DNA of 48,288 nucleotides from assembly GCA_903854475.1 (NCBI GenBank), contig CAINWP010000145.1:1-48288 (forward strand), given 5' to 3'. The notes beneath the pieces are model-generated. The model made no database searches. It saw only the letters and a list, made by a program, of their open reading frames with translations, and was not told where the DNA came from. A program made the position numbers and the translations under genes. Below are positions 1-48,288 of the stretch, in pieces. Numbering within the stretch: position 1 is the stretch's first letter; every line of letters begins with the position of its first letter. This DNA is from an uncultured Verrucomicrobiota bacterium. GTDB taxonomy: Bacteria > Verrucomicrobiota > Verrucomicrobiia > Limisphaerales > UBA9464.

Positions 1-168
1 CCGATCTCCGAGCGGTCCGTGTGTGCGGACGTGGCGCTTTCGGAGAAATCGCCCTACCTCGGAGGCGCTCAGGTGAGGCTGAGTTTGCAGAAGGACCCAG
101 GGATGTAGCCCGAAGAGCCTCCGAGTCCGATCCTGCTCCTAGGTAGGGACCGATCTCCGAGCGGTCCG
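1..168. repeat. 19-bp direct repeat pair with internal inverted repeat
   Basis: The 19 bases at 1-19 (starting CCGATCTCCGAG, ending CGGTCCG) recur exactly at 150-168. Between the copies lies an inverted repeat: CCCTACCT at 52-59 against AGGTAGGG at 141-148, extending to 12 of 13 matches (52-64 versus 136-148). A short stem GTCCG/CGGAC lies at 15-30. The right copy ends three bases before the stop codon of the HNH gene. The array may continue left of the window. No open frame of note is seen. It may be a dispersed intergenic repeat; its role is unknown. Confidence 0.6.
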
Positions 169-170
169 GC

Positions 171-794
171 TCAGCCGACTTCGGAACCCAGTTCGACATT
201 CCAATAAGCGACGTCCAGAAAATGCCGCCAACTGTCGGGCATTGTCGCACCGAAGCTCACCTGCACGAAGGGTCTCCATTTGGGTCGCTTGGGTTTACGC
301 ACCAAACCCATGCGGGCCTCAGCCGGAGTTCGGTTGGCCTTGCGCGTGTTGCAGGGGATGCAGGAGCAGACGATGTTTTCCCATGTCGTCGGCCCTCCTC
401 GATCCCGCGGGATCACGTGGTCCAGGTTGAGGTCGTGCCGGTCAAAGACTCGGCCGCAGTACTGGCAGGTGTTCCGATCCCGCTCGAAGAGGTTGTGCCG
501 TGTGAACTTGACCTCCTTCTTTGGGAAGCGGTCGAAGCCCATGAGCAGGATGACCCGGGGCACACGGATGCGGAAGGAGATCGTGCAGACCGTGCCGTCG
601 GCTTCGGGATCGGCCGCAGACAGGTCGCGCCACTGTTGAAAATTCAGCGTTCGGTAGTCGCCCTCACCATCGCCGAACACCACTTGGGCGTTGCCTTCAA
701 AGAGAAGCGTGAGCGCCCGACGGACTGAACAGACGTTGACCGCCTGCCAGAGCCGGTTGAGGACGAGAACCTGATCGTTCAGGACAGTGCTCAT
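171..794 (-). CDS. HNH endonuclease family protein
   Basis: This 207-residue protein is predicted to be an HNH nuclease. The C-terminal part carries a zinc-type HNH core: CQYC at 110-113, LDHVIPRDRGG at about 124-134 (Asp125-His126 of the catalytic strand), Asn140 and CIPC at 145-148 followed by Asn149. The N-terminal 100 residues (starting STVLNDQVLVLNRLWQAVNV) match the arrangement common in stand-alone chromosomal HNH proteins of this length. No signal peptide or membrane segment is visible. The gene is alone on its strand, reading left, with a good promoter upstream at 821-849. The substrate is unknown. Such proteins are widespread in many phyla and are not by themselves evidence of an intein, intron or phage. 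There is no clear ribosome binding site. Confidence 0.85.
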   Translation of the reverse strand: MSTVLNDQVLVLNRLWQAVNVCSVRRALTLLFEGNAQVVFGDGEGDYRTLNFQQWRDLSAADPEADGTVCTISFRIRVPRVILLMGFDRFPKKEVKFTRHNLFERDRNTCQYCGRVFDRHDLNLDHVIPRDRGGPTTWENIVCSCIPCNTRKANRTPAEARMGLVRKPKRPKWRPFVQVSFGATMPDSWRHFLDVAYWNVELGSEVG

Positions 795-820
795 CGGACG
801 CTTTCGAATAACTGTCCTCC

Positions 821-849
821 CTACTAACCGCCGTCTAAGACGCTGTCAA
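821..849 (-). promoter_or_regulatory. promoter of the HNH gene
   Basis: On the minus strand a perfect -35 box TTGACA (849-844) is followed after 17 bases by TAGTAG (826-821), a 3/6 match to the -10 consensus. Transcription would start near 814, leaving a leader of about 20 bases before the ATG at 794. Confidence 0.5.
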
Positions 850-857
850 CGCGCCCC

Positions 858-876
858 GGTGAACATTCGGTGAACA
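858..876 (-). promoter_or_regulatory. tandem TGTTCACC sites upstream of the HNH promoter
   Basis: Two exact copies of TGTTCACC (minus strand; GGTGAACA on plus at 858-865 and 869-876) lie 11 bases apart, one helical turn, and end 8 bases before the -35 box. This is the position expected for an activator site. The cognate protein is unknown. Confidence 0.35.
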
Positions 877-1012
877 GTGTGCCAACCCATGGACTTTGAG
901 AGCGTCGTCTTGGAAGTCTCAGCCGGTGGGTCGACCCCGGAGGAGGGGATCTCGATCGGACGCGGTGTTTGCCGGTAGGGTGCCGGGGTGTGGAACCGAA
1001 TTTTCCCCGTAC

Positions 1013-1040
1013 TTGTCCCCCTGAACCATTTCCGTATGGT
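1013..1040 (+). promoter_or_regulatory. possible purL promoter
   Basis: TTGTCC (1013-1018), 16 bases, then TATGGT (1035-1040). A start near 1047 would leave only about five bases before the purL ATG at 1052, so the mRNA would be nearly leaderless. This agrees with the lack of a ribosome binding site. Confidence 0.3.
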
Positions 1041-1051
1041 AGCTCCTTTCG

Positions 1052-3403
1052 ATGCACGAGCCTGCCATCACTCCGGAACTGGTCGCGAAGCACAACCTCA
1101 CCCCAGAGGAGTACCAAAAGATCCTAGGGATTCTTGGACGCGCTCCCTCGTACACTGAGCTGGGCATCTTTTCAGTGATGTGGTCGGAGCACTGCTCTTA
1201 CAAGAACACCCGACCGGTGCTGAAGACCTTCCCAACGAAGGGCGACAAGATCCTCGTCGGCGCGGGCGAAGAGAATGCCGGCATCATCGATGTGGGTGAC
1301 GGCGTGGCCATCGCCTTCAAGATCGAATCGCATAACCATCCGAGCGCCGTGGAGCCCTTCCAAGGAGCGGCGACGGGCGTGGGTGGCATCATTCGCGACA
1401 TCTTCACCATGGGCGCCCGTCCGATCGCTGCGCTCAATTCGCTGCGCTTCGGAGAACTATCTAATCCGGAGGTTCGCCGTCTTTTCACCGGTGTCGTGGG
1501 AGGCATCGCCCACTATGGCAATTGCTTCGGTATTCCGACGGTCGCGGGCGAGGTTTATTTCGATAAAAGCTACGAGGGCAACCCGCTGGTCAATGCCTTC
1601 GCCTTGGGTGTCTTGCGGCACGACCAAATTACTCGCGGCGCCGCCCATGGCATTGGTAACCCGGTGTTTTATGTCGGACCGGCGACGGGCCGTGACGGCC
1701 TGGCCGGTGCGGCCTTCGCCTCGCAGGACCTCACCGAAGAATCGGCGGAGCAGCAGCGCGGTGCGGTGCAGGTGGGCGATCCGTTCATGGAGAAGCTCGT
1801 TTGCGAGGCCTGCCTGGAGTTGCTGGCCACCGGATGTGTCGCCGGCATGCAGGACATGGGTGCGGCGGGTCTGACCTGCTCGACGTGTGAGACGGCCGCC
1901 CGCGCCGGAACCGGCATCGAGATCGAGTTGGATAAGGTGCCTCAACGGGCGCTGAATATGTCCAGCTACGAGATCATGCTCTCCGAGTCCCAGGAGCGGA
2001 TGCTCATTGTCGTCCACAAAGGCCGCGAGGCCGAGGTGAAGGCGGTCTTCGATAAGTGGGACCTCCCCTGGGCCGAGATCGGCGTGGTGACCGACACCGG
2101 CCGCATGGTCGTCCGTCATGGAGGCCAGGTGGTTGTGGATCTGCCTGCCAAGCCCCTGGCAGACGAAGCCCCGGTGTATCAGCGCGAGTCCCGTGAGGCA
2201 GCCTACATGGCGGGGGTTCGCGCCTTCCGTCTCGATGGCATCGCTGACACCCAGAACCCGGTGGGCGATCTCAAGAGCCTTCTTTCCAATCACACCATCG
2301 CCTCCAAGAACTGGGTCTATGGCCAGTACGACCACATGGTTCGGGATGGCTCGGTGGTCTGCCCAGGCAGCGATGCGGCCGTGATCCGCATCAAGGCTGA
2401 TAGTCTCCCGATCACCAAGGCCGAGTACGCCGCGGCCAAGTCGGGTGCGACCGATGGGTTCGAGTTGCCGGCCCCCTTGGCCGACAAGTACATCGCCTTC
2501 ACCGTCGATTGCAACGGGGGCTACGTATACCTCGATCCCCACGAGGGCGGAAAAGCCGCCGTCACCGAGGCCTGCCGCAATCTTGCCTGTTCCGGGGCGG
2601 TCCCCGTGGGCTCGACCGACAACCTCAACTTCGGCAACCCACACAATCCTGAGATCTTCTGGCAGCTCAAGGAATCGGTCCGGGGTCTGGCGGAGGGTTG
2701 CCGGGCCTTCAACGCTCCGGTCACCGGGGGTAATGTTTCCCTCTACAACCAGCGCGGTGCCTTGGGATCCATTGATCCGACACCCACGGTGGCGGTGGTG
2801 GGAATCATCGAAAAACCCGAGCACATCACCACCCAGTGGTTCAAGGCGGCCGGGGACGTCATTTTGCTCCTCGGTACTCCTGTGGACTTGGCCGACCCAT
2901 TGCAGGGCCTCGGTGGCAGTGCCTATCTGAAAAGCGTGCATGGCCAGAAAAATGGCTTGCCGCCTCGAGTCGATCTGCTGGCCGCCCAGACCTTGCACAC
3001 CACGTTGCTCGGATTGATTCGCGAGGGCGTGGTGAAGAGTGCCCACGATTGCAGCGAAGGCGGCCTGGCCGTGACCTTGGCTGAATCGTGCTTCAGCCAG
3101 CAGGTGGCCCGTGAGAGCCACCGGTTCCTCGGAGCCACCGTGGACTTGAGCGCGTGCGCCGCAGGAGCCCGCCTCGATGCCCTCCTCTTTGGTGAGACCC
3201 AAAACCGCGTGGTGATTTCCGTGGCGGCCATTGATGCCGGTCGCGTTCTCAAGCAGGTTCGGACCATGGGGGTGCCTGTGTTCCAGATCGGTACCGTGGG
3301 CGGCGAGGCTCTATCCCTGAAAACACCGGCCGCTGAGTTTTCTGCCCCAGTGGCCGAACTCCACGACGGATGGTGGAACTCCATCGCCCGCGCCATGGCC
3401 TGA
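1052..3403 (+). CDS. purL: phosphoribosylformylglycinamidine synthase subunit PurL
   Basis: Synthetase subunit of FGAM synthase (783 residues), which makes formylglycinamidine ribonucleotide from FGAR, ATP and ammonia in de novo purine synthesis. Visible family marks are [18 protein letters not shown] near residues 33-52, [21 protein letters not shown] near 92-112, and the second-half repeat of the same fold with [18 protein letters not shown] near 520 and TGGNVSLYN near 565. The length fits the small PurL type that works with separate PurQ and PurS, rather than the long single-chain enzyme of gammaproteobacteria. Neither partner is in the window. The ATG at 1052 is the first in frame. thrC follows 59 bases downstream on the same strand and may be co-transcribed. 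Confidence 0.95.
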
Positions 3404-3462
3404 GTTCGGATTCCACGCTTTTCACGCGGACCTACTCCAACAACGATCTCACCCAGAATCCC

Positions 3463-4548
3463 ATGAGTTCCAATCCCGCCCCAGCGGCTGCCTGGCCCGG
3501 AGTTATTCGACGTTACGCCCGCTTCCTGCCGGTGACGGCGGAGACCCCCATCGTCACCCTTCTGGAGGGCAATACCCCGTTGATCCCGGTGCCCAACTTC
3601 GTGGCGGCCATCGGTGCCAATTTTGACCTACGCCTCAAGTATGAGGCCATGAACCCGACCTGTTCCTTTAAGGATCGGGGCATGACCATGGCCATCACCA
3701 AGGCCAAGGAGCGGGGTGCCAAGATTGTCGTCTGCGCCAGCACTGGCAACACCTCGGCCAGTGCCGCCGCCTACGCCGCGCGGGCCGGCCTCAAGTGCGT
3801 GGTCATCTTGCCTCAGGGAAAAATCGCCCACGGCAAGATGTCTCAGGCCCTGCTGTACGGGGCCACCACCGTGAGCATCGAGGGTAATTTCGATGACGCG
3901 CTGAATATCGTCCGCGAGCTCGGCGAGACTGGGTTGGTTGAAGTGGTTAACTCGGTCAATCCGGTGCGCATTGAGGGTCAGAAGACGGCCGCCTTTGAAA
4001 TTTGCGATGCCTTGGGTGATGCACCCGACTTTCATTTCTTGCCGGTGGGCAATGCCGGCAACATCACGGCCTACTGGCGCGGTTTCCGCGAATACGCCGA
4101 GGCCGGTCTTTCCGATACCCTGCCCCGCATGATGGGCTGGCAGGCCGCGGGAGCCGCACCGCTGGTGCTCGGTCATCCAGTGGCCCACCCCGAGACCGTG
4201 GCCACGGCCATCCGTATTGGTAACCCGGCCAGTTGGCAGGGTGCGATGGACGCCGCGCGCGAATCCTCAGGCTCCATCCGCTCGGTGACCGACGAAGAAA
4301 TTCTCCACGCCTACAAGCTCCTGGCCCGCACCGAGGGTGTGATGGTCGAGCCCGCGTGTGCCGCCCCATTGGCCGGCTTGATCAAAGCCATTCGCGCCGG
4401 CGAGATCCCCGATGGTTCACTGGTGACGGCCACCATGACCGGCCACGGCCTCAAAGATCCGGACACCGCCATTCGCGTCGCCGGCTTCGAGCCCATCTTG
4501 GTCAAGGCCACCATGCAAGCCGTGATGGCGGCCGTCGGTCTGGCCTGA
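3463..4548 (+). CDS. thrC: threonine synthase
   Basis: Pyridoxal-phosphate enzyme (361 residues) converting O-phospho-L-homoserine to threonine. The cofactor lysine is Lys70 in [11 protein letters not shown]. The Ser/Thr loop follows as [18 protein letters not shown] near 89-106, and the phosphate-binding glycine loop as [15 protein letters not shown] near 190. The length and N-terminus match the short bacterial/plant-like class. The frame is open upstream to 3370 inside purL, but the ATG at 3463 puts the N-terminus just before the conserved start of the fold, so it is preferred. No Shine-Dalgarno sequence is visible. Its position behind purL is not a known conserved pair. Confidence 0.93.
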
Positions 4549-4601
4549 GTCTGTCTAGCCAGAGTGGGTCTAGCTCTGAAGAGCGGGAGGAGGCCCTTTA
4601 A

Positions 4602-4618
4602 ACTCCCTTCTGGGGAGT
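4602..4618. other. small hairpin after thrC
   Basis: ACTCCC (4602-4607), loop TTCTG, GGGAGT (4613-4618). There is no T-run, so it is at best a weak terminator between thrC and the glycosyltransferase gene. Confidence 0.25.
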
Positions 4619-4731
4619 CCTCGCTCAGCACTGGCCCGTTGAGGTTCAACAGGACTCGGGAAGAGTAGGCAACCCGCGTTCCGGATGATTCACTGGGGTT
4701 GTCGTATCGATTGCTTTCGTCCGGAACTGCC

Positions 4732-5535
4732 ATGTCCCAACCGCTTCCGATTTCCGTTTATTTCGTCTCAGGAGCCGAAGCCCATCGCATCGGGGCCGCA
4801 CTCGAGAGCGTGCAGGGCTGGGCGGCCGAGATCGTGGTCATTCTCCAGCAAGATGTGTCGGACGGCACCGAAGAGTTGGCCCGCGCCCGCGGTGCCATTG
4901 TGGTTCGCGAGCCCTGGAAAGGGTTCGTGGGCCAGAAGGCTTCGGCCCTAGACAAGACCTCCTCTGCGTGGACGCTCAATTTGGATGCCGATGAGGTGGT
5001 CACTCCAGAATTGAGGGAGGAGATTTCCCGGGCTATCGCCGAGGCCGGACCGGAGATCGGTGCTTTCAACTTCCCGCGCTGCACCCAATTCCTGGGCCGT
5101 TGGATTCGTCACGGCGACTGGTATCCCGACCGTGTGATTCGTCTGGCCCGTCGCGGTCGGGCGCACTGGGGTGGCGAGGAACCGCATGCCCAGCTCCAAG
5201 TGGCAGGGCGCATCGGCCGTTTGCGATCGGATCTCCTGCACTACAGCAACGAGAGCATCGACCGCCAGGTTACCAAGATCCCTCCTTACAGTACCGCCTT
5301 CGTCCAAGCCTCGCGGCATTCCGGTCGGCATGCCACCTGGGTCGATTTGCTCTTCCGTCCGGGTTGGCGGTTTCTGCGGGGATACCTCTTCAAGGGCGGG
5401 TTCCTCGACGGTCTTCCCGGTTATTACATCGCCTGGGCCAATGCCTTCACCGTGGCCACCCGCTACACCAAGCTGCGCGCGGTCGATCAAGGTCTCGAGT
5501 CGGTGTCCGATCGGGCACCCCGCACCCCTCGCTGA
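4732..5535 (+). CDS. family 2 glycosyltransferase (WaaE-like)
   Basis: 267-residue GT2 protein. The fold starts with ISVYFVSGAEAHRIGAAL and carries the metal/nucleotide-sugar motif LNLDADEVV (DxD at 85-87). Next comes FPRCTQFLGRWIRHGDWYPDR near 125-145, typical of the short WaaE/KdtX-like enzymes that add a hexose to the lipopolysaccharide core. There are no membrane spans, so it is probably cytoplasmic or peripheral. The ATG at 4732 is chosen over an in-frame TTG at 4699 because the conserved strand begins directly after it. It faces the methyltransferase gene tail to tail. The sugar donor and acceptor cannot be read from the sequence. Confidence 0.85.
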   Translation: MSQPLPISVYFVSGAEAHRIGAALESVQGWAAEIVVILQQDVSDGTEELARARGAIVVREPWKGFVGQKASALDKTSSAWTLNLDADEVVTPELREEISRAIAEAGPEIGAFNFPRCTQFLGRWIRHGDWYPDRVIRLARRGRAHWGGEEPHAQLQVAGRIGRLRSDLLHYSNESIDRQVTKIPPYSTAFVQASRHSGRHATWVDLLFRPGWRFLRGYLFKGGFLDGLPGYYIAWANAFTVATRYTKLRAVDQGLESVSDRAPRTPR

Positions 5536-5597
5536 GAACCCGACGGGAGAAGTATCTGGGCCACGAGGGCGCTGAACGCGTCACGGGTAATTTCAGT

Positions 5598-5616
5598 GAT
5601 CCCACGCCTTGGGATC
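5598..5616. terminator. hairpin between convergent genes
   Basis: GATCCCA (5598-5604), loop CGCCT, TGGGATC (5610-5616), placed between the stops of the glycosyltransferase and methyltransferase genes. It has a perfect seven-pair stem but no T-run on either side. A bidirectional terminator role is inferred from position. Confidence 0.35.
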
Positions 5617-5626
5617 AATGCCTCAC

Positions 5627-6376
5627 CTATTTGCGGCGGGTGACCACCAGCAATTGCTCGCTGAAGAGCATCGCCGGATCGGAGAGCCAGCGATTCAGGG
5701 ACTTCTCAGTTTGTTTGAGCACCGGATTGCGGCGGGCGTCCTTGTCGACGGTCAGGCGGCAGGCCAGCCAGACCAACGGCCAAAGGGGTGAGAGCAGCAC
5801 CGACTTGAACTTCAACTGGGTGAGTCCGAGGCGCAGGATTTGAAAACCCTCCCAACCGAGTACGGCATGGATGAGGGAAAAATCCACGGGCCCGATGTGG
5901 AAGGCGTAGCGATCGGAGGCCTTCTGGTCCCAGCCCACTCGCCGGCGAATGAGCTTATGCTTGCCAGTCAAAAAGAACTGCAGCCGCGAATGCAAGCGTT
6001 GCAGGTTCGGGGTGCTGAAGACAAAAAACCCGCCGCTCCGCACGACCCGCGATACTTCGGCGACGATGTGGAATTGCGAATCGAGATGTTCCAAAACCTC
6101 AGTCATGAGCACGACATCGAAGGAGCCGTCCTCGAAAGGCAGTCGGTGTTGGAGGTCCACACCGGTGGTGATGGGAATGGCGTCCAGACGAACGCGGTTC
6201 TCGATGATGTAGTCGTCGTCGCGGAAGTGGGTGCCGTGAATGCGGCATCCGTCGGCGGCCAGTTGCGACAGCACCTCTCCCTCGCCACAGCTCAGATCGA
6301 GGATTGAAAGGTTGGGGTAGCCTTTCAGTTGGCGGACTTCCCGGACCACGGCATCGACGATGAAGGCTTGCGGCAT
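5627..6376 (-). CDS. class I SAM-dependent methyltransferase
   Basis: 249-residue methyltransferase. Motif I is ILDLSCGEGEVLSQLA (25-40) and motif II/III is FDVVLMTEVLEHL near 85-97, followed by EVSRVVRSGGFFVFSTPN, the usual post-I arrangement of the Methyltransf_11 group. The C-terminal half has a hydrophobic patch (SPLWPLVWLACRL) that could touch the membrane. The substrate is unknown. Sharing a neighbourhood with a lipopolysaccharide-type glycosyltransferase suggests, weakly, an envelope or glycan role. The start at 6376 gives motif I an N-terminal lead of about 24 residues, which is short but acceptable. Confidence 0.85.
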   Translation of the reverse strand: MPQAFIVDAVVREVRQLKGYPNLSILDLSCGEGEVLSQLAADGCRIHGTHFRDDDYIIENRVRLDAIPITTGVDLQHRLPFEDGSFDVVLMTEVLEHLDSQFHIVAEVSRVVRSGGFFVFSTPNLQRLHSRLQFFLTGKHKLIRRRVGWDQKASDRYAFHIGPVDFSLIHAVLGWEGFQILRLGLTQLKFKSVLLSPLWPLVWLACRLTVDKDARRNPVLKQTEKSLNRWLSDPAMLFSEQLLVVTRRK

Positions 6377-6675
6377 CGGTCTTCATCAAGCCGTTCGAGA
6401 CCCAGCCGCGGCAACCCCGAAAAAGTCAGGTTTTCCAACTGCGCTTTCACTCCCTTTGCGACTTGCCCACTGACGCCCCCGGAAAACCGCCTGCCGGTTC
6501 CCATCCGAGCGGGAGAACTTCGGTACCGTGCTGCCTCAGACTCGCACCTGATTCATCCGTGACTGGGAAGGCAGGCTCGCAGCAGGCACTTTGAGCCCGG
6601 TGGGCCGGGGCAATTGTTACCATCTTTTCCTTGCTCCACGGCTGGGGTTGCCAGCCTGATGAGCTCGGTAAACGC
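6377..6675. other. intergenic region between divergent genes
   Basis: About 300 bases between the divergent methyltransferase and ROK kinase genes, presumably holding both promoters. I see no convincing -35/-10 pair, repeat or small gene. Confidence 0.5.
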
Positions 6676-7671
6676 ATGACCGAAACCATCAAACAGGATG
6701 TCATCGTCGGGGTGGATCTGGGGGGGACCAAGATCTTGGCCGGAATATTTACCCCCCAGCTCCGGTTGCTCCAGACGGTCAAATTGAGCACCAAGGCCTC
6801 GCGGGGTTTTGAATCCGTGGTGGAGCGCGTTGCGCGGTGTGTCCGGGATGCGGTGGACGAGGCCGACCTTTCGCTCAAGCAAGTTCGCGGGGTCGGGATC
6901 GGAGCCCCCGGGGCCATCAACCCCGAATCCGGTGAGGTGATTTTTGCGCCGAACCTCCAGTGGAAGAATGCGCCGCTGCAAAAAGCCCTAGAAAAACACT
7001 TGGGTGTCCCGGTGTTTGTTGAGAACGACTGCAATGCCTGCACGCTGGGTATTCATGAGGTGGAGCTGAAGGGCAGGTCCCGCAGTTTGCTGGGTATTTT
7101 CTTAGGCACCGGTATCGGCGGCGGCCTCATCTTGGATGGCCAACTCTATTCGGGTTTCAACCGCACGGCGGGTGAGGTGGGGCACATGGTCATCCAAGTG
7201 GGCGGTCCCAAATGCAGTTGTGGCAACAGTGGCTGCTTTGAGGCCTTGGCCAGTCGGACCTCCATTTTCCGTGAATTGGCCCGACGGGTGAAGGAAGGCG
7301 AGAAGACTTTGCTCACTGAGTCGTTGAAGGAAGGGGAGAGCATCGTTGATCTCAAGAGCGGCGACTTGCGCAAGGCTCTCCGCAAAGGAGACAAGTTGGC
7401 AGCCAAGGTGCTCCAGGAAGCGGCCAAACATACGGGCATCGCCGTGGCCAACCTTGTGAATATTTTGAGTCCGCAAACGGTGGTCTTGGGCGGCGGTGTG
7501 ATGGATGCCCTAGAGGACGACCTTATGCCGATTATCCTGGAGACAGCTCGCAATTACGCCATGCCCGGCACTCTCAAGGATGTTGAGATCCTCGCCAGCA
7601 AGCTGGGCGACGCGGCCGGAATCACGGGCGCGGCAGTGTTAGTCCGCCAGCGCCTCAAACTGACGGACTAA
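6676..7671 (+). CDS. ROK family sugar kinase (glucokinase-like)
   Basis: 331-residue ROK protein. The phosphate-binding start is VGVDLGGTKILAG (about 11-23). The catalytic Asp lies in ENDCNACTLG near 115-124. The ROK zinc signature reads GEVGHMV then CSCGNSGCFEALAS (about 179-192), with the three cysteines and the E of the CxCGxxGCxE pattern intact. The adenosine motif is VVLGGGVMDA near 270. There is no helix-turn-helix N-terminus, so it is a kinase rather than a NagC-type repressor. Glucose is the most likely substrate, but other hexoses or acetylated sugars are possible. The ATG at 6676 is preferred to an in-frame codon at 6631 because the fold starts eight residues later. It converges on rsmI with an 11-base gap. 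Confidence 0.9.
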   Translation: MTETIKQDVIVGVDLGGTKILAGIFTPQLRLLQTVKLSTKASRGFESVVERVARCVRDAVDEADLSLKQVRGVGIGAPGAINPESGEVIFAPNLQWKNAPLQKALEKHLGVPVFVENDCNACTLGIHEVELKGRSRSLLGIFLGTGIGGGLILDGQLYSGFNRTAGEVGHMVIQVGGPKCSCGNSGCFEALASRTSIFRELARRVKEGEKTLLTESLKEGESIVDLKSGDLRKALRKGDKLAAKVLQEAAKHTGIAVANLVNILSPQTVVLGGGVMDALEDDLMPIILETARNYAMPGTLKDVEILASKLGDAAGITGAAVLVRQRLKLTD

Positions 7672-7682
7672 CCCAGAACGAT

Positions 7683-8549
7683 TCAAAGGGATCCTTCCGT
7701 CGAATCCGCTTCAGAATCGGTTTCGAGGTCGGTTTCAGTTTCGTGGTCGGTTTCATCCAAGTCGTTGCCGCTGAGTGGGGCGCCCTCCGCATTGCTGCCG
7801 GTGCTGCCGGTGCTGCCGCCGGCTCCGATCATCACCACAAACTCCCCCTTGCGCGGGCGTCGGCTCCACTCAGCAAGCAATTCCTCAGGGGTGCCGCGCA
7901 GCCACTCTTCAAACTTCTTGGTTAACTCGCGGGCCAGCACCACCCGACGCCCCGGCAGGATCCGTTGGAGTTCTCCCAGCAGGCGCTCCACGCGGAAGGG
8001 GGATTCGTAGAGAACGAGGGTTCCTGGGATAGTACCCAGTTCCGCCAGACGTCGGGCCCGTTGGCCCGATTTGTGAGGCAGGAAACCCGCAAAGTGGAAG
8101 GATTCGGTCGGCAGTCCGCTGGCGGTCAGACCTGCCACCAGTGCGCAGGCCCCGGGAATGGACTCCACCCGAAGCCCTGAGGCCAGAACCTCGGCCACGA
8201 TGCGTTCTCCCGGATCGCTAATTCCGGGGGATCCGGCGTCGGTCACCAGCGCTACGGTTTCGCCACAGCGCAACCGGTCGAGAATTTCCGCGCCCCGTCG
8301 GGCCTCATTGAAACGGAAATAGCTGATCATTTGTTTTCGAAGCCCGAAATGGGTCAGCAATTGGCCGGTGTGGCGGGTGTCTTCGGCGGCGACCACCGAG
8401 CACTCTCGAAGCACCCGCAGGGCCCGCAAGGTGATGTCCTCCAGGTTTCCGATGGGTGTGGCCACCAGGTACAGCGTACCGGGGACGAGCGGGGCCGAGG
8501 CCGCTGGGTTGGCCTGAACGGGGCCCGAGGGTGGTGGCACTGTCTCCAT
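7683..8549 (-). CDS. rsmI: 16S rRNA (cytidine-2'-O)-methyltransferase RsmI
   Basis: 288-residue SAM-dependent methyltransferase acting on C1402 of 16S rRNA. Family marks are GTLYLVATPIGNLEDITLRA (about 24-43), AEDTRHTGQLL, VALVTDAGSPGISDPGE near 104-120 and PGACALVAGLTASGLPT. The tetrapyrrole-methylase fold is complete. The last 25-30 residues are an acidic, Thr/Glu/Asp-rich tail (DETDHETETDLETDSEADS) not expected in typical RsmI. An N-terminal Pro/Ala extension of about 22 residues is also extra. It is divergent from yajQ and convergent with the ROK kinase gene. Confidence 0.93.
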   Translation of the reverse strand: METVPPPSGPVQANPAASAPLVPGTLYLVATPIGNLEDITLRALRVLRECSVVAAEDTRHTGQLLTHFGLRKQMISYFRFNEARRGAEILDRLRCGETVALVTDAGSPGISDPGERIVAEVLASGLRVESIPGACALVAGLTASGLPTESFHFAGFLPHKSGQRARRLAELGTIPGTLVLYESPFRVERLLGELQRILPGRRVVLARELTKKFEEWLRGTPEELLAEWSRRPRKGEFVVMIGAGGSTGSTGSNAEGAPLSGNDLDETDHETETDLETDSEADSTEGSL

Positions 8550-8693
8550 GCCTCCAGCTTACCGTCGGAGTCCGTACCGGTGACATCAGAAAAACCCGGG
8601 AGGGAGAGCGCATCGGCCAATCTACTCTGGAAACCCCAATAAAAGCCCTCGTTGCCGCGTTGCAGGCGCAGGCCCATCGTTTAGCATCCGGCC

Positions 8694-9179
8694 ATGCCAA
8701 GTTTCGACATCGTCTCTAAGGTCAGTTCAATGGAGGTGGAAAACGCCATCAGCCAAGCTCAGAAGGAATTGCTGACCCGCTTCGATTTCAAGGGGTCCGG
8801 TGCGGAGATCGTTTTGGAGAAGAGCGAGATCAAGATGCGGGCTCCCGATGCCTTCAAGATGACGGCCCTGGTTGAGATCGTGATGCTCAAGTTGGCCAAA
8901 CGGAGTATCTCCGCCAAGAACATCGACGCCGGCGAGGCCGAGTTGTCGCCCCTAGGGCATGCTCGTCAGACCATTAAGATCAAGCAGGGTATTGAAAGCG
9001 CCGCCGCCAAAGAGATTAGCAATTTTGTCCGGAGTTTGGGTCTCAAGGTAACCGCGTCCATCCAGGGCGATGAGCTGCGGGTCGCCGGCAAAAACCGGGA
9101 TGATTTGCAGGCCGTGATGACCGCCTGCCGGGGGCACGATTTTCCGGTAGCCCTCAATTTTGTGAACTTCCGCGACTGA
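8694..9179 (+). CDS. yajQ: YajQ family nucleotide-binding protein
   Basis: 161-residue member of the YajQ/DUF520 family, some members of which bind cyclic di-GMP and act as regulators. The start MPSFDIVSKVSSMEVENAI, the central RFDFKGSGAEI and the end PVALNFVNFRD are family hallmarks, and the length is standard. It has two ferredoxin-like halves and is cytoplasmic. It opens a rightward block with the next gene 40 bases on. No PilZ or GGDEF protein is nearby, so a link to cyclic di-GMP in this organism is inference from the family. Confidence 0.92.
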   Translation: MPSFDIVSKVSSMEVENAISQAQKELLTRFDFKGSGAEIVLEKSEIKMRAPDAFKMTALVEIVMLKLAKRSISAKNIDAGEAELSPLGHARQTIKIKQGIESAAAKEISNFVRSLGLKVTASIQGDELRVAGKNRDDLQAVMTACRGHDFPVALNFVNFRD

Positions 9180-9219
9180 CCCGCCGACTTCCAACCCCTA
9201 GACTTTTTACTTTCACGTC

Positions 9220-9711
9220 ATGGCCACCTTATCAACCGAGCAACAAGCAACCGCCCGCCAGTGGATCGCCGAGGGCATGAAGATCTCCGATTTTCAGCGC
9301 CGGCTGGAAACCGACTTCGCCCTCAAACTGACCTACATGGAGGCGCGTTTCCTAATCGATGACCTGAAAGTGATTCCGAAGGATCCAGAGCCGCCGGCTC
9401 CTCCGGTCGCTCCCGCTGTCCCCGCTGCGTCGGCTCCCCCTGCCGGCACCATCGAGCCCGACGAGGTGGTGCCGCCGGAGGGAAATCTGGGAGGCGGCGA
9501 TGTCCAGGTCACCGTGGATGCCGTGACCCGCCCCAACGCCATGGTGAGCGGCCGGGTTCGGTTCTCCGATGGTAAAGGTGCGGCCTGGCTCATCGACATG
9601 CAGGGTCGCCCCGGCCTGGTTGCCGACGAGAAGGGTTATCGCCCTTCCCAGCCGGACTTGATGGCGTTTCAGGTCAGCTTGGAGCGCGAACTGGCCAAGC
9701 TGGGGTATTGA
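9220..9711 (+). CDS. protein of unknown function between yajQ and ybeY
   Basis: I do not recognise this 163-residue protein. Three parts are visible: a helical N-terminus (1-50; EQQATARQWIAEGMKISDFQ, then EARFLIDDL), a Pro/Ala-rich linker (about 53-85), and a compact beta-type C-terminal domain (about 95-163; VQVTVDAVTRPNAMVSGRV, then GKGAAWLIDMQGRPGL). It has no signal peptide or membrane span and no metal motif. It lies six bases before ybeY in the same direction, so it is probably expressed with ybeY and recO. The start codon is ATG at 9220 with no clear Shine-Dalgarno sequence. The open frame, codon use and operon position make it a credible gene. Confidence 0.8.
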   Translation: MATLSTEQQATARQWIAEGMKISDFQRRLETDFALKLTYMEARFLIDDLKVIPKDPEPPAPPVAPAVPAASAPPAGTIEPDEVVPPEGNLGGGDVQVTVDAVTRPNAMVSGRVRFSDGKGAAWLIDMQGRPGLVADEKGYRPSQPDLMAFQVSLERELAKLGY

Positions 9712-9717
9712 TTAGCC

Positions 9718-10281
9718 GTGAGTGATTCCGCAGCCGTTAGTTCTCCGGCTTCCCCTCGTTTGCCCGTTGTGACGGGCTCCGGGGCGGCGACGGTGATCCT
9801 CCTGCGCAATCGTCAGAAAGACCGCCCGTTGCGGGTGAGAGCCCTTCGCCAGATCACCTTGGACCTCCTGGAGGCCATGGGCTTAGAGGCTGAGGTGGGA
9901 TTTCATTTTGTCTCCCCGAGGGAGATGGCCCGGGTGAACTGGCGATTTCTCCGGCACGAGGGATCGACCGATGTCATTACCTTCGACCATGGCTCGACGC
10001 CCGAACGTGTGTATGGCGAGTGCTTTATTTCGGTCGCCGACGCCGTGGATCAGGCTCAAGCCTTCCGAACGACCTGGACCCAAGAAGTGGTCCGATATGT
10101 CATCCACGGCCTCTTGCACCTTCGCGGATACGATGACTTGGAGCCGGTATTGCGGCGTTCCATGAAGCGGGAGGAGAACCGCTGGGTCCGCTGGGTAGAC
10201 GGGCGTCACCACGATCTGGAGAGGCCACTGGCCACCCCGATTCGATCGGCCTCCCGACCTGGCGCGACGACTGCCCCATGA
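9718..10281 (+). CDS. ybeY: endoribonuclease YbeY
   Basis: 187-residue YbeY, a metal-dependent ribonuclease for 16S rRNA 3'-end maturation and ribosome quality control. Family marks are STDVITFDHG (about 82-91), GECFISVADA and the metal motif VIHGLLHLRGYDD near 124-136. The third zinc ligand is Asp here rather than the His of the E. coli motif HGxLHLxGYDH. The N-terminus is about 30 residues longer than usual. The start is GTG at 9718; no ATG lies between it and the fold. The stop overlaps the recO start as ATGA, implying translational coupling. Confidence 0.9.
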   Translation: MSDSAAVSSPASPRLPVVTGSGAATVILLRNRQKDRPLRVRALRQITLDLLEAMGLEAEVGFHFVSPREMARVNWRFLRHEGSTDVITFDHGSTPERVYGECFISVADAVDQAQAFRTTWTQEVVRYVIHGLLHLRGYDDLEPVLRRSMKREENRWVRWVDGRHHDLERPLATPIRSASRPGATTAP

Positions 10282-10910
10282 TCGCCCAACGATCCGAAGG
10301 CATCGTCATCCGCCTGCGCCCCCTCGGCGACACCAGCCTAATCGTCCACTGGTTGACTCCTGAACACGGTCGTCTGGCCACCGTGGCCAAGGGAGCCCGC
10401 GGGCCGAAGTCGGTCTTTCGCGGTAAGCTCGATTGGTGCTTCGAGAGCGAGTTCTCCTTCCGCCGTAACCCCAAGGGTAATCTCCATTCGTTGAGTGAAG
10501 TCGTTGTCCGGAACACTCATGGCTCCCTGCGACGGGAGCTCGTCTCCCTAGAGTTGATCGCTCATGCGGTGGCCACGCTGGAGCAGGTCACGGAAACGGA
10601 AACCCCCCAACCTGAGGCGCATCGGCTCTTCCTTGAGTTCCTGGCATTCTTAGAGATCCAGGGTCCCATGGCCCGGGCCCAGTTCGCATGGGATTTGCGC
10701 TTTTTGGCCATTCAAGGTCTTCAGCCCGATCCCGAAGGGTTGACCCCGGAAGCCGGTGCCTTGATGGAAACGTTGTTGGAGGCGAACTGGAGCGAACTGG
10801 CGGCACTCGAAGTCCCTCAGGAGACCGTTCGGAGTCTTCGTCAGTTCCTGCACGGATTCTGGATTCATCACTTCGGCCGCTCGCCCGGCAATCGCAATGC
10901 CCGCCGCTGA
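10278..10910 (+). CDS. recO: DNA repair protein RecO
   Basis: 210-residue RecO, which loads RecA at gaps together with RecR by displacing SSB and annealing strands. The N-terminal OB fold is seen in SEGIVIRLRPLGDTSLIVHW (6-25) and GRLATVAKGARGPKS. The helical C-domain follows, with RLFLEFLAFLE and FLHGFWIHHFGR at the end. The four-cysteine zinc motif of many RecO proteins is absent, as in enterobacteria, and the protein is shorter than the usual 230-250. It starts inside the ybeY stop (ATGA at 10278), so the two are translationally coupled. Confidence 0.88.
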   Translation: MIAQRSEGIVIRLRPLGDTSLIVHWLTPEHGRLATVAKGARGPKSVFRGKLDWCFESEFSFRRNPKGNLHSLSEVVVRNTHGSLRRELVSLELIAHAVATLEQVTETETPQPEAHRLFLEFLAFLEIQGPMARAQFAWDLRFLAIQGLQPDPEGLTPEAGALMETLLEANWSELAALEVPQETVRSLRQFLHGFWIHHFGRSPGNRNARR

Positions 10911-10973
10911 CCGGTGCCCTGGCTGCCGACGGGCGACCGCTGACGGGCGGGCTTTGAGCGGGTACCTGACTTC

Positions 10974-11011
10974 AAAAAGAAAACCCGGAGGGCGGTGGAA
11001 CGACCTCCGGG
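10974..11011 (-). terminator. intrinsic terminator, leftward
   Basis: On the minus strand CCCGGAGG (11011-11004), a 12-base loop, CCTCCGGG (10991-10984), then TTTTCTTTTT (10983-10974). This is a textbook Rho-independent terminator, but for leftward transcription, whereas recO and dnaE both read right. Confidence 0.75.
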
Positions 11012-11229
11012 CCAGAATCTTCAGAAGCACCGGTTCAAGCCTGTTTGCCAGAACCGTTCGGGGATGGGGGTGGGACGGGTGCCGGAACCATGATGGCCCC
11101 GGCGGCGGGGAGTGATCCGAGTCCTGCTTGCGCGGGTTTTGAGATCCTTGTTTCCACGTCTTCAACTAAGCTTAAGCCTTGCCATCGTGGTTTAGTGAGT
11201 GCCGCCACTCACCAAAACGCCCAAGGACT
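10974..11229 (-). ncRNA. candidate structured non-coding RNA
   Basis: The 509-base recO-dnaE gap has no convincing gene but holds a complete leftward unit: promoter (11264-11235), structured body and intrinsic terminator (11011-10974). The first hairpin (11216-11191) has an 11-pair stem on the minus strand, with arms TTTGGTGAGTG and CACTCACTAAA around GCGG. One pair is G-U on this strand and A-C on the plus strand, which favours leftward transcription. Further on are CCACG/CGTGG, CCCC/GGGG and CGGTTC/GAACCG pairings. It matches none of tmRNA, RNase P, SRP or tRNA by the motifs I could check. The length would be about 255 bases. It is a candidate only; the function is unknown. Confidence 0.4.
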
Positions 11230-11234
11230 GCCTA

Positions 11235-11264
11235 ATTATTGTCGGAATGCCCGTTTTTGACCAA
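11235..11264 (-). promoter_or_regulatory. leftward promoter of the ncRNA candidate
   Basis: TTGGTC (11264-11259), 18 bases, then AATAAT (11240-11235; five of six -10 matches). The predicted start is near 11229. Its -35 overlaps the -35 of the rightward dnaE promoter in the near-palindrome TTTGACCAAA. Confidence 0.4.
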
Positions 11265-11284
11265 ACCCCCGTGGACCCTATCGA
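11257..11284 (+). promoter_or_regulatory. possible dnaE promoter
   Basis: TTGACC (11257-11262), 16 bases, TATCGA (11279-11284). A start near 11291 would give dnaE a leader of about 130 bases. Confidence 0.35.
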
Positions 11285-11419
11285 GCCAAAGCCCTGCCTC
11301 GGACCTGTCCCTCAGGTGCTTCTAGCGGTGGATTGTTTCTGCAAAGGCTGTGCTGCCCTTGAGACGACACGCCCAGGTGCTTGTTGCCGGAGCGATTGGT
11401 TCGCATAGTTGCCAACGCG

Positions 11420-14400
11420 ATGCCCGCCGACTTCGCCCATCTGCACCTTCACACCGAGTTCTCCCTGCTCGACGCTGCCTGCCGCCTCGACCGGTTGATG
11501 GCCCGGGCGAAGGAGTTAGACTTCCCCGCTGTCGCCATGACGGATCATGGCAACATGTTCGGGGCGATCGAGTTCTACTCGGCGGCCAAAAAAGCCGGCA
11601 TCAAACCCATCCTCGGTTGCGAGGTGTATATTGCTCCCGGATCGCGCCTGGAGAAGAAACAAGGCTCTGGGGGAATGCGCGATGTCTATCACCACCTGGT
11701 GCTGCTGGCCCGCGATGAGATCGGTTACAAGAACTTGATCAAGCTGGTCACCTCCGCCCATTTGGAGGGGTATTATTACAAGCCCCGCATCGACAAGGAG
11801 ATCCTAGCCGCGCATGGACAAGGCCTGATCGGCTTGAGCGGTTGTCTGGCCAGTGAGATTCCAGAGGCCATTCTCAAGGACGATCTCAAGCGCGCCCGGA
11901 ACACGATCGATTTCTTCAAGCAGACCTTCGGGCCCGGAAACTTCTACCTCGAACTCCAGAATCACGGCATTCCGGAACAGGCCAAGGTCAACCGACAGCT
12001 CATTCCCTGGGCCAAAGAGTTCGGGCTCAAGTGCGTCGCCACCAACGACGTTCACTATGTTCAGAAGGACCACTCGCGGGCGCACGACTGTCTCATTTGC
12101 ATCGGCACCCAGTCGCAGTTGAGCGACGCCAAGCGGATGCGCTACCAGCAGGAGCAGTTCTTCCTGCGGTCGGCTCAAGAAATGAAGCACCTCTTCACCG
12201 AGGTGCCTGAAGCGGTCCTCAACACCGTAGAGGTGGCCGAGAAATGCAATTTGGAGATCCGCTACGGCAAGGGCGCGGAGCACTATCCGGTGTTCCAGCC
12301 GCCCGAGACGTGGACCCGTGAGGGATACTTGCGCAAGCTCCTCTGCGACGGCCTGCGGCTCCGCTATTCCATCCAGGCCCATGTCGACGGCTCGACCATC
12401 GTGGTCGAGGCTGTGACCCACCCGGAACGGTTGGTGTTCCTCTTTCCCCCACCGCCCGCCCCGGAGGTCGATGCCGCCGCTAGCCCGATCAGTCCGGCCC
12501 CAGAGGCGTCATCGGTCCCACAGGCCCCGCCGGATCCGGTCTTAGTTGAAGCGGCTGTACGCAAAATTCTTGATCGCCTCGAGCTGGAACTCGGGGTCAT
12601 CGAGAAGACCGGCTATGTTTCGTACTTCTTAATCGTCGGTGACTTTGTTCGTTGGGGCCGCGACCACGGTATCGCCTGCGTGGCGCGCGGATCGGCCGCC
12701 GGATCGATGGTTACCTATTTGCTGGAGATCGCGAACGTCGACCCGCTGCGCTATGGGTTGCTCTTCGAGCGATTCCTGAATCCGGAGCGTGTCAGCCCGC
12801 CCGATATCGACATCGACTTCGCCGACGACCGTCGCGCGGAGGTAATCCGCTACGTTCGGGACAAGTACGGCCGCGATGCCGTCGCTCAAATCATCACCTT
12901 CGGAACCATGGGCGCGAAGTCGGTCATTCGCGATGTGGGTCGCATCATGGGATTGGCGGTCGGTGACGCCGACCGACTGGCCAAGATGATCACCGACGTG
13001 AAGTGGGGCCTGAAGGACGCGCTCCAGAAGAACGCCGAGTTTAAGCAGGCTTACGACGAGGAAGAGGTTACTCGCGAACTCATCGACACGGCCCTCCTCC
13101 TAGAAGACCAGACCCGCAGCGTCGGCGTTCATGCGGCCGGCGTGGTCATCGGGGCCCAGCCGCTGGTGAACCTCCTGCCGCTCAAGCTGGACGACGAGGG
13201 CGATATCGTCACCCAGTATGCCATGGGGCCGGTCGGCGACCTGGGACTTCTCAAGATGGATTTCTTGGGTCTCAAGACCCTGACGGTCATCCGCAATACC
13301 GCTGAGATGGTCCGGAAGTCCACCGGTCTCCAGCTCGATCTCGATAACCTGCCGCTCGATGACACCAAGACCTACGACTTGCTGAACAACGCCCAGACTC
13401 TCGGGGTGTTCCAGTTGGAATCCGGGGGCATGCGCGACCTGTGCAAAAAGTTCAAAATCGCCTCGGTCGAGCACATCACCGCGCTCATTTCGCTCTACCG
13501 GCCGGGTCCGATGGACCTAATCCCAGATTTCATCAAGCGACGCCACGGTGAACAGGAGATTGTCTATCCCCATCCCCTGCTGGAGCCCATCGCTCGCGAA
13601 ACCTATGGGATCCTGATTTATCAGGAGCAGGTGATGCAGGCGACGCAGATCCTGGCCGGCTACACCCTCGGAGGAGCCGATTTGCTCCGTCGGGCCATGG
13701 GCAAAAAGAAGCTCGAGGAGATGGTTCTGCAGCGCGAGACGTTCGTGAAAGGCTGCGCGGACACCAATGGCATCCCGGCCCCCAAGGCCAACGAGGTCTT
13801 CGACTTGCTGGAGAAATTCGCGGGCTACGGCTTCAATAAATCGCACGCGGCAGCCTATGCTGTCGTGGCCTATCAAACGGCCTGGCTGAAGACGAACTAC
13901 CCGGTGGAGTTCCTGAGTGCGATGATGACCAACGATCAGGGCGACACCGCCAAGTTGAGTCAGTATATCGCTGAGGCCAAGACCCTCGGCATCGAGACCT
14001 TGGGTCCGGACATCAATGCTTCGGGTCTTCACTTTGCCCCCGCCGCGGCCGAGGGAGGACGCCGGGTCATCCGCTTCGGTTTGGCGGCCATCAAGGGAGT
14101 CGGTGAGGCCGCCGTTGAAGCGTTGCTCGCGGCCCGTTCTCTGGGAGGTACTTTCATCAACCTGGAAGACCTGTGTGGTCGGGTGGAAACCAAGGCCATT
14201 AACCGCAAAGCCCTCGAGTCCCTCATCAAGGCGGGAGCCTGCGATTCCGTCGGGCCTAATCGCGCCACCGTGTTCCACCAGATCGATGGTTCGATGGCCC
14301 GCGCCACGGCCAACGCGTCGGACAAATCCCGGGGTCAGGTTTCTTTTTTCGACACGTTTGAGGCGGCACCGGCCGCCCGGCAGCGGGTGGAAAACCCCGT

Positions 14401-15136
14401 GGTCCAAGAAGACTGGCCGGTGGCCCAGAAGCTGGCAGACGAAAAGGAACTGGTAGGCTTCTACGTCAGCGGGCATCCACTGGGTCCGTACGAGAAGCTA
14501 CTCTCCCGGCATACTACGCATACGATTGAGGAGCTGGCGGCATTGCCGAATCGGTCAATGATCCGGATCGGGGGACTGGTCTCCGCCGTCCAGAAAGGGG
14601 TGTCAAAAAAGACAGGCAAGCCCTACGCGATGGTCACACTCGAGGATATGACCGGCACGGTCACCGCGTTGGCCATGAATGAATCGTACGACCGTTATAC
14701 CGAACTCTTCGTGGTGAATCAGGCGTTGCTGGTCACCGCGGAGGTCAGCACTGGCGAGGAACGGCCCAAGTTGTTCCCGCAGGAGATTCTGCCGCTCGAT
14801 GCCGCGCCGAAGAAATTTACCAAGCGGGTCCAACTGCGCCTCCGGTCGGACCAACTGGGTGACACGCGGCTTGCTGATCTGAAGGCCTTGATCGAAGCCC
14901 ACTCTGGCTCGGTGGTGGTGTACCTTTGCATTCGCATGCCGGGTGGAGAGTCGGTTTGGATCGAGCCGAACGATCGCTATCAAGTCACCCCGTCCCGAGA
15001 GTTTGAAGCAGCGATCACCGGTCTTTTCGGACCAGAATCCTACCAGGTTAAGGTGGACAACTCTCTGCCCGAACGCGCCCCGCGGCGTTGGGAAAAACGT
15101 GGCAACGGTGGCGGTGGCGGTGGCGGCGACGAATAA
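11420..15136 (+). CDS. dnaE: DNA polymerase III alpha subunit
   Basis: Replicative polymerase of the DnaE1 type (1238 residues). The N-terminal PHP domain starts FAHLHLHTEFSLLDAACRL, with TDHGNMFGAIEFY near 47. The polymerase palm holds ACVARGSAAGSMVTY and the catalytic PDIDIDFADDRR (near 460-471). Then come RSVGVHAAGVVIG, the fingers (LISLYRPGPMDLIPDF) and the helix-hairpin-helix region (KSHAAAYAVVAYQTAW). The OB fold is RIGGLVSAVQKGVSKKTGKP near 1052. Two oddities are an insertion of about 60 residues, rich in Pro/Ala, at about 318-380 between GLRLRY and LELELGVIEKTGY, and a poly-glycine C-terminus. The ATG at 11420 is chosen because the PHP strand begins four residues later. Confidence 0.96.
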   Translation: MPADFAHLHLHTEFSLLDAACRLDRLMARAKELDFPAVAMTDHGNMFGAIEFYSAAKKAGIKPILGCEVYIAPGSRLEKKQGSGGMRDVYHHLVLLARDEIGYKNLIKLVTSAHLEGYYYKPRIDKEILAAHGQGLIGLSGCLASEIPEAILKDDLKRARNTIDFFKQTFGPGNFYLELQNHGIPEQAKVNRQLIPWAKEFGLKCVATNDVHYVQKDHSRAHDCLICIGTQSQLSDAKRMRYQQEQFFLRSAQEMKHLFTEVPEAVLNTVEVAEKCNLEIRYGKGAEHYPVFQPPETWTREGYLRKLLCDGLRLRYSIQAHVDGSTIVVEAVTHPERLVFLFPPPPAPEVDAAASPISPAPEASSVPQAPPDPVLVEAAVRKILDRLELELGVIEKTGYVSYFLIVGDFVRWGRDHGIACVARGSAAGSMVTYLLEIANVDPLRYGLLFERFLNPERVSPPDIDIDFADDRRAEVIRYVRDKYGRDAVAQIITFGTMGAKSVIRDVGRIMGLAVGDADRLAKMITDVKWGLKDALQKNAEFKQAYDEEEVTRELIDTALLLEDQTRSVGVHAAGVVIGAQPLVNLLPLKLDDEGDIVTQYAMGPVGDLGLLKMDFLGLKTLTVIRNTAEMVRKSTGLQLDLDNLPLDDTKTYDLLNNAQTLGVFQLESGGMRDLCKKFKIASVEHITALISLYRPGPMDLIPDFIKRRHGEQEIVYPHPLLEPIARETYGILIYQEQVMQATQILAGYTLGGADLLRRAMGKKKLEEMVLQRETFVKGCADTNGIPAPKANEVFDLLEKFAGYGFNKSHAAAYAVVAYQTAWLKTNYPVEFLSAMMTNDQGDTAKLSQYIAEAKTLGIETLGPDINASGLHFAPAAAEGGRRVIRFGLAAIKGVGEAAVEALLAARSLGGTFINLEDLCGRVETKAINRKALESLIKAGACDSVGPNRATVFHQIDGSMARATANASDKSRGQVSFFDTFEAAPAARQRVENPVVQEDWPVAQKLADEKELVGFYVSGHPLGPYEKLLSRHTTHTIEELAALPNRSMIRIGGLVSAVQKGVSKKTGKPYAMVTLEDMTGTVTALAMNESYDRYTELFVVNQALLVTAEVSTGEERPKLFPQEILPLDAAPKKFTKRVQLRLRSDQLGDTRLADLKALIEAHSGSVVVYLCIRMPGGESVWIEPNDRYQVTPSREFEAAITGLFGPESYQVKVDNSLPERAPRRWEKRGNGGGGGGGDE

Positions 15137-15161
15137 ACGGTGACGAATTAATCCACGAAAT

Positions 15162-15191
15162 TAAAAAGGGCCTCGGGATAACCCGAGACCC
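15162..15191 (-). terminator. terminator after the two-repeat exported protein gene
   Basis: On the minus strand GGGTCTCGGG (15191-15182), loop TTAT, CCCGAGGCCC (15177-15168), then TTTTT. The fourth pair is a G-U wobble only on the minus strand (C against A on plus), and the T-run follows on that strand. It therefore serves the leftward gene ending at 15234. It may also slow rightward transcripts leaving dnaE. Confidence 0.7.
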
Positions 15192-15233
15192 TTGTTGTAA
15201 CTCAGAGAACGGAACGCGGTGCGTTCCTGCACG

Positions 15234-17027
15234 TCATTCGTATTTGAACACCAAATTGGCGCCGCTGGTCGAGATGCTGACCTTCGAGGCCCCGCTGAGG
15301 CGGTAGAAGGACGAACTCGTCGGAGCCGGGATGGTGATGGTCTTGGCCGCGGCGTCGACGCTCGCTCCGGTCACTGCCGAGAAGGCACCACCGAGGGCCG
15401 CAGAGCTCAGCAGAGAGACGGCCGAGGGGGCCGCTGGGACACCCCGGATAATCATGCCGCTGATGCCGCCGGAGTTGTCTTCCATCTCGGCGAACCACAG
15501 GTATTCACCGGCCTTCACGTCCACAACCACCGTCCTGGGCTGTCCCAAAGGCAGCACATCTCCAGCGTCGTTCTTGCCGGCAAAATTGCCGGTGTTTTGG
15601 TCCGCCGGTTCTTTCAAACCTTTGATGTCATCCACCCATACTTTGCCGGCTCGGAAGGCGTCCGTGGTGCGTCCCTCGAAGACCGTCACCTTGTATTTGC
15701 CAGGGTTGAGTCCGGCGAAACGCATGAGGGTCTCGCTTCGGTCGGTGTCCGGATTGCGGTACATGTAGTCGTCCTTCACCGAGGCGGGAACGAGGATGCC
15801 ATCGTACATGACCGCAATCCCTTCCTTGGTGGGATTGTTGGCGCTTTGACCCAGAGCCGGTGGGAACGAGTTGGCCTCGTTCTGGGCTACGTTGTTGAGC
15901 ATCGTCACCGTGACGTTCTTGTTCGCGTCTTTGGAGAAGTCGGTGAGGTTCCAAGTGACTGCCGTGGCGTCAGCATTGGCGGTGCCTTTGATGCTGGCTG
16001 ATCCAGCCGTCACGTTCGAATTCGGATCGGCGAAGGTCCACGTGGGGATCACGTTCCAATCGGTCAAAGGAGGCGGGGCGGAAGCATCTTCGCCGGCCTG
16101 GTCTTTGTTTGCGTTGGTGATCTTGGTGACCCGCTCGTTTTCCAGTTCGCCGAAATCGAGCTTAAACAACCCCTTCGAGTCTGCCGGATCGATCACGGAA
16201 CGAATGACCATGCCGCTGATGCCGCCAGAGTTGTCCTCCATCTCGGCGAACCAAAGGTATTCACCGGCATTCACCTTCACGGTGACGGTCCGGGGTTGGC
16301 CGTCGAGCAGCACGTCTCCAGCGTCGTTCTTGCCCGCGTAGTTGCCTGTGTTCTCGCTGGCGGGTTCCTTCAAGCCCTTGATATCATCCACCCAGACCTT
16401 GCCGGTTCGCTTGCCGTCTGTGGTGCGACCTTCGAACACCGTGACATTGTAGGTTCCGGGGTCGAGATTGGCGATACGCATCAACGTCTCGGAGCCGTCG
16501 GTATCCGGATTCCGGTACAGGTAATCGTCTTTGACGATACCGGGAACGCGGACGCCGTCATACACCACGTCCCGGCCTTCCTTGGTGGGATTATTACCGG
16601 TCTGGCCCAGCATGTAGGGCGGTGCGTCCGACGAGAGTTTTTCGGCGAGTGTTCTGTTGTCCAACATCGTCAGCGTGACGTTGTTGTTAGGAGTCACTGA
16701 AACGTCCTTCAGTTTCCAGGTGACCGAGGTCCCATCGGCGCTGGCAACGCCGAGAACGCTCGCGGAATCCGGAGCGACGTTGGCATTGGGATCCGCGAAG
16801 GTCCAATTGGGGATGACGTTCCAATCGAGCAGGAGGGGCTGGGGACCGAGTGGAATGCCATTGGCATCAGTGAGTGGATTGTCACTCGCATCGACGGGTG
16901 CCCGTTCATTTTCCAGAGAACCGAAGTCGATCTTGAAGAGACCTGCCTGCGTGGTGAGGGATGTCTGGAGCAACGCCGCTGCCACAGCCGCTGCCAAGAG
17001 ACCTTGATGTTTTGTCGAATGCTTCAT
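15234..17027 (-). CDS. exported protein with two tandem ~250-residue repeats
   Basis: 597 residues of unknown function. A signal peptide (KHSTKHQGLLAAAVAAALLQ then SLTTQA, cut near 28) is followed by two homologous units, about 29-285 and 286-530. Each begins GLFK(I/L)DFG and contains DWNVIP(N/T)WTFADPN, NNPTKEG, VKDDY(L/M)YRNPDTD, VTVFEGRTTD, GKVWVDDIKGLKEP and YLWFAEMEDNSGGISGM. The units look like beta-sandwich, possibly carbohydrate-binding, modules. A C-terminal stretch of about 65 residues with FYRLSG and GANLVFKYE closes the protein. No catalytic motif is recognised. The repeats are alike in DNA too, so the duplication is fairly recent. The ATG at 17027 is chosen for the signal peptide. 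Confidence 0.85.
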   Translation of the reverse strand: MKHSTKHQGLLAAAVAAALLQTSLTTQAGLFKIDFGSLENERAPVDASDNPLTDANGIPLGPQPLLLDWNVIPNWTFADPNANVAPDSASVLGVASADGTSVTWKLKDVSVTPNNNVTLTMLDNRTLAEKLSSDAPPYMLGQTGNNPTKEGRDVVYDGVRVPGIVKDDYLYRNPDTDGSETLMRIANLDPGTYNVTVFEGRTTDGKRTGKVWVDDIKGLKEPASENTGNYAGKNDAGDVLLDGQPRTVTVKVNAGEYLWFAEMEDNSGGISGMVIRSVIDPADSKGLFKLDFGELENERVTKITNANKDQAGEDASAPPPLTDWNVIPTWTFADPNSNVTAGSASIKGTANADATAVTWNLTDFSKDANKNVTVTMLNNVAQNEANSFPPALGQSANNPTKEGIAVMYDGILVPASVKDDYMYRNPDTDRSETLMRFAGLNPGKYKVTVFEGRTTDAFRAGKVWVDDIKGLKEPADQNTGNFAGKNDAGDVLPLGQPRTVVVDVKAGEYLWFAEMEDNSGGISGMIIRGVPAAPSAVSLLSSAALGGAFSAVTGASVDAAAKTITIPAPTSSSFYRLSGASKVSISTSGANLVFKYE

Positions 17028-17160
17028 GGTAAGGGGATAAGAATCTGATCCCCCGCTGGATCCACTCATCGATGGACGATCTGGAACACACTTCGTGCGT
17101 GGGGCCAGAACGGCATTGGTGAAAAACTCTGACGGGGTATAACGCTATAAGTGCAAAGAT

Positions 17161-17186
17161 CTTGGTTCTGTCCAGACAAAACCAAG
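17161..17186. other. hairpin in the leader of the two-repeat protein gene
   Basis: CTTGGTT (17161-17167), 12-base loop, AACCAAG (17180-17186), upstream of the leftward gene starting at 17027. A second short stem, GGGGAT/ATCCCC (17033-17053), sits directly before the start codon. They could affect expression; no more can be said. Confidence 0.3.
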
Positions 17187-17244
17187 ATTCCCCCCAAAGA
17201 AGAGTCGAAGACCCAATTGCCTGCCTCAAAGCCTGCCTCAAGAA

Positions 17245-17283
17245 CCCAGTCAAACCCACCCGACTCGGATTGGGTTTGATGGG
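17245..17283 (-). terminator. long hairpin after the PqaA-family gene
   Basis: CCCA, bulged G, TCAAACCCA (17245-17258) pairs with TGGGTTTGA TGGG (17271-17283), 13 pairs in total, 18 bases past the stop at 17302. No T-run follows, so it may be a Rho-type stop or an mRNA-stabilising stem. Confidence 0.4.
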
Positions 17284-17301
17284 TCTCCAAAGGTCCCCGT
17301 C

Positions 17302-18741
17302 TCAGCGACTGAGGAAGCCTTTGACGCGGAGCTCGGGCTTGTCTGGTGCGAAGGGCAAACGGTCTGGGGTCACGTAAACGGCCGTGGTGAGCTTCAGCGG
17401 AGCGGCGGCACCGAGGTCGTAGGTCAGCTCCACCATGGCCGCGGTCCAACCGGCCGAAGGGGGGGTGATTTGGCCCAGATACTGACCGTGTGCGTCGGGG
17501 GTCAGCGAGGTCGAGGTCCATGCCGCACCAATGGTTTCGAGGCGAAAGTCACGCGCCTTGGGGTTGTGCGCCTGCCACAGTTTTACGCTTTTCGGCACAT
17601 CGGTCGCTTGGACACGGATGCGGCCCGGGGCCTCCTGCTTCCAGGTGAAGCGGGGCAGCGGCGTCCGGTTGATCGTCGCATGGTGCCAGGCCATGAGCGT
17701 CGGGTAGGCGTCCGATCCTTTGAGGGAATGGTCGGTGTTGGGGATGTAGCGCAGGTATTTTGGGCCCTGGAGTTCGTCGAAGTAAAATTGCGACGAGTCC
17801 GGCAAGAAGAACTGGTCGCCGCAAGCGTTCATGATGAGCTTGGGCTGAGTGAGCCGATCGCGGTACTCGAAGGGTTCCTCGATTTTCATGAGGGCCCGGT
17901 ATTCCGGAGTTCCTTGCCAGTTCATGATCCCTTGCTCGACGTAATTGCCCACGGCCGGGGCGTAGTTGCCATAGGCTTGGAAGTGATGCCTGAAGGACGG
18001 TTCGATGTTCAGCATATCGATGACGATGGGGCAGAGGGCGATGACCCGCTTGTCCACCGCTGCGGTCGTCCAGGTCGTCCAGCCCCGCTTGGACCCCCCG
18101 GCCACCACGTAGGTTTCCACCGCCTGGGCTCCTCCGGCGGGTGTTGCGGTGAAGGCGCTGACTGCATCCATGGCGCGGACCACCGCCTTGGTCATGGGCA
18201 GGCGGGCTGGCCAACGAGTGTCACCGGTGCGGAGGAATTGATCCCACGTGTAGGCGATAAGATCATCCTCGACCCGTTCCTTGCCATCCCGGTGGAAGAC
18301 GAGAGGTTGATTGGGGATCATCTTCAACTCCACCACCACCGAGCGAGTCGCCTCGGCGATCTGGGTCAGCTCAGCACTGGGCTTGGGCAGTTCCCCTTCC
18401 CGATTGGCTCCCCCAGCGATGACGAGCAAGGCCGTCTTGTGCGCTAAGTCCTTCGGACGGGCCACGGTCAACCAGTGTCTCCAGAGCGTTCGGTTCACCT
18501 CATTGGTCGTGAGCCACGTCTGGGAAGTCAGATCGATGACGGTGACCTGACAACGGCCGAGGTTGGTGGTTGCGGCCACTTTCCAGGCGAACGAGGCGTC
18601 CGGTTGAGCCACATACCGATCGAGGGCCGTCTCTGGGCTGTGGAACGGGGCCGGAGTGGAAGCGGCCCAAGTGCGGGACACAACGCCGCCCACGGCCAGC
18701 AAGCCGGCGGCGACTAGGAGAAAGCGGGACGGTATGGGCAT
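17302..18741 (-). CDS. PhoPQ-activated pathogenicity-related (PqaA) family protein
   Basis: 479-residue secreted alpha/beta-hydrolase-like protein of the PqaA family. A signal peptide (PSRFLLVAAGLLAVGGVV, cut after TWA near 27) is followed by family blocks TALDRYVAQPD, LLVIAGGANRE, MIPNQPLVFHRDGKER and the nucleophile-like elbow VVAGGSKRGWTTW near 206-218. IVIDMLNIEPSFRHHFQAYG follows, then MNACGDQFFLPDSSQFYFD, with candidate Asp, and PNTDHSLKG, with candidate His. The family name comes from a Salmonella polymyxin-resistance protein; the real reaction is unknown. In PVC bacteria these proteins are common and often secreted. It has no co-directional partner at the 5' side. Confidence 0.88.
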   Translation of the reverse strand: MPIPSRFLLVAAGLLAVGGVVSRTWAASTPAPFHSPETALDRYVAQPDASFAWKVAATTNLGRCQVTVIDLTSQTWLTTNEVNRTLWRHWLTVARPKDLAHKTALLVIAGGANREGELPKPSAELTQIAEATRSVVVELKMIPNQPLVFHRDGKERVEDDLIAYTWDQFLRTGDTRWPARLPMTKAVVRAMDAVSAFTATPAGGAQAVETYVVAGGSKRGWTTWTTAAVDKRVIALCPIVIDMLNIEPSFRHHFQAYGNYAPAVGNYVEQGIMNWQGTPEYRALMKIEEPFEYRDRLTQPKLIMNACGDQFFLPDSSQFYFDELQGPKYLRYIPNTDHSLKGSDAYPTLMAWHHATINRTPLPRFTWKQEAPGRIRVQATDVPKSVKLWQAHNPKARDFRLETIGAAWTSTSLTPDAHGQYLGQITPPSAGWTAAMVELTYDLGAAAPLKLTTAVYVTPDRLPFAPDKPELRVKGFLSR

Positions 18742-18984
18742 CGGCCTTAGAATGCCATCGACCGCCGGCCAGGCAATGCCGGAGCCATGGGGTCAACGAG
18801 CCTTGAGAATCGACTCGGTCCATTGTTGTCCATCGTCCGTCGGGTCGCCGGGAATACCGCCTGATGTTGCGACCTTCGGTGAACTGGTCACCCTCGGGTG
18901 GACGGGAGAGAAACCCTCCGAACGCCAGCGGGCCTTCGTCTGCGCTGAATGGCGGAGGACATCCTGCCGTCGGGAGTTTCGCAC

Positions 18985-20847
18985 ATGCATGGTCGAGTCG
19001 TATTGTTGTTCTTGAGTGTGGTCTGGGGGTCGCTTTGGGCCGCGGACTTCCATCAAGACCTCTTGCCGCAATTGCAGAAGCATTGCTGGGATTGCCACAA
19101 TGGCCGCAAGGCCAAGGGCGGGGTGCGTCTCGACGGCTTCACTAACCTCGCCTCAATTTATCGCCATCCCAAGCTGTGGGAAACGGCCGTGCGTCAGGTT
19201 GAGGAGCGCCTCATGCCGCCGGAGAGTCGTAAGGTCCAACCGAGTCAGGAAGAACGGCTGGCTCTCAGTGAAGGCCTCCGGGACTTGCTCGATAATCCGG
19301 CTCCAGGCGTCATCGCGTTGGATCCGGGGCCGAAGATCGCCCACCGACTGAGCCGCACCGAATACAACCACACGGTTCGCGACCTCCTCGGCATCAGCCT
19401 GCGGCCTGCGGATGATTTTCCCGCCGATGGCGGCGGCGGCGGTGGGTTTGACAACAACGCCAGCACGCTGTTCGTGCCGCCGCTGCTGCTGGAAAAATAC
19501 CTCACGGCCGCCGAGGAAGTTTTGGCGGCGGCGGCGCCCGAGGCGCTCTTTCGCCATCCGGTGACCTGGTACCGTTCCGAAACCGCGGCCGCGACCGGGG
19601 ATCTCCGCGACCTGGCCCGACGAGCGTGGCGACGTCCGGTGTCCGCGCCGGAAATGGCCCGACTTGTGGAGTTCTATCAGCGGACGCGGCGGCGCGGCGC
19701 GGATTCGCGCACCGCAACTCTGGCGGCAGCCAAGGCGGTGTTGGTGTCGCCGAACTTCCTGTTCCGCATCGAAAAAGACCCGCCCGGCCCGACGCCAGCG
19801 GCCATTGACGATCATGCCTTGGCCAGTCGCCTGAGCTATTTCCTGTGGTCGTCCATGCCGGACGCCACGCTCTTCGCCCTGGCCGACGCCGGTCGTTTGT
19901 CTCAGCCCAAGGTTCTTGAGGCACAAGTGATGCGAATGCTGGCCGACCCCAAGGCTCGCGCGTTATCCGAACAGTTTGTGGGTCAATGGCTCGGTATTCG
20001 AACATTGGGCTCGGTAGCCGCTCCTGATCCTCAAAAGTTCCCTGAGTTCACGCCGGCTTTGAGGGAAGCGATGGTGGCCGAGCCCACCGAGTTTTTCGCC
20101 GGATTGGTGCGCGAGGACCGCAGCCTGCTGGAGTTGCTCGACAGCGACTACACGTGGGTGAACGCCGACCTGGCCCGGCATTACGGTATCCCCGGGGTGA
20201 GTGGCTCGACCTTTACCCGTGTCTCATTGTCCGACCGCCGCCGGGGTGGCGTCACGGGCATGGCGGCAGTGCTGACCCAGACTAGTTATCCTCAGCGCAC
20301 GAGTCCTGTGTTGCGCGGAAAGTGGTTACTGGAAGAAGTGTTCGGAACCCCGCCGCCGCCCCCGCCGCCGTTGGTTGCTACGCTGTCACCCAATGATGAG
20401 AAGAGTGAGGGCCTCACCTTTCGTCAGCGCCTGGAGAAGCACCGCAAGGATCCCAACTGCGCGGCCTGTCATGCGCGCCTGGATCCCCTGGGCTTCGCCC
20501 TGGAGAATTTCGATCCCATCGGTCGATGGCGCACCCAGGTGTCGGGAGAGTGGGTCGATGCCAGCGGAGAATTGCCGGGCGGTGTGGTCATCGTGGGCCC
20601 GGAGGCTCTCAAACAACTCCTACTGAATCGCAAGCTACTCTTCGTGCGTCACCTCACCGAAAAGATGCTGGCCTATGCCTTGGGCCGAGGCGTGGAGTAC
20701 TACGATAGCCCCGCGGTGAAACAAATCGCTGAGGCTGTGGCGAGCGATGGGCATCGAGCGCCTCGCCTGATTCTGGAAATTGTCCGCAGCGCCCCGTTCC
20801 GACTGCGACGCGGTGGTGAGTTTCAGGAAGCGGACGGGTCTCCGTAG
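18985..20847 (+). CDS. planctomycete-type DUF1587/1592/1588/1585 haem protein
   Basis: 620-residue exported protein with the domain order seen in many PVC genomes. After a signal peptide (about 1-20) comes a cytochrome-c-like domain with CWDCH (34-38) in LPQLQKHCWDCHNG, then DUF1587 (HRLSRTEYNHTVRDLLG), DUF1595 (ARRAWRRPVS), DUF1592 (SPNFLFRIEKD and SRLSYFLWSSMPD), DUF1588 (TSPVLRGKWLLEEVFGTPPP and a second CAACH near 492, before ARLDPLGFALENFD) and DUF1585 (MLAYALGRGVEYYD). It is probably periplasmic and haem-binding; the electron partner and substrate are unknown. The usual companion encoding a DUF1552 protein is not adjacent. The ATG at 18985 is chosen for the signal peptide. Confidence 0.9.
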   Translation: MHGRVVLLFLSVVWGSLWAADFHQDLLPQLQKHCWDCHNGRKAKGGVRLDGFTNLASIYRHPKLWETAVRQVEERLMPPESRKVQPSQEERLALSEGLRDLLDNPAPGVIALDPGPKIAHRLSRTEYNHTVRDLLGISLRPADDFPADGGGGGGFDNNASTLFVPPLLLEKYLTAAEEVLAAAAPEALFRHPVTWYRSETAAATGDLRDLARRAWRRPVSAPEMARLVEFYQRTRRRGADSRTATLAAAKAVLVSPNFLFRIEKDPPGPTPAAIDDHALASRLSYFLWSSMPDATLFALADAGRLSQPKVLEAQVMRMLADPKARALSEQFVGQWLGIRTLGSVAAPDPQKFPEFTPALREAMVAEPTEFFAGLVREDRSLLELLDSDYTWVNADLARHYGIPGVSGSTFTRVSLSDRRRGGVTGMAAVLTQTSYPQRTSPVLRGKWLLEEVFGTPPPPPPPLVATLSPNDEKSEGLTFRQRLEKHRKDPNCAACHARLDPLGFALENFDPIGRWRTQVSGEWVDASGELPGGVVIVGPEALKQLLLNRKLLFVRHLTEKMLAYALGRGVEYYDSPAVKQIAEAVASDGHRAPRLILEIVRSAPFRLRRGGEFQEADGSP

Positions 20848-20880
20848 TGACCGCTCGCCGGGCTCTCGAAACGGCGGTGT

Positions 20881-22053
20881 CTACTCATTCAAGCCAACCC
20901 GGATGGCCCGCGACAGGCGATCTATTTGACTTCGAGAATGGGTCGCTTTGAGGGCAATGCGAAAAAACCCACCACCGGGCCCACCCGGATAGCGGATCCA
21001 CGGCGGGACAAAGCCCGCTTGGGTCAGGGCTTCAGTGAGTCGTTGGGCTTGGGCCGCATCGAGGGGATGGATGGCGGTCACCGGAGTCAGGGAATCGTTG
21101 AGGATTTCGGGCCGAGACGGCAACGCGTTTGAAAAACGGCGGGCGAGCTCCTGCAACCGACGGACGCGGCTCGGAAGCCGATGCACCCGGACCACAGCAG
21201 CCGTGATGGCTGCAGCGATGGCCAGCGGTGGAGCCGAGGATCCCAAATAGGCTCCGGCTCGAGTGCGAACGTGTTCCATGAGGGAGTCGTCGCCAATGAC
21301 AGCTCCACCCGCGACTGCCAAGGCTTTTGAAAACGTGACGCTTCGGATGAGTCGGGAATCTCGGAGGCCAAAAAATTCGGGTGATCCTCGACCGGTTGGG
21401 CCCACGGATCCAAGGCCATGGGCGTCGTCTACCCAGAGCCAGCCTGAGGCGGGCAGCGCTAGTAGGTACTCGTTCAACGGGGCCATGCCGCCCCGGATGC
21501 CGTACACCCCATCGGTGGCCACCAGTGGGCGGGCCGACGGCGGCAGGTTGCTCAGCACCGAGCGCAACGCGCGGGCATCGCCGGAGGCAAAGGAGAGGAT
21601 CGGCAATCCACTCAAGCGAGCACCGTCTTGGACGCAGTTGTGTGCAGAAGCATCCACGACCACATGGGTGGCCTGATCCCGCAACCCTTGCGCCACCGCC
21701 AGCGATGCGAGGTAACCCGTGGCCGTGAGGACCGCCGCGGGTTCATTCAGGAAGTCCGCGATCGTTTTCTCTGCGCGGCGGTACAGGGGGTGATCACCGG
21801 TCGTCGCTCGAGAAGCCCCGGTTTGAAGAGGCCCGCTGGCTGAGGCGTTGAGCCATGCTTCTCGGATCACCGCATCGTCCGACAACCCGAGATAATCGCA
21901 GCCTGAGATCACGATTTGTTCGGATTGCGCGGTTCCGGAGGCCTGCGGCAGTGCCGGTTGTTCGGGCCGGTCTTGGAGGGGCGGTAACGGTGTGCGGAGC
22001 CCGGTGACCCTCGGTCGTCTTCGGGCCGTTCGTTGCGGCTTCGGGATTTTCAT
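20881..22053 (-). CDS. alpha-oxoamine synthase (BioF/Kbl-like PLP enzyme)
   Basis: 390-residue fold type I PLP enzyme of the alpha-oxoamine synthase group. Family marks are ISGCDYLGLSDD (about 49-60), GASRATTGDHPLYRRAE (78-94), VVDASAHNCVQDGARLSG and VDDAHGLGSVGPTGRG. The cofactor lysine lies in TFSKALAVAGGAVIG. These proteins condense an acyl-CoA or acyl-ACP with an amino acid. Biotin synthesis (8-amino-7-oxononanoate), Kbl or a lipid long-chain base are all possible, and the TFSKA context is not diagnostic. No other biotin gene is nearby. It lies 19 bases after the amidohydrolase gene on the same strand, so it is likely co-transcribed. Confidence 0.85.
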   Translation of the reverse strand: MKIPKPQRTARRRPRVTGLRTPLPPLQDRPEQPALPQASGTAQSEQIVISGCDYLGLSDDAVIREAWLNASASGPLQTGASRATTGDHPLYRRAEKTIADFLNEPAAVLTATGYLASLAVAQGLRDQATHVVVDASAHNCVQDGARLSGLPILSFASGDARALRSVLSNLPPSARPLVATDGVYGIRGGMAPLNEYLLALPASGWLWVDDAHGLGSVGPTGRGSPEFFGLRDSRLIRSVTFSKALAVAGGAVIGDDSLMEHVRTRAGAYLGSSAPPLAIAAAITAAVVRVHRLPSRVRRLQELARRFSNALPSRPEILNDSLTPVTAIHPLDAAQAQRLTEALTQAGFVPPWIRYPGGPGGGFFRIALKATHSRSQIDRLSRAIRVGLNE

Positions 22054-22072
22054 GGCGGAACGGCGCCAGCGA

Positions 22073-24994
22073 TCACTCCACCTTTTGGACCAGACAGTCC
22101 TGACATTCCTTCACGCCCCAGTGGCGGGCGTGTTCGAGTGCGCGTTCGAAGAATTGTTTGCGGGCCTTGTCCGAGGCGTTGGATTCACCACCACCACCGG
22201 CGACTTTGTGGGCCTTGGCGTGCAATGCACTGCGCTCTTCTTGGAGCGCTTTCACCCGAGCTGCCTCAGCCGAGAGTTTGAAGTAGCAGCGACCATCCAC
22301 CCAGGTCTCGAGGCAGCGAGTTGCAGAGTCTAGCGGTGAGCCGCTCCAGATCACGAAGTCGGCGTCCTTGCCGGGTTCCAGGGAACCCACCCGATGATCG
22401 ATTCCCAGTTGCTTGGCCGGATTGAGTGTCACGAATTTCAGCGCCTCGGCCTCGGGGGTGTCTCCGTACTTCACGGCCTTGGCTGCCTCGAAATTGAGCC
22501 GTCGGGCGTGGTCGCTGGAATCCGAATTGAAGCTCACCGTCACCCCGCGCTCCCGCATCAGGCTTCCGGCATAAGGGATCGCATCGATGACCTCGTACTT
22601 GTAGGCCCACCAATCGGCGAAGGCGCTGGCGCCGGCCCCGTGCCGGGCAATTTCGTCGGCCACCTTGTAGCCTTCGAGGATGTGCTGGAGCGACGCTACG
22701 CGGACCCCGAAGGACTCCATCACGCGCAGGAAGGCCAGAATTTCGTCTTGGCGGTAGCTGTGGCAGTGGATGAGTCGGGTGCCTTCGATGATTTCCATGA
22801 GGGCCTCGAGTTCAAGATCTCGCCGGACCGGTGAGCCATCGGAGTGGTGTCCTTTGCGGAACGCATCACGGTACTGCTGGGCCGCAGTGAATCGATTGCG
22901 ATAAAAGGTGCCGACACCCATCCGCGTTTGCGGGAATCGGGTCACGGCCTTGTCGCCCCAGCCCGACTGTTTGACGTTCTCACCCAGGGCGAACTTGATA
23001 CCACCCGGGGCCGGCTCGAATTTCAGCGCCTCGGGGCTGGCTCCTTCGCGCAGTTTGATCACGCAGTTCTGGCCGCCGATGGGGTTGGCTGACCCGTGCA
23101 ACAAGTTCACTAGCGTTGTGCCGCCGGCCAGTTGCTGGTGGATGTTCTCGCTCTCTGAATTGACCACGTCAGCAATGCGGACCATTGCCGCGCTGGGCAG
23201 CGTTGCCTCATTAACGGCTCCGAGGACCATGGAGTGCGAATGGCAGTCGAGGATACCCGGAGTGACATGCAGCCCGGTGCCATCGATTTGTTGGACCGAC
23301 GGACCTGCGGCCAGTGAAGAACCCACGGCCTGAATCCTCCCGGCAGCCACGAGCAAATCGGCCCGCACAAGAGTACCCTGGGGTCCGCTCGTCCAGATTG
23401 TGGCGTTGCGAATAATCACCGAACCCGGTTGAGCGATGGGACCGCGGCCTTCCATGGGAGGATGAGCCACGCGTCGAGCCACCAGTTGGCGCTCTTCGGC
23501 CTTCTTGGCCTCCGCTTCCAGATTGGGTTCCTTGCGCTCGGGGGTCTTCAGGGCGGCATCGGTCTCGTAGGCCACGCCATCGATCCACACGGCCGTGACT
23601 CGGGAAGCAGGATCAAAGAATCCGCCGCCGGGTTCCACCACGGTGAGGTGGGCCAGTTTCCCTGATTCAATGGTACCCAGGGAATCACTGAGTCCGCACA
23701 AAGCCGCCGGAGTGGTGGTCAGTCCAGCCAAGGCATTCGATTCGGAGAGGCCCCGATCGAGAGCCATACGCAATTGCGAGCGGAAGGATTTGCGGTCCGG
23801 CAGCGCGTGGGTAGTCAGGGCGATGGTTAGACCAGAACGGACCAGCACTGCTGGGTTTTCCGGGGCCCAATCCCAGGTCCGCAGCACGTCGAGGGAGACA
23901 GAATCCCACGCGGATTCTTCAGGGAACTTTGGCAACGCCGGGAAGTTGAGCGGCACGATGAACGGAACGGCGGCCTTGGCCATGGGTGTCAGGAGATCCG
24001 GCCGTCGCCATTCCTGACCGCTGGCCACCAGCTGCGGTCGTACCCCCGCCTCGGAGGCCACACGGAAAGCCCGGTCTTGCATCAGCACACTACCGGCTTC
24101 GAAGACGACGGGTTGGGAGCCCGCAGCCGCCGGGTTTCCGAGCGTCGGCTGGAGCGCAGCGAGAGCCGCATTGAACTCGGGCCGCGGGCGAGCGCTGGAA
24201 CGTCCTGCTGAAACGTAATCGGCCTGATCGGCGCGGTACCACGCCGCATCCATCCAGGACTGCCTCACCGTGGCGATGACTCCCATGAGCGATTTGGGAT
24301 AAGCGTCGCCGCCGCCGCCTCCGACGGCGAAGGCGACGTGCTGGGCGGTATCGGGCTTGAGGATCGCCCGGTTCGGAGACACGTCCGAGAGGCTGATGGC
24401 CACGGATTGTCCACGCAGGATCCCCTTGGCCGGAACGACATTGGCGGCGGTAAAGCCTAGCTCACGCAGTGTGGCCAACTCTTTGAGATCTGGAGACAAG
24501 CCTTCGATCATCCGCCGTTCGGGTGTCACCTCGGCGATGCCGTGGGCCGGGCCGGGCGATCCGGGATCGCGTTCCTGACCGGGCACTCCAAAAAAACGGG
24601 GGGCCCCGGAGGTGAGGGATCCCGAGCCGGTCGCCGGGAAATCAGAGCCCTGTGTGGTCACCGCGCCGGCCGTCGATCCGAGCGTCAGGTAGGGATCAAT
24701 GAATCCGGCGTAGACGTGCGCGCCGGGCAGGTTCCAAGTCCGGGCCGAGGCGGGGATGTTGAGTCCGACACCGACCGAGGCGATTCGGCCATCGCTAATG
24801 AGGAGTGTGGCGTTGGTTAGGGTTACTCCAGGACGCACATGGGCCAAAATGCCCGTCAGCGCGTGTTCACCCCGAGATTCGGGAGTAAATCCGGGGGCAG
24901 GCAGGTCGGCCGCGGTGGAAGGCCCGATCGCGGTACCGATTACCAATCCCAAGGCAACACTCCATGCCGCTGGGCCTGCAACTGCGACGCTCAT
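22073..24994 (-). CDS. exported double amidohydrolase-family protein
   Basis: 973 residues with two tandem amidohydrolase domains behind a signal peptide (SVAVAGPAAWSVALGLVIGT, cut near 30). The C-terminal domain looks catalytic: GILDCHSHSMV (HxH), LIHCHSYRQDEI, LQHILEGYK, then SFNSDSSDHARR with the metal-site Asp, and the closing EPGKDADFVIWSG. The N-terminal domain keeps the fold (FIDPYLTLGS, ALTTHALPD, SLGTIESGKLAHLTVVEPG) but has lost the HxH and other ligands, so it is probably structural. Relatives are imidazolonepropionase-like or dipeptidase-like enzymes; the substrate is unknown. The ATG at 24994 is chosen for the signal peptide. The oxoamine synthase gene follows closely. Confidence 0.85.
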   Translation of the reverse strand: MSVAVAGPAAWSVALGLVIGTAIGPSTAADLPAPGFTPESRGEHALTGILAHVRPGVTLTNATLLISDGRIASVGVGLNIPASARTWNLPGAHVYAGFIDPYLTLGSTAGAVTTQGSDFPATGSGSLTSGAPRFFGVPGQERDPGSPGPAHGIAEVTPERRMIEGLSPDLKELATLRELGFTAANVVPAKGILRGQSVAISLSDVSPNRAILKPDTAQHVAFAVGGGGGDAYPKSLMGVIATVRQSWMDAAWYRADQADYVSAGRSSARPRPEFNAALAALQPTLGNPAAAGSQPVVFEAGSVLMQDRAFRVASEAGVRPQLVASGQEWRRPDLLTPMAKAAVPFIVPLNFPALPKFPEESAWDSVSLDVLRTWDWAPENPAVLVRSGLTIALTTHALPDRKSFRSQLRMALDRGLSESNALAGLTTTPAALCGLSDSLGTIESGKLAHLTVVEPGGGFFDPASRVTAVWIDGVAYETDAALKTPERKEPNLEAEAKKAEERQLVARRVAHPPMEGRGPIAQPGSVIIRNATIWTSGPQGTLVRADLLVAAGRIQAVGSSLAAGPSVQQIDGTGLHVTPGILDCHSHSMVLGAVNEATLPSAAMVRIADVVNSESENIHQQLAGGTTLVNLLHGSANPIGGQNCVIKLREGASPEALKFEPAPGGIKFALGENVKQSGWGDKAVTRFPQTRMGVGTFYRNRFTAAQQYRDAFRKGHHSDGSPVRRDLELEALMEIIEGTRLIHCHSYRQDEILAFLRVMESFGVRVASLQHILEGYKVADEIARHGAGASAFADWWAYKYEVIDAIPYAGSLMRERGVTVSFNSDSSDHARRLNFEAAKAVKYGDTPEAEALKFVTLNPAKQLGIDHRVGSLEPGKDADFVIWSGSPLDSATRCLETWVDGRCYFKLSAEAARVKALQEERSALHAKAHKVAGGGGESNASDKARKQFFERALEHARHWGVKECQDCLVQKVE

Positions 24995-25130
24995 GGCCGC
25001 AAGGCTAGTGCCCTCTCCCTGAAATGCCACGGGCAATTCGGTGGCCGGACAGCGCCGGGGTCTGATGGGGCAGAAGGTCCTCACGTCCTTACGAGCCCGG
25101 ACTGTTTTCTCCCCAGATGCGTTTTTTTCT

Positions 25131-25169
25131 ACGAATCCTGAAAGGTCTACGGAGGACCCAACGAATCCT
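25131..25169. promoter_or_regulatory. ACGAATCCT direct repeat in a divergent promoter region
   Basis: ACGAATCCT occurs at 25131-25139 and 25161-25169, 30 bases apart (about three helical turns), between the divergent amidohydrolase and Ig-protein genes. It could be an operator. No supporting copy elsewhere was noticed. Confidence 0.2.
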
Positions 25170-25248
25170 TGGTCAATGGCGGAGATGGGGAGGCTCCTCA
25201 CCTCGCCTCACCCCGCTAGCAACAACGACATTGCCAATACCACTCATC

Positions 25249-26379
25249 ATGCAACTGCAACCCATCGCCCGAACTTTTGCCCTTCTGTTAGCGGCAATCC
25301 CGATCCTCTCGAGTTTACTTTGCGCCCAGCAGCCCATTGTTCTGTGGGATTTTAACCAGACCAACGACCTCCTGCGTGCCACCTCCGGTACGGCGACACT
25401 GGTGGTCCTCGGCGGCCTCCGCACGGCTCCGGCCTCTGGCCTTGGTTCGAGCGATCCATCCACCAATGCCGACTTTGCTCTGCAACTCACCGGTTTCCCC
25501 AAGCAGGGAACAGGAGCCCAGAGCGCGGGTCTGGAGATCTCCACTTCGACGGTCGGTTTTCAGTCCGTTGTCCTGAAGTTTGATGTCCGAGCGACCAGCA
25601 CGGCCAGTCGCCGCCTCCAAGTGCTGTATTCTACCGATGGGCAAACACTGAAGGCCGGACCGGCTTTTACTTTGAACGGAGGTACCGCCTTCACCAATGG
25701 CCTCACAGTTGATTTTTCCACCATTCCTAACGTCGCTAATCAGCCGGAGTTGAGGGTTCGACTGGTTTCGGATTGGGACGGGGACTCCTATGTTGGTGCC
25801 GCTGGCAATTACAGCACTGTGGGAACCTGGCGGATCGATCACCTGCGCCTGATGGGTGTTTCTTTCGGGGTTCAACCCGTGGATCCCAACCCTGAAAACC
25901 CTGCGCTGCTCACGATCACTAGCCAACCGCTATCCCTGCAGGTGCCCGACGGAGGTGGTGCTCTGTTTCGGGTCGCGGCGAATGGGGCCGGTCCGCTAAA
26001 TTATCAATGGTGTTTCAATGGACAACCGTTGTTCGGGGCCACCCGCCAAGAGTTGAGGATTGCCCAGGTTTCTCGAGATCATCTTGGACTTTATACGGTC
26101 CGCGTGAGTCATGCCGAAGGTTCGGTATCCAGTGAAGAAGCCTCGTTGAGCTTCTTGACCGATCCGACCATTCGACCTGTCCGGGTTGAGGCCGTGCCCG
26201 GACCTCAGGGTTCCCTCCGATTGGCTTGGCCCACTCGGCCGGGGAGTACCTATTCGGTCCTTCGGTCGGTGGGCTGGGATGGTTTGACCACGGTCCTAGC
26301 CGCGGGAGTTACCGGCGGTTCCCTCACCGAGACCCCCCCGGCCGGAGAACAATTTTTCTACTGGGTCCAGATTCAGTAG
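25249..26379 (+). CDS. exported protein with Ig-like domain
   Basis: 376 residues, secreted. The signal peptide (QLQPIARTFALLLAAIPILS, cut after CAQ near 25) leads into a beta-rich region (about 26-210; PIVLWDFNQTNDLL, LKFDVRATSTASRRL, FRIDH-like WRIDHLRLMG). Next comes an immunoglobulin-like domain (about 223-305: PLSLQVPDGGGALFRVAANG, YQWCFNGQPL, HLGLYTVRVSH), then a short C-terminal beta module (RLAWPTRPGSTYSVLRSV). Such architecture is common in PVC secreted proteins. There is no catalytic motif and no PEP-CTERM or other anchor. The ATG at 25249 is chosen for the signal peptide. Function unknown. Confidence 0.85.
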   Translation: MQLQPIARTFALLLAAIPILSSLLCAQQPIVLWDFNQTNDLLRATSGTATLVVLGGLRTAPASGLGSSDPSTNADFALQLTGFPKQGTGAQSAGLEISTSTVGFQSVVLKFDVRATSTASRRLQVLYSTDGQTLKAGPAFTLNGGTAFTNGLTVDFSTIPNVANQPELRVRLVSDWDGDSYVGAAGNYSTVGTWRIDHLRLMGVSFGVQPVDPNPENPALLTITSQPLSLQVPDGGGALFRVAANGAGPLNYQWCFNGQPLFGATRQELRIAQVSRDHLGLYTVRVSHAEGSVSSEEASLSFLTDPTIRPVRVEAVPGPQGSLRLAWPTRPGSTYSVLRSVGWDGLTTVLAAGVTGGSLTETPPAGEQFFYWVQIQ

Positions 26380-26472
26380 CCCTCCGGGTAGGTGCGCGTT
26401 TCGCTGCAGAATGAGCCAAAAATACCGTCTGCAGACTTTTTGTGATTCATCCCGATGATCCTCTTCCATGGT

Positions 26473-26501
26473 TTGACAGTCCGGACACGCACTTTTAGCC
26501 T
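26473..26501 (+). promoter_or_regulatory. erpA promoter, probably leaderless
   Basis: Perfect TTGACA (26473-26478), 17 bases, TAGCCT (26496-26501). Seven bases after the -10 is 26508, the A of the erpA ATG, so the transcript is predicted to start at the start codon. Confidence 0.45.
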
Positions 26502-26507
26502 AAAGGC

Positions 26508-26858
26508 ATGGAAACAGAGGTCGCTCAAGATTCTATCGTCACCGTCACCGAGAGTGCTGCTCAGCAAATTGCCGCTATGCTGGCTGGTGATGCCGAGAAC
26601 ACCGGCAAGAGCCTGAGGGTGTTTGTCGAGGGCGGCGGCTGCAGTGGCATGCAATACGGCATGGTGTTCGACGAGCGCCGCGCCGACGACTTGGGTGGTG
26701 AATTCCACGGTGTGGGTGTGGTTGTTGATCCGTTTTCCGCCAATTACATGCGCGGCGCGGTTATTGATTTTAGCGACGCCCTGACTGGCGGCGGTTTCAA
26801 GATCAATAATCCCAACGCCCACAGCAGCTGTGGCTGTGGTAAGTCTTTCTCAGCCTAA
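26508..26858 (+). CDS. erpA: iron-sulfur cluster insertion protein (ErpA/IscA family)
   Basis: 116-residue A-type Fe-S carrier. The three ligand cysteines are in place: one in VEGGGCSGMQYG (about Cys44) and two in the C-terminal SSCGCGKSF (about 109 and 111). VTVTESAAQQIAAML starts the fold. It passes clusters to target apoproteins. Length and motif spacing are standard, and ErpA is favoured over IscA or SufA because no isc or suf gene is adjacent, though the three cannot be separated firmly. No ribosome binding site is seen, which agrees with a leaderless message from the promoter at 26473-26501. Confidence 0.88.
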   Translation: METEVAQDSIVTVTESAAQQIAAMLAGDAENTGKSLRVFVEGGGCSGMQYGMVFDERRADDLGGEFHGVGVVVDPFSANYMRGAVIDFSDALTGGGFKINNPNAHSSCGCGKSFSA

Positions 26859-27252
26859 TTAACGACATAACGACATAACGACAGACGGCGGGTCGAAGCG
26901 GTGCTCGGCGGCTTCAAAGTGGCCGGAGTCGCAGACACCTCCCGCGTAGAGTTGCGTCGTTATTGAAGCGCCTCGAATCCGAGAAAATCGGGTCCTCAAG
27001 CTAAGACACGGCCTCCGTTGGATTTTGTCCGGTTTGCATTCGGCTTTTTCTTCAGCAGGGCCCCGATTTCCCTGCAGGCGTTCCGGGTTGGGAGTTGGAG
27101 TCCCTCTCCGAGCGAGTTGTGGGCCGGACCCTAGGCCGCTGCTTTCCCGGGTGTCCGCCGTCTTATGACTTCTCAACCTGGCGTCAAATCGGCTTGAATC
27201 GTCGTTCTACGGAATGGCGCACAGTGTACGTCATTTCAGACCCTTGCTTCCT
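26859..27252. other. intergenic region erpA-lysS with short tandem repeat
   Basis: Directly after erpA the 8-base unit AACGACAT is repeated almost three times (26861-26883). A hairpin GCAGGG/CCCTGC lies further on. No open frame with protein-like composition is present on either strand, and no tRNA or known RNA motif was found. The region should include the lysS promoter, but I see no clear boxes. Confidence 0.5.
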
Positions 27253-28767
27253 ATGGAGGACACCAATTCCCTGATCGAACAGCGCCGCCAGAATCTGGCC
27301 GCACTCAATGCCCGCGGTGTCAACCCGTTCATGAACTCGTTTTCGCCTGATGCCCAGTGTGGCACCGTTCGAACCGAGTTGGCCCGTTGGGCTGAATGGA
27401 ACAAATCTCCTGAACCGAAGGGCGAGCCGGTGGGCTTAGCAGAGGGTACCCGCGTGCGTCTGGCGGGTCGCATCACGGCCCACCGCGACATGGGCAAGAG
27501 TCAATTCCTCGACGTGCGCGACGTGAGTGGCCGCATCCAGCTCTGGGTTCAGCCCAAGGTTTTGGGCGAAGATGCGGCCGAAATATTCAAGCTCCTCGAC
27601 CTCGCTGATTTCATCGGGATTGAAGGCACTTTGTTCATCACTCGTATGGGTGAGCCGAGTGTGAAGGTGGAGTCCTTCACGCCTCTCGGGAAGTCCCTGC
27701 GCCCTCCCCCGGGCAAGTGGCATGGGTTGGAAGACACCGAGATCCGCTACCGCCAGCGCTACCTCGACCTCATGGCCAATGAGCCCATTCGGGAGGTCTT
27801 TCTTAAGCGTTCCTATATCCTGAAGGAAATCCGGAGCTTCTTCCACTTGCGAGGCTACGTCGAAGTGGAGACGCCGATGATGCAGGCGATTCCTGGCGGT
27901 GCTGCAGCCCAACCGTTCAAGACCTTCCATAACGCCTTGGGTTGCGAGTTTTACATGCGCATAGCGCTGGAGCTGTACCTCAAGAGGCTTCTGGTTGGAG
28001 GCGTGGACAAGGTGTTTGAGATCGGTCGCAATTTCCGCAACGAAGGCCTCTCCCGGCGGCACAATCCCGAGTTCACCATGCTCGAGGCCTACGAAGCCTA
28101 CGGTGACTACGCCACCATGATGGAGACGGTTGAGTCGCTCATTCGTCACCTGGCCCTGACCGTTGTCGGCACCCTTAAGATTGAGCATCGCAACGCCGAT
28201 GGTGATGTCTTCAAGACGATCGACCTCACCCATTGGCGTCGGGCCCGCTACAAGGACTTGGTGCGCGAAAAGGCCGGGGACGATTGGTTCATGGTGTCGC
28301 CCGAAGAACGCCGTCGCCGCGCCGTTGAAGACCTCAAGCTTTCGGGCGACATCGCCGCAGGCTACCAAGACTTCGAAGTCACCGCAGCGGTCTTCGAGAA
28401 GCTAGTCGAGCCCACCCTCATCCAGCCCACCTTCGTCACTCACTTGCCCAAGCAGTTGGTTCCCTTGGCCAAGATCTCCGCCGAAGATCCGACGACTGTG
28501 GAAGTGTTCGAATGCTGCATTAATGGCCAGGAGATCGCCCCGGGCTACACCGAGCAGAACGATCCCATCGCCCAGCGCGAGGCCCTCGAACACCAGGCCG
28601 GCGGCGAGCAGCAGAAGCTCGACGAAGATTTCCTGGTCGCCCTCGAACACGGAATGCCCCCGGCCGGTGGCATCGGCATTGGCATCGACCGCCTGTGCAT
28701 GATGCTCCTCGGCCAGGAAAGCATTCGCGACGTGATCCTCTTCCCGCAGCTTAAGCCCAAGGTCTAA
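27253..28767 (+). CDS. lysS: lysyl-tRNA synthetase, class II
   Basis: 504-residue class IIb enzyme that charges tRNA-Lys. The N-terminal OB anticodon-binding fold reads VRLAGRITAHRDMGKSQFLD (near 70-90). Catalytic motifs are motif 1 around VEVETPMMQAIPGGAAAQPF, motif 2 GRNFRNEGLSRRHNPEF and motif 3 GGIGIGIDRLCMMLLG near the C-terminus. The length fits the bacterial enzyme. The ATG at 27253 is preferred to an in-frame ATG at 27214 because the usual N-terminus is short and helical (LIEQRRQNLAAL). There is no T-box-like leader. The next gene on the strand, the carB half, is 391 bases away and probably separate. Confidence 0.95.
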   Translation: MEDTNSLIEQRRQNLAALNARGVNPFMNSFSPDAQCGTVRTELARWAEWNKSPEPKGEPVGLAEGTRVRLAGRITAHRDMGKSQFLDVRDVSGRIQLWVQPKVLGEDAAEIFKLLDLADFIGIEGTLFITRMGEPSVKVESFTPLGKSLRPPPGKWHGLEDTEIRYRQRYLDLMANEPIREVFLKRSYILKEIRSFFHLRGYVEVETPMMQAIPGGAAAQPFKTFHNALGCEFYMRIALELYLKRLLVGGVDKVFEIGRNFRNEGLSRRHNPEFTMLEAYEAYGDYATMMETVESLIRHLALTVVGTLKIEHRNADGDVFKTIDLTHWRRARYKDLVREKAGDDWFMVSPEERRRRAVEDLKLSGDIAAGYQDFEVTAAVFEKLVEPTLIQPTFVTHLPKQLVPLAKISAEDPTTVEVFECCINGQEIAPGYTEQNDPIAQREALEHQAGGEQQKLDEDFLVALEHGMPPAGGIGIGIDRLCMMLLGQESIRDVILFPQLKPKV

Positions 28768-29158
28768 ACGCCTGCCCAGAAGGAGCCAGCACGTCAGGAT
28801 CCATTCTCGGAAGCCTGTCGTTACCGAGACGCACTAGGACGATGCAGCTGCCCCCACTTCGCCCCTAACACCCGTTGGCCGACACTGGGCGGCAGCGGGG
28901 AGGACCGCAGAGAGCATCGGAACGTGAACACCGTATTGCCCCTCGCGCGCAGCGCGAACGCGTCTCACTGAAGCGTTCCCTGCGAACGCAGGCCCACCCC
29001 GCAGAGCCCCTCCTCGCGACCAACACGCCTCACCATTCCCGTGGCATCAGGGCCCACCCCACTCAATCCATTTCCCGCTCCGCGCGCGCTACAGTGTCCC
29101 GTGCAGACTCGACACCGGAGGCCGACTCCGGTTTGCTTCCACTGTTTTGCGTCCATCG
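28768..29158 (+). promoter_or_regulatory. hairpin-rich leader upstream of split carB
   Basis: The 391 bases between lysS and carB hold no credible gene and no trace of the missing CarB N-terminal half. The order GAACGC (28956-28961), GCGTTC (28973-28978), GAACGC (28984-28989) lets the middle arm pair with either flank, giving two mutually exclusive hairpins. A further stem ACCGGAG/CTCCGGT (29114-29132, loop GCCGA) is followed by TTTGCTTCC and ends 26 bases before the carB ATG. The layout resembles an attenuator. Regulation by pyrimidines or arginine is only a guess. Confidence 0.3.
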
Positions 29159-30949
29159 ATGAAACCTGAACTCCTGCAACGCGCCAAATCCCTCGGATTC
29201 TCCGACCGCCAGATCGCCCATCTCACCGCGAGAACCGAGGACGAGGTGCGTGCTGAGCGGAAGAAACAAGGATTGGTACCCAGCTACCGATTGGTCGATA
29301 CGTGCGCCGCAGAGTTCGAGGCCTACACCCCCTATTACTACTCGACCTATGATCGTGGTGATGACGAGGTCACTCCCTCGGCCAAGAAGAAGATCATGAT
29401 CCTCGGCGGTGGCCCCAACCGCATCGGTCAGGGCATTGAGTTCGACTATTGCTGCGTGCACGCCGCCTTCGCCCTCAAGGAAGACGGCTTCGAGACACTC
29501 ATGGTCAACTCCAACCCTGAGACCGTCTCCACCGACTACGACACCAGCGACAAGCTCTTCTTCGAACCCCTGACCCTCGAGGACGTCTTGCATATTTATG
29601 AGCGGGAAGGGTGCTCAGGGGCCATCGCACAATTCGGCGGCCAGACGCCACTGAACCTCGCCATGGCGCTCAAGAAAAACGGCGTCAATATTATTGGCAC
29701 ATCCCCCGAGAGCATCGAGATGGCCGAGGACCGCAAGCTCTTCGCGGCCATGCTGAACAAGCTGGAGATCCCGCAGCCCCCCAACGGGCTGGCCACCAAC
29801 GCCGAGGAAGCCCTGCAGGCCAGTCATCGCCTCGGATACCCAGTGCTGGTGCGTCCCAGTTTCGTTCTGGGTGGCCGGGCCATGCAAATCGTCTACTCGG
29901 ATGCCGAGTTGATCCACTACATGAGGTTTGCAGTGGAGGCTTCGCCCGAGCGCCCGGTGTTGGTAGACAAGTTTCTGGAGGACGCCACTGAGGTCGATGT
30001 CGATTGCATCGCTGACGTCGGCAACTTCACCGATCCCAAACTAGGAACCATTGTCATCGGTGGCATTCTTGAGCACATCGAGTTCGCCGGAGTCCATTCC
30101 GGTGATGCCGCGATGGTGCTGCCGCCCCACACCCTGTCGGCCAAGGTTCTTGAGACTATTCGGGAGTACACTCAAGCCATGGCGCGTGAGTTGAGAGTTA
30201 GCGGCTTGATGAATGTTCAGTATGCCGTGAAGGACGAAGTGGTCTACGTCCTTGAGGTCAATCCACGGGCCTCCCGCACCGTACCCTTCGTTAGCAAAGC
30301 GATCGGACGCCCGTTGGCCAAGTTGGCGGCGAAGGTCATGGCGGGTAAGAGCCTCCAAGAAGTGGGCTTCACCGCTGAAGAATGGCCGAAGTACTGGGCG
30401 GTCAAAGAATCGGTCTTCCCCTTCAACAAGTTTTTGGGGCAGGACATCTTGTTGTCTCCGGAAATGCGGTCCACAGGCGAGGTTATGGGCTTGGACATCG
30501 ATCTGGGCGTCGCGTATGCCAAGGCCCAGATGGCAGCCAATTCTCCGCTGCCGCTGAATGGGAAGGTTTTTATCTCGATCGCCGATGCCCACAAGAAGGA
30601 CCTGGTAGAGGTGGCTCAGAGCTACCTGGCCCTGGGCTTCGAACTGGTGGCCACCGATGGCACTGCTGCGTGGCTCGAAGCGGCCGGACTCAAAGTCGAG
30701 CGAACCCTCAAGGTCCTTCAGGGACGCCCGAACATCGTGGATCTCCTGAAGAACAAGGAGATTCAGCTCGTGATTAACACTCCCAGTGGTGCGGCTCCCC
30801 GTGAGGATGAGGTTCGCATCCGGACCACCGCCGTCATCACCGGCACCCCCATCATGACCACCATCAGCGGAGCCAAGGCGGCGGCGCTGGGTATCGCGGC
30901 CCTTCAACGCCAGGGTTATTCGGTCAAAACGATCCAAGAGTACCACTGA
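29159..30949 (+). CDS. carB: carbamoyl-phosphate synthase large subunit, C-terminal half (split CarB)
   Basis: 596 residues matching the C-terminal part of CarB, which is normally about 1070 residues. It begins in the oligomerisation domain (LLQRAKSLGFSDRQIAHLT, then VDTCAAEFEAYTPYYYSTY), roughly E. coli residue 485. It continues through the second ATP-grasp unit (LGGGPNRIGQGIEFDYCCVH, NPETVSTDYDTSD, GGQTPLNLA, RPSFVLGGRAM, LEVNPRASRTVPFVSKA) and ends with the allosteric MGS-like domain (FISIADAHKKDLVEVA and INTPSGAAPREDE). It should make carbamoyl phosphate from carbamate. The N-terminal carboxyphosphate half and CarA are not in the window. Split large subunits are known in Aquifex and Methanocaldococcus. 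The ATG at 29159 follows a hairpin-rich leader. Confidence 0.92.
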   Translation: MKPELLQRAKSLGFSDRQIAHLTARTEDEVRAERKKQGLVPSYRLVDTCAAEFEAYTPYYYSTYDRGDDEVTPSAKKKIMILGGGPNRIGQGIEFDYCCVHAAFALKEDGFETLMVNSNPETVSTDYDTSDKLFFEPLTLEDVLHIYEREGCSGAIAQFGGQTPLNLAMALKKNGVNIIGTSPESIEMAEDRKLFAAMLNKLEIPQPPNGLATNAEEALQASHRLGYPVLVRPSFVLGGRAMQIVYSDAELIHYMRFAVEASPERPVLVDKFLEDATEVDVDCIADVGNFTDPKLGTIVIGGILEHIEFAGVHSGDAAMVLPPHTLSAKVLETIREYTQAMARELRVSGLMNVQYAVKDEVVYVLEVNPRASRTVPFVSKAIGRPLAKLAAKVMAGKSLQEVGFTAEEWPKYWAVKESVFPFNKFLGQDILLSPEMRSTGEVMGLDIDLGVAYAKAQMAANSPLPLNGKVFISIADAHKKDLVEVAQSYLALGFELVATDGTAAWLEAAGLKVERTLKVLQGRPNIVDLLKNKEIQLVINTPSGAAPREDEVRIRTTAVITGTPIMTTISGAKAAALGIAALQRQGYSVKTIQEYH

Positions 30950-31008
30950 CCTAAGTCTGCGGCTCAGATTCAGACACTCTGGGCGGACGTGTTCAGCGGT
31001 TCTGACCA

Positions 31009-31482
31009 ATGAATCCGCCGGTTCCCATGCTTCAAGATCAACCCACTGAGTATCCTCCGTTGGCTCCGGTCCTCAGCGTGTGCGATGCCCGAAGGGCCCT
31101 GCAGTGCTATACGACGGCCTTCGGCGCGGAAGAACTCTACCACTTGGTAGATCCTGCCACAGGTCGATGGGCTCATATGGAAATCCGGTTGCCTGACGGG
31201 CCGCTGCTCCTGCTGGAAGAGGAAGCCTCGTCCCAGCCCACCGTGTCCGGGATGTCATCACGGCCACCGAGGGTTCGCCTGTGTCTCTTCGTCACGGATA
31301 CGGATGCCCTCTGCGCGCAGTGTACCGCCGCTGGGATGGTTGTGGTGCAGCCTCCCAAGACCCATTTTCACGGGCATCGGTGTGCCTTGCTTCGGGATCC
31401 AGAGGGTCATGAATGGATGATCTCGCAGCAGGTCGAACTTCTGAAACCTTCAGAGATGCAAGCCCGCTGGGATCGACGTTGA
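31009..31482 (+). CDS. VOC/glyoxalase-like protein (PhnB type)
   Basis: 157-residue vicinal-oxygen-chelate superfamily protein. Marks are LAPVLSVCDARRALQCYTTAFGAEE (starting near 18), HMEIRLPDGPLLLLEEE, then VRLCLFVTDTDALCAQCTAAG and RCALLRDPEGHEWMISQ near the end, the usual PhnB-like order. A metal site is plausible through His and Glu in these strands. The reaction is unknown; relatives include glyoxalases, fosfomycin-resistance proteins and many uncharacterised ones. The start could also be ATG at 31027. It lies 59 bases after carB on the same strand and may be read through from it. Confidence 0.8.
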   Translation: MNPPVPMLQDQPTEYPPLAPVLSVCDARRALQCYTTAFGAEELYHLVDPATGRWAHMEIRLPDGPLLLLEEEASSQPTVSGMSSRPPRVRLCLFVTDTDALCAQCTAAGMVVVQPPKTHFHGHRCALLRDPEGHEWMISQQVELLKPSEMQARWDRR

Positions 31483-32465
31483 GCGGATTGCCTCTCGGGA
31501 TCTTCTCCCAGAGCTCAGAGCCGAGAGGGAACATTGACAGTGGCCCGTTGTTCGCAGCAAAACGTTTAAAATGTGCTGAACCTCCTCCGGGAAGAGGCCA
31601 TTCAGGCAAGCTTTTTAAGATCACGACTGCGGGTAGCCGACACCAAAAATTCACGCATCCCAATTTGAATCCAAGCCGAAGGTTGGCTAAGTTGCGTCCG
31701 GGAAATTTGGCTGAGAAAGAGAAGCTTGACCGAACTCATCGGAAAGCATTATCCAGAAGGCCGTTCCCCCCGGTTCGTCTGCATCCCTCTATGAGGGGTT
31801 GGCAAACTGTCGCTACTTTCATCCCCGTGTGGGGATGGGCCGGCGGGCTTTGGCGGTGTAATCCGTGTGTCACCCCAAAGCCCGCTGCTGCTTCTTCCGG
31901 AATTTTCATTCTACTGTTTTCCACTGTTGGAGCCGTTCTCCTTCCCCTGCACCGCACGAGGCATTGGTTTTCAAGGCCGCAGTCTTCATCAGCGGCCCAC
32001 GGTCAACATAAGGCTCGGAGTCCGGGAGTTTCAAACGAGGCCTGCCCTCCGCTGGATGTTCGATAAGTCATTGGCCGTTGAAAGGAGGAGGGCTCGTTGA
32101 CCAGAAACCGACTCAAGAAATGTTCGTCGGCGTCCGATACCACCGTGTGCCATGGATTAGGGCAATAAATGGAGGCTTAGATAGAATAAGCAAGACAATG
32201 AACATAGAGCAGTTTAAAAAAGAAAGGCTGACCGTAATATAACTGTAATTTAGATATCAAAAATCAGATTCTCTTGAATCATGTCTCCAAAATGCTCAGT
32301 AAAACGGTCTAAGCCGCCGGTTCTAATCTGTCCTCCCTCCGATTGTGAAATGAGTTGCCTCAACACCGCGCACGATGAGCAGCGAGCATCCTCTGCTTCC
32401 CGAGAGGCCTCACCCATTGATTTGACCGTAAAATTGTTTCAGTTGCCCCAGAGAGAGGTGACCCC
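31483..32465. other. 983-base gap with hairpin cluster and AT-rich stretch
   Basis: No convincing gene is present apart from a doubtful 62-codon frame at 32281. Four perfect or near-perfect hairpins lie on a GC-rich part: CCCTC/GAGGG (31785-31797), CATCCCC/GGGGATG with loop GTGT (31820-31837), GCGGGCTTTGG/CCAAAGCCCGC (31843-31885) and GGCCGC/GCGGCC (31975-31997). From about 32155 to 32285 the sequence turns AT-rich, unlike the rest of the window, probably holding the promoter of the 248-residue protein gene or marking acquired DNA. Confidence 0.5.
31760..31910 (+). ncRNA. possible small structured RNA
   Basis: Three hairpins stand in a row (31785-31797, 31820-31837, 31843-31885). The last has an 11-pair outer stem with an added GGTG/CACC inside, followed by a T-rich stretch. 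A TTGACC (31726-31731) with a weak CATTAT (31747-31752) lies just upstream, but the spacing is only 15 bases. The strand is uncertain, and it could instead be an inactive repeat. Boundaries are guesses. Confidence 0.25.
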
Positions 32466-32469
32466 ATGA
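32281..32469 (+). CDS. doubtful 62-residue ORF overlapping the next gene
   Basis: An open frame from ATG at 32281 whose stop overlaps the next start as ATGA at 32466, the geometry of translational coupling. It contains ICPPSDCEMSC, two to three cysteines that could bind metal. Against it, there is no Shine-Dalgarno sequence and the composition looks random. No family is recognised. It could be a leader peptide or not a gene. Confidence 0.22.
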   Translation: MSPKCSVKRSKPPVLICPPSDCEMSCLNTAHDEQRASSASREASPIDLTVKLFQLPQREVTP

Positions 32470-33212
32470 GCTCTGAATCAGACATCATCCTTAAGTACGA
32501 CGATATCAAAATCCGCTTGGATTCTTTGAAGGCCGATTATGATGCCATTTTCGATATTGCCGACACGCCTGAGGAGTTTGTCACGCTGAATGTCATCCAG
32601 GATCAGATCCGGGCTGAAGAGCGAGCCTTGAGGGATATTAAGGCGAAGTTGCCGGCCCGCGAGTCCTTCGGCGCTAAGTACTCGGTGGAGATCTTAGGGC
32701 CCCATGAGATTTATTTCGTGATCCCGCCCAGCGTGCCGCGTATTCGCATCCTCGAGGAGGCTCAGGCGATCTACTCCAACTTGGATAAGCGGAACTACGT
32801 GTTTCCGAACCGTTATAAGGTGTGGCTCGAGATGCCCTCCTTCACCGAGGGAAGGCCCACAGAGACTCATCTAGCCATCGACGGATGCGTCGACGAAAGC
32901 CAGAACCGGACATTGGCTGAGCAAAAACTCTTTATCCGGCAGAAGTTTGAGGAAAGACAAGCCTCGATGCCGACGGTTGAGGATCTATCAGCGGCTCATG
33001 CGCTGTTCTTTATCATGACTCGCCAGAATCTGTTTCGAGGTTTTAAGATCCGGACCGTTAATGGTAGCCTGTTTTATGACAATTTGGGTTTAGGGATGGA
33101 CCGATTCTCGCTCGATTGGAACCGGTTTACCGACGTGGCAGCCGCCAGTTACCTGCCATCCGGGACCGTCGAGAAAATGCGCAACGACAAAATCAATGCG
33201 CGCAGCGCTTAA
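32466..33212 (+). CDS. orphan protein of unknown function (248 residues)
   Basis: I do not recognise this protein. The first 65 residues are helical and charged (LKYDDIKIRLDSLKADYDAI, IQDQIRAEERALRDIKAKLP), likely a coiled coil. The rest looks like a mixed alpha/beta domain (KYSVEILGPHEIYFVIPP; FPNRYKVWLEMPSFTEGRP; FRGFKIRTVNGSLFYDNLGL). No signal peptide, membrane span or catalytic motif is seen. It has one of the best ribosome sites in the window (GAGAGGTG at 32452-32459). The start follows an AT-rich stretch and a gene-poor kilobase, so it may be an accessory or acquired gene. ppk1 follows 132 bases on. Confidence 0.75.
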   Translation: MSSESDIILKYDDIKIRLDSLKADYDAIFDIADTPEEFVTLNVIQDQIRAEERALRDIKAKLPARESFGAKYSVEILGPHEIYFVIPPSVPRIRILEEAQAIYSNLDKRNYVFPNRYKVWLEMPSFTEGRPTETHLAIDGCVDESQNRTLAEQKLFIRQKFEERQASMPTVEDLSAAHALFFIMTRQNLFRGFKIRTVNGSLFYDNLGLGMDRFSLDWNRFTDVAAASYLPSGTVEKMRNDKINARSA

Positions 33213-33344
33213 ACCCTGTCGTCAGAGTCAAGGTGTTTCCATACTCTCAATGAGTCGTTCAACGGTCATTCGTTGTTCTGTGTTGTCCAAATGTCACTGT
33301 CGACAAGGCGGGCGTCCGGGTTAGTCTGTCGCACCGTTTGACTC

Positions 33345-35552
33345 ATGGCTCGTAAGCAACGTCCCTCAGTTGGTAAACCCCCAAAAACTCCGCAGGTCTT
33401 CCCCAATCCTCCGTCTCGGTGGGTTTCTGGAAGCCTTTTCAATCGCGAACTCTCGTGGCTGGAGTTCAACCAGCGGGTTTTGGACGAGGCGTTGGACGCC
33501 GCAGTACCGTTGCTCGAGCGGGTGAAGTTTTTCGGGATCACCCATTCCAACTTGGATGAATTCTTCGAAGTCCGCGTCGCCGGACTCAAGCAGCAGATCG
33601 AGTCGGAAGGGGGGCAGCGTATGCCCGATGGACTTACCGCCAGCGAATGTCTTCGGGTGGTGACTCAGCGAGTGCGGACCCTGGTCCGGGATGCCGACCG
33701 ATGCTGGTCTCACGATTTGGCTCCGGCGTTGGAGGCTGAGGGCTTCCGTTTTCTAAAGCCGGGAATGCTCGACGAGTCCGACCGGCAATGGTTGGCGGCG
33801 TACTATCAGGAGAAGGTCTATCCGGTGCTGACACCGTTGGCCGTCGACCCCTCCCATCCGTTCCCGCAGTTGCTCAACAAATCGTTGAATCTCATCACTC
33901 GGATTCACACTCCAGACGGTCGGGATTCAGGGGCCACCCGTCTGGCGATTGTCCAGGTTCCTCGGGTGCTGCCTCATCTGGTGAGGCTGCCACGACCCGA
34001 CGGTCGCCGGGACTCGGTCTTCATGTCCGACCTCATCGGAGCCAACCTGGCGGGCCTCTTTGGCGTCGCGCAGGTCGAGGCCTGGTGGTCGTTCCGGGTG
34101 ACCCGTAACAGCGAACTCTACATCGACGAGGAAGAGGTCTCCAACGTACGGATGGCGGTTGAGGCAGAGTTGCACAATCGTCGAAAAGGCGAAGCCGTGC
34201 GTCTGGAGGTTTCATCCGATTGCCCCGAAGCGATCCGCCGCGAACTGCTGACCACCCTCGGCCTCGAAGCCCATGACCTTTACGCCATCGAGGGCCCGAT
34301 CGCTCCGGGCCGCTTGCTGGCTATTTTGGAGGGAGATCACTGCCCGGAATTGCGGGATGTGCCGTTTGTAGCCCCTATTGTGGATTCCCTCCGGGAAGGT
34401 ACGGATATTTTCGGCAGCCTTCGCCAAGGAGACCTTCTGCTGCACCATCCTTATGAGAGTTTTGATGGGGTGTTGCATTTCCTCCAACAGGCCGCCGCCG
34501 ATCCGCGCGTTCTGGCCATCAAGCAAACCCTTTACCGCACGGGCGGCGATCGCCGCATCGTGGGAGCCTTAATGGATGCGGTGAAAAACGGTAAGCAAGT
34601 GACCGTGGTCGTGGAATTAAAGGCTCGATTTGATGAGGCCAATAACATCGCTTGGTCTCGCCGCCTAGAAGAGGCGGGGGTCCACGTGGTCTACGGCGTG
34701 GTGGGATACAAGGTCCACGCCAAGGTGTGCCTAGTGGTCCGACGCGATGAAGACGGTCTCCGCCGCTACGTGCACCTGGGCACCGGTAACTACAATCCCT
34801 CAACGGCCCGCCTCTACACCGATCTGAGCCTGCTGACTTGCCGCCCGGATATCGGTGAAGATGCCACCACACTCTTCAATTTGCTCACCGGTGTCTGCCA
34901 GTACCGACCTACCCATCAACTGATCCTCGCCCCGTTCGAGTTGCATGAGCGGGTCCAGGCCTTGATCCGACGCGAGGCGGACCATGCGCGCGCCGGGATT
35001 CCGGCGCGGATCGTGGCCAAGATGAACGCCTTGGTAGACGAGGAAACCATTCGCTCGCTGTATGAGGCGTCCCAGGCCGGTGTGGAGATTGATCTAATCA
35101 TCCGGGGTATTTGTTGTCTGCGTCCCGGCGTGCCCGGCCTGAGCGAACGTATTCGCGTGCGCAGCATTATCGATCGATTCTTAGAGCACAGCCGCATCTG
35201 GAGTTTTGAAAACGCGGGCAATCCCTCGGTATTCGTGACCAGTGCTGATTGGATGCCTCGAAACTTCTTCAAGCGCATTGAAGTGGCCTTTCCTATCTTG
35301 GACGGGCGGATTCGTGACCGCATTTTGCAGGAGATCCTTCAGGAGTCCCTTCTAGATATCGCCAAGGTGCGACTGATGCAGCCCGATCAATCTCACGGAA
35401 CTTACCGGAGGTCCCCTCAGGCACAGACTCCTGGGGCTCGACGGTCCCAATCGCGGTTCATGGACCTCGCTCGCAAGAGTCCCCCAACCGCAGGACCCGG
35501 CCCTGCGGCCAAGTCTCCGGTGCGGATTCGTCTGGGCAAACGTCCGGAATAA
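33345..35552 (+). CDS. ppk1: polyphosphate kinase 1
   Basis: 735-residue PPK1, reversibly making polyphosphate from ATP at the membrane face. The N-terminal domain starts SLFNRELSWLEFNQRVLDEA. The phospho-histidine is in GYKVHAKVCLVVRR (about His456) and the second active-site His in RFLEHSRIWSFEN (about 610). The tunnel residues RYVHLGTGNYNPSTARLYTD are present. The length is standard, with a basic low-complexity C-terminal tail of about 50 residues (SPQAQTPGARRSQSR). It ends at 35552, directly against the stop of the macroglobulin-like gene on the other strand, with no base between and no terminator. Confidence 0.95.
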   Translation: MARKQRPSVGKPPKTPQVFPNPPSRWVSGSLFNRELSWLEFNQRVLDEALDAAVPLLERVKFFGITHSNLDEFFEVRVAGLKQQIESEGGQRMPDGLTASECLRVVTQRVRTLVRDADRCWSHDLAPALEAEGFRFLKPGMLDESDRQWLAAYYQEKVYPVLTPLAVDPSHPFPQLLNKSLNLITRIHTPDGRDSGATRLAIVQVPRVLPHLVRLPRPDGRRDSVFMSDLIGANLAGLFGVAQVEAWWSFRVTRNSELYIDEEEVSNVRMAVEAELHNRRKGEAVRLEVSSDCPEAIRRELLTTLGLEAHDLYAIEGPIAPGRLLAILEGDHCPELRDVPFVAPIVDSLREGTDIFGSLRQGDLLLHHPYESFDGVLHFLQQAAADPRVLAIKQTLYRTGGDRRIVGALMDAVKNGKQVTVVVELKARFDEANNIAWSRRLEEAGVHVVYGVVGYKVHAKVCLVVRRDEDGLRRYVHLGTGNYNPSTARLYTDLSLLTCRPDIGEDATTLFNLLTGVCQYRPTHQLILAPFELHERVQALIRREADHARAGIPARIVAKMNALVDEETIRSLYEASQAGVEIDLIIRGICCLRPGVPGLSERIRVRSIIDRFLEHSRIWSFENAGNPSVFVTSADWMPRNFFKRIEVAFPILDGRIRDRILQEILQESLLDIAKVRLMQPDQSHGTYRRSPQAQTPGARRSQSRFMDLARKSPPTAGPGPAAKSPVRIRLGKRPE

Positions 35553-38500
35553 TCACCGGGCCGGTGCTTCGACTTCACGCACGGCCGCTCCATGGGCCTC
35601 GCTGAGCACCAGCACGGCCAGCCGGCGAATCCGAGGCCCCTCTTCGGGGGCCAGAGCGGGGTGGTCCATGCCGGTGGATCCAGGGTTCGCCCCCACGCCA
35701 GCGCTCAGCGCCCGAGACGTTTGCGGATCCGAGGCGCTGGCTGAGGACTCATTCATGCCCACATAATCGAAGCGCCCGCGGAGATCCGTATAGCCATCCT
35801 TCACGAAGCGAATCCCACCATTGTCCAGTTGACCGTAGACCTTCACATAGGCCTTGGAGACCGGGCGGTTGGCAGACGGTTCACGGACTTCCAAAGTGCC
35901 CTCGTTCTCAGCCATCTGAAGGCGGAAGGTGTGGGCGTGATGCATCCGGGCCTTGCGACGGCCGCCACCCAAGACTTCCACCACGACATGGTCTTTGGCC
36001 AGGGCAGCGGGGATGGGCAATTCCAGGGCGTTCTTGCCGGCTGGCAATGGAACGACCGTGGACAGCGTCGGTTGGAGGATGCTGGGTTGGTCTCCGTCCC
36101 GGTCGGCGAAGGGGTTTCGGCTGAAGAGGAATTCGGGGTCCATGCGGTAATAATTCACCGTGACCGAGGACAACCCTTTCCAAGTGAGGGAAATGCTGCG
36201 GTTCTCCACCTGAATATCGAAGGCCGCCTCGCGTTGGGACGCCGCCGCCGCGGTTTGTGCATCGGAGGGGGATCCGCCGGCCGTTCCTGGAGCCGGTTTG
36301 GCAGCGACGGCTTTGCCTTCAGCTTCGTCGAGGTGGCGGGTGAGATCGGAAAAAAATCCGCGCCAGCGCGGCACCGGATAGGCTTCGTAAGCCCGAGCGA
36401 TCTTGCGGGCCTCGGAGAGCTTCTCTTCGTACAAATAGGACCAGGCCAAGAGGTAGTCGTACTGGATTCGAGTGCGGACTTGGTTGGGTCGTACCCGTGC
36501 CAGACGGGACAGCCCTTCGCTCACTCGATCTTGAAGGAACAAGTAGTAGGCAATCGCCAACTCGTCGTCGGCCGCCAATTGGGGCTGAAAGGCCAGCACG
36601 CGCAGAAAGCGGAGGTACTGCTCCCGGAACACGGTGTTGGCGATCCGCCGCCGGGATCCGACCGGGTGTGCCCTGGGGTTAATCAGGGGAGAATACTCGA
36701 GGTGTTCGTAGGTGCGTTGTTCGATGGGGTCGATGCGCAGGATGGGCGACTCGAGCCAAGGACCGCACTGTGCCAGGAAATCCTCCCGGTGCCGCAGCCA
36801 TTCGCGGAGCACGCCGGTGTCGTTGTGAACCACGGCGTATCGAGCGATGGGTTCGCTCCAGACATGGTGTTCCGAGAGGAATCCGGTGAGACGCCGGAAG
36901 AATTCGGGGTTCTTGGCGACCCGCCACGCCACGCGTTCGAGATTCAGTCGGGCCAGGTTGTTGGTCGACAAGAAGGCCAGGACCTCCGCCTCGGAACCTT
37001 GCTGCGAGAGATATTCCCAAGATCGGGTGTCTCGCACGGACAACTGACGCACCACTTGGAAGGATTGGGCCTTGGCTTGAGCGAGCGCCTTCCCATTCAG
37101 CGTCAGGATCGCGGGCGCGTGGGCGTAATTCGTGGGCTGCGCCGGGTGGCTGGGAAAATAGAAGTAGTACTCCACTTTCAGCGTGGAATAAGGCTCCAGC
37201 CGGACAGGCTGGCTATGGGTGGCACGACCTCTCTGGAGGGGCATGGAACCCAGCGGAATTTGGGTCAACACATCGGCCTTCACTGGGGACGAACCCGGAT
37301 TGCTGATGACGACTTGCGCGCCATACGCCACGCCAGGCAGGAACTCTTCGTTCACAAACTTGTCGTAGCGTTCCTGTCCTTCGAGCAAGTAGCGGTCATC
37401 CAACCGGAAGAAGCGTTCGCTGAGGAGTAATTCAAGTCCGGTGGGATTGGAGGGGCTTGGGGTCGCGGGCCTCACTTCACGAACAAAGATGATCATGGGC
37501 CCGTTGGCGGTGAGGGTTCGAGAACTTCCCTCGTTGCGGATCGTGGGGGCGTTAGTGGTCTGGAGGGGCAGGTCGAGAACCGCCAAGGCTAGCAGGATTT
37601 CGCTGAGGTTGTGGTGGGCCTCCAGAATCCGCGGCGAGAGGAAAGGGGCTTTCGGATCCCGTGCAGCGAAGTCGCGCCAGAAACCCGAGACCGGAATTAG
37701 GTCGGGTCCCTGCGCCTCGAGGGGCAACCGATAGTAGTGGTTCTCCGCCCATTCCTTGGCCGGCCCGGGAGAACGGTAATACCCGGAGGCGGCCGAACGA
37801 GCACGGAGGCTGCGCGCCGTCTCGACTTCCAAGCCCAGAGTCACGCCCTGGGGCTCTGATAATTTCATCTTGGCCAAAGCCGGATCCTTCCGGTCCAGGG
37901 ATCGGCGGGCCGATTTATCCCGAGACGGCGCTCCGCCCTTCAGCATCACTGATTTGGCCTCGGCCGCTGCCGGCGAGTTTTGACTGGGCTGAAGACCGTA
38001 TCTCGACATCAACTCCCGCTCTGTTCCGAATTTATCGAACATCACCTCGCCGGGTTCGGCGGAGGCTTGTTCTTTGAGCGAGTGTCCGGCCGCCCCTCCC
38101 ACACCACCGGAATTTTCCAAGGCCCGTCCACCGAGGGCGGTTTCAAACCGCTGGGTTTCGAGGGGGTCGATGGGTTGCAGTTCCCAGAGTTCTTGCAAAT
38201 GGCGTGCTGTGGCAGCGGCTTCGCCATCCAGTCGACTGGCCAAGAGGGTTTTCTCAACCAGATTGAGCCGCCCGTAAGCCCGGGGTTCTCGATACGCTTT
38301 CAGATCGGTCCCCAGCAGGTAGTCATCGATGAAGGTGCGTGAGCGCTTGTTGGCCAAGTGAGGTCGGATGACCGATTCGAAGAAGGCCGTATCTTTTCGC
38401 TGCAGGAAGAGATTCACCTCATGGCAGGCGAACTCCGAGTACCGGGAGCGTCGCTCGTCGGGTGTCAGCGACGACCAACGCATCAGCCAATCGAAGCGTG

Positions 38501-41500
38501 CCAACTGCGGATCGGGATGGAGGGTCCTCAGCAGGCGGAACACCGATTCCACGGTATCGTAGGTTTCCCACTGGCTGTTTCGGGCCTCCGATAACGTCCG
38601 GGTTTGTCCGCGGACTAGCCCTTGGGCCTCCCGGACTTCCGTCGAGCCGCCGGGTGTTTCCAAAACGCGGCTGAGGCGCTGGTCTCGAAGGGCGAGGGGC
38701 TTGGCGGTGCGGTCGAGGGTTAGCCACGCGGCATCGGTCGCGTCTTCTACGTACACCTGGATGAGTGATCCGTCCCCGAGGGCGGTCGCTGGCAACCGGA
38801 TCTTGCCAGCGGCATCGGGGATAAGGTTGAAAAAGGCCAGAGAAGCCGCGGCGAGGAAGTCCCAGTTTGAGTCGAGAGAGGTTCGGGCCGAGGCCCGCTC
38901 ACTGCGCGACAGCATGTCTGCCATTTGCGCCATGCCTGCCACGCTGCCCAGGGAGGGGAGCGGTGCGGTCCCATCGGCGACCGGCAGCGCTACCGAGTCG
39001 GTGGAGCGCTTGTCCCAGGGGTTGAGCAGCAGGCCGGGCCGAGGCAACCGATTGCCCGGGTACTTCGTCGCGTAGCGGCGGTCCAAGATGTAGCGGTACT
39101 CGTCGCCGATTTCCCGACCTCCGGAATACAAGTTGGGCAAAAAGTCGGGAGTCTTGGATCCGACGCCCCATCGGGTGAAGCCGCCCAGATTGGAGAACAG
39201 GCTCTTGGCTGGCACGAACTGGTTGGCCATCACGTGGACACGGGTGAACGGGTTCCAGTTTTGCAGCGTGATTTCGGCTCCGCCCTCCGGGGTGAGGGTG
39301 GCCGATGCCAAATGAACCGGCTCCCGGGGACGCAGTTCCAAGGATCGGTTCTTGCCCACCAACCAACCGGCCACCGGCACGCCGTCGCCGATGCGGAGGG
39401 TGATCACCGACTCCTCGGGATCGCGCAGGCGCAGCGAGTAGTCGCCCGCCGTTAGTCCAGCGATCTCCAGCAGGTTGCCGGAGGACCGCACCGCCGTGGT
39501 TCGATCGGTGGCGAAGGTGCCGCCACGCAGTTCGAGCAGCGACCAGGCGTCGGGCCGTCCTTGCGGGGACCACGGGAGGCGCACGGTCTCGCCGACTCGG
39601 GCGTGGAGTTCTCGCGGACGCGTCTGGGCGGAGGTCTCCAAGGGCCACGAGCGCCGGAGGTCCGGGGCCGGGGTCGCCTCCAGTCGGGTGGTTTCCGCAA
39701 GCGCACCCAAATCGATGCGGCCTTGGGCGTCGGTCCGCAGTGAAATATCGACGGTGTTGTTAAAGCCTCGGCGATGGAAGGTCATCGGGAGGGCATGGTC
39801 TGGCACGGGCTCACCATTTTTGCCGAGGACTTCGATCCAATAGCGGTCGCTGCTCCGTCGGAGGAAGGCATCCTTGATGTTGGCGGTCCCTTCGATGCCG
39901 TTGATTTCCCAGCTCCGGGAGGCACTCAACTCGCGTTTCTCGCCGCCGGCCAAGGGATCGACACGTCCCTGCACGGTGGCCGTGACTCGGCCGAGACGTT
40001 GAGGCACCCGGAAGACGTGGGTCAGCACCCGGGCTGCGGAGAGCGTGGTGAGCGGCACTTCCGTGCTGGAGCTCACGCCATCGAGGGTGGTGGTGGTCAG
40101 CGTCAGTCGGGCGTCGGCGAGCAGTTCTGGAGTGGCAGCCTGATTTCCGATGCGCAAGGAGGACCGCATCGCGAGCACGGCTTCGTTTCCGGCGACACAC
40201 TGCTCGGGATCCAGATGGAACTGGGCCTCCAGTTCATAGGTCTCGGCGTGGTGTTCAAATTCGGCCAAGGACGCTAAACGTCCGTCGGCATCGGACAAGA
40301 CGATGGGGCGTCGGCCCGGGGTGGCGGTGAAGGGGATTTGGATGCGACCGTCCTTCGGATCGGCCTCCCACTTGCGACCGTCCAGCCAGGCGACGGCATT
40401 GGTGACGACGCGGGCGTTCTCGTCGAGGACTAGAATTAAATCGCCGCCCGGCCCGTTGGATTGCAGCAGCGAAAAACCACCGCGTCGGAGGAGGGCCCGT
40501 GAGGAGCGTCCGCCGCCAATGATCTCGACGATCCAAGCCCCCCGTTTCCCTTGGAGTTCGGGAAAGCGAAACGCCCGTGTGTACCGCAGGAAGGGCGAAG
40601 ACTCTCCGTCGTGGCGTTGCTCGGCGTTAGCCACCCACCCATCGAGAGGGAGGTCGGTGTTCAGGGGGCGTTTCTGCGACTGAAAGTAGCCGAGGGTATT
40701 GATCTCGAAGAGCCGGACCATTATTTGAGGCGTGTTTTTGAGAGTCACGCTCACTGAGACTTCCTGGTCCAACGGAATGCTTGGCGCATGGGTGGCCGGA
40801 AATTCGATGTCCACCCGATCCTTGAGCGCCTGATACGCCGCCGGTGAGAGCAAGGAGGTCCAGCGTTCGGTTTCGCCGGCCCCCTGGGTGATCTTGGCTT
40901 CGGCAAAGAGAGGTTTAACCCACGTGTCGCGGAGCCATTCGGTCCACGGCTCCCACTGGGCCTCGGTCGCGGCGAACTGCCGGAAGAAGTCACGGACCAA
41001 CGGCTCGTCCGTTCCGATGGGAGGCAGTCCCAGGCCAGATTCTGGAAAGGCGGCATTTAAGTCGGCCGCAAAGCGGTCTGCCTGAACCGATTCGAGGTAC
41101 CTCGGGTTCATGTAGGCCGCCGGTCGGGGCAGCTTCAAGTATTCGATGAAACGGGCTCGGTCATAGACACCGCGGGTCCGGTCGAGTTGCAGGCGGGCAT
41201 ACAGCACGTGGGCCTTGAGGGAATTGAACGCCGCCGGCAGTCCTCGCACATAACTTCCCACGCGCTCCAGCCAAGCTTCCCGCACGGCCGGATCCGTTTG
41301 GGAATGGGCGTCGGCCCCGGGTGCTAGTTTGGTAATCCGCGTCATCACAAACGCCGACTGGTGGGCCAGCGCAGGGATCTCTTTTTCGAGCGCATCGAGC
41401 TGCGCGGGCAGCAGCGCCCGATGAATGGGCAAGGAACCAAAGCCCCGGCTCTCCGGAGTCTTCAATTCAGTGATGATCCGCGGTAGGAGGCCGGGGGCGT

Positions 41501-42080
41501 CCGGTCGTTGGATCCGTTGCAGGAGGGCACCGATCGGGTAGGGAAGAGCCGGGGCCGGGTCTTGCAGCAACCGTTCCACCTCGGCATCGGACAGCGCGCC
41601 CAGCGGATTGCCTGTCGGGAGAACGCTGAGGAAGCGTTCCCGCGAGATCATGGAGGGCGTCAGTGCCGTGGGCAGGTCGGGCTTTTGGTCGGGGAGCTCT
41701 TGGACATGGTTGAACTGCAGCCCCAGCCGATCGCGCAGGTGTTGGAGGGTTTTTTGCGGATCCGTGCCGTAGGCCAGGAGTGCTTCACGGTTCTCGAGCA
41801 GTTGGCGCTGTTCGGAATTCGGGAAGCGCGTGGCCCATTGGGTCAGTGTCTCGGAAAATTTCTGCTTTTGCCCCGAGGCCTGGTAGTGCAGCGCGTGGAA
41901 AAAGTAGTAGTCCTCGGTGCCGGGTACGAGTTGCCCAAGGGTGGCTTCGCGGTCGGAGGCCAGGGCGAAGGTCTCGATGAAGCCGAGGTCGGTGTCGGCC
42001 TGGACAGTCAGTGACGCGGCCAGAGAAGTGACCAGAATCCAGGCGGGAAGACCGAAGCGGCTGAGGGATGGGACGTTCAT
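35553..42080 (-). CDS. giant exported macroglobulin-like protein
   Basis: 2175 residues, exported: signal peptide FGLPAWILVTSLAASLTVQA (about 8-27). The N-terminal quarter is helical and TPR-like (EDYYFFHALHYQASGQKQKF). The middle has several beta-sandwich modules of macroglobulin type, such as VSVTLKNTPQIMVRLFEI, YWIEVLGKNGEPVPDHALP and VLDENARVVTNAVAWLDGRK. A Lys/Arg/Ser-rich linker lies near 1400-1450. A helical region follows, then C-terminal beta modules (SKAYVKVYGQLDNG, TDLRGRFDYVGMN). The thioester motif CxEQ of true alpha-2-macroglobulins is absent. Substrate trapping, envelope defence or surface adhesion are possible. The ATG at 42080 is chosen for the signal peptide. Assignment to the macroglobulin group is tentative. 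Confidence 0.7.
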   Translation of the reverse strand: MNVPSLSRFGLPAWILVTSLAASLTVQADTDLGFIETFALASDREATLGQLVPGTEDYYFFHALHYQASGQKQKFSETLTQWATRFPNSEQRQLLENREALLAYGTDPQKTLQHLRDRLGLQFNHVQELPDQKPDLPTALTPSMISRERFLSVLPTGNPLGALSDAEVERLLQDPAPALPYPIGALLQRIQRPDAPGLLPRIITELKTPESRGFGSLPIHRALLPAQLDALEKEIPALAHQSAFVMTRITKLAPGADAHSQTDPAVREAWLERVGSYVRGLPAAFNSLKAHVLYARLQLDRTRGVYDRARFIEYLKLPRPAAYMNPRYLESVQADRFAADLNAAFPESGLGLPPIGTDEPLVRDFFRQFAATEAQWEPWTEWLRDTWVKPLFAEAKITQGAGETERWTSLLSPAAYQALKDRVDIEFPATHAPSIPLDQEVSVSVTLKNTPQIMVRLFEINTLGYFQSQKRPLNTDLPLDGWVANAEQRHDGESSPFLRYTRAFRFPELQGKRGAWIVEIIGGGRSSRALLRRGGFSLLQSNGPGGDLILVLDENARVVTNAVAWLDGRKWEADPKDGRIQIPFTATPGRRPIVLSDADGRLASLAEFEHHAETYELEAQFHLDPEQCVAGNEAVLAMRSSLRIGNQAATPELLADARLTLTTTTLDGVSSSTEVPLTTLSAARVLTHVFRVPQRLGRVTATVQGRVDPLAGGEKRELSASRSWEINGIEGTANIKDAFLRRSSDRYWIEVLGKNGEPVPDHALPMTFHRRGFNNTVDISLRTDAQGRIDLGALAETTRLEATPAPDLRRSWPLETSAQTRPRELHARVGETVRLPWSPQGRPDAWSLLELRGGTFATDRTTAVRSSGNLLEIAGLTAGDYSLRLRDPEESVITLRIGDGVPVAGWLVGKNRSLELRPREPVHLASATLTPEGGAEITLQNWNPFTRVHVMANQFVPAKSLFSNLGGFTRWGVGSKTPDFLPNLYSGGREIGDEYRYILDRRYATKYPGNRLPRPGLLLNPWDKRSTDSVALPVADGTAPLPSLGSVAGMAQMADMLSRSERASARTSLDSNWDFLAAASLAFFNLIPDAAGKIRLPATALGDGSLIQVYVEDATDAAWLTLDRTAKPLALRDQRLSRVLETPGGSTEVREAQGLVRGQTRTLSEARNSQWETYDTVESVFRLLRTLHPDPQLARFDWLMRWSSLTPDERRSRYSEFACHEVNLFLQRKDTAFFESVIRPHLANKRSRTFIDDYLLGTDLKAYREPRAYGRLNLVEKTLLASRLDGEAAATARHLQELWELQPIDPLETQRFETALGGRALENSGGVGGAAGHSLKEQASAEPGEVMFDKFGTERELMSRYGLQPSQNSPAAAEAKSVMLKGGAPSRDKSARRSLDRKDPALAKMKLSEPQGVTLGLEVETARSLRARSAASGYYRSPGPAKEWAENHYYRLPLEAQGPDLIPVSGFWRDFAARDPKAPFLSPRILEAHHNLSEILLALAVLDLPLQTTNAPTIRNEGSSRTLTANGPMIIFVREVRPATPSPSNPTGLELLLSERFFRLDDRYLLEGQERYDKFVNEEFLPGVAYGAQVVISNPGSSPVKADVLTQIPLGSMPLQRGRATHSQPVRLEPYSTLKVEYYFYFPSHPAQPTNYAHAPAILTLNGKALAQAKAQSFQVVRQLSVRDTRSWEYLSQQGSEAEVLAFLSTNNLARLNLERVAWRVAKNPEFFRRLTGFLSEHHVWSEPIARYAVVHNDTGVLREWLRHREDFLAQCGPWLESPILRIDPIEQRTYEHLEYSPLINPRAHPVGSRRRIANTVFREQYLRFLRVLAFQPQLAADDELAIAYYLFLQDRVSEGLSRLARVRPNQVRTRIQYDYLLAWSYLYEEKLSEARKIARAYEAYPVPRWRGFFSDLTRHLDEAEGKAVAAKPAPGTAGGSPSDAQTAAAASQREAAFDIQVENRSISLTWKGLSSVTVNYYRMDPEFLFSRNPFADRDGDQPSILQPTLSTVVPLPAGKNALELPIPAALAKDHVVVEVLGGGRRKARMHHAHTFRLQMAENEGTLEVREPSANRPVSKAYVKVYGQLDNGGIRFVKDGYTDLRGRFDYVGMNESSASASDPQTSRALSAGVGANPGSTGMDHPALAPEEGPRIRRLAVLVLSEAHGAAVREVEAPAR

Positions 42081-42266
42081 GGCAGGTACCGGGCTGGTGT
42101 CGTTTGGAAGCCGGGAGAGGCTCTTTTTCTGACAACGCACGGAATCAATAAAGCTTAGATCGCCAGCGAGTGCGAGGGGGAGTCGTGTTTCGGTTAGGTG
42201 TCTCGAAGGGTTGGCAAAACTTTGAAGTGGATGGAGCGTTTGCTGCATATCCGCGGCACGCCCGCC

Positions 42267-42295
42267 TTGACAGGGCTGGGGTTTTGTCCGGAATA
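42267..42295 (+). promoter_or_regulatory. possible promoter upstream of the aminotransferase
   Basis: Perfect TTGACA (42267-42272); the best -10 is GAATAG (42291-42296) after 18 bases, which is weak. The start would fall near 42302, about 170 bases before the aminotransferase ATG. Confidence 0.3.
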
Positions 42296-42305
42296 GGCCT
42301 GCATC

Positions 42306-42389
42306 ATGAAGTCCGGCACCCGAGTTTCATCCGCCGTCGCAGTCGCTTGCGCCACGGCTGCCGCGCTTCCCCGCCCGAGCCGCCGCTAA
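42306..42389 (+). CDS. doubtful 27-residue ORF ahead of the aminotransferase
   Basis: ATG at 42306, stop TAA at 42387-42389. The peptide starts KSGTRVSSAVAVACATAAAL, basic then hydrophobic like a truncated signal sequence. It would begin almost at the predicted transcript start. It may be a leader peptide, or chance in GC-rich DNA. Confidence 0.18.
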   Translation: MKSGTRVSSAVAVACATAAALPRPSRR

Positions 42390-42474
42390 ACGCCAACCTG
42401 GCGAATCTGCGGCGGATCCGGGAAATTCTCCTTCCCGAAGGTCTCCGAGTTCGCGTACCTCCCCAAAGACGTCC

Positions 42475-43647
42475 ATGTCCTCCGTTCATCGCAACTTCAT
42501 CGCCCACCACGTCGCGGGGATCCCGCGCTCCGGCATCCGTGACTTCTTTGAGCTCGTCCAGAACACCACGGGCGTGATTTCCCTGGGAGTCGGGGAACCG
42601 GATTTCGCCACGCCGTGGCACATTCGTGAGGCGGCAATTTACGCCCTCGAACGTGGCCGGACCCAGTACACTTCCAATCTCGGCCTCCTGAAGTTGCGGG
42701 AATGCATCTCGGACTACGTCGAGCAGCACTTTGGGGTTCGCTACGATCCTAAGACGGAGGTTTTGGTGGCTGTCGGCGTCAGCGAGGCTCTGGATTTGGC
42801 TCTGCGCGCGGTGCTCAACCCTGGCGATGAGGTCATTTACCACGAGCCCTGCTATGTCAGCTATGCGCCCAGTGTGGTGCTGGCTCATGCGGTCCCGGTG
42901 CCGGTGGCGTGCAAGGCCGAAGACGGATTCGCGGTGACGGCCCAGGCCATCGAAGCGGTGGTCACACCGAAGTCTAAGGTGCTCATGCTGTCGTTTCCGA
43001 CCAACCCGACCGGGGGCACCATGACCCGGCAGCAGTTGCTTGAAATCGCAGAGGTGGCCCGACGTCATGACTTGTTGATTCTCACTGATGAGATTTACTC
43101 CGAGCTGACCTTCGAGGGAGAGCATGTGTCTATTGCCTCGCTGCCGGGCATGGCCGAGCGGACCATCTTCCTGCACGGTTTCTCGAAGGCTTATGCCATG
43201 ACCGGCTTCCGCATCGGCTACGCCTGCGGTCCGGCCCCGCTCATCGACGCCATGATGAAGGTGCACCAGTACGCCATCATGTGCGCGAGCATCATCGCCC
43301 AGGAGGCCGCCATCGAGGCGCTCCTTCACGGGGCTGCCGCGACGGCTGAAATGCGCGACCAGTATCAGTTGCGGCGCAATTTCATCGTGAAGGCCCTCAA
43401 CGACATGGGTCTCAAGTGCCATTTGCCGAGAGGTTCTTTCTATGCGTTCCCCGACATCACCAGCACGGGTCTGTCTTCGAAGGAGTTTGCTGTGCGTTTG
43501 TTGAACGAGGAGAAGGTCGCCTGCGTGCCTGGTGGAGCCTTCGGGCCCAGTGGCGAGGGCTTTGTGCGCTGCTGTTTTGCGACCGCCTTCGACAAGATTC
43601 AGGTGGCTATGGACAAGACGGCCCAATTTGTTGGCCGGCTCAAGTGA
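42475..43647 (+). CDS. class I/II aminotransferase (PatA/AspC-like)
   Basis: 390-residue fold type I aminotransferase. Marks are ISLGVGEPDFATPWHIREAA (about 35-54), RTQYTSNLGLLKLRE, SFPTNPTGGTMTRQQL, the aspartate-tyrosine pair in LTDEIYSELTF, the PLP lysine in HGFSKAYAMTGFRIGY (near 240) and the carboxylate-binding Arg in GFVRCCFATAF near the end. It is closest in style to PatA-type enzymes (aspartate or N-acetyl-diaminopimelate aminotransferases). The substrate cannot be fixed from the sequence. A short leader precedes it. mqnA follows 63 bases on in the same direction and could be co-transcribed. Confidence 0.9.
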   Translation: MSSVHRNFIAHHVAGIPRSGIRDFFELVQNTTGVISLGVGEPDFATPWHIREAAIYALERGRTQYTSNLGLLKLRECISDYVEQHFGVRYDPKTEVLVAVGVSEALDLALRAVLNPGDEVIYHEPCYVSYAPSVVLAHAVPVPVACKAEDGFAVTAQAIEAVVTPKSKVLMLSFPTNPTGGTMTRQQLLEIAEVARRHDLLILTDEIYSELTFEGEHVSIASLPGMAERTIFLHGFSKAYAMTGFRIGYACGPAPLIDAMMKVHQYAIMCASIIAQEAAIEALLHGAAATAEMRDQYQLRRNFIVKALNDMGLKCHLPRGSFYAFPDITSTGLSSKEFAVRLLNEEKVACVPGGAFGPSGEGFVRCCFATAFDKIQVAMDKTAQFVGRLK

Positions 43648-43710
43648 TGCCTCTCGAGATCTCGCTTCGTTCGTTGCTTGCGGTGGACCGTAAAGCCGCT
43701 CTCTTGAGGT

Positions 43711-44481
43711 GTGATTCCTGAGACGGCACGCATCGGGTCCGTTCCCTACCTCAATGCGGTGCCATTGACCTGTGGGCTGGAGGAGGGGTGTCGATTCTTG
43801 CCGCCGTCGACGTTGGCGGTGGAATTGCGTGCCGGTCGGCTCGAGGCCGCTTTGCTGAGTGTTACCGAAGCGTTGTTTGCTCCGGGATATCCCATCGTGG
43901 ACGGCGTAGCCATCGCCTCCGACGGACCGGTCGCCAGCGTTTTTCTGGCCCATCAGGATCCGCTCGACGAACGCCTGACCGAGGTGCATCTCGACCCGGC
44001 TTCCTGCACCAGCGTGAATTTGTTGCGCGTGCTCTTGGCAGCCCGAGGGCTATCGCCGCGCTTCAGCCCTTTGGCGGATTATGACCGGGAGCGGATGCCT
44101 CGCAACGTGCTGCTCATTGGCGATCCGGCCATTCGATTTTCTCTGGGTCCTCATCCGCACCGGCTATGGGATTTGGGGGCCGCGTGGAAGGAATGGACAG
44201 GCCTGCCGTTTGTTTACGCCGTGTGGGCCGTTGGGGAAAGCGCTGCAACGCCCGCCTTGGCGGACCGCCTTCGCCAAGCCCGGGTTCTCGGTTTGGAATC
44301 GATGCCCCACTGGGTGGAGCATCGCCCCGAATTCACTCGCGAATTTCGCCAATCGTATTTGGGAGGCCACATTCGTTACGGCCTCGGAGACGCTGAGAAA
44401 GCCGGGATCGAACGCTTCCGCCAAGCGCTCGACACCCACATCGAGCCTCGGCGGCCCACGGTGGTTCCTCGCTACTTTTGA
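43711..44481 (+). CDS. mqnA: chorismate dehydratase MqnA (futalosine pathway)
   Basis: 256-residue MqnA/MqnD-family protein, a periplasmic-binding-protein fold without a signal peptide. The start RIGSVPYLNAVPLTCGLEEG, the block LRAGRLEAALLSVTEALFA, then SCTSVNLLRVLLAARGL and LIGDPAIRF near 137-145, and FVYAVWAVGE are typical. MqnA dehydrates chorismate to 3-[(1-carboxyvinyl)oxy]benzoate, the first step of menaquinone synthesis via futalosine. The start is GTG at 43711, preceded by TTGAGGT. MqnA is favoured over MqnD by the PYLNAVPL start. The later genes (mqnB, C, E) are not in the window. Confidence 0.88.
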   Translation: MIPETARIGSVPYLNAVPLTCGLEEGCRFLPPSTLAVELRAGRLEAALLSVTEALFAPGYPIVDGVAIASDGPVASVFLAHQDPLDERLTEVHLDPASCTSVNLLRVLLAARGLSPRFSPLADYDRERMPRNVLLIGDPAIRFSLGPHPHRLWDLGAAWKEWTGLPFVYAVWAVGESAATPALADRLRQARVLGLESMPHWVEHRPEFTREFRQSYLGGHIRYGLGDAEKAGIERFRQALDTHIEPRRPTVVPRYF

Positions 44482-44523
44482 TTGGCCCGCGTCGGGAACC
44501 CTCTTACCAACGGCCTGTTGGTG

Positions 44524-45369
44524 TCAGTACCGCCAAGTTAGCCCGAGGAAGGGCATGTAATCCGGAGCCGATCGGGTGATTCCGAAGAAGCAGCCGAAAT
44601 CGAGTTGGAGCCCCTCACGGGCCTCCCAGGTGAAGCCGAGGTCGAATTGCCCCTGCCAGGGCAGACCGGATTCCGGTGCGATGCGGGCGGCCAATTCGAT
44701 GAAGCCGGCCCACCGCTCGGTGATGTCGCGGCCGAGGGTCACGGTATTGCCCCATTCCAAGCCGTGACCGGCCGGGTCGTAATGAACCCAATCGACCTGG
44801 GTCTGGCCGCCCAGCGACCAGCCCGGGGCCAATTCGACAGCCAGCGGTACAATGAGACCTCCTTCAGCATGCCCGTTGCGGACATGGGAGGCCGACAGGG
44901 GCAATTTCACGTAGGGCATGACGGCTAGGGCAGTGAGGCCGCCGTCATTGCCCCAGAGGTTGACCTTGAGACGCGTCTGGAGGTCACCGGCACCGGATCG
45001 CTGCTCGAGCCGTCCGGTCGCATCGGATCGCCTCCAGGAAACCACTTGGCCATCGTAGATCCACTGCAAGTCGGACCGGGGCGTTAGTCCGACCTTGGCG
45101 TTGACTCCTCCAGCCACCAGTTCTCGTCCGGAGCGGTCGCCGTCGGCGGAAACCGTTCCGAAGGTCGCCTTGGCCACCTCGAACTCAAACTGAACATGCC
45201 CGGCATCGACCGAATAGGGGCTTTCCGTCTGGTCCGGCCGATCGGTACTCAAGGGTCTCATGGCTTGCCGGGGCACCGGATCGAGGAGGGAATACTCTTG
45301 AGGAGGTAGCAGATCGGATGCTCCCACCGTGCTAGAAAGGACCATGGCCACTATCAGACCGAGATGCAT
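44524..45369 (-). CDS. outer-membrane beta-barrel protein (MetA-pathway-like transporter family)
   Basis: 281 residues. A signal peptide (HLGLIVAMVLSSTVGA, cut near 17) is followed by about ten amphipathic strands, for example VQFEFEVAKATFG, LQTRLKVNLWG, LTALAVMPYVKLPL, WSLGGQTQVDWVHYD and GQFDLGFTWEAREG. The protein ends in LTWRY, a terminal aromatic as expected for barrel insertion. The opening STDRPDQTESPYSVDAGHVQ is characteristic of the putative phenol-pathway MetA transporter family (PF13557). The cargo is unknown. It is convergent with mqnA. The ATG at 45369 is chosen for the signal peptide over an in-frame GTG at 45447. Confidence 0.82.
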   Translation of the reverse strand: MHLGLIVAMVLSSTVGASDLLPPQEYSLLDPVPRQAMRPLSTDRPDQTESPYSVDAGHVQFEFEVAKATFGTVSADGDRSGRELVAGGVNAKVGLTPRSDLQWIYDGQVVSWRRSDATGRLEQRSGAGDLQTRLKVNLWGNDGGLTALAVMPYVKLPLSASHVRNGHAEGGLIVPLAVELAPGWSLGGQTQVDWVHYDPAGHGLEWGNTVTLGRDITERWAGFIELAARIAPESGLPWQGQFDLGFTWEAREGLQLDFGCFFGITRSAPDYMPFLGLTWRY

Positions 45370-45466
45370 CGGCCGAGGTATGTCTCGGACCGGTCTATGG
45401 ATCGCGAGGGTCCCGATGGGCAGATTTGTGAATGGAGTGAGCGGCACCGTTAGAGTTTCTGCCGTA

Positions 45467-45502
45467 TCAATGTGCGCAGGGCAACAACATTGTTTTACTC
45501 AT
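45467..45502 (-). CDS. possible 11-residue leader peptide
   Basis: ATG at 45502 (minus strand), 11 codons (peptide SKTMLLPCAH after Met), stop at 45467-45469. AGAGG (45515-45511) sits eight bases before the ATG, a better ribosome site than most genes here have. It ends about 98 bases before the barrel gene start. The start codon lies inside the palindrome at 45490-45509. It may be chance. Confidence 0.25.
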   Translation of the reverse strand: MSKTMLLPCAH

Positions 45503-45509
45503 AAAACAA
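45490..45509. promoter_or_regulatory. palindrome upstream of the barrel gene
   Basis: TTGTTTTA (45490-45497), CTCA, TAAAACAA (45502-45509): a perfect eight-base inverted repeat in an AT-rich patch, about 120 bases before the barrel gene start. It could be an operator or a hairpin sequestering the small leader start codon. Confidence 0.35.
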
Positions 45510-45614
45510 ACCTCTAAGATAACGCTCACCGTTTTCAAGGTGATGGCTGGATTTTTGATGACCGAACCCTGAGGAAGCCGTTGTCCGGCACTCAATGCCC
45601 CTCGTGGAACAGAA

Positions 45615-46316
45615 TTAAAACCGACGGTCCTTCGTCCATCGACGGAGGAAAGTCAGAGCGCCGACTCCGGCTCCAGTGAGAGCCAAGGCCCAGGTGGAGG
45701 GTTCTGGAATCACCTGAAAGCGGTAGGTGGCCGAATCGCTGGTGCGAAAGCCGTCCATGAGGTGGTTGCCAGAGGCTTCCAGCGTCACGAAATAGTCGCC
45801 AGGAGCCGAGAAACCCACGTTGAAATGACCGTGGCTACCGGGGACCAACATCAGGTGGTCGATTTCGGTGATTCCATTGACCGTGGACAGTTTGAGGTTG
45901 GGTGTTCCAAAGCCACCCACCTCCCAGACCGAGAAGGTTCCGGGTCCGCTGACGGCCTTCAGACTCAGGCTGATATTCCCGGACCAGTCGCCAGCAACAA
46001 GTTCCTCAGTGCCGAATCCCAGAAAGGGCAGTTGTGCGTTCTCGGCGGTTGGAAGGATCCAAACCGGTGTGCCAAGGGTCCCGAGAAAACTCGTGAAAGC
46101 CCCTCCCGGCGACACTCCAGCAGCAGCGGGTCCAACGGCGAAAACCGCCTCCGTAGGGCTGAATTCCTGATTCATCGGCTCCTCTCGGTGGACATGCAAA
46201 TCAAAAGACTTATTTTCATAGGCGATACCGATATCGACATGGCCATAAGCAATAAATGTTTGGGTTTTTGCCGATAAAGCGATGGAAAAACCAGCAATAA
46301 TCCAGGGTATTTTCAT
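45615..46316 (-). CDS. choice-of-anchor M / PEP-CTERM surface protein
   Basis: 233-residue exported protein. The signal peptide is KIPWIIAGFSIALSAKTQTF (cut near 20). It is followed by GHVDIGIAYENKSFDLHVHRE (split here as GHVDIGIAYE and FDLHVHRE), the hallmark of the choice-of-anchor M domain (about 25-195, ending with HFNVGFSAPGDYFVTLEASG). The C-terminus is a PEP-CTERM sorting signal: IPEPSTWALALTGAGVGAL, then LRRWTKDRR. Such proteins are handed to an exosortase, which is not in the window. The domain name reflects that the same module is joined to different anchors in different phyla; its ligand is unknown. The ATG at 46316 is chosen for the signal peptide. Confidence 0.85.
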   Translation of the reverse strand: MKIPWIIAGFSIALSAKTQTFIAYGHVDIGIAYENKSFDLHVHREEPMNQEFSPTEAVFAVGPAAAGVSPGGAFTSFLGTLGTPVWILPTAENAQLPFLGFGTEELVAGDWSGNISLSLKAVSGPGTFSVWEVGGFGTPNLKLSTVNGITEIDHLMLVPGSHGHFNVGFSAPGDYFVTLEASGNHLMDGFRTSDSATYRFQVIPEPSTWALALTGAGVGALTFLRRWTKDRRF

Positions 46317-46679
46317 GGGTGAACAGCAGGGCGTTTGTTGTTTATGCAAACAGTTTGCAATAGACCTCCCTTCCGTCAATTCCTAATTCAAAACGACCGT
46401 GCTTGGTGGGTCTGGAAGCCATCGTCCGTGGACAGAGAGTGGTGCGATAGGGACAGGCTCATTTTGGATGGGCGAGGGCTTCTTAGAAGACACCCACGCG
46501 GTCATTGGGGGGAGTCGAGATGACTGGGGACAGGCTTCCTGGTGAGCCCAAGGCAACGACGAGGAGCGGGGCACTTAGGGTCAGTTAGAGGCCTGCAATG
46601 AGCGAGCGACGACGCTTTTGCTGAAGCAGGCACAGCCGGTGAGGCCAATCAGCGGAGGCCCGCGAGCATGCGCGCCTGA
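46317..46679. other. intergenic region, leftward genes
   Basis: 363 bases between the PEP-CTERM gene start and the stop of the propeller gene, both reading left. It should contain the PEP-CTERM gene promoter. I see no convincing boxes, repeats, RNA gene or protein-like frame. Confidence 0.5.
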
Positions 46680-47927
46680 TCAACGACCTAAATCAGCAGT
46701 TCTTCGGGGCAGCCACCGCGGATGATCTAGGCCGCCAGGGCCGATCCCGGCATGGATCTTCAGGGAATGGCGCCCTTTTCGATCGGTCACCCGAAGGTGG
46801 GGCACTCCGCCCGTTTCGGCGCGGCAGAAGGCGACCGGGCCGCCTCCGGGAAACTCCGTTGCTCTGAAATCCCACACGCCGTCCGTGCATGGAGTCACCC
46901 AGCCGACGAAACCCGTTTTCGGATCGATCCGAGCGATGGCGGTGCCGCCGCGGGCTTGGTGAGGTTTAAACTCGCGGTTGAAATGATCGGTGTCAGGCCG
47001 CTGCGCTTGATATTCCCAGGGGACTCGGGAGCCCGGGATGCGCAAGGGGGCGAGGATGTGGCCATCGTGCGTCCACACGGGCACATTGGAACCGCCGCCG
47101 CGATGGCTTGCCGCGCCGTAGGTGGCTGCGAACCACATGGACTGACCCTCGGTGAGCATTCGGAATCCGGTCCCATCCGGGCGACACACGCAGACGTCGG
47201 ACCAGTCGTGTCCCGGATCGACCGGGGCGTGGCAGTCTTGAAAGGCCAACCATTGCCCGTCGGGAGACCAGCTGGGCCCGAAATACAAATGACCGGGTTG
47301 GGTGGCGACCTTCACCCGGTTGCCCCCGTGGGTGTTGCAAGTCCAGATCTGGTAGCCTTCGCGACTGGCCAAATGGAAGGCCACGCGCTGACCGTCCGGA
47401 CTGAGGCTGTAGCCGTAGGGCAATCCTTCGTCCGGGCCAGTAAACTCGCGGGCATCCGAACCGTCCAAACGCATGTTGAAGGTTTGCCCAGGTCGGGTGC
47501 GGATTACTTGCATGAGGATGCGTCCGCCTTGAAGAACCAGTTGCGGCGCATAGAACGGCGCCAGGCGGTCGCGTGTGGCCAGTTCCTCCAGGTTTTTCCG
47601 ATCGAGGTCGTAGGCCCAAACGTGGGTGGGTGTCTGGTGGTAGTATTCGTCGAAGGGTCGGCCCGGACCGTCTCGCCGCGCCTCCATACTCAGCAAGAGT
47701 ACTCGCCCGTCTTCCAAGAAACCGGCCGGCTGCCACGTCACCTGACCAGGGGCCGAAACTTCCAGCTCATGAAAGTTCTGGCCCGTCGAGTCGATGACAC
47801 AAGTCTTGCCCGACGCGGTGAAGAACAGGCGCTCCGGACCGCGGCCGCCGGATGGCAGGAGCGAGCATCCGGAAGCCACGGTCAGGCTGCCCAACCAAGA
47901 CCGCTCAAGGAACTGTCTGCGTTTCAT
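46680..47927 (-). CDS. exported TolB-like beta-propeller protein
   Basis: 415 residues. The start KRRQFLERSW resembles a twin-arginine (Tat) signal, and TVASGC (Cys near 20-21) could be a lipobox, so it may be a Tat-exported lipoprotein. The body is a propeller with WD40/PD40-style blades: YSLSPDGQRVAFHLAS, GPSWSPDGQWLAFQD, VCVCRPDGTGFRMLTEGQ, NVPVWTHDGHILAPLR. Similar propellers occur in TolB and in oligogalacturonate lyases. The lyase reading is possible but no catalytic residues are confirmed. The frame is open upstream to 48167, but the ATG at 47927 places the Tat motif at the N-terminus. Function unknown. Confidence 0.78.
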   Translation of the reverse strand: MKRRQFLERSWLGSLTVASGCSLLPSGGRGPERLFFTASGKTCVIDSTGQNFHELEVSAPGQVTWQPAGFLEDGRVLLLSMEARRDGPGRPFDEYYHQTPTHVWAYDLDRKNLEELATRDRLAPFYAPQLVLQGGRILMQVIRTRPGQTFNMRLDGSDAREFTGPDEGLPYGYSLSPDGQRVAFHLASREGYQIWTCNTHGGNRVKVATQPGHLYFGPSWSPDGQWLAFQDCHAPVDPGHDWSDVCVCRPDGTGFRMLTEGQSMWFAATYGAASHRGGGSNVPVWTHDGHILAPLRIPGSRVPWEYQAQRPDTDHFNREFKPHQARGGTAIARIDPKTGFVGWVTPCTDGVWDFRATEFPGGGPVAFCRAETGGVPHLRVTDRKGRHSLKIHAGIGPGGLDHPRWLPRRTADLGR

Positions 47928-48127
47928 GGGAATGGTCGGCACGCTGGATCCGCACGGTTGGCTTGTCGAGCGTCCCCCACACACTGTTCTTCGCAATTTA
48001 CCTACTTCGAGGCGGCAACGGTTTCGATTCTGAAGAGCTTCACGCCTGTCTCGTACCGATCCCCGCGCACCTCCGCGCGAGTTCCCCCTCAGTTTTCGAG
48101 TTGGATCGTCCGGGGTCCGGGAAATAA

Positions 48128-48288
48128 TGGCTAACAAACTCCTCGTCCCGTGAACTGCTTTCGACATTTGCGTCGTGTGAGCGCGTTGGGCAAACCGTGA
48201 TTCTTTTAGCGATCCCGCAGGCTCCGACGGCGGTGGAGGTGCGGTGGCCTGGAGGGAAGGTTCAGCGCTCGGAGTGGCCAGCGGGTGC
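48128..48288 (+). pseudogene. ASPIC/UnbV-like fragment at the right edge
   Basis: The frame after the stop at 48125-48127 is open to the window end. Its last residues read APTAVEVRWPGGKVQRSEWP, close to the ASPIC/UnbV domain consensus (VEVRWPSGKVQ) that ends CRTAC/FG-GAP repeat proteins. No ATG lies in frame; GTG at 48197 is the only likely start. The part normally found before this motif is missing here. It may be the start of a short gene, a decayed end or a frameshifted one. It cannot be decided without the sequence to the right. Confidence 0.35.

Follow-up and report, generated by a model that had tools for sequence, protein, structure and literature searches.

The recO–dnaE gap of the window (the whole stretch of DNA analysed, 48,288 nucleotides) raises the question of whether it holds a gene of its own, and if so, what this gene makes and under which control. 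Pfam confirmed yajQ (DUF520), ybeY, recO, and dnaE in the window. The gap spans ~500 bases and both of its neighbours read right on the plus strand, as stated in the preliminary description, which had proposed an independent leftward RNA between them.

10278–10910, plus strand: recO (Pfam)
from about 11420, plus strand: dnaE (Pfam)

Judged from the comparison of sequences, the gap does contain a genuine gene that reads left and encodes a structured RNA; it lies on the minus strand, opposite to both neighbours.

Extent and structure of the RNA

The leftward intrinsic terminator, already recognized in the preliminary description, consists of the hairpin CCCGGAGG...CCTCCGGG followed by TTTTCTTTTT; it ends at 10974 on the minus strand and is conserved in relatives. 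A DNA search of 59 genomes and the resulting alignments showed minus-strand conservation of the terminator and the preceding ~180 nt, both in most genomes of the same genus and in other genera of the family. The homology begins at 11157, so that the comparative data give a length of ~182 nt instead of the ~255 bases first estimated. The RNA and its parts are as follows (changes counted in an 88-sequence alignment).

10976–11157, minus strand: conserved structured RNA, 182 nt, 5′ end GUGGAAAC; covariance model R2 gives 166 bits (E 6e-44) in the window
11070–11157, minus strand: helix 1, closing pairs (11157–11154 with 11073–11070); 4 of 4 pairs with two-sided changes, first pair GC in 39 and AU in 29
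11112–11148, minus strand: helix 2 (11148–11142 with 11118–11112); 6 of 6 pairs with two-sided changes, 73% of cells paired
11081–11103, minus strand: hairpin 3, GCCGGGGCC-AUCAU-GGUUCCGGC; 10 of 10 pairs with two-sided changes, 88% of cells paired
11057–11069, minus strand: C-rich linker after GUCCCAC, unpaired in the consensus structure, candidate mRNA-pairing region
11031–11056, minus strand: hairpin 4, loop AAACAGG (the family mostly has GAACAGG); two-sided changes at 9 of 9 pairs
10974–11015, minus strand: intrinsic terminator (helix 5), loop containing UUCCAC, tail UUUUCUUUUU; paired in 95% of cells, two-sided changes at 10 of 12 pairs (MFE fold)

The folding energy was ordinary on both strands (z −1.24 on the minus and −1.04 on the plus strand), and energy alone is therefore no evidence of an RNA. 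The evidence came from covariation. A MAFFT alignment of 17 copies gave a consensus of 41 pairs, 18 of which had changed on both sides; 63 cells showed such changes, whereas shuffling gave 20 and sliding the alignment no more than 17. With 88 copies, 39 of the 41 pairs showed two-sided changes (726 cells vs. 250 shuffled) and all five helices covaried strongly; that alignment was fitted to the model, and the plain MAFFT alignment is the cleaner test of covariation. The helices thus covary beyond both the shuffled and the slid controls. This conservation and covariation bear out an independent leftward unit ending in the terminator. The conserved helices differ from those of the preliminary description: the covariance analysis that it had called for supported structure in other helices, whereas its stem at 11191–11216 was confined to the window and one relative, L002.

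Sigma-54 box and predicted activator site

Upstream of the RNA, three elements could be placed on the minus strand.

11169–11185, minus strand: sigma-54 (−24/−12) promoter ATGGCAAGGCTTAAGCT, box read from 11185 to 11169, GG/GC spacing exact
11247–11264, minus strand: predicted activator (enhancer-binding protein) site TTGGTCAAAAACGGGCAT, a palindrome containing the “−35” of the preliminary description
11189–11218, minus strand: 11-pair hairpin, upstream of the promoter and outside the conserved RNA, only in the window and L002

The box TTGGCA-N8-GC was invariant in the aligned relatives and reads ATGGCA-N8-GC in the window, where it also deviates from the consensus TGGCA...TGCW by an A in place of the T before GC (AAGC). 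A score of at least 11 of 15 was reached in 83 of 87 homologues, compared with 9% of control stretches. The covariance models began at the 5′ end of the RNA and never included the promoter, and the box is therefore independent evidence. It lies 12–14 nt before the RNA 5′ end in most copies; the relatives have GUGGAA at the 5′ end 12–14 nt after the GC of the box, and the predicted start at 11157 on the minus strand falls 12 nt after the −12 GC in the window.

Sigma-54 promoters have an activator site 80–150 nt before the start. When the 150 bases preceding the box were searched for motifs (57 sequences from 37 families), an order-wide consensus cTGgnCAAATTTGncCAg emerged, commonest near −80 from the box, with a log-likelihood of 91 vs. 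25–32 in four shuffled sets. The predicted site in the window lies ~80 nt upstream of the box, roughly at −105 from the predicted start. The gene rpoN was found in 267 of the 293 genomes of the order, including that of the window (G000:C36), which also encodes seven full activator genes with PF00158 (AAA+ class). Exact spacing, a host with rpoN and AAA+ activators, and an upstream activator site were thus found together. As a profile to tell which genomes have the RNA, the presence of rpoN was discarded because it is near-universal in the order.

The 11-pair hairpin that the preliminary description placed in the RNA (11216–11191) does exist in the sequence but is not part of the conserved RNA; it lies upstream of the 5′ end and, given a start near 11157, would not be transcribed. 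It sits (11218–11189) between the activator site and the promoter, and in L002 one of its pairs is kept by a compensatory change on both sides and another is broken. It might serve as a bend or a protein site.

Probable link to the nitrogen regulon

The activator motif was learnt only from the RNA promoters and then scored at P-II genes. Of the regions upstream of P-II genes, 17 had a good sigma-54 box, and 13 of these carried a site scoring at least 11, compared with 1.75% of shuffled stretches; regions from the same genus are not independent of each other, and those from other families are. The P-II (glnK-type) genes with the site belonged to the window's genus and several other families, and in the window's own genome the P-II gene (C313) has an upstream site with a score of 13.6. 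A copy with one mismatch, and a second with three mismatches beside it, was found in the same genome on C19 (G000:C19 107–245, L284); the one-mismatch copy stands ~50 nt upstream of a perfect sigma-54 box, which is followed by a gene of the acetamidase/formamidase family (PF03069). This gene is likely a second member of the regulon of the RNA.

Because the RNA and P-II promoters have this site in common, the RNA is assigned to the regulon under which P-II falls. Such a regulon is typically that of NtrC, and the same predicted site before core nitrogen genes is what an NtrC regulon would show. Among the seven activators, C40:7037 was the closest to NtrC (TIGR01818, 492 bits, below the NCBIfam cutoff of 559) and is the candidate activator, whose binding to the predicted site we infer. 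The motif was not found upstream of the seven activator genes themselves. Two further matches in the window, at 40251–40268 (score 17.6) and 25342–25359 (14.7), had no nearby sigma-54 box under the strict pattern and are probably due to chance.

Distribution and gene neighbourhood

The first covariance model, built from the 17-copy MAFFT alignment, detected the RNA in 35 of the 50 genomes of the family and 42 of the 293 genomes of the order. The second detected it in 134 of the 293, mostly as a single copy and across 69 genera, with E < 1e-6 in well over 100 of them. Some genera of the window's family (g2 and g5) gave no match. In a sample of 388 genomes drawn from the phylum, no match outside the order was better than E 3e-5, and these weak matches were regarded as terminator-only false positives; there was no convincing match in 80 unrelated loci either. 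The weak matches L194, L195, and L282 (family f42) lacked the sigma-54 box and were rejected in the same way.

No Rfam family reached its gathering score, whether in the window or among 15 loci carrying distant homologues, in agreement with the earlier statement of no known match among the RNA families that could be checked by motif. At a permissive threshold only chance matches appeared in the stretch. The best of three weak ones, anti-hemB (RF02837), matched mainly through the terminator and was dismissed as an identity (14.9 bits vs. a gathering score of 49.5). Searches of open papers for a comparable RNA in Verrucomicrobia returned nothing relevant.

The location between recO and dnaE is that of the window's genus. 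In 38 loci (e.g., L160, L164, L187, L226–L228, and L259) the RNA gene is preceded by an hscB-like J-domain gene, always on the same strand, and iscA was present in 35 loci, usually further upstream. An example of the hscB-like protein matched DnaJ (E 1.7e-5), just short of the Pfam cutoff, and an example of the IscA protein matched Fe-S_biosyn (Pfam). The position next to these Fe-S cluster assembly genes is probably the ancestral place of the RNA gene. Two further observations concern the neighbourhood. A conserved, secreted-looking protein of ~230 residues (NCxxVVLxAFxSNxxVKAVIFMPGATDEL), with no Pfam match, was encoded at 15 loci (L242, L243, L191, L236, and others, and L251, where it lies between hscB and the RNA). 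Three genomes of the genus (G004:C29, G013:C2, and G014:C217) carry a P-II gene on the contig of the RNA, no more than ~7–11 kb away from it.

Leaderless open reading frame

An open reading frame starts at the predicted 5′ end itself.

11035–11157, minus strand: leaderless ORF, 40 codons, GTG at the predicted 5′ end, TGA at 11037–11035

In the 98 sequences examined, ATG or GTG occurred 10–20 nt after the −12 GC, and the frame from this start codon had a median of ~39 codons, ending just before the terminator. With one sequence for each of 36 families, 9 in-frame stops were counted within 30 codons vs. 30.6 expected (36 and 20 in the other frames), and the in-frame stops were concentrated at codons 36–42 (19 vs. 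4 and 5). Start codon and open frame are thus conserved beyond chance, although conserved RNA motifs could account for part of the missing stops, a possibility that the shuffles do not remove.

No purifying selection was found on the peptide: the within-genus pN/pS was ~0.6–1.1 in most sets, and the variable sites were spread evenly over the codon positions, with no third-position bias in most sets. Frame shifts are tolerated in the second half (L162 and L168 vs. L161; L179-type sequences), and several copies of one family (L244, L252, and L257) have no start codon. The preliminary description had named a conserved protein frame as an outcome that would contradict it; a leaderless frame is indeed kept open in most lineages, but its amino-acid sequence is little constrained. 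It seems that translation matters in most lineages and the peptide sequence hardly does.

Proposed function and alternative explanations

The locus probably encodes a structured regulatory RNA that is induced in nitrogen limitation via an NtrC-type activator and sigma-54 and then acts in trans. The sequence comparison shows the boundaries of the RNA, its covarying structure, the sigma-54 box, the activator site, and the sharing of this site with P-II and formamidase promoters; transcription itself, NtrC as the activator, the action in trans, and its targets are what we infer from these. A phosphorylated NtrC-type activator would bind the palindrome at 11264–11247 and loop to the sigma-54 RNA polymerase at 11185–11169. 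The transcript would start near 11157, run left for ~182 nt, and end at the terminator at 10974. It would fold into a closed multi-helix domain and a separate hairpin, and the exposed C-rich linker and loops may pair with mRNAs in trans, lowering the translation of genes unwanted in nitrogen shortage. Taken alone, the action in trans by the C-rich linker is about evenly balanced between right and wrong. A search of the own genome for near-complements of the linker region (20 nt, at most 3 mismatches) returned only the locus itself and no target candidate.

The preliminary description assumed a sigma-70 RNA of ~255 nt starting after TTGGTC-18-AATAAT. Both hexamers exist on the minus strand (TTGGTC at 11264–11259, an 18-nt gap, AATAAT at 11240–11235), and a sigma-70 scan gave a weak match with TGGTCA-17-AATAAT (9 of 12 positions; 0.3 expected in shuffles of the stretch). 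However, AATAAT occurs only in the window and the 96%-identical L002 and, like the hairpin that follows, is not conserved in the genus; TTGGTC is half of the activator palindrome, and the homology begins only at 11157. The sigma-54 box takes its place, and this origin of the RNA is barely credible. The RNA could otherwise be a byproduct of the isc operon, i.e., a conserved 3′ end or attenuator of iscA-hscB instead of a unit of its own, as the same-strand hscB-like and iscA genes might suggest. The promoter and activator site are retained at the isc loci, though, and in the window's genus everything is conserved between recO and dnaE on the strand opposite to both neighbours, which makes a byproduct very unlikely.

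The open frame raises other explanations. The transcript could serve chiefly as a leaderless mRNA from which nitrogen-limited cells make a microprotein of ~40 residues, the fold of the transcript doing no more than tuning translation or stability. An ATG or GTG at the predicted 5′ end of nearly all copies with a sigma-54 box, the end of the frame just before the terminator, and the loss of stops mainly from that frame would fit. The pN/pS values and the even spread of variable sites, the tolerated frame shifts, the copies without a start codon, and helices that covary throughout the RNA argue against it. The open frame is real, but the substitution pattern disfavours a microprotein as the main product, and we regard this explanation as unlikely. 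The kept-open frame nevertheless suggests that translation matters too, which counts against a purely RNA-based function. A refinement compatible with the nitrogen-induced regulatory RNA is a dual function, in which a base-pairing regulator doubles as the message for a leaderless peptide that is functional or regulatory and whose start codon is held in helix 1. The evidence for structure and that for the open frame both apply to it, and helix 1, in which the RNA 5′ end and with it the first bases of the start codon are paired, covaries; the peptide sequence bears no clear mark of selection, and a dual function is possible but somewhat doubtful. Rather improbable is a nitrogen-induced RNA whose working part is translation itself and not the peptide, and which senses translation or amino-acid supply. 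Ribosomes entering the frame would then remodel the RNA, its start codon being part of helix 1, and thereby set its regulatory activity.

As a regulatory RNA induced in nitrogen limitation, it would add a candidate post-transcriptional branch to nitrogen control in an order where rpoN is near-universal. The activator site common with glnK makes the regulon directly testable. The family is order-wide, has its own predicted sigma-54 control, and is absent from Rfam and the open papers searched; its leaderless frame is unusual in being kept open while the peptide drifts.

Comparison with known systems

SgrS/SgrT is a dual-function sRNA, in which a regulatory RNA contains a small frame. By comparison, the frame described here is leaderless and begins at the 5′ end, and its peptide is not visibly conserved. 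Another counterpart is NrsZ, for which the review cited below covers the study of Wenner et al. (2014). As the review presents it, NrsZ of Pseudomonas aeruginosa is an sRNA of at least 226 nt that is induced in nitrogen limitation by NtrB/C with RpoN, is intergenic with its own promoter, is processed, and acts on rhlA (PMC9308961). The RNA of the window resembles it in role, being intergenic with its own promoter and under predicted nitrogen-limitation control. It differs from NrsZ in its gene neighbourhood, shows no Rfam cross-match, and has a leaderless frame, none being described in the review's account of NrsZ (PMC9308961). The conserved motif ACAGGCAG reported for NrsZ (PMC9308961) resembles the AACAGGC loop of the window's family, likely by chance; the likeness is limited to the string ACAGGC, and the resemblance proposed between the two RNAs is one of role rather than of sequence. 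GlnZ of Enterobacteriaceae is likewise an NtrC-controlled RNA and acts by base pairing in nitrogen limitation; however, it is processed from the 3′ UTR of glnA (PMC9731577), whereas the RNA in the recO–dnaE gap has a predicted sigma-54 promoter of its own.
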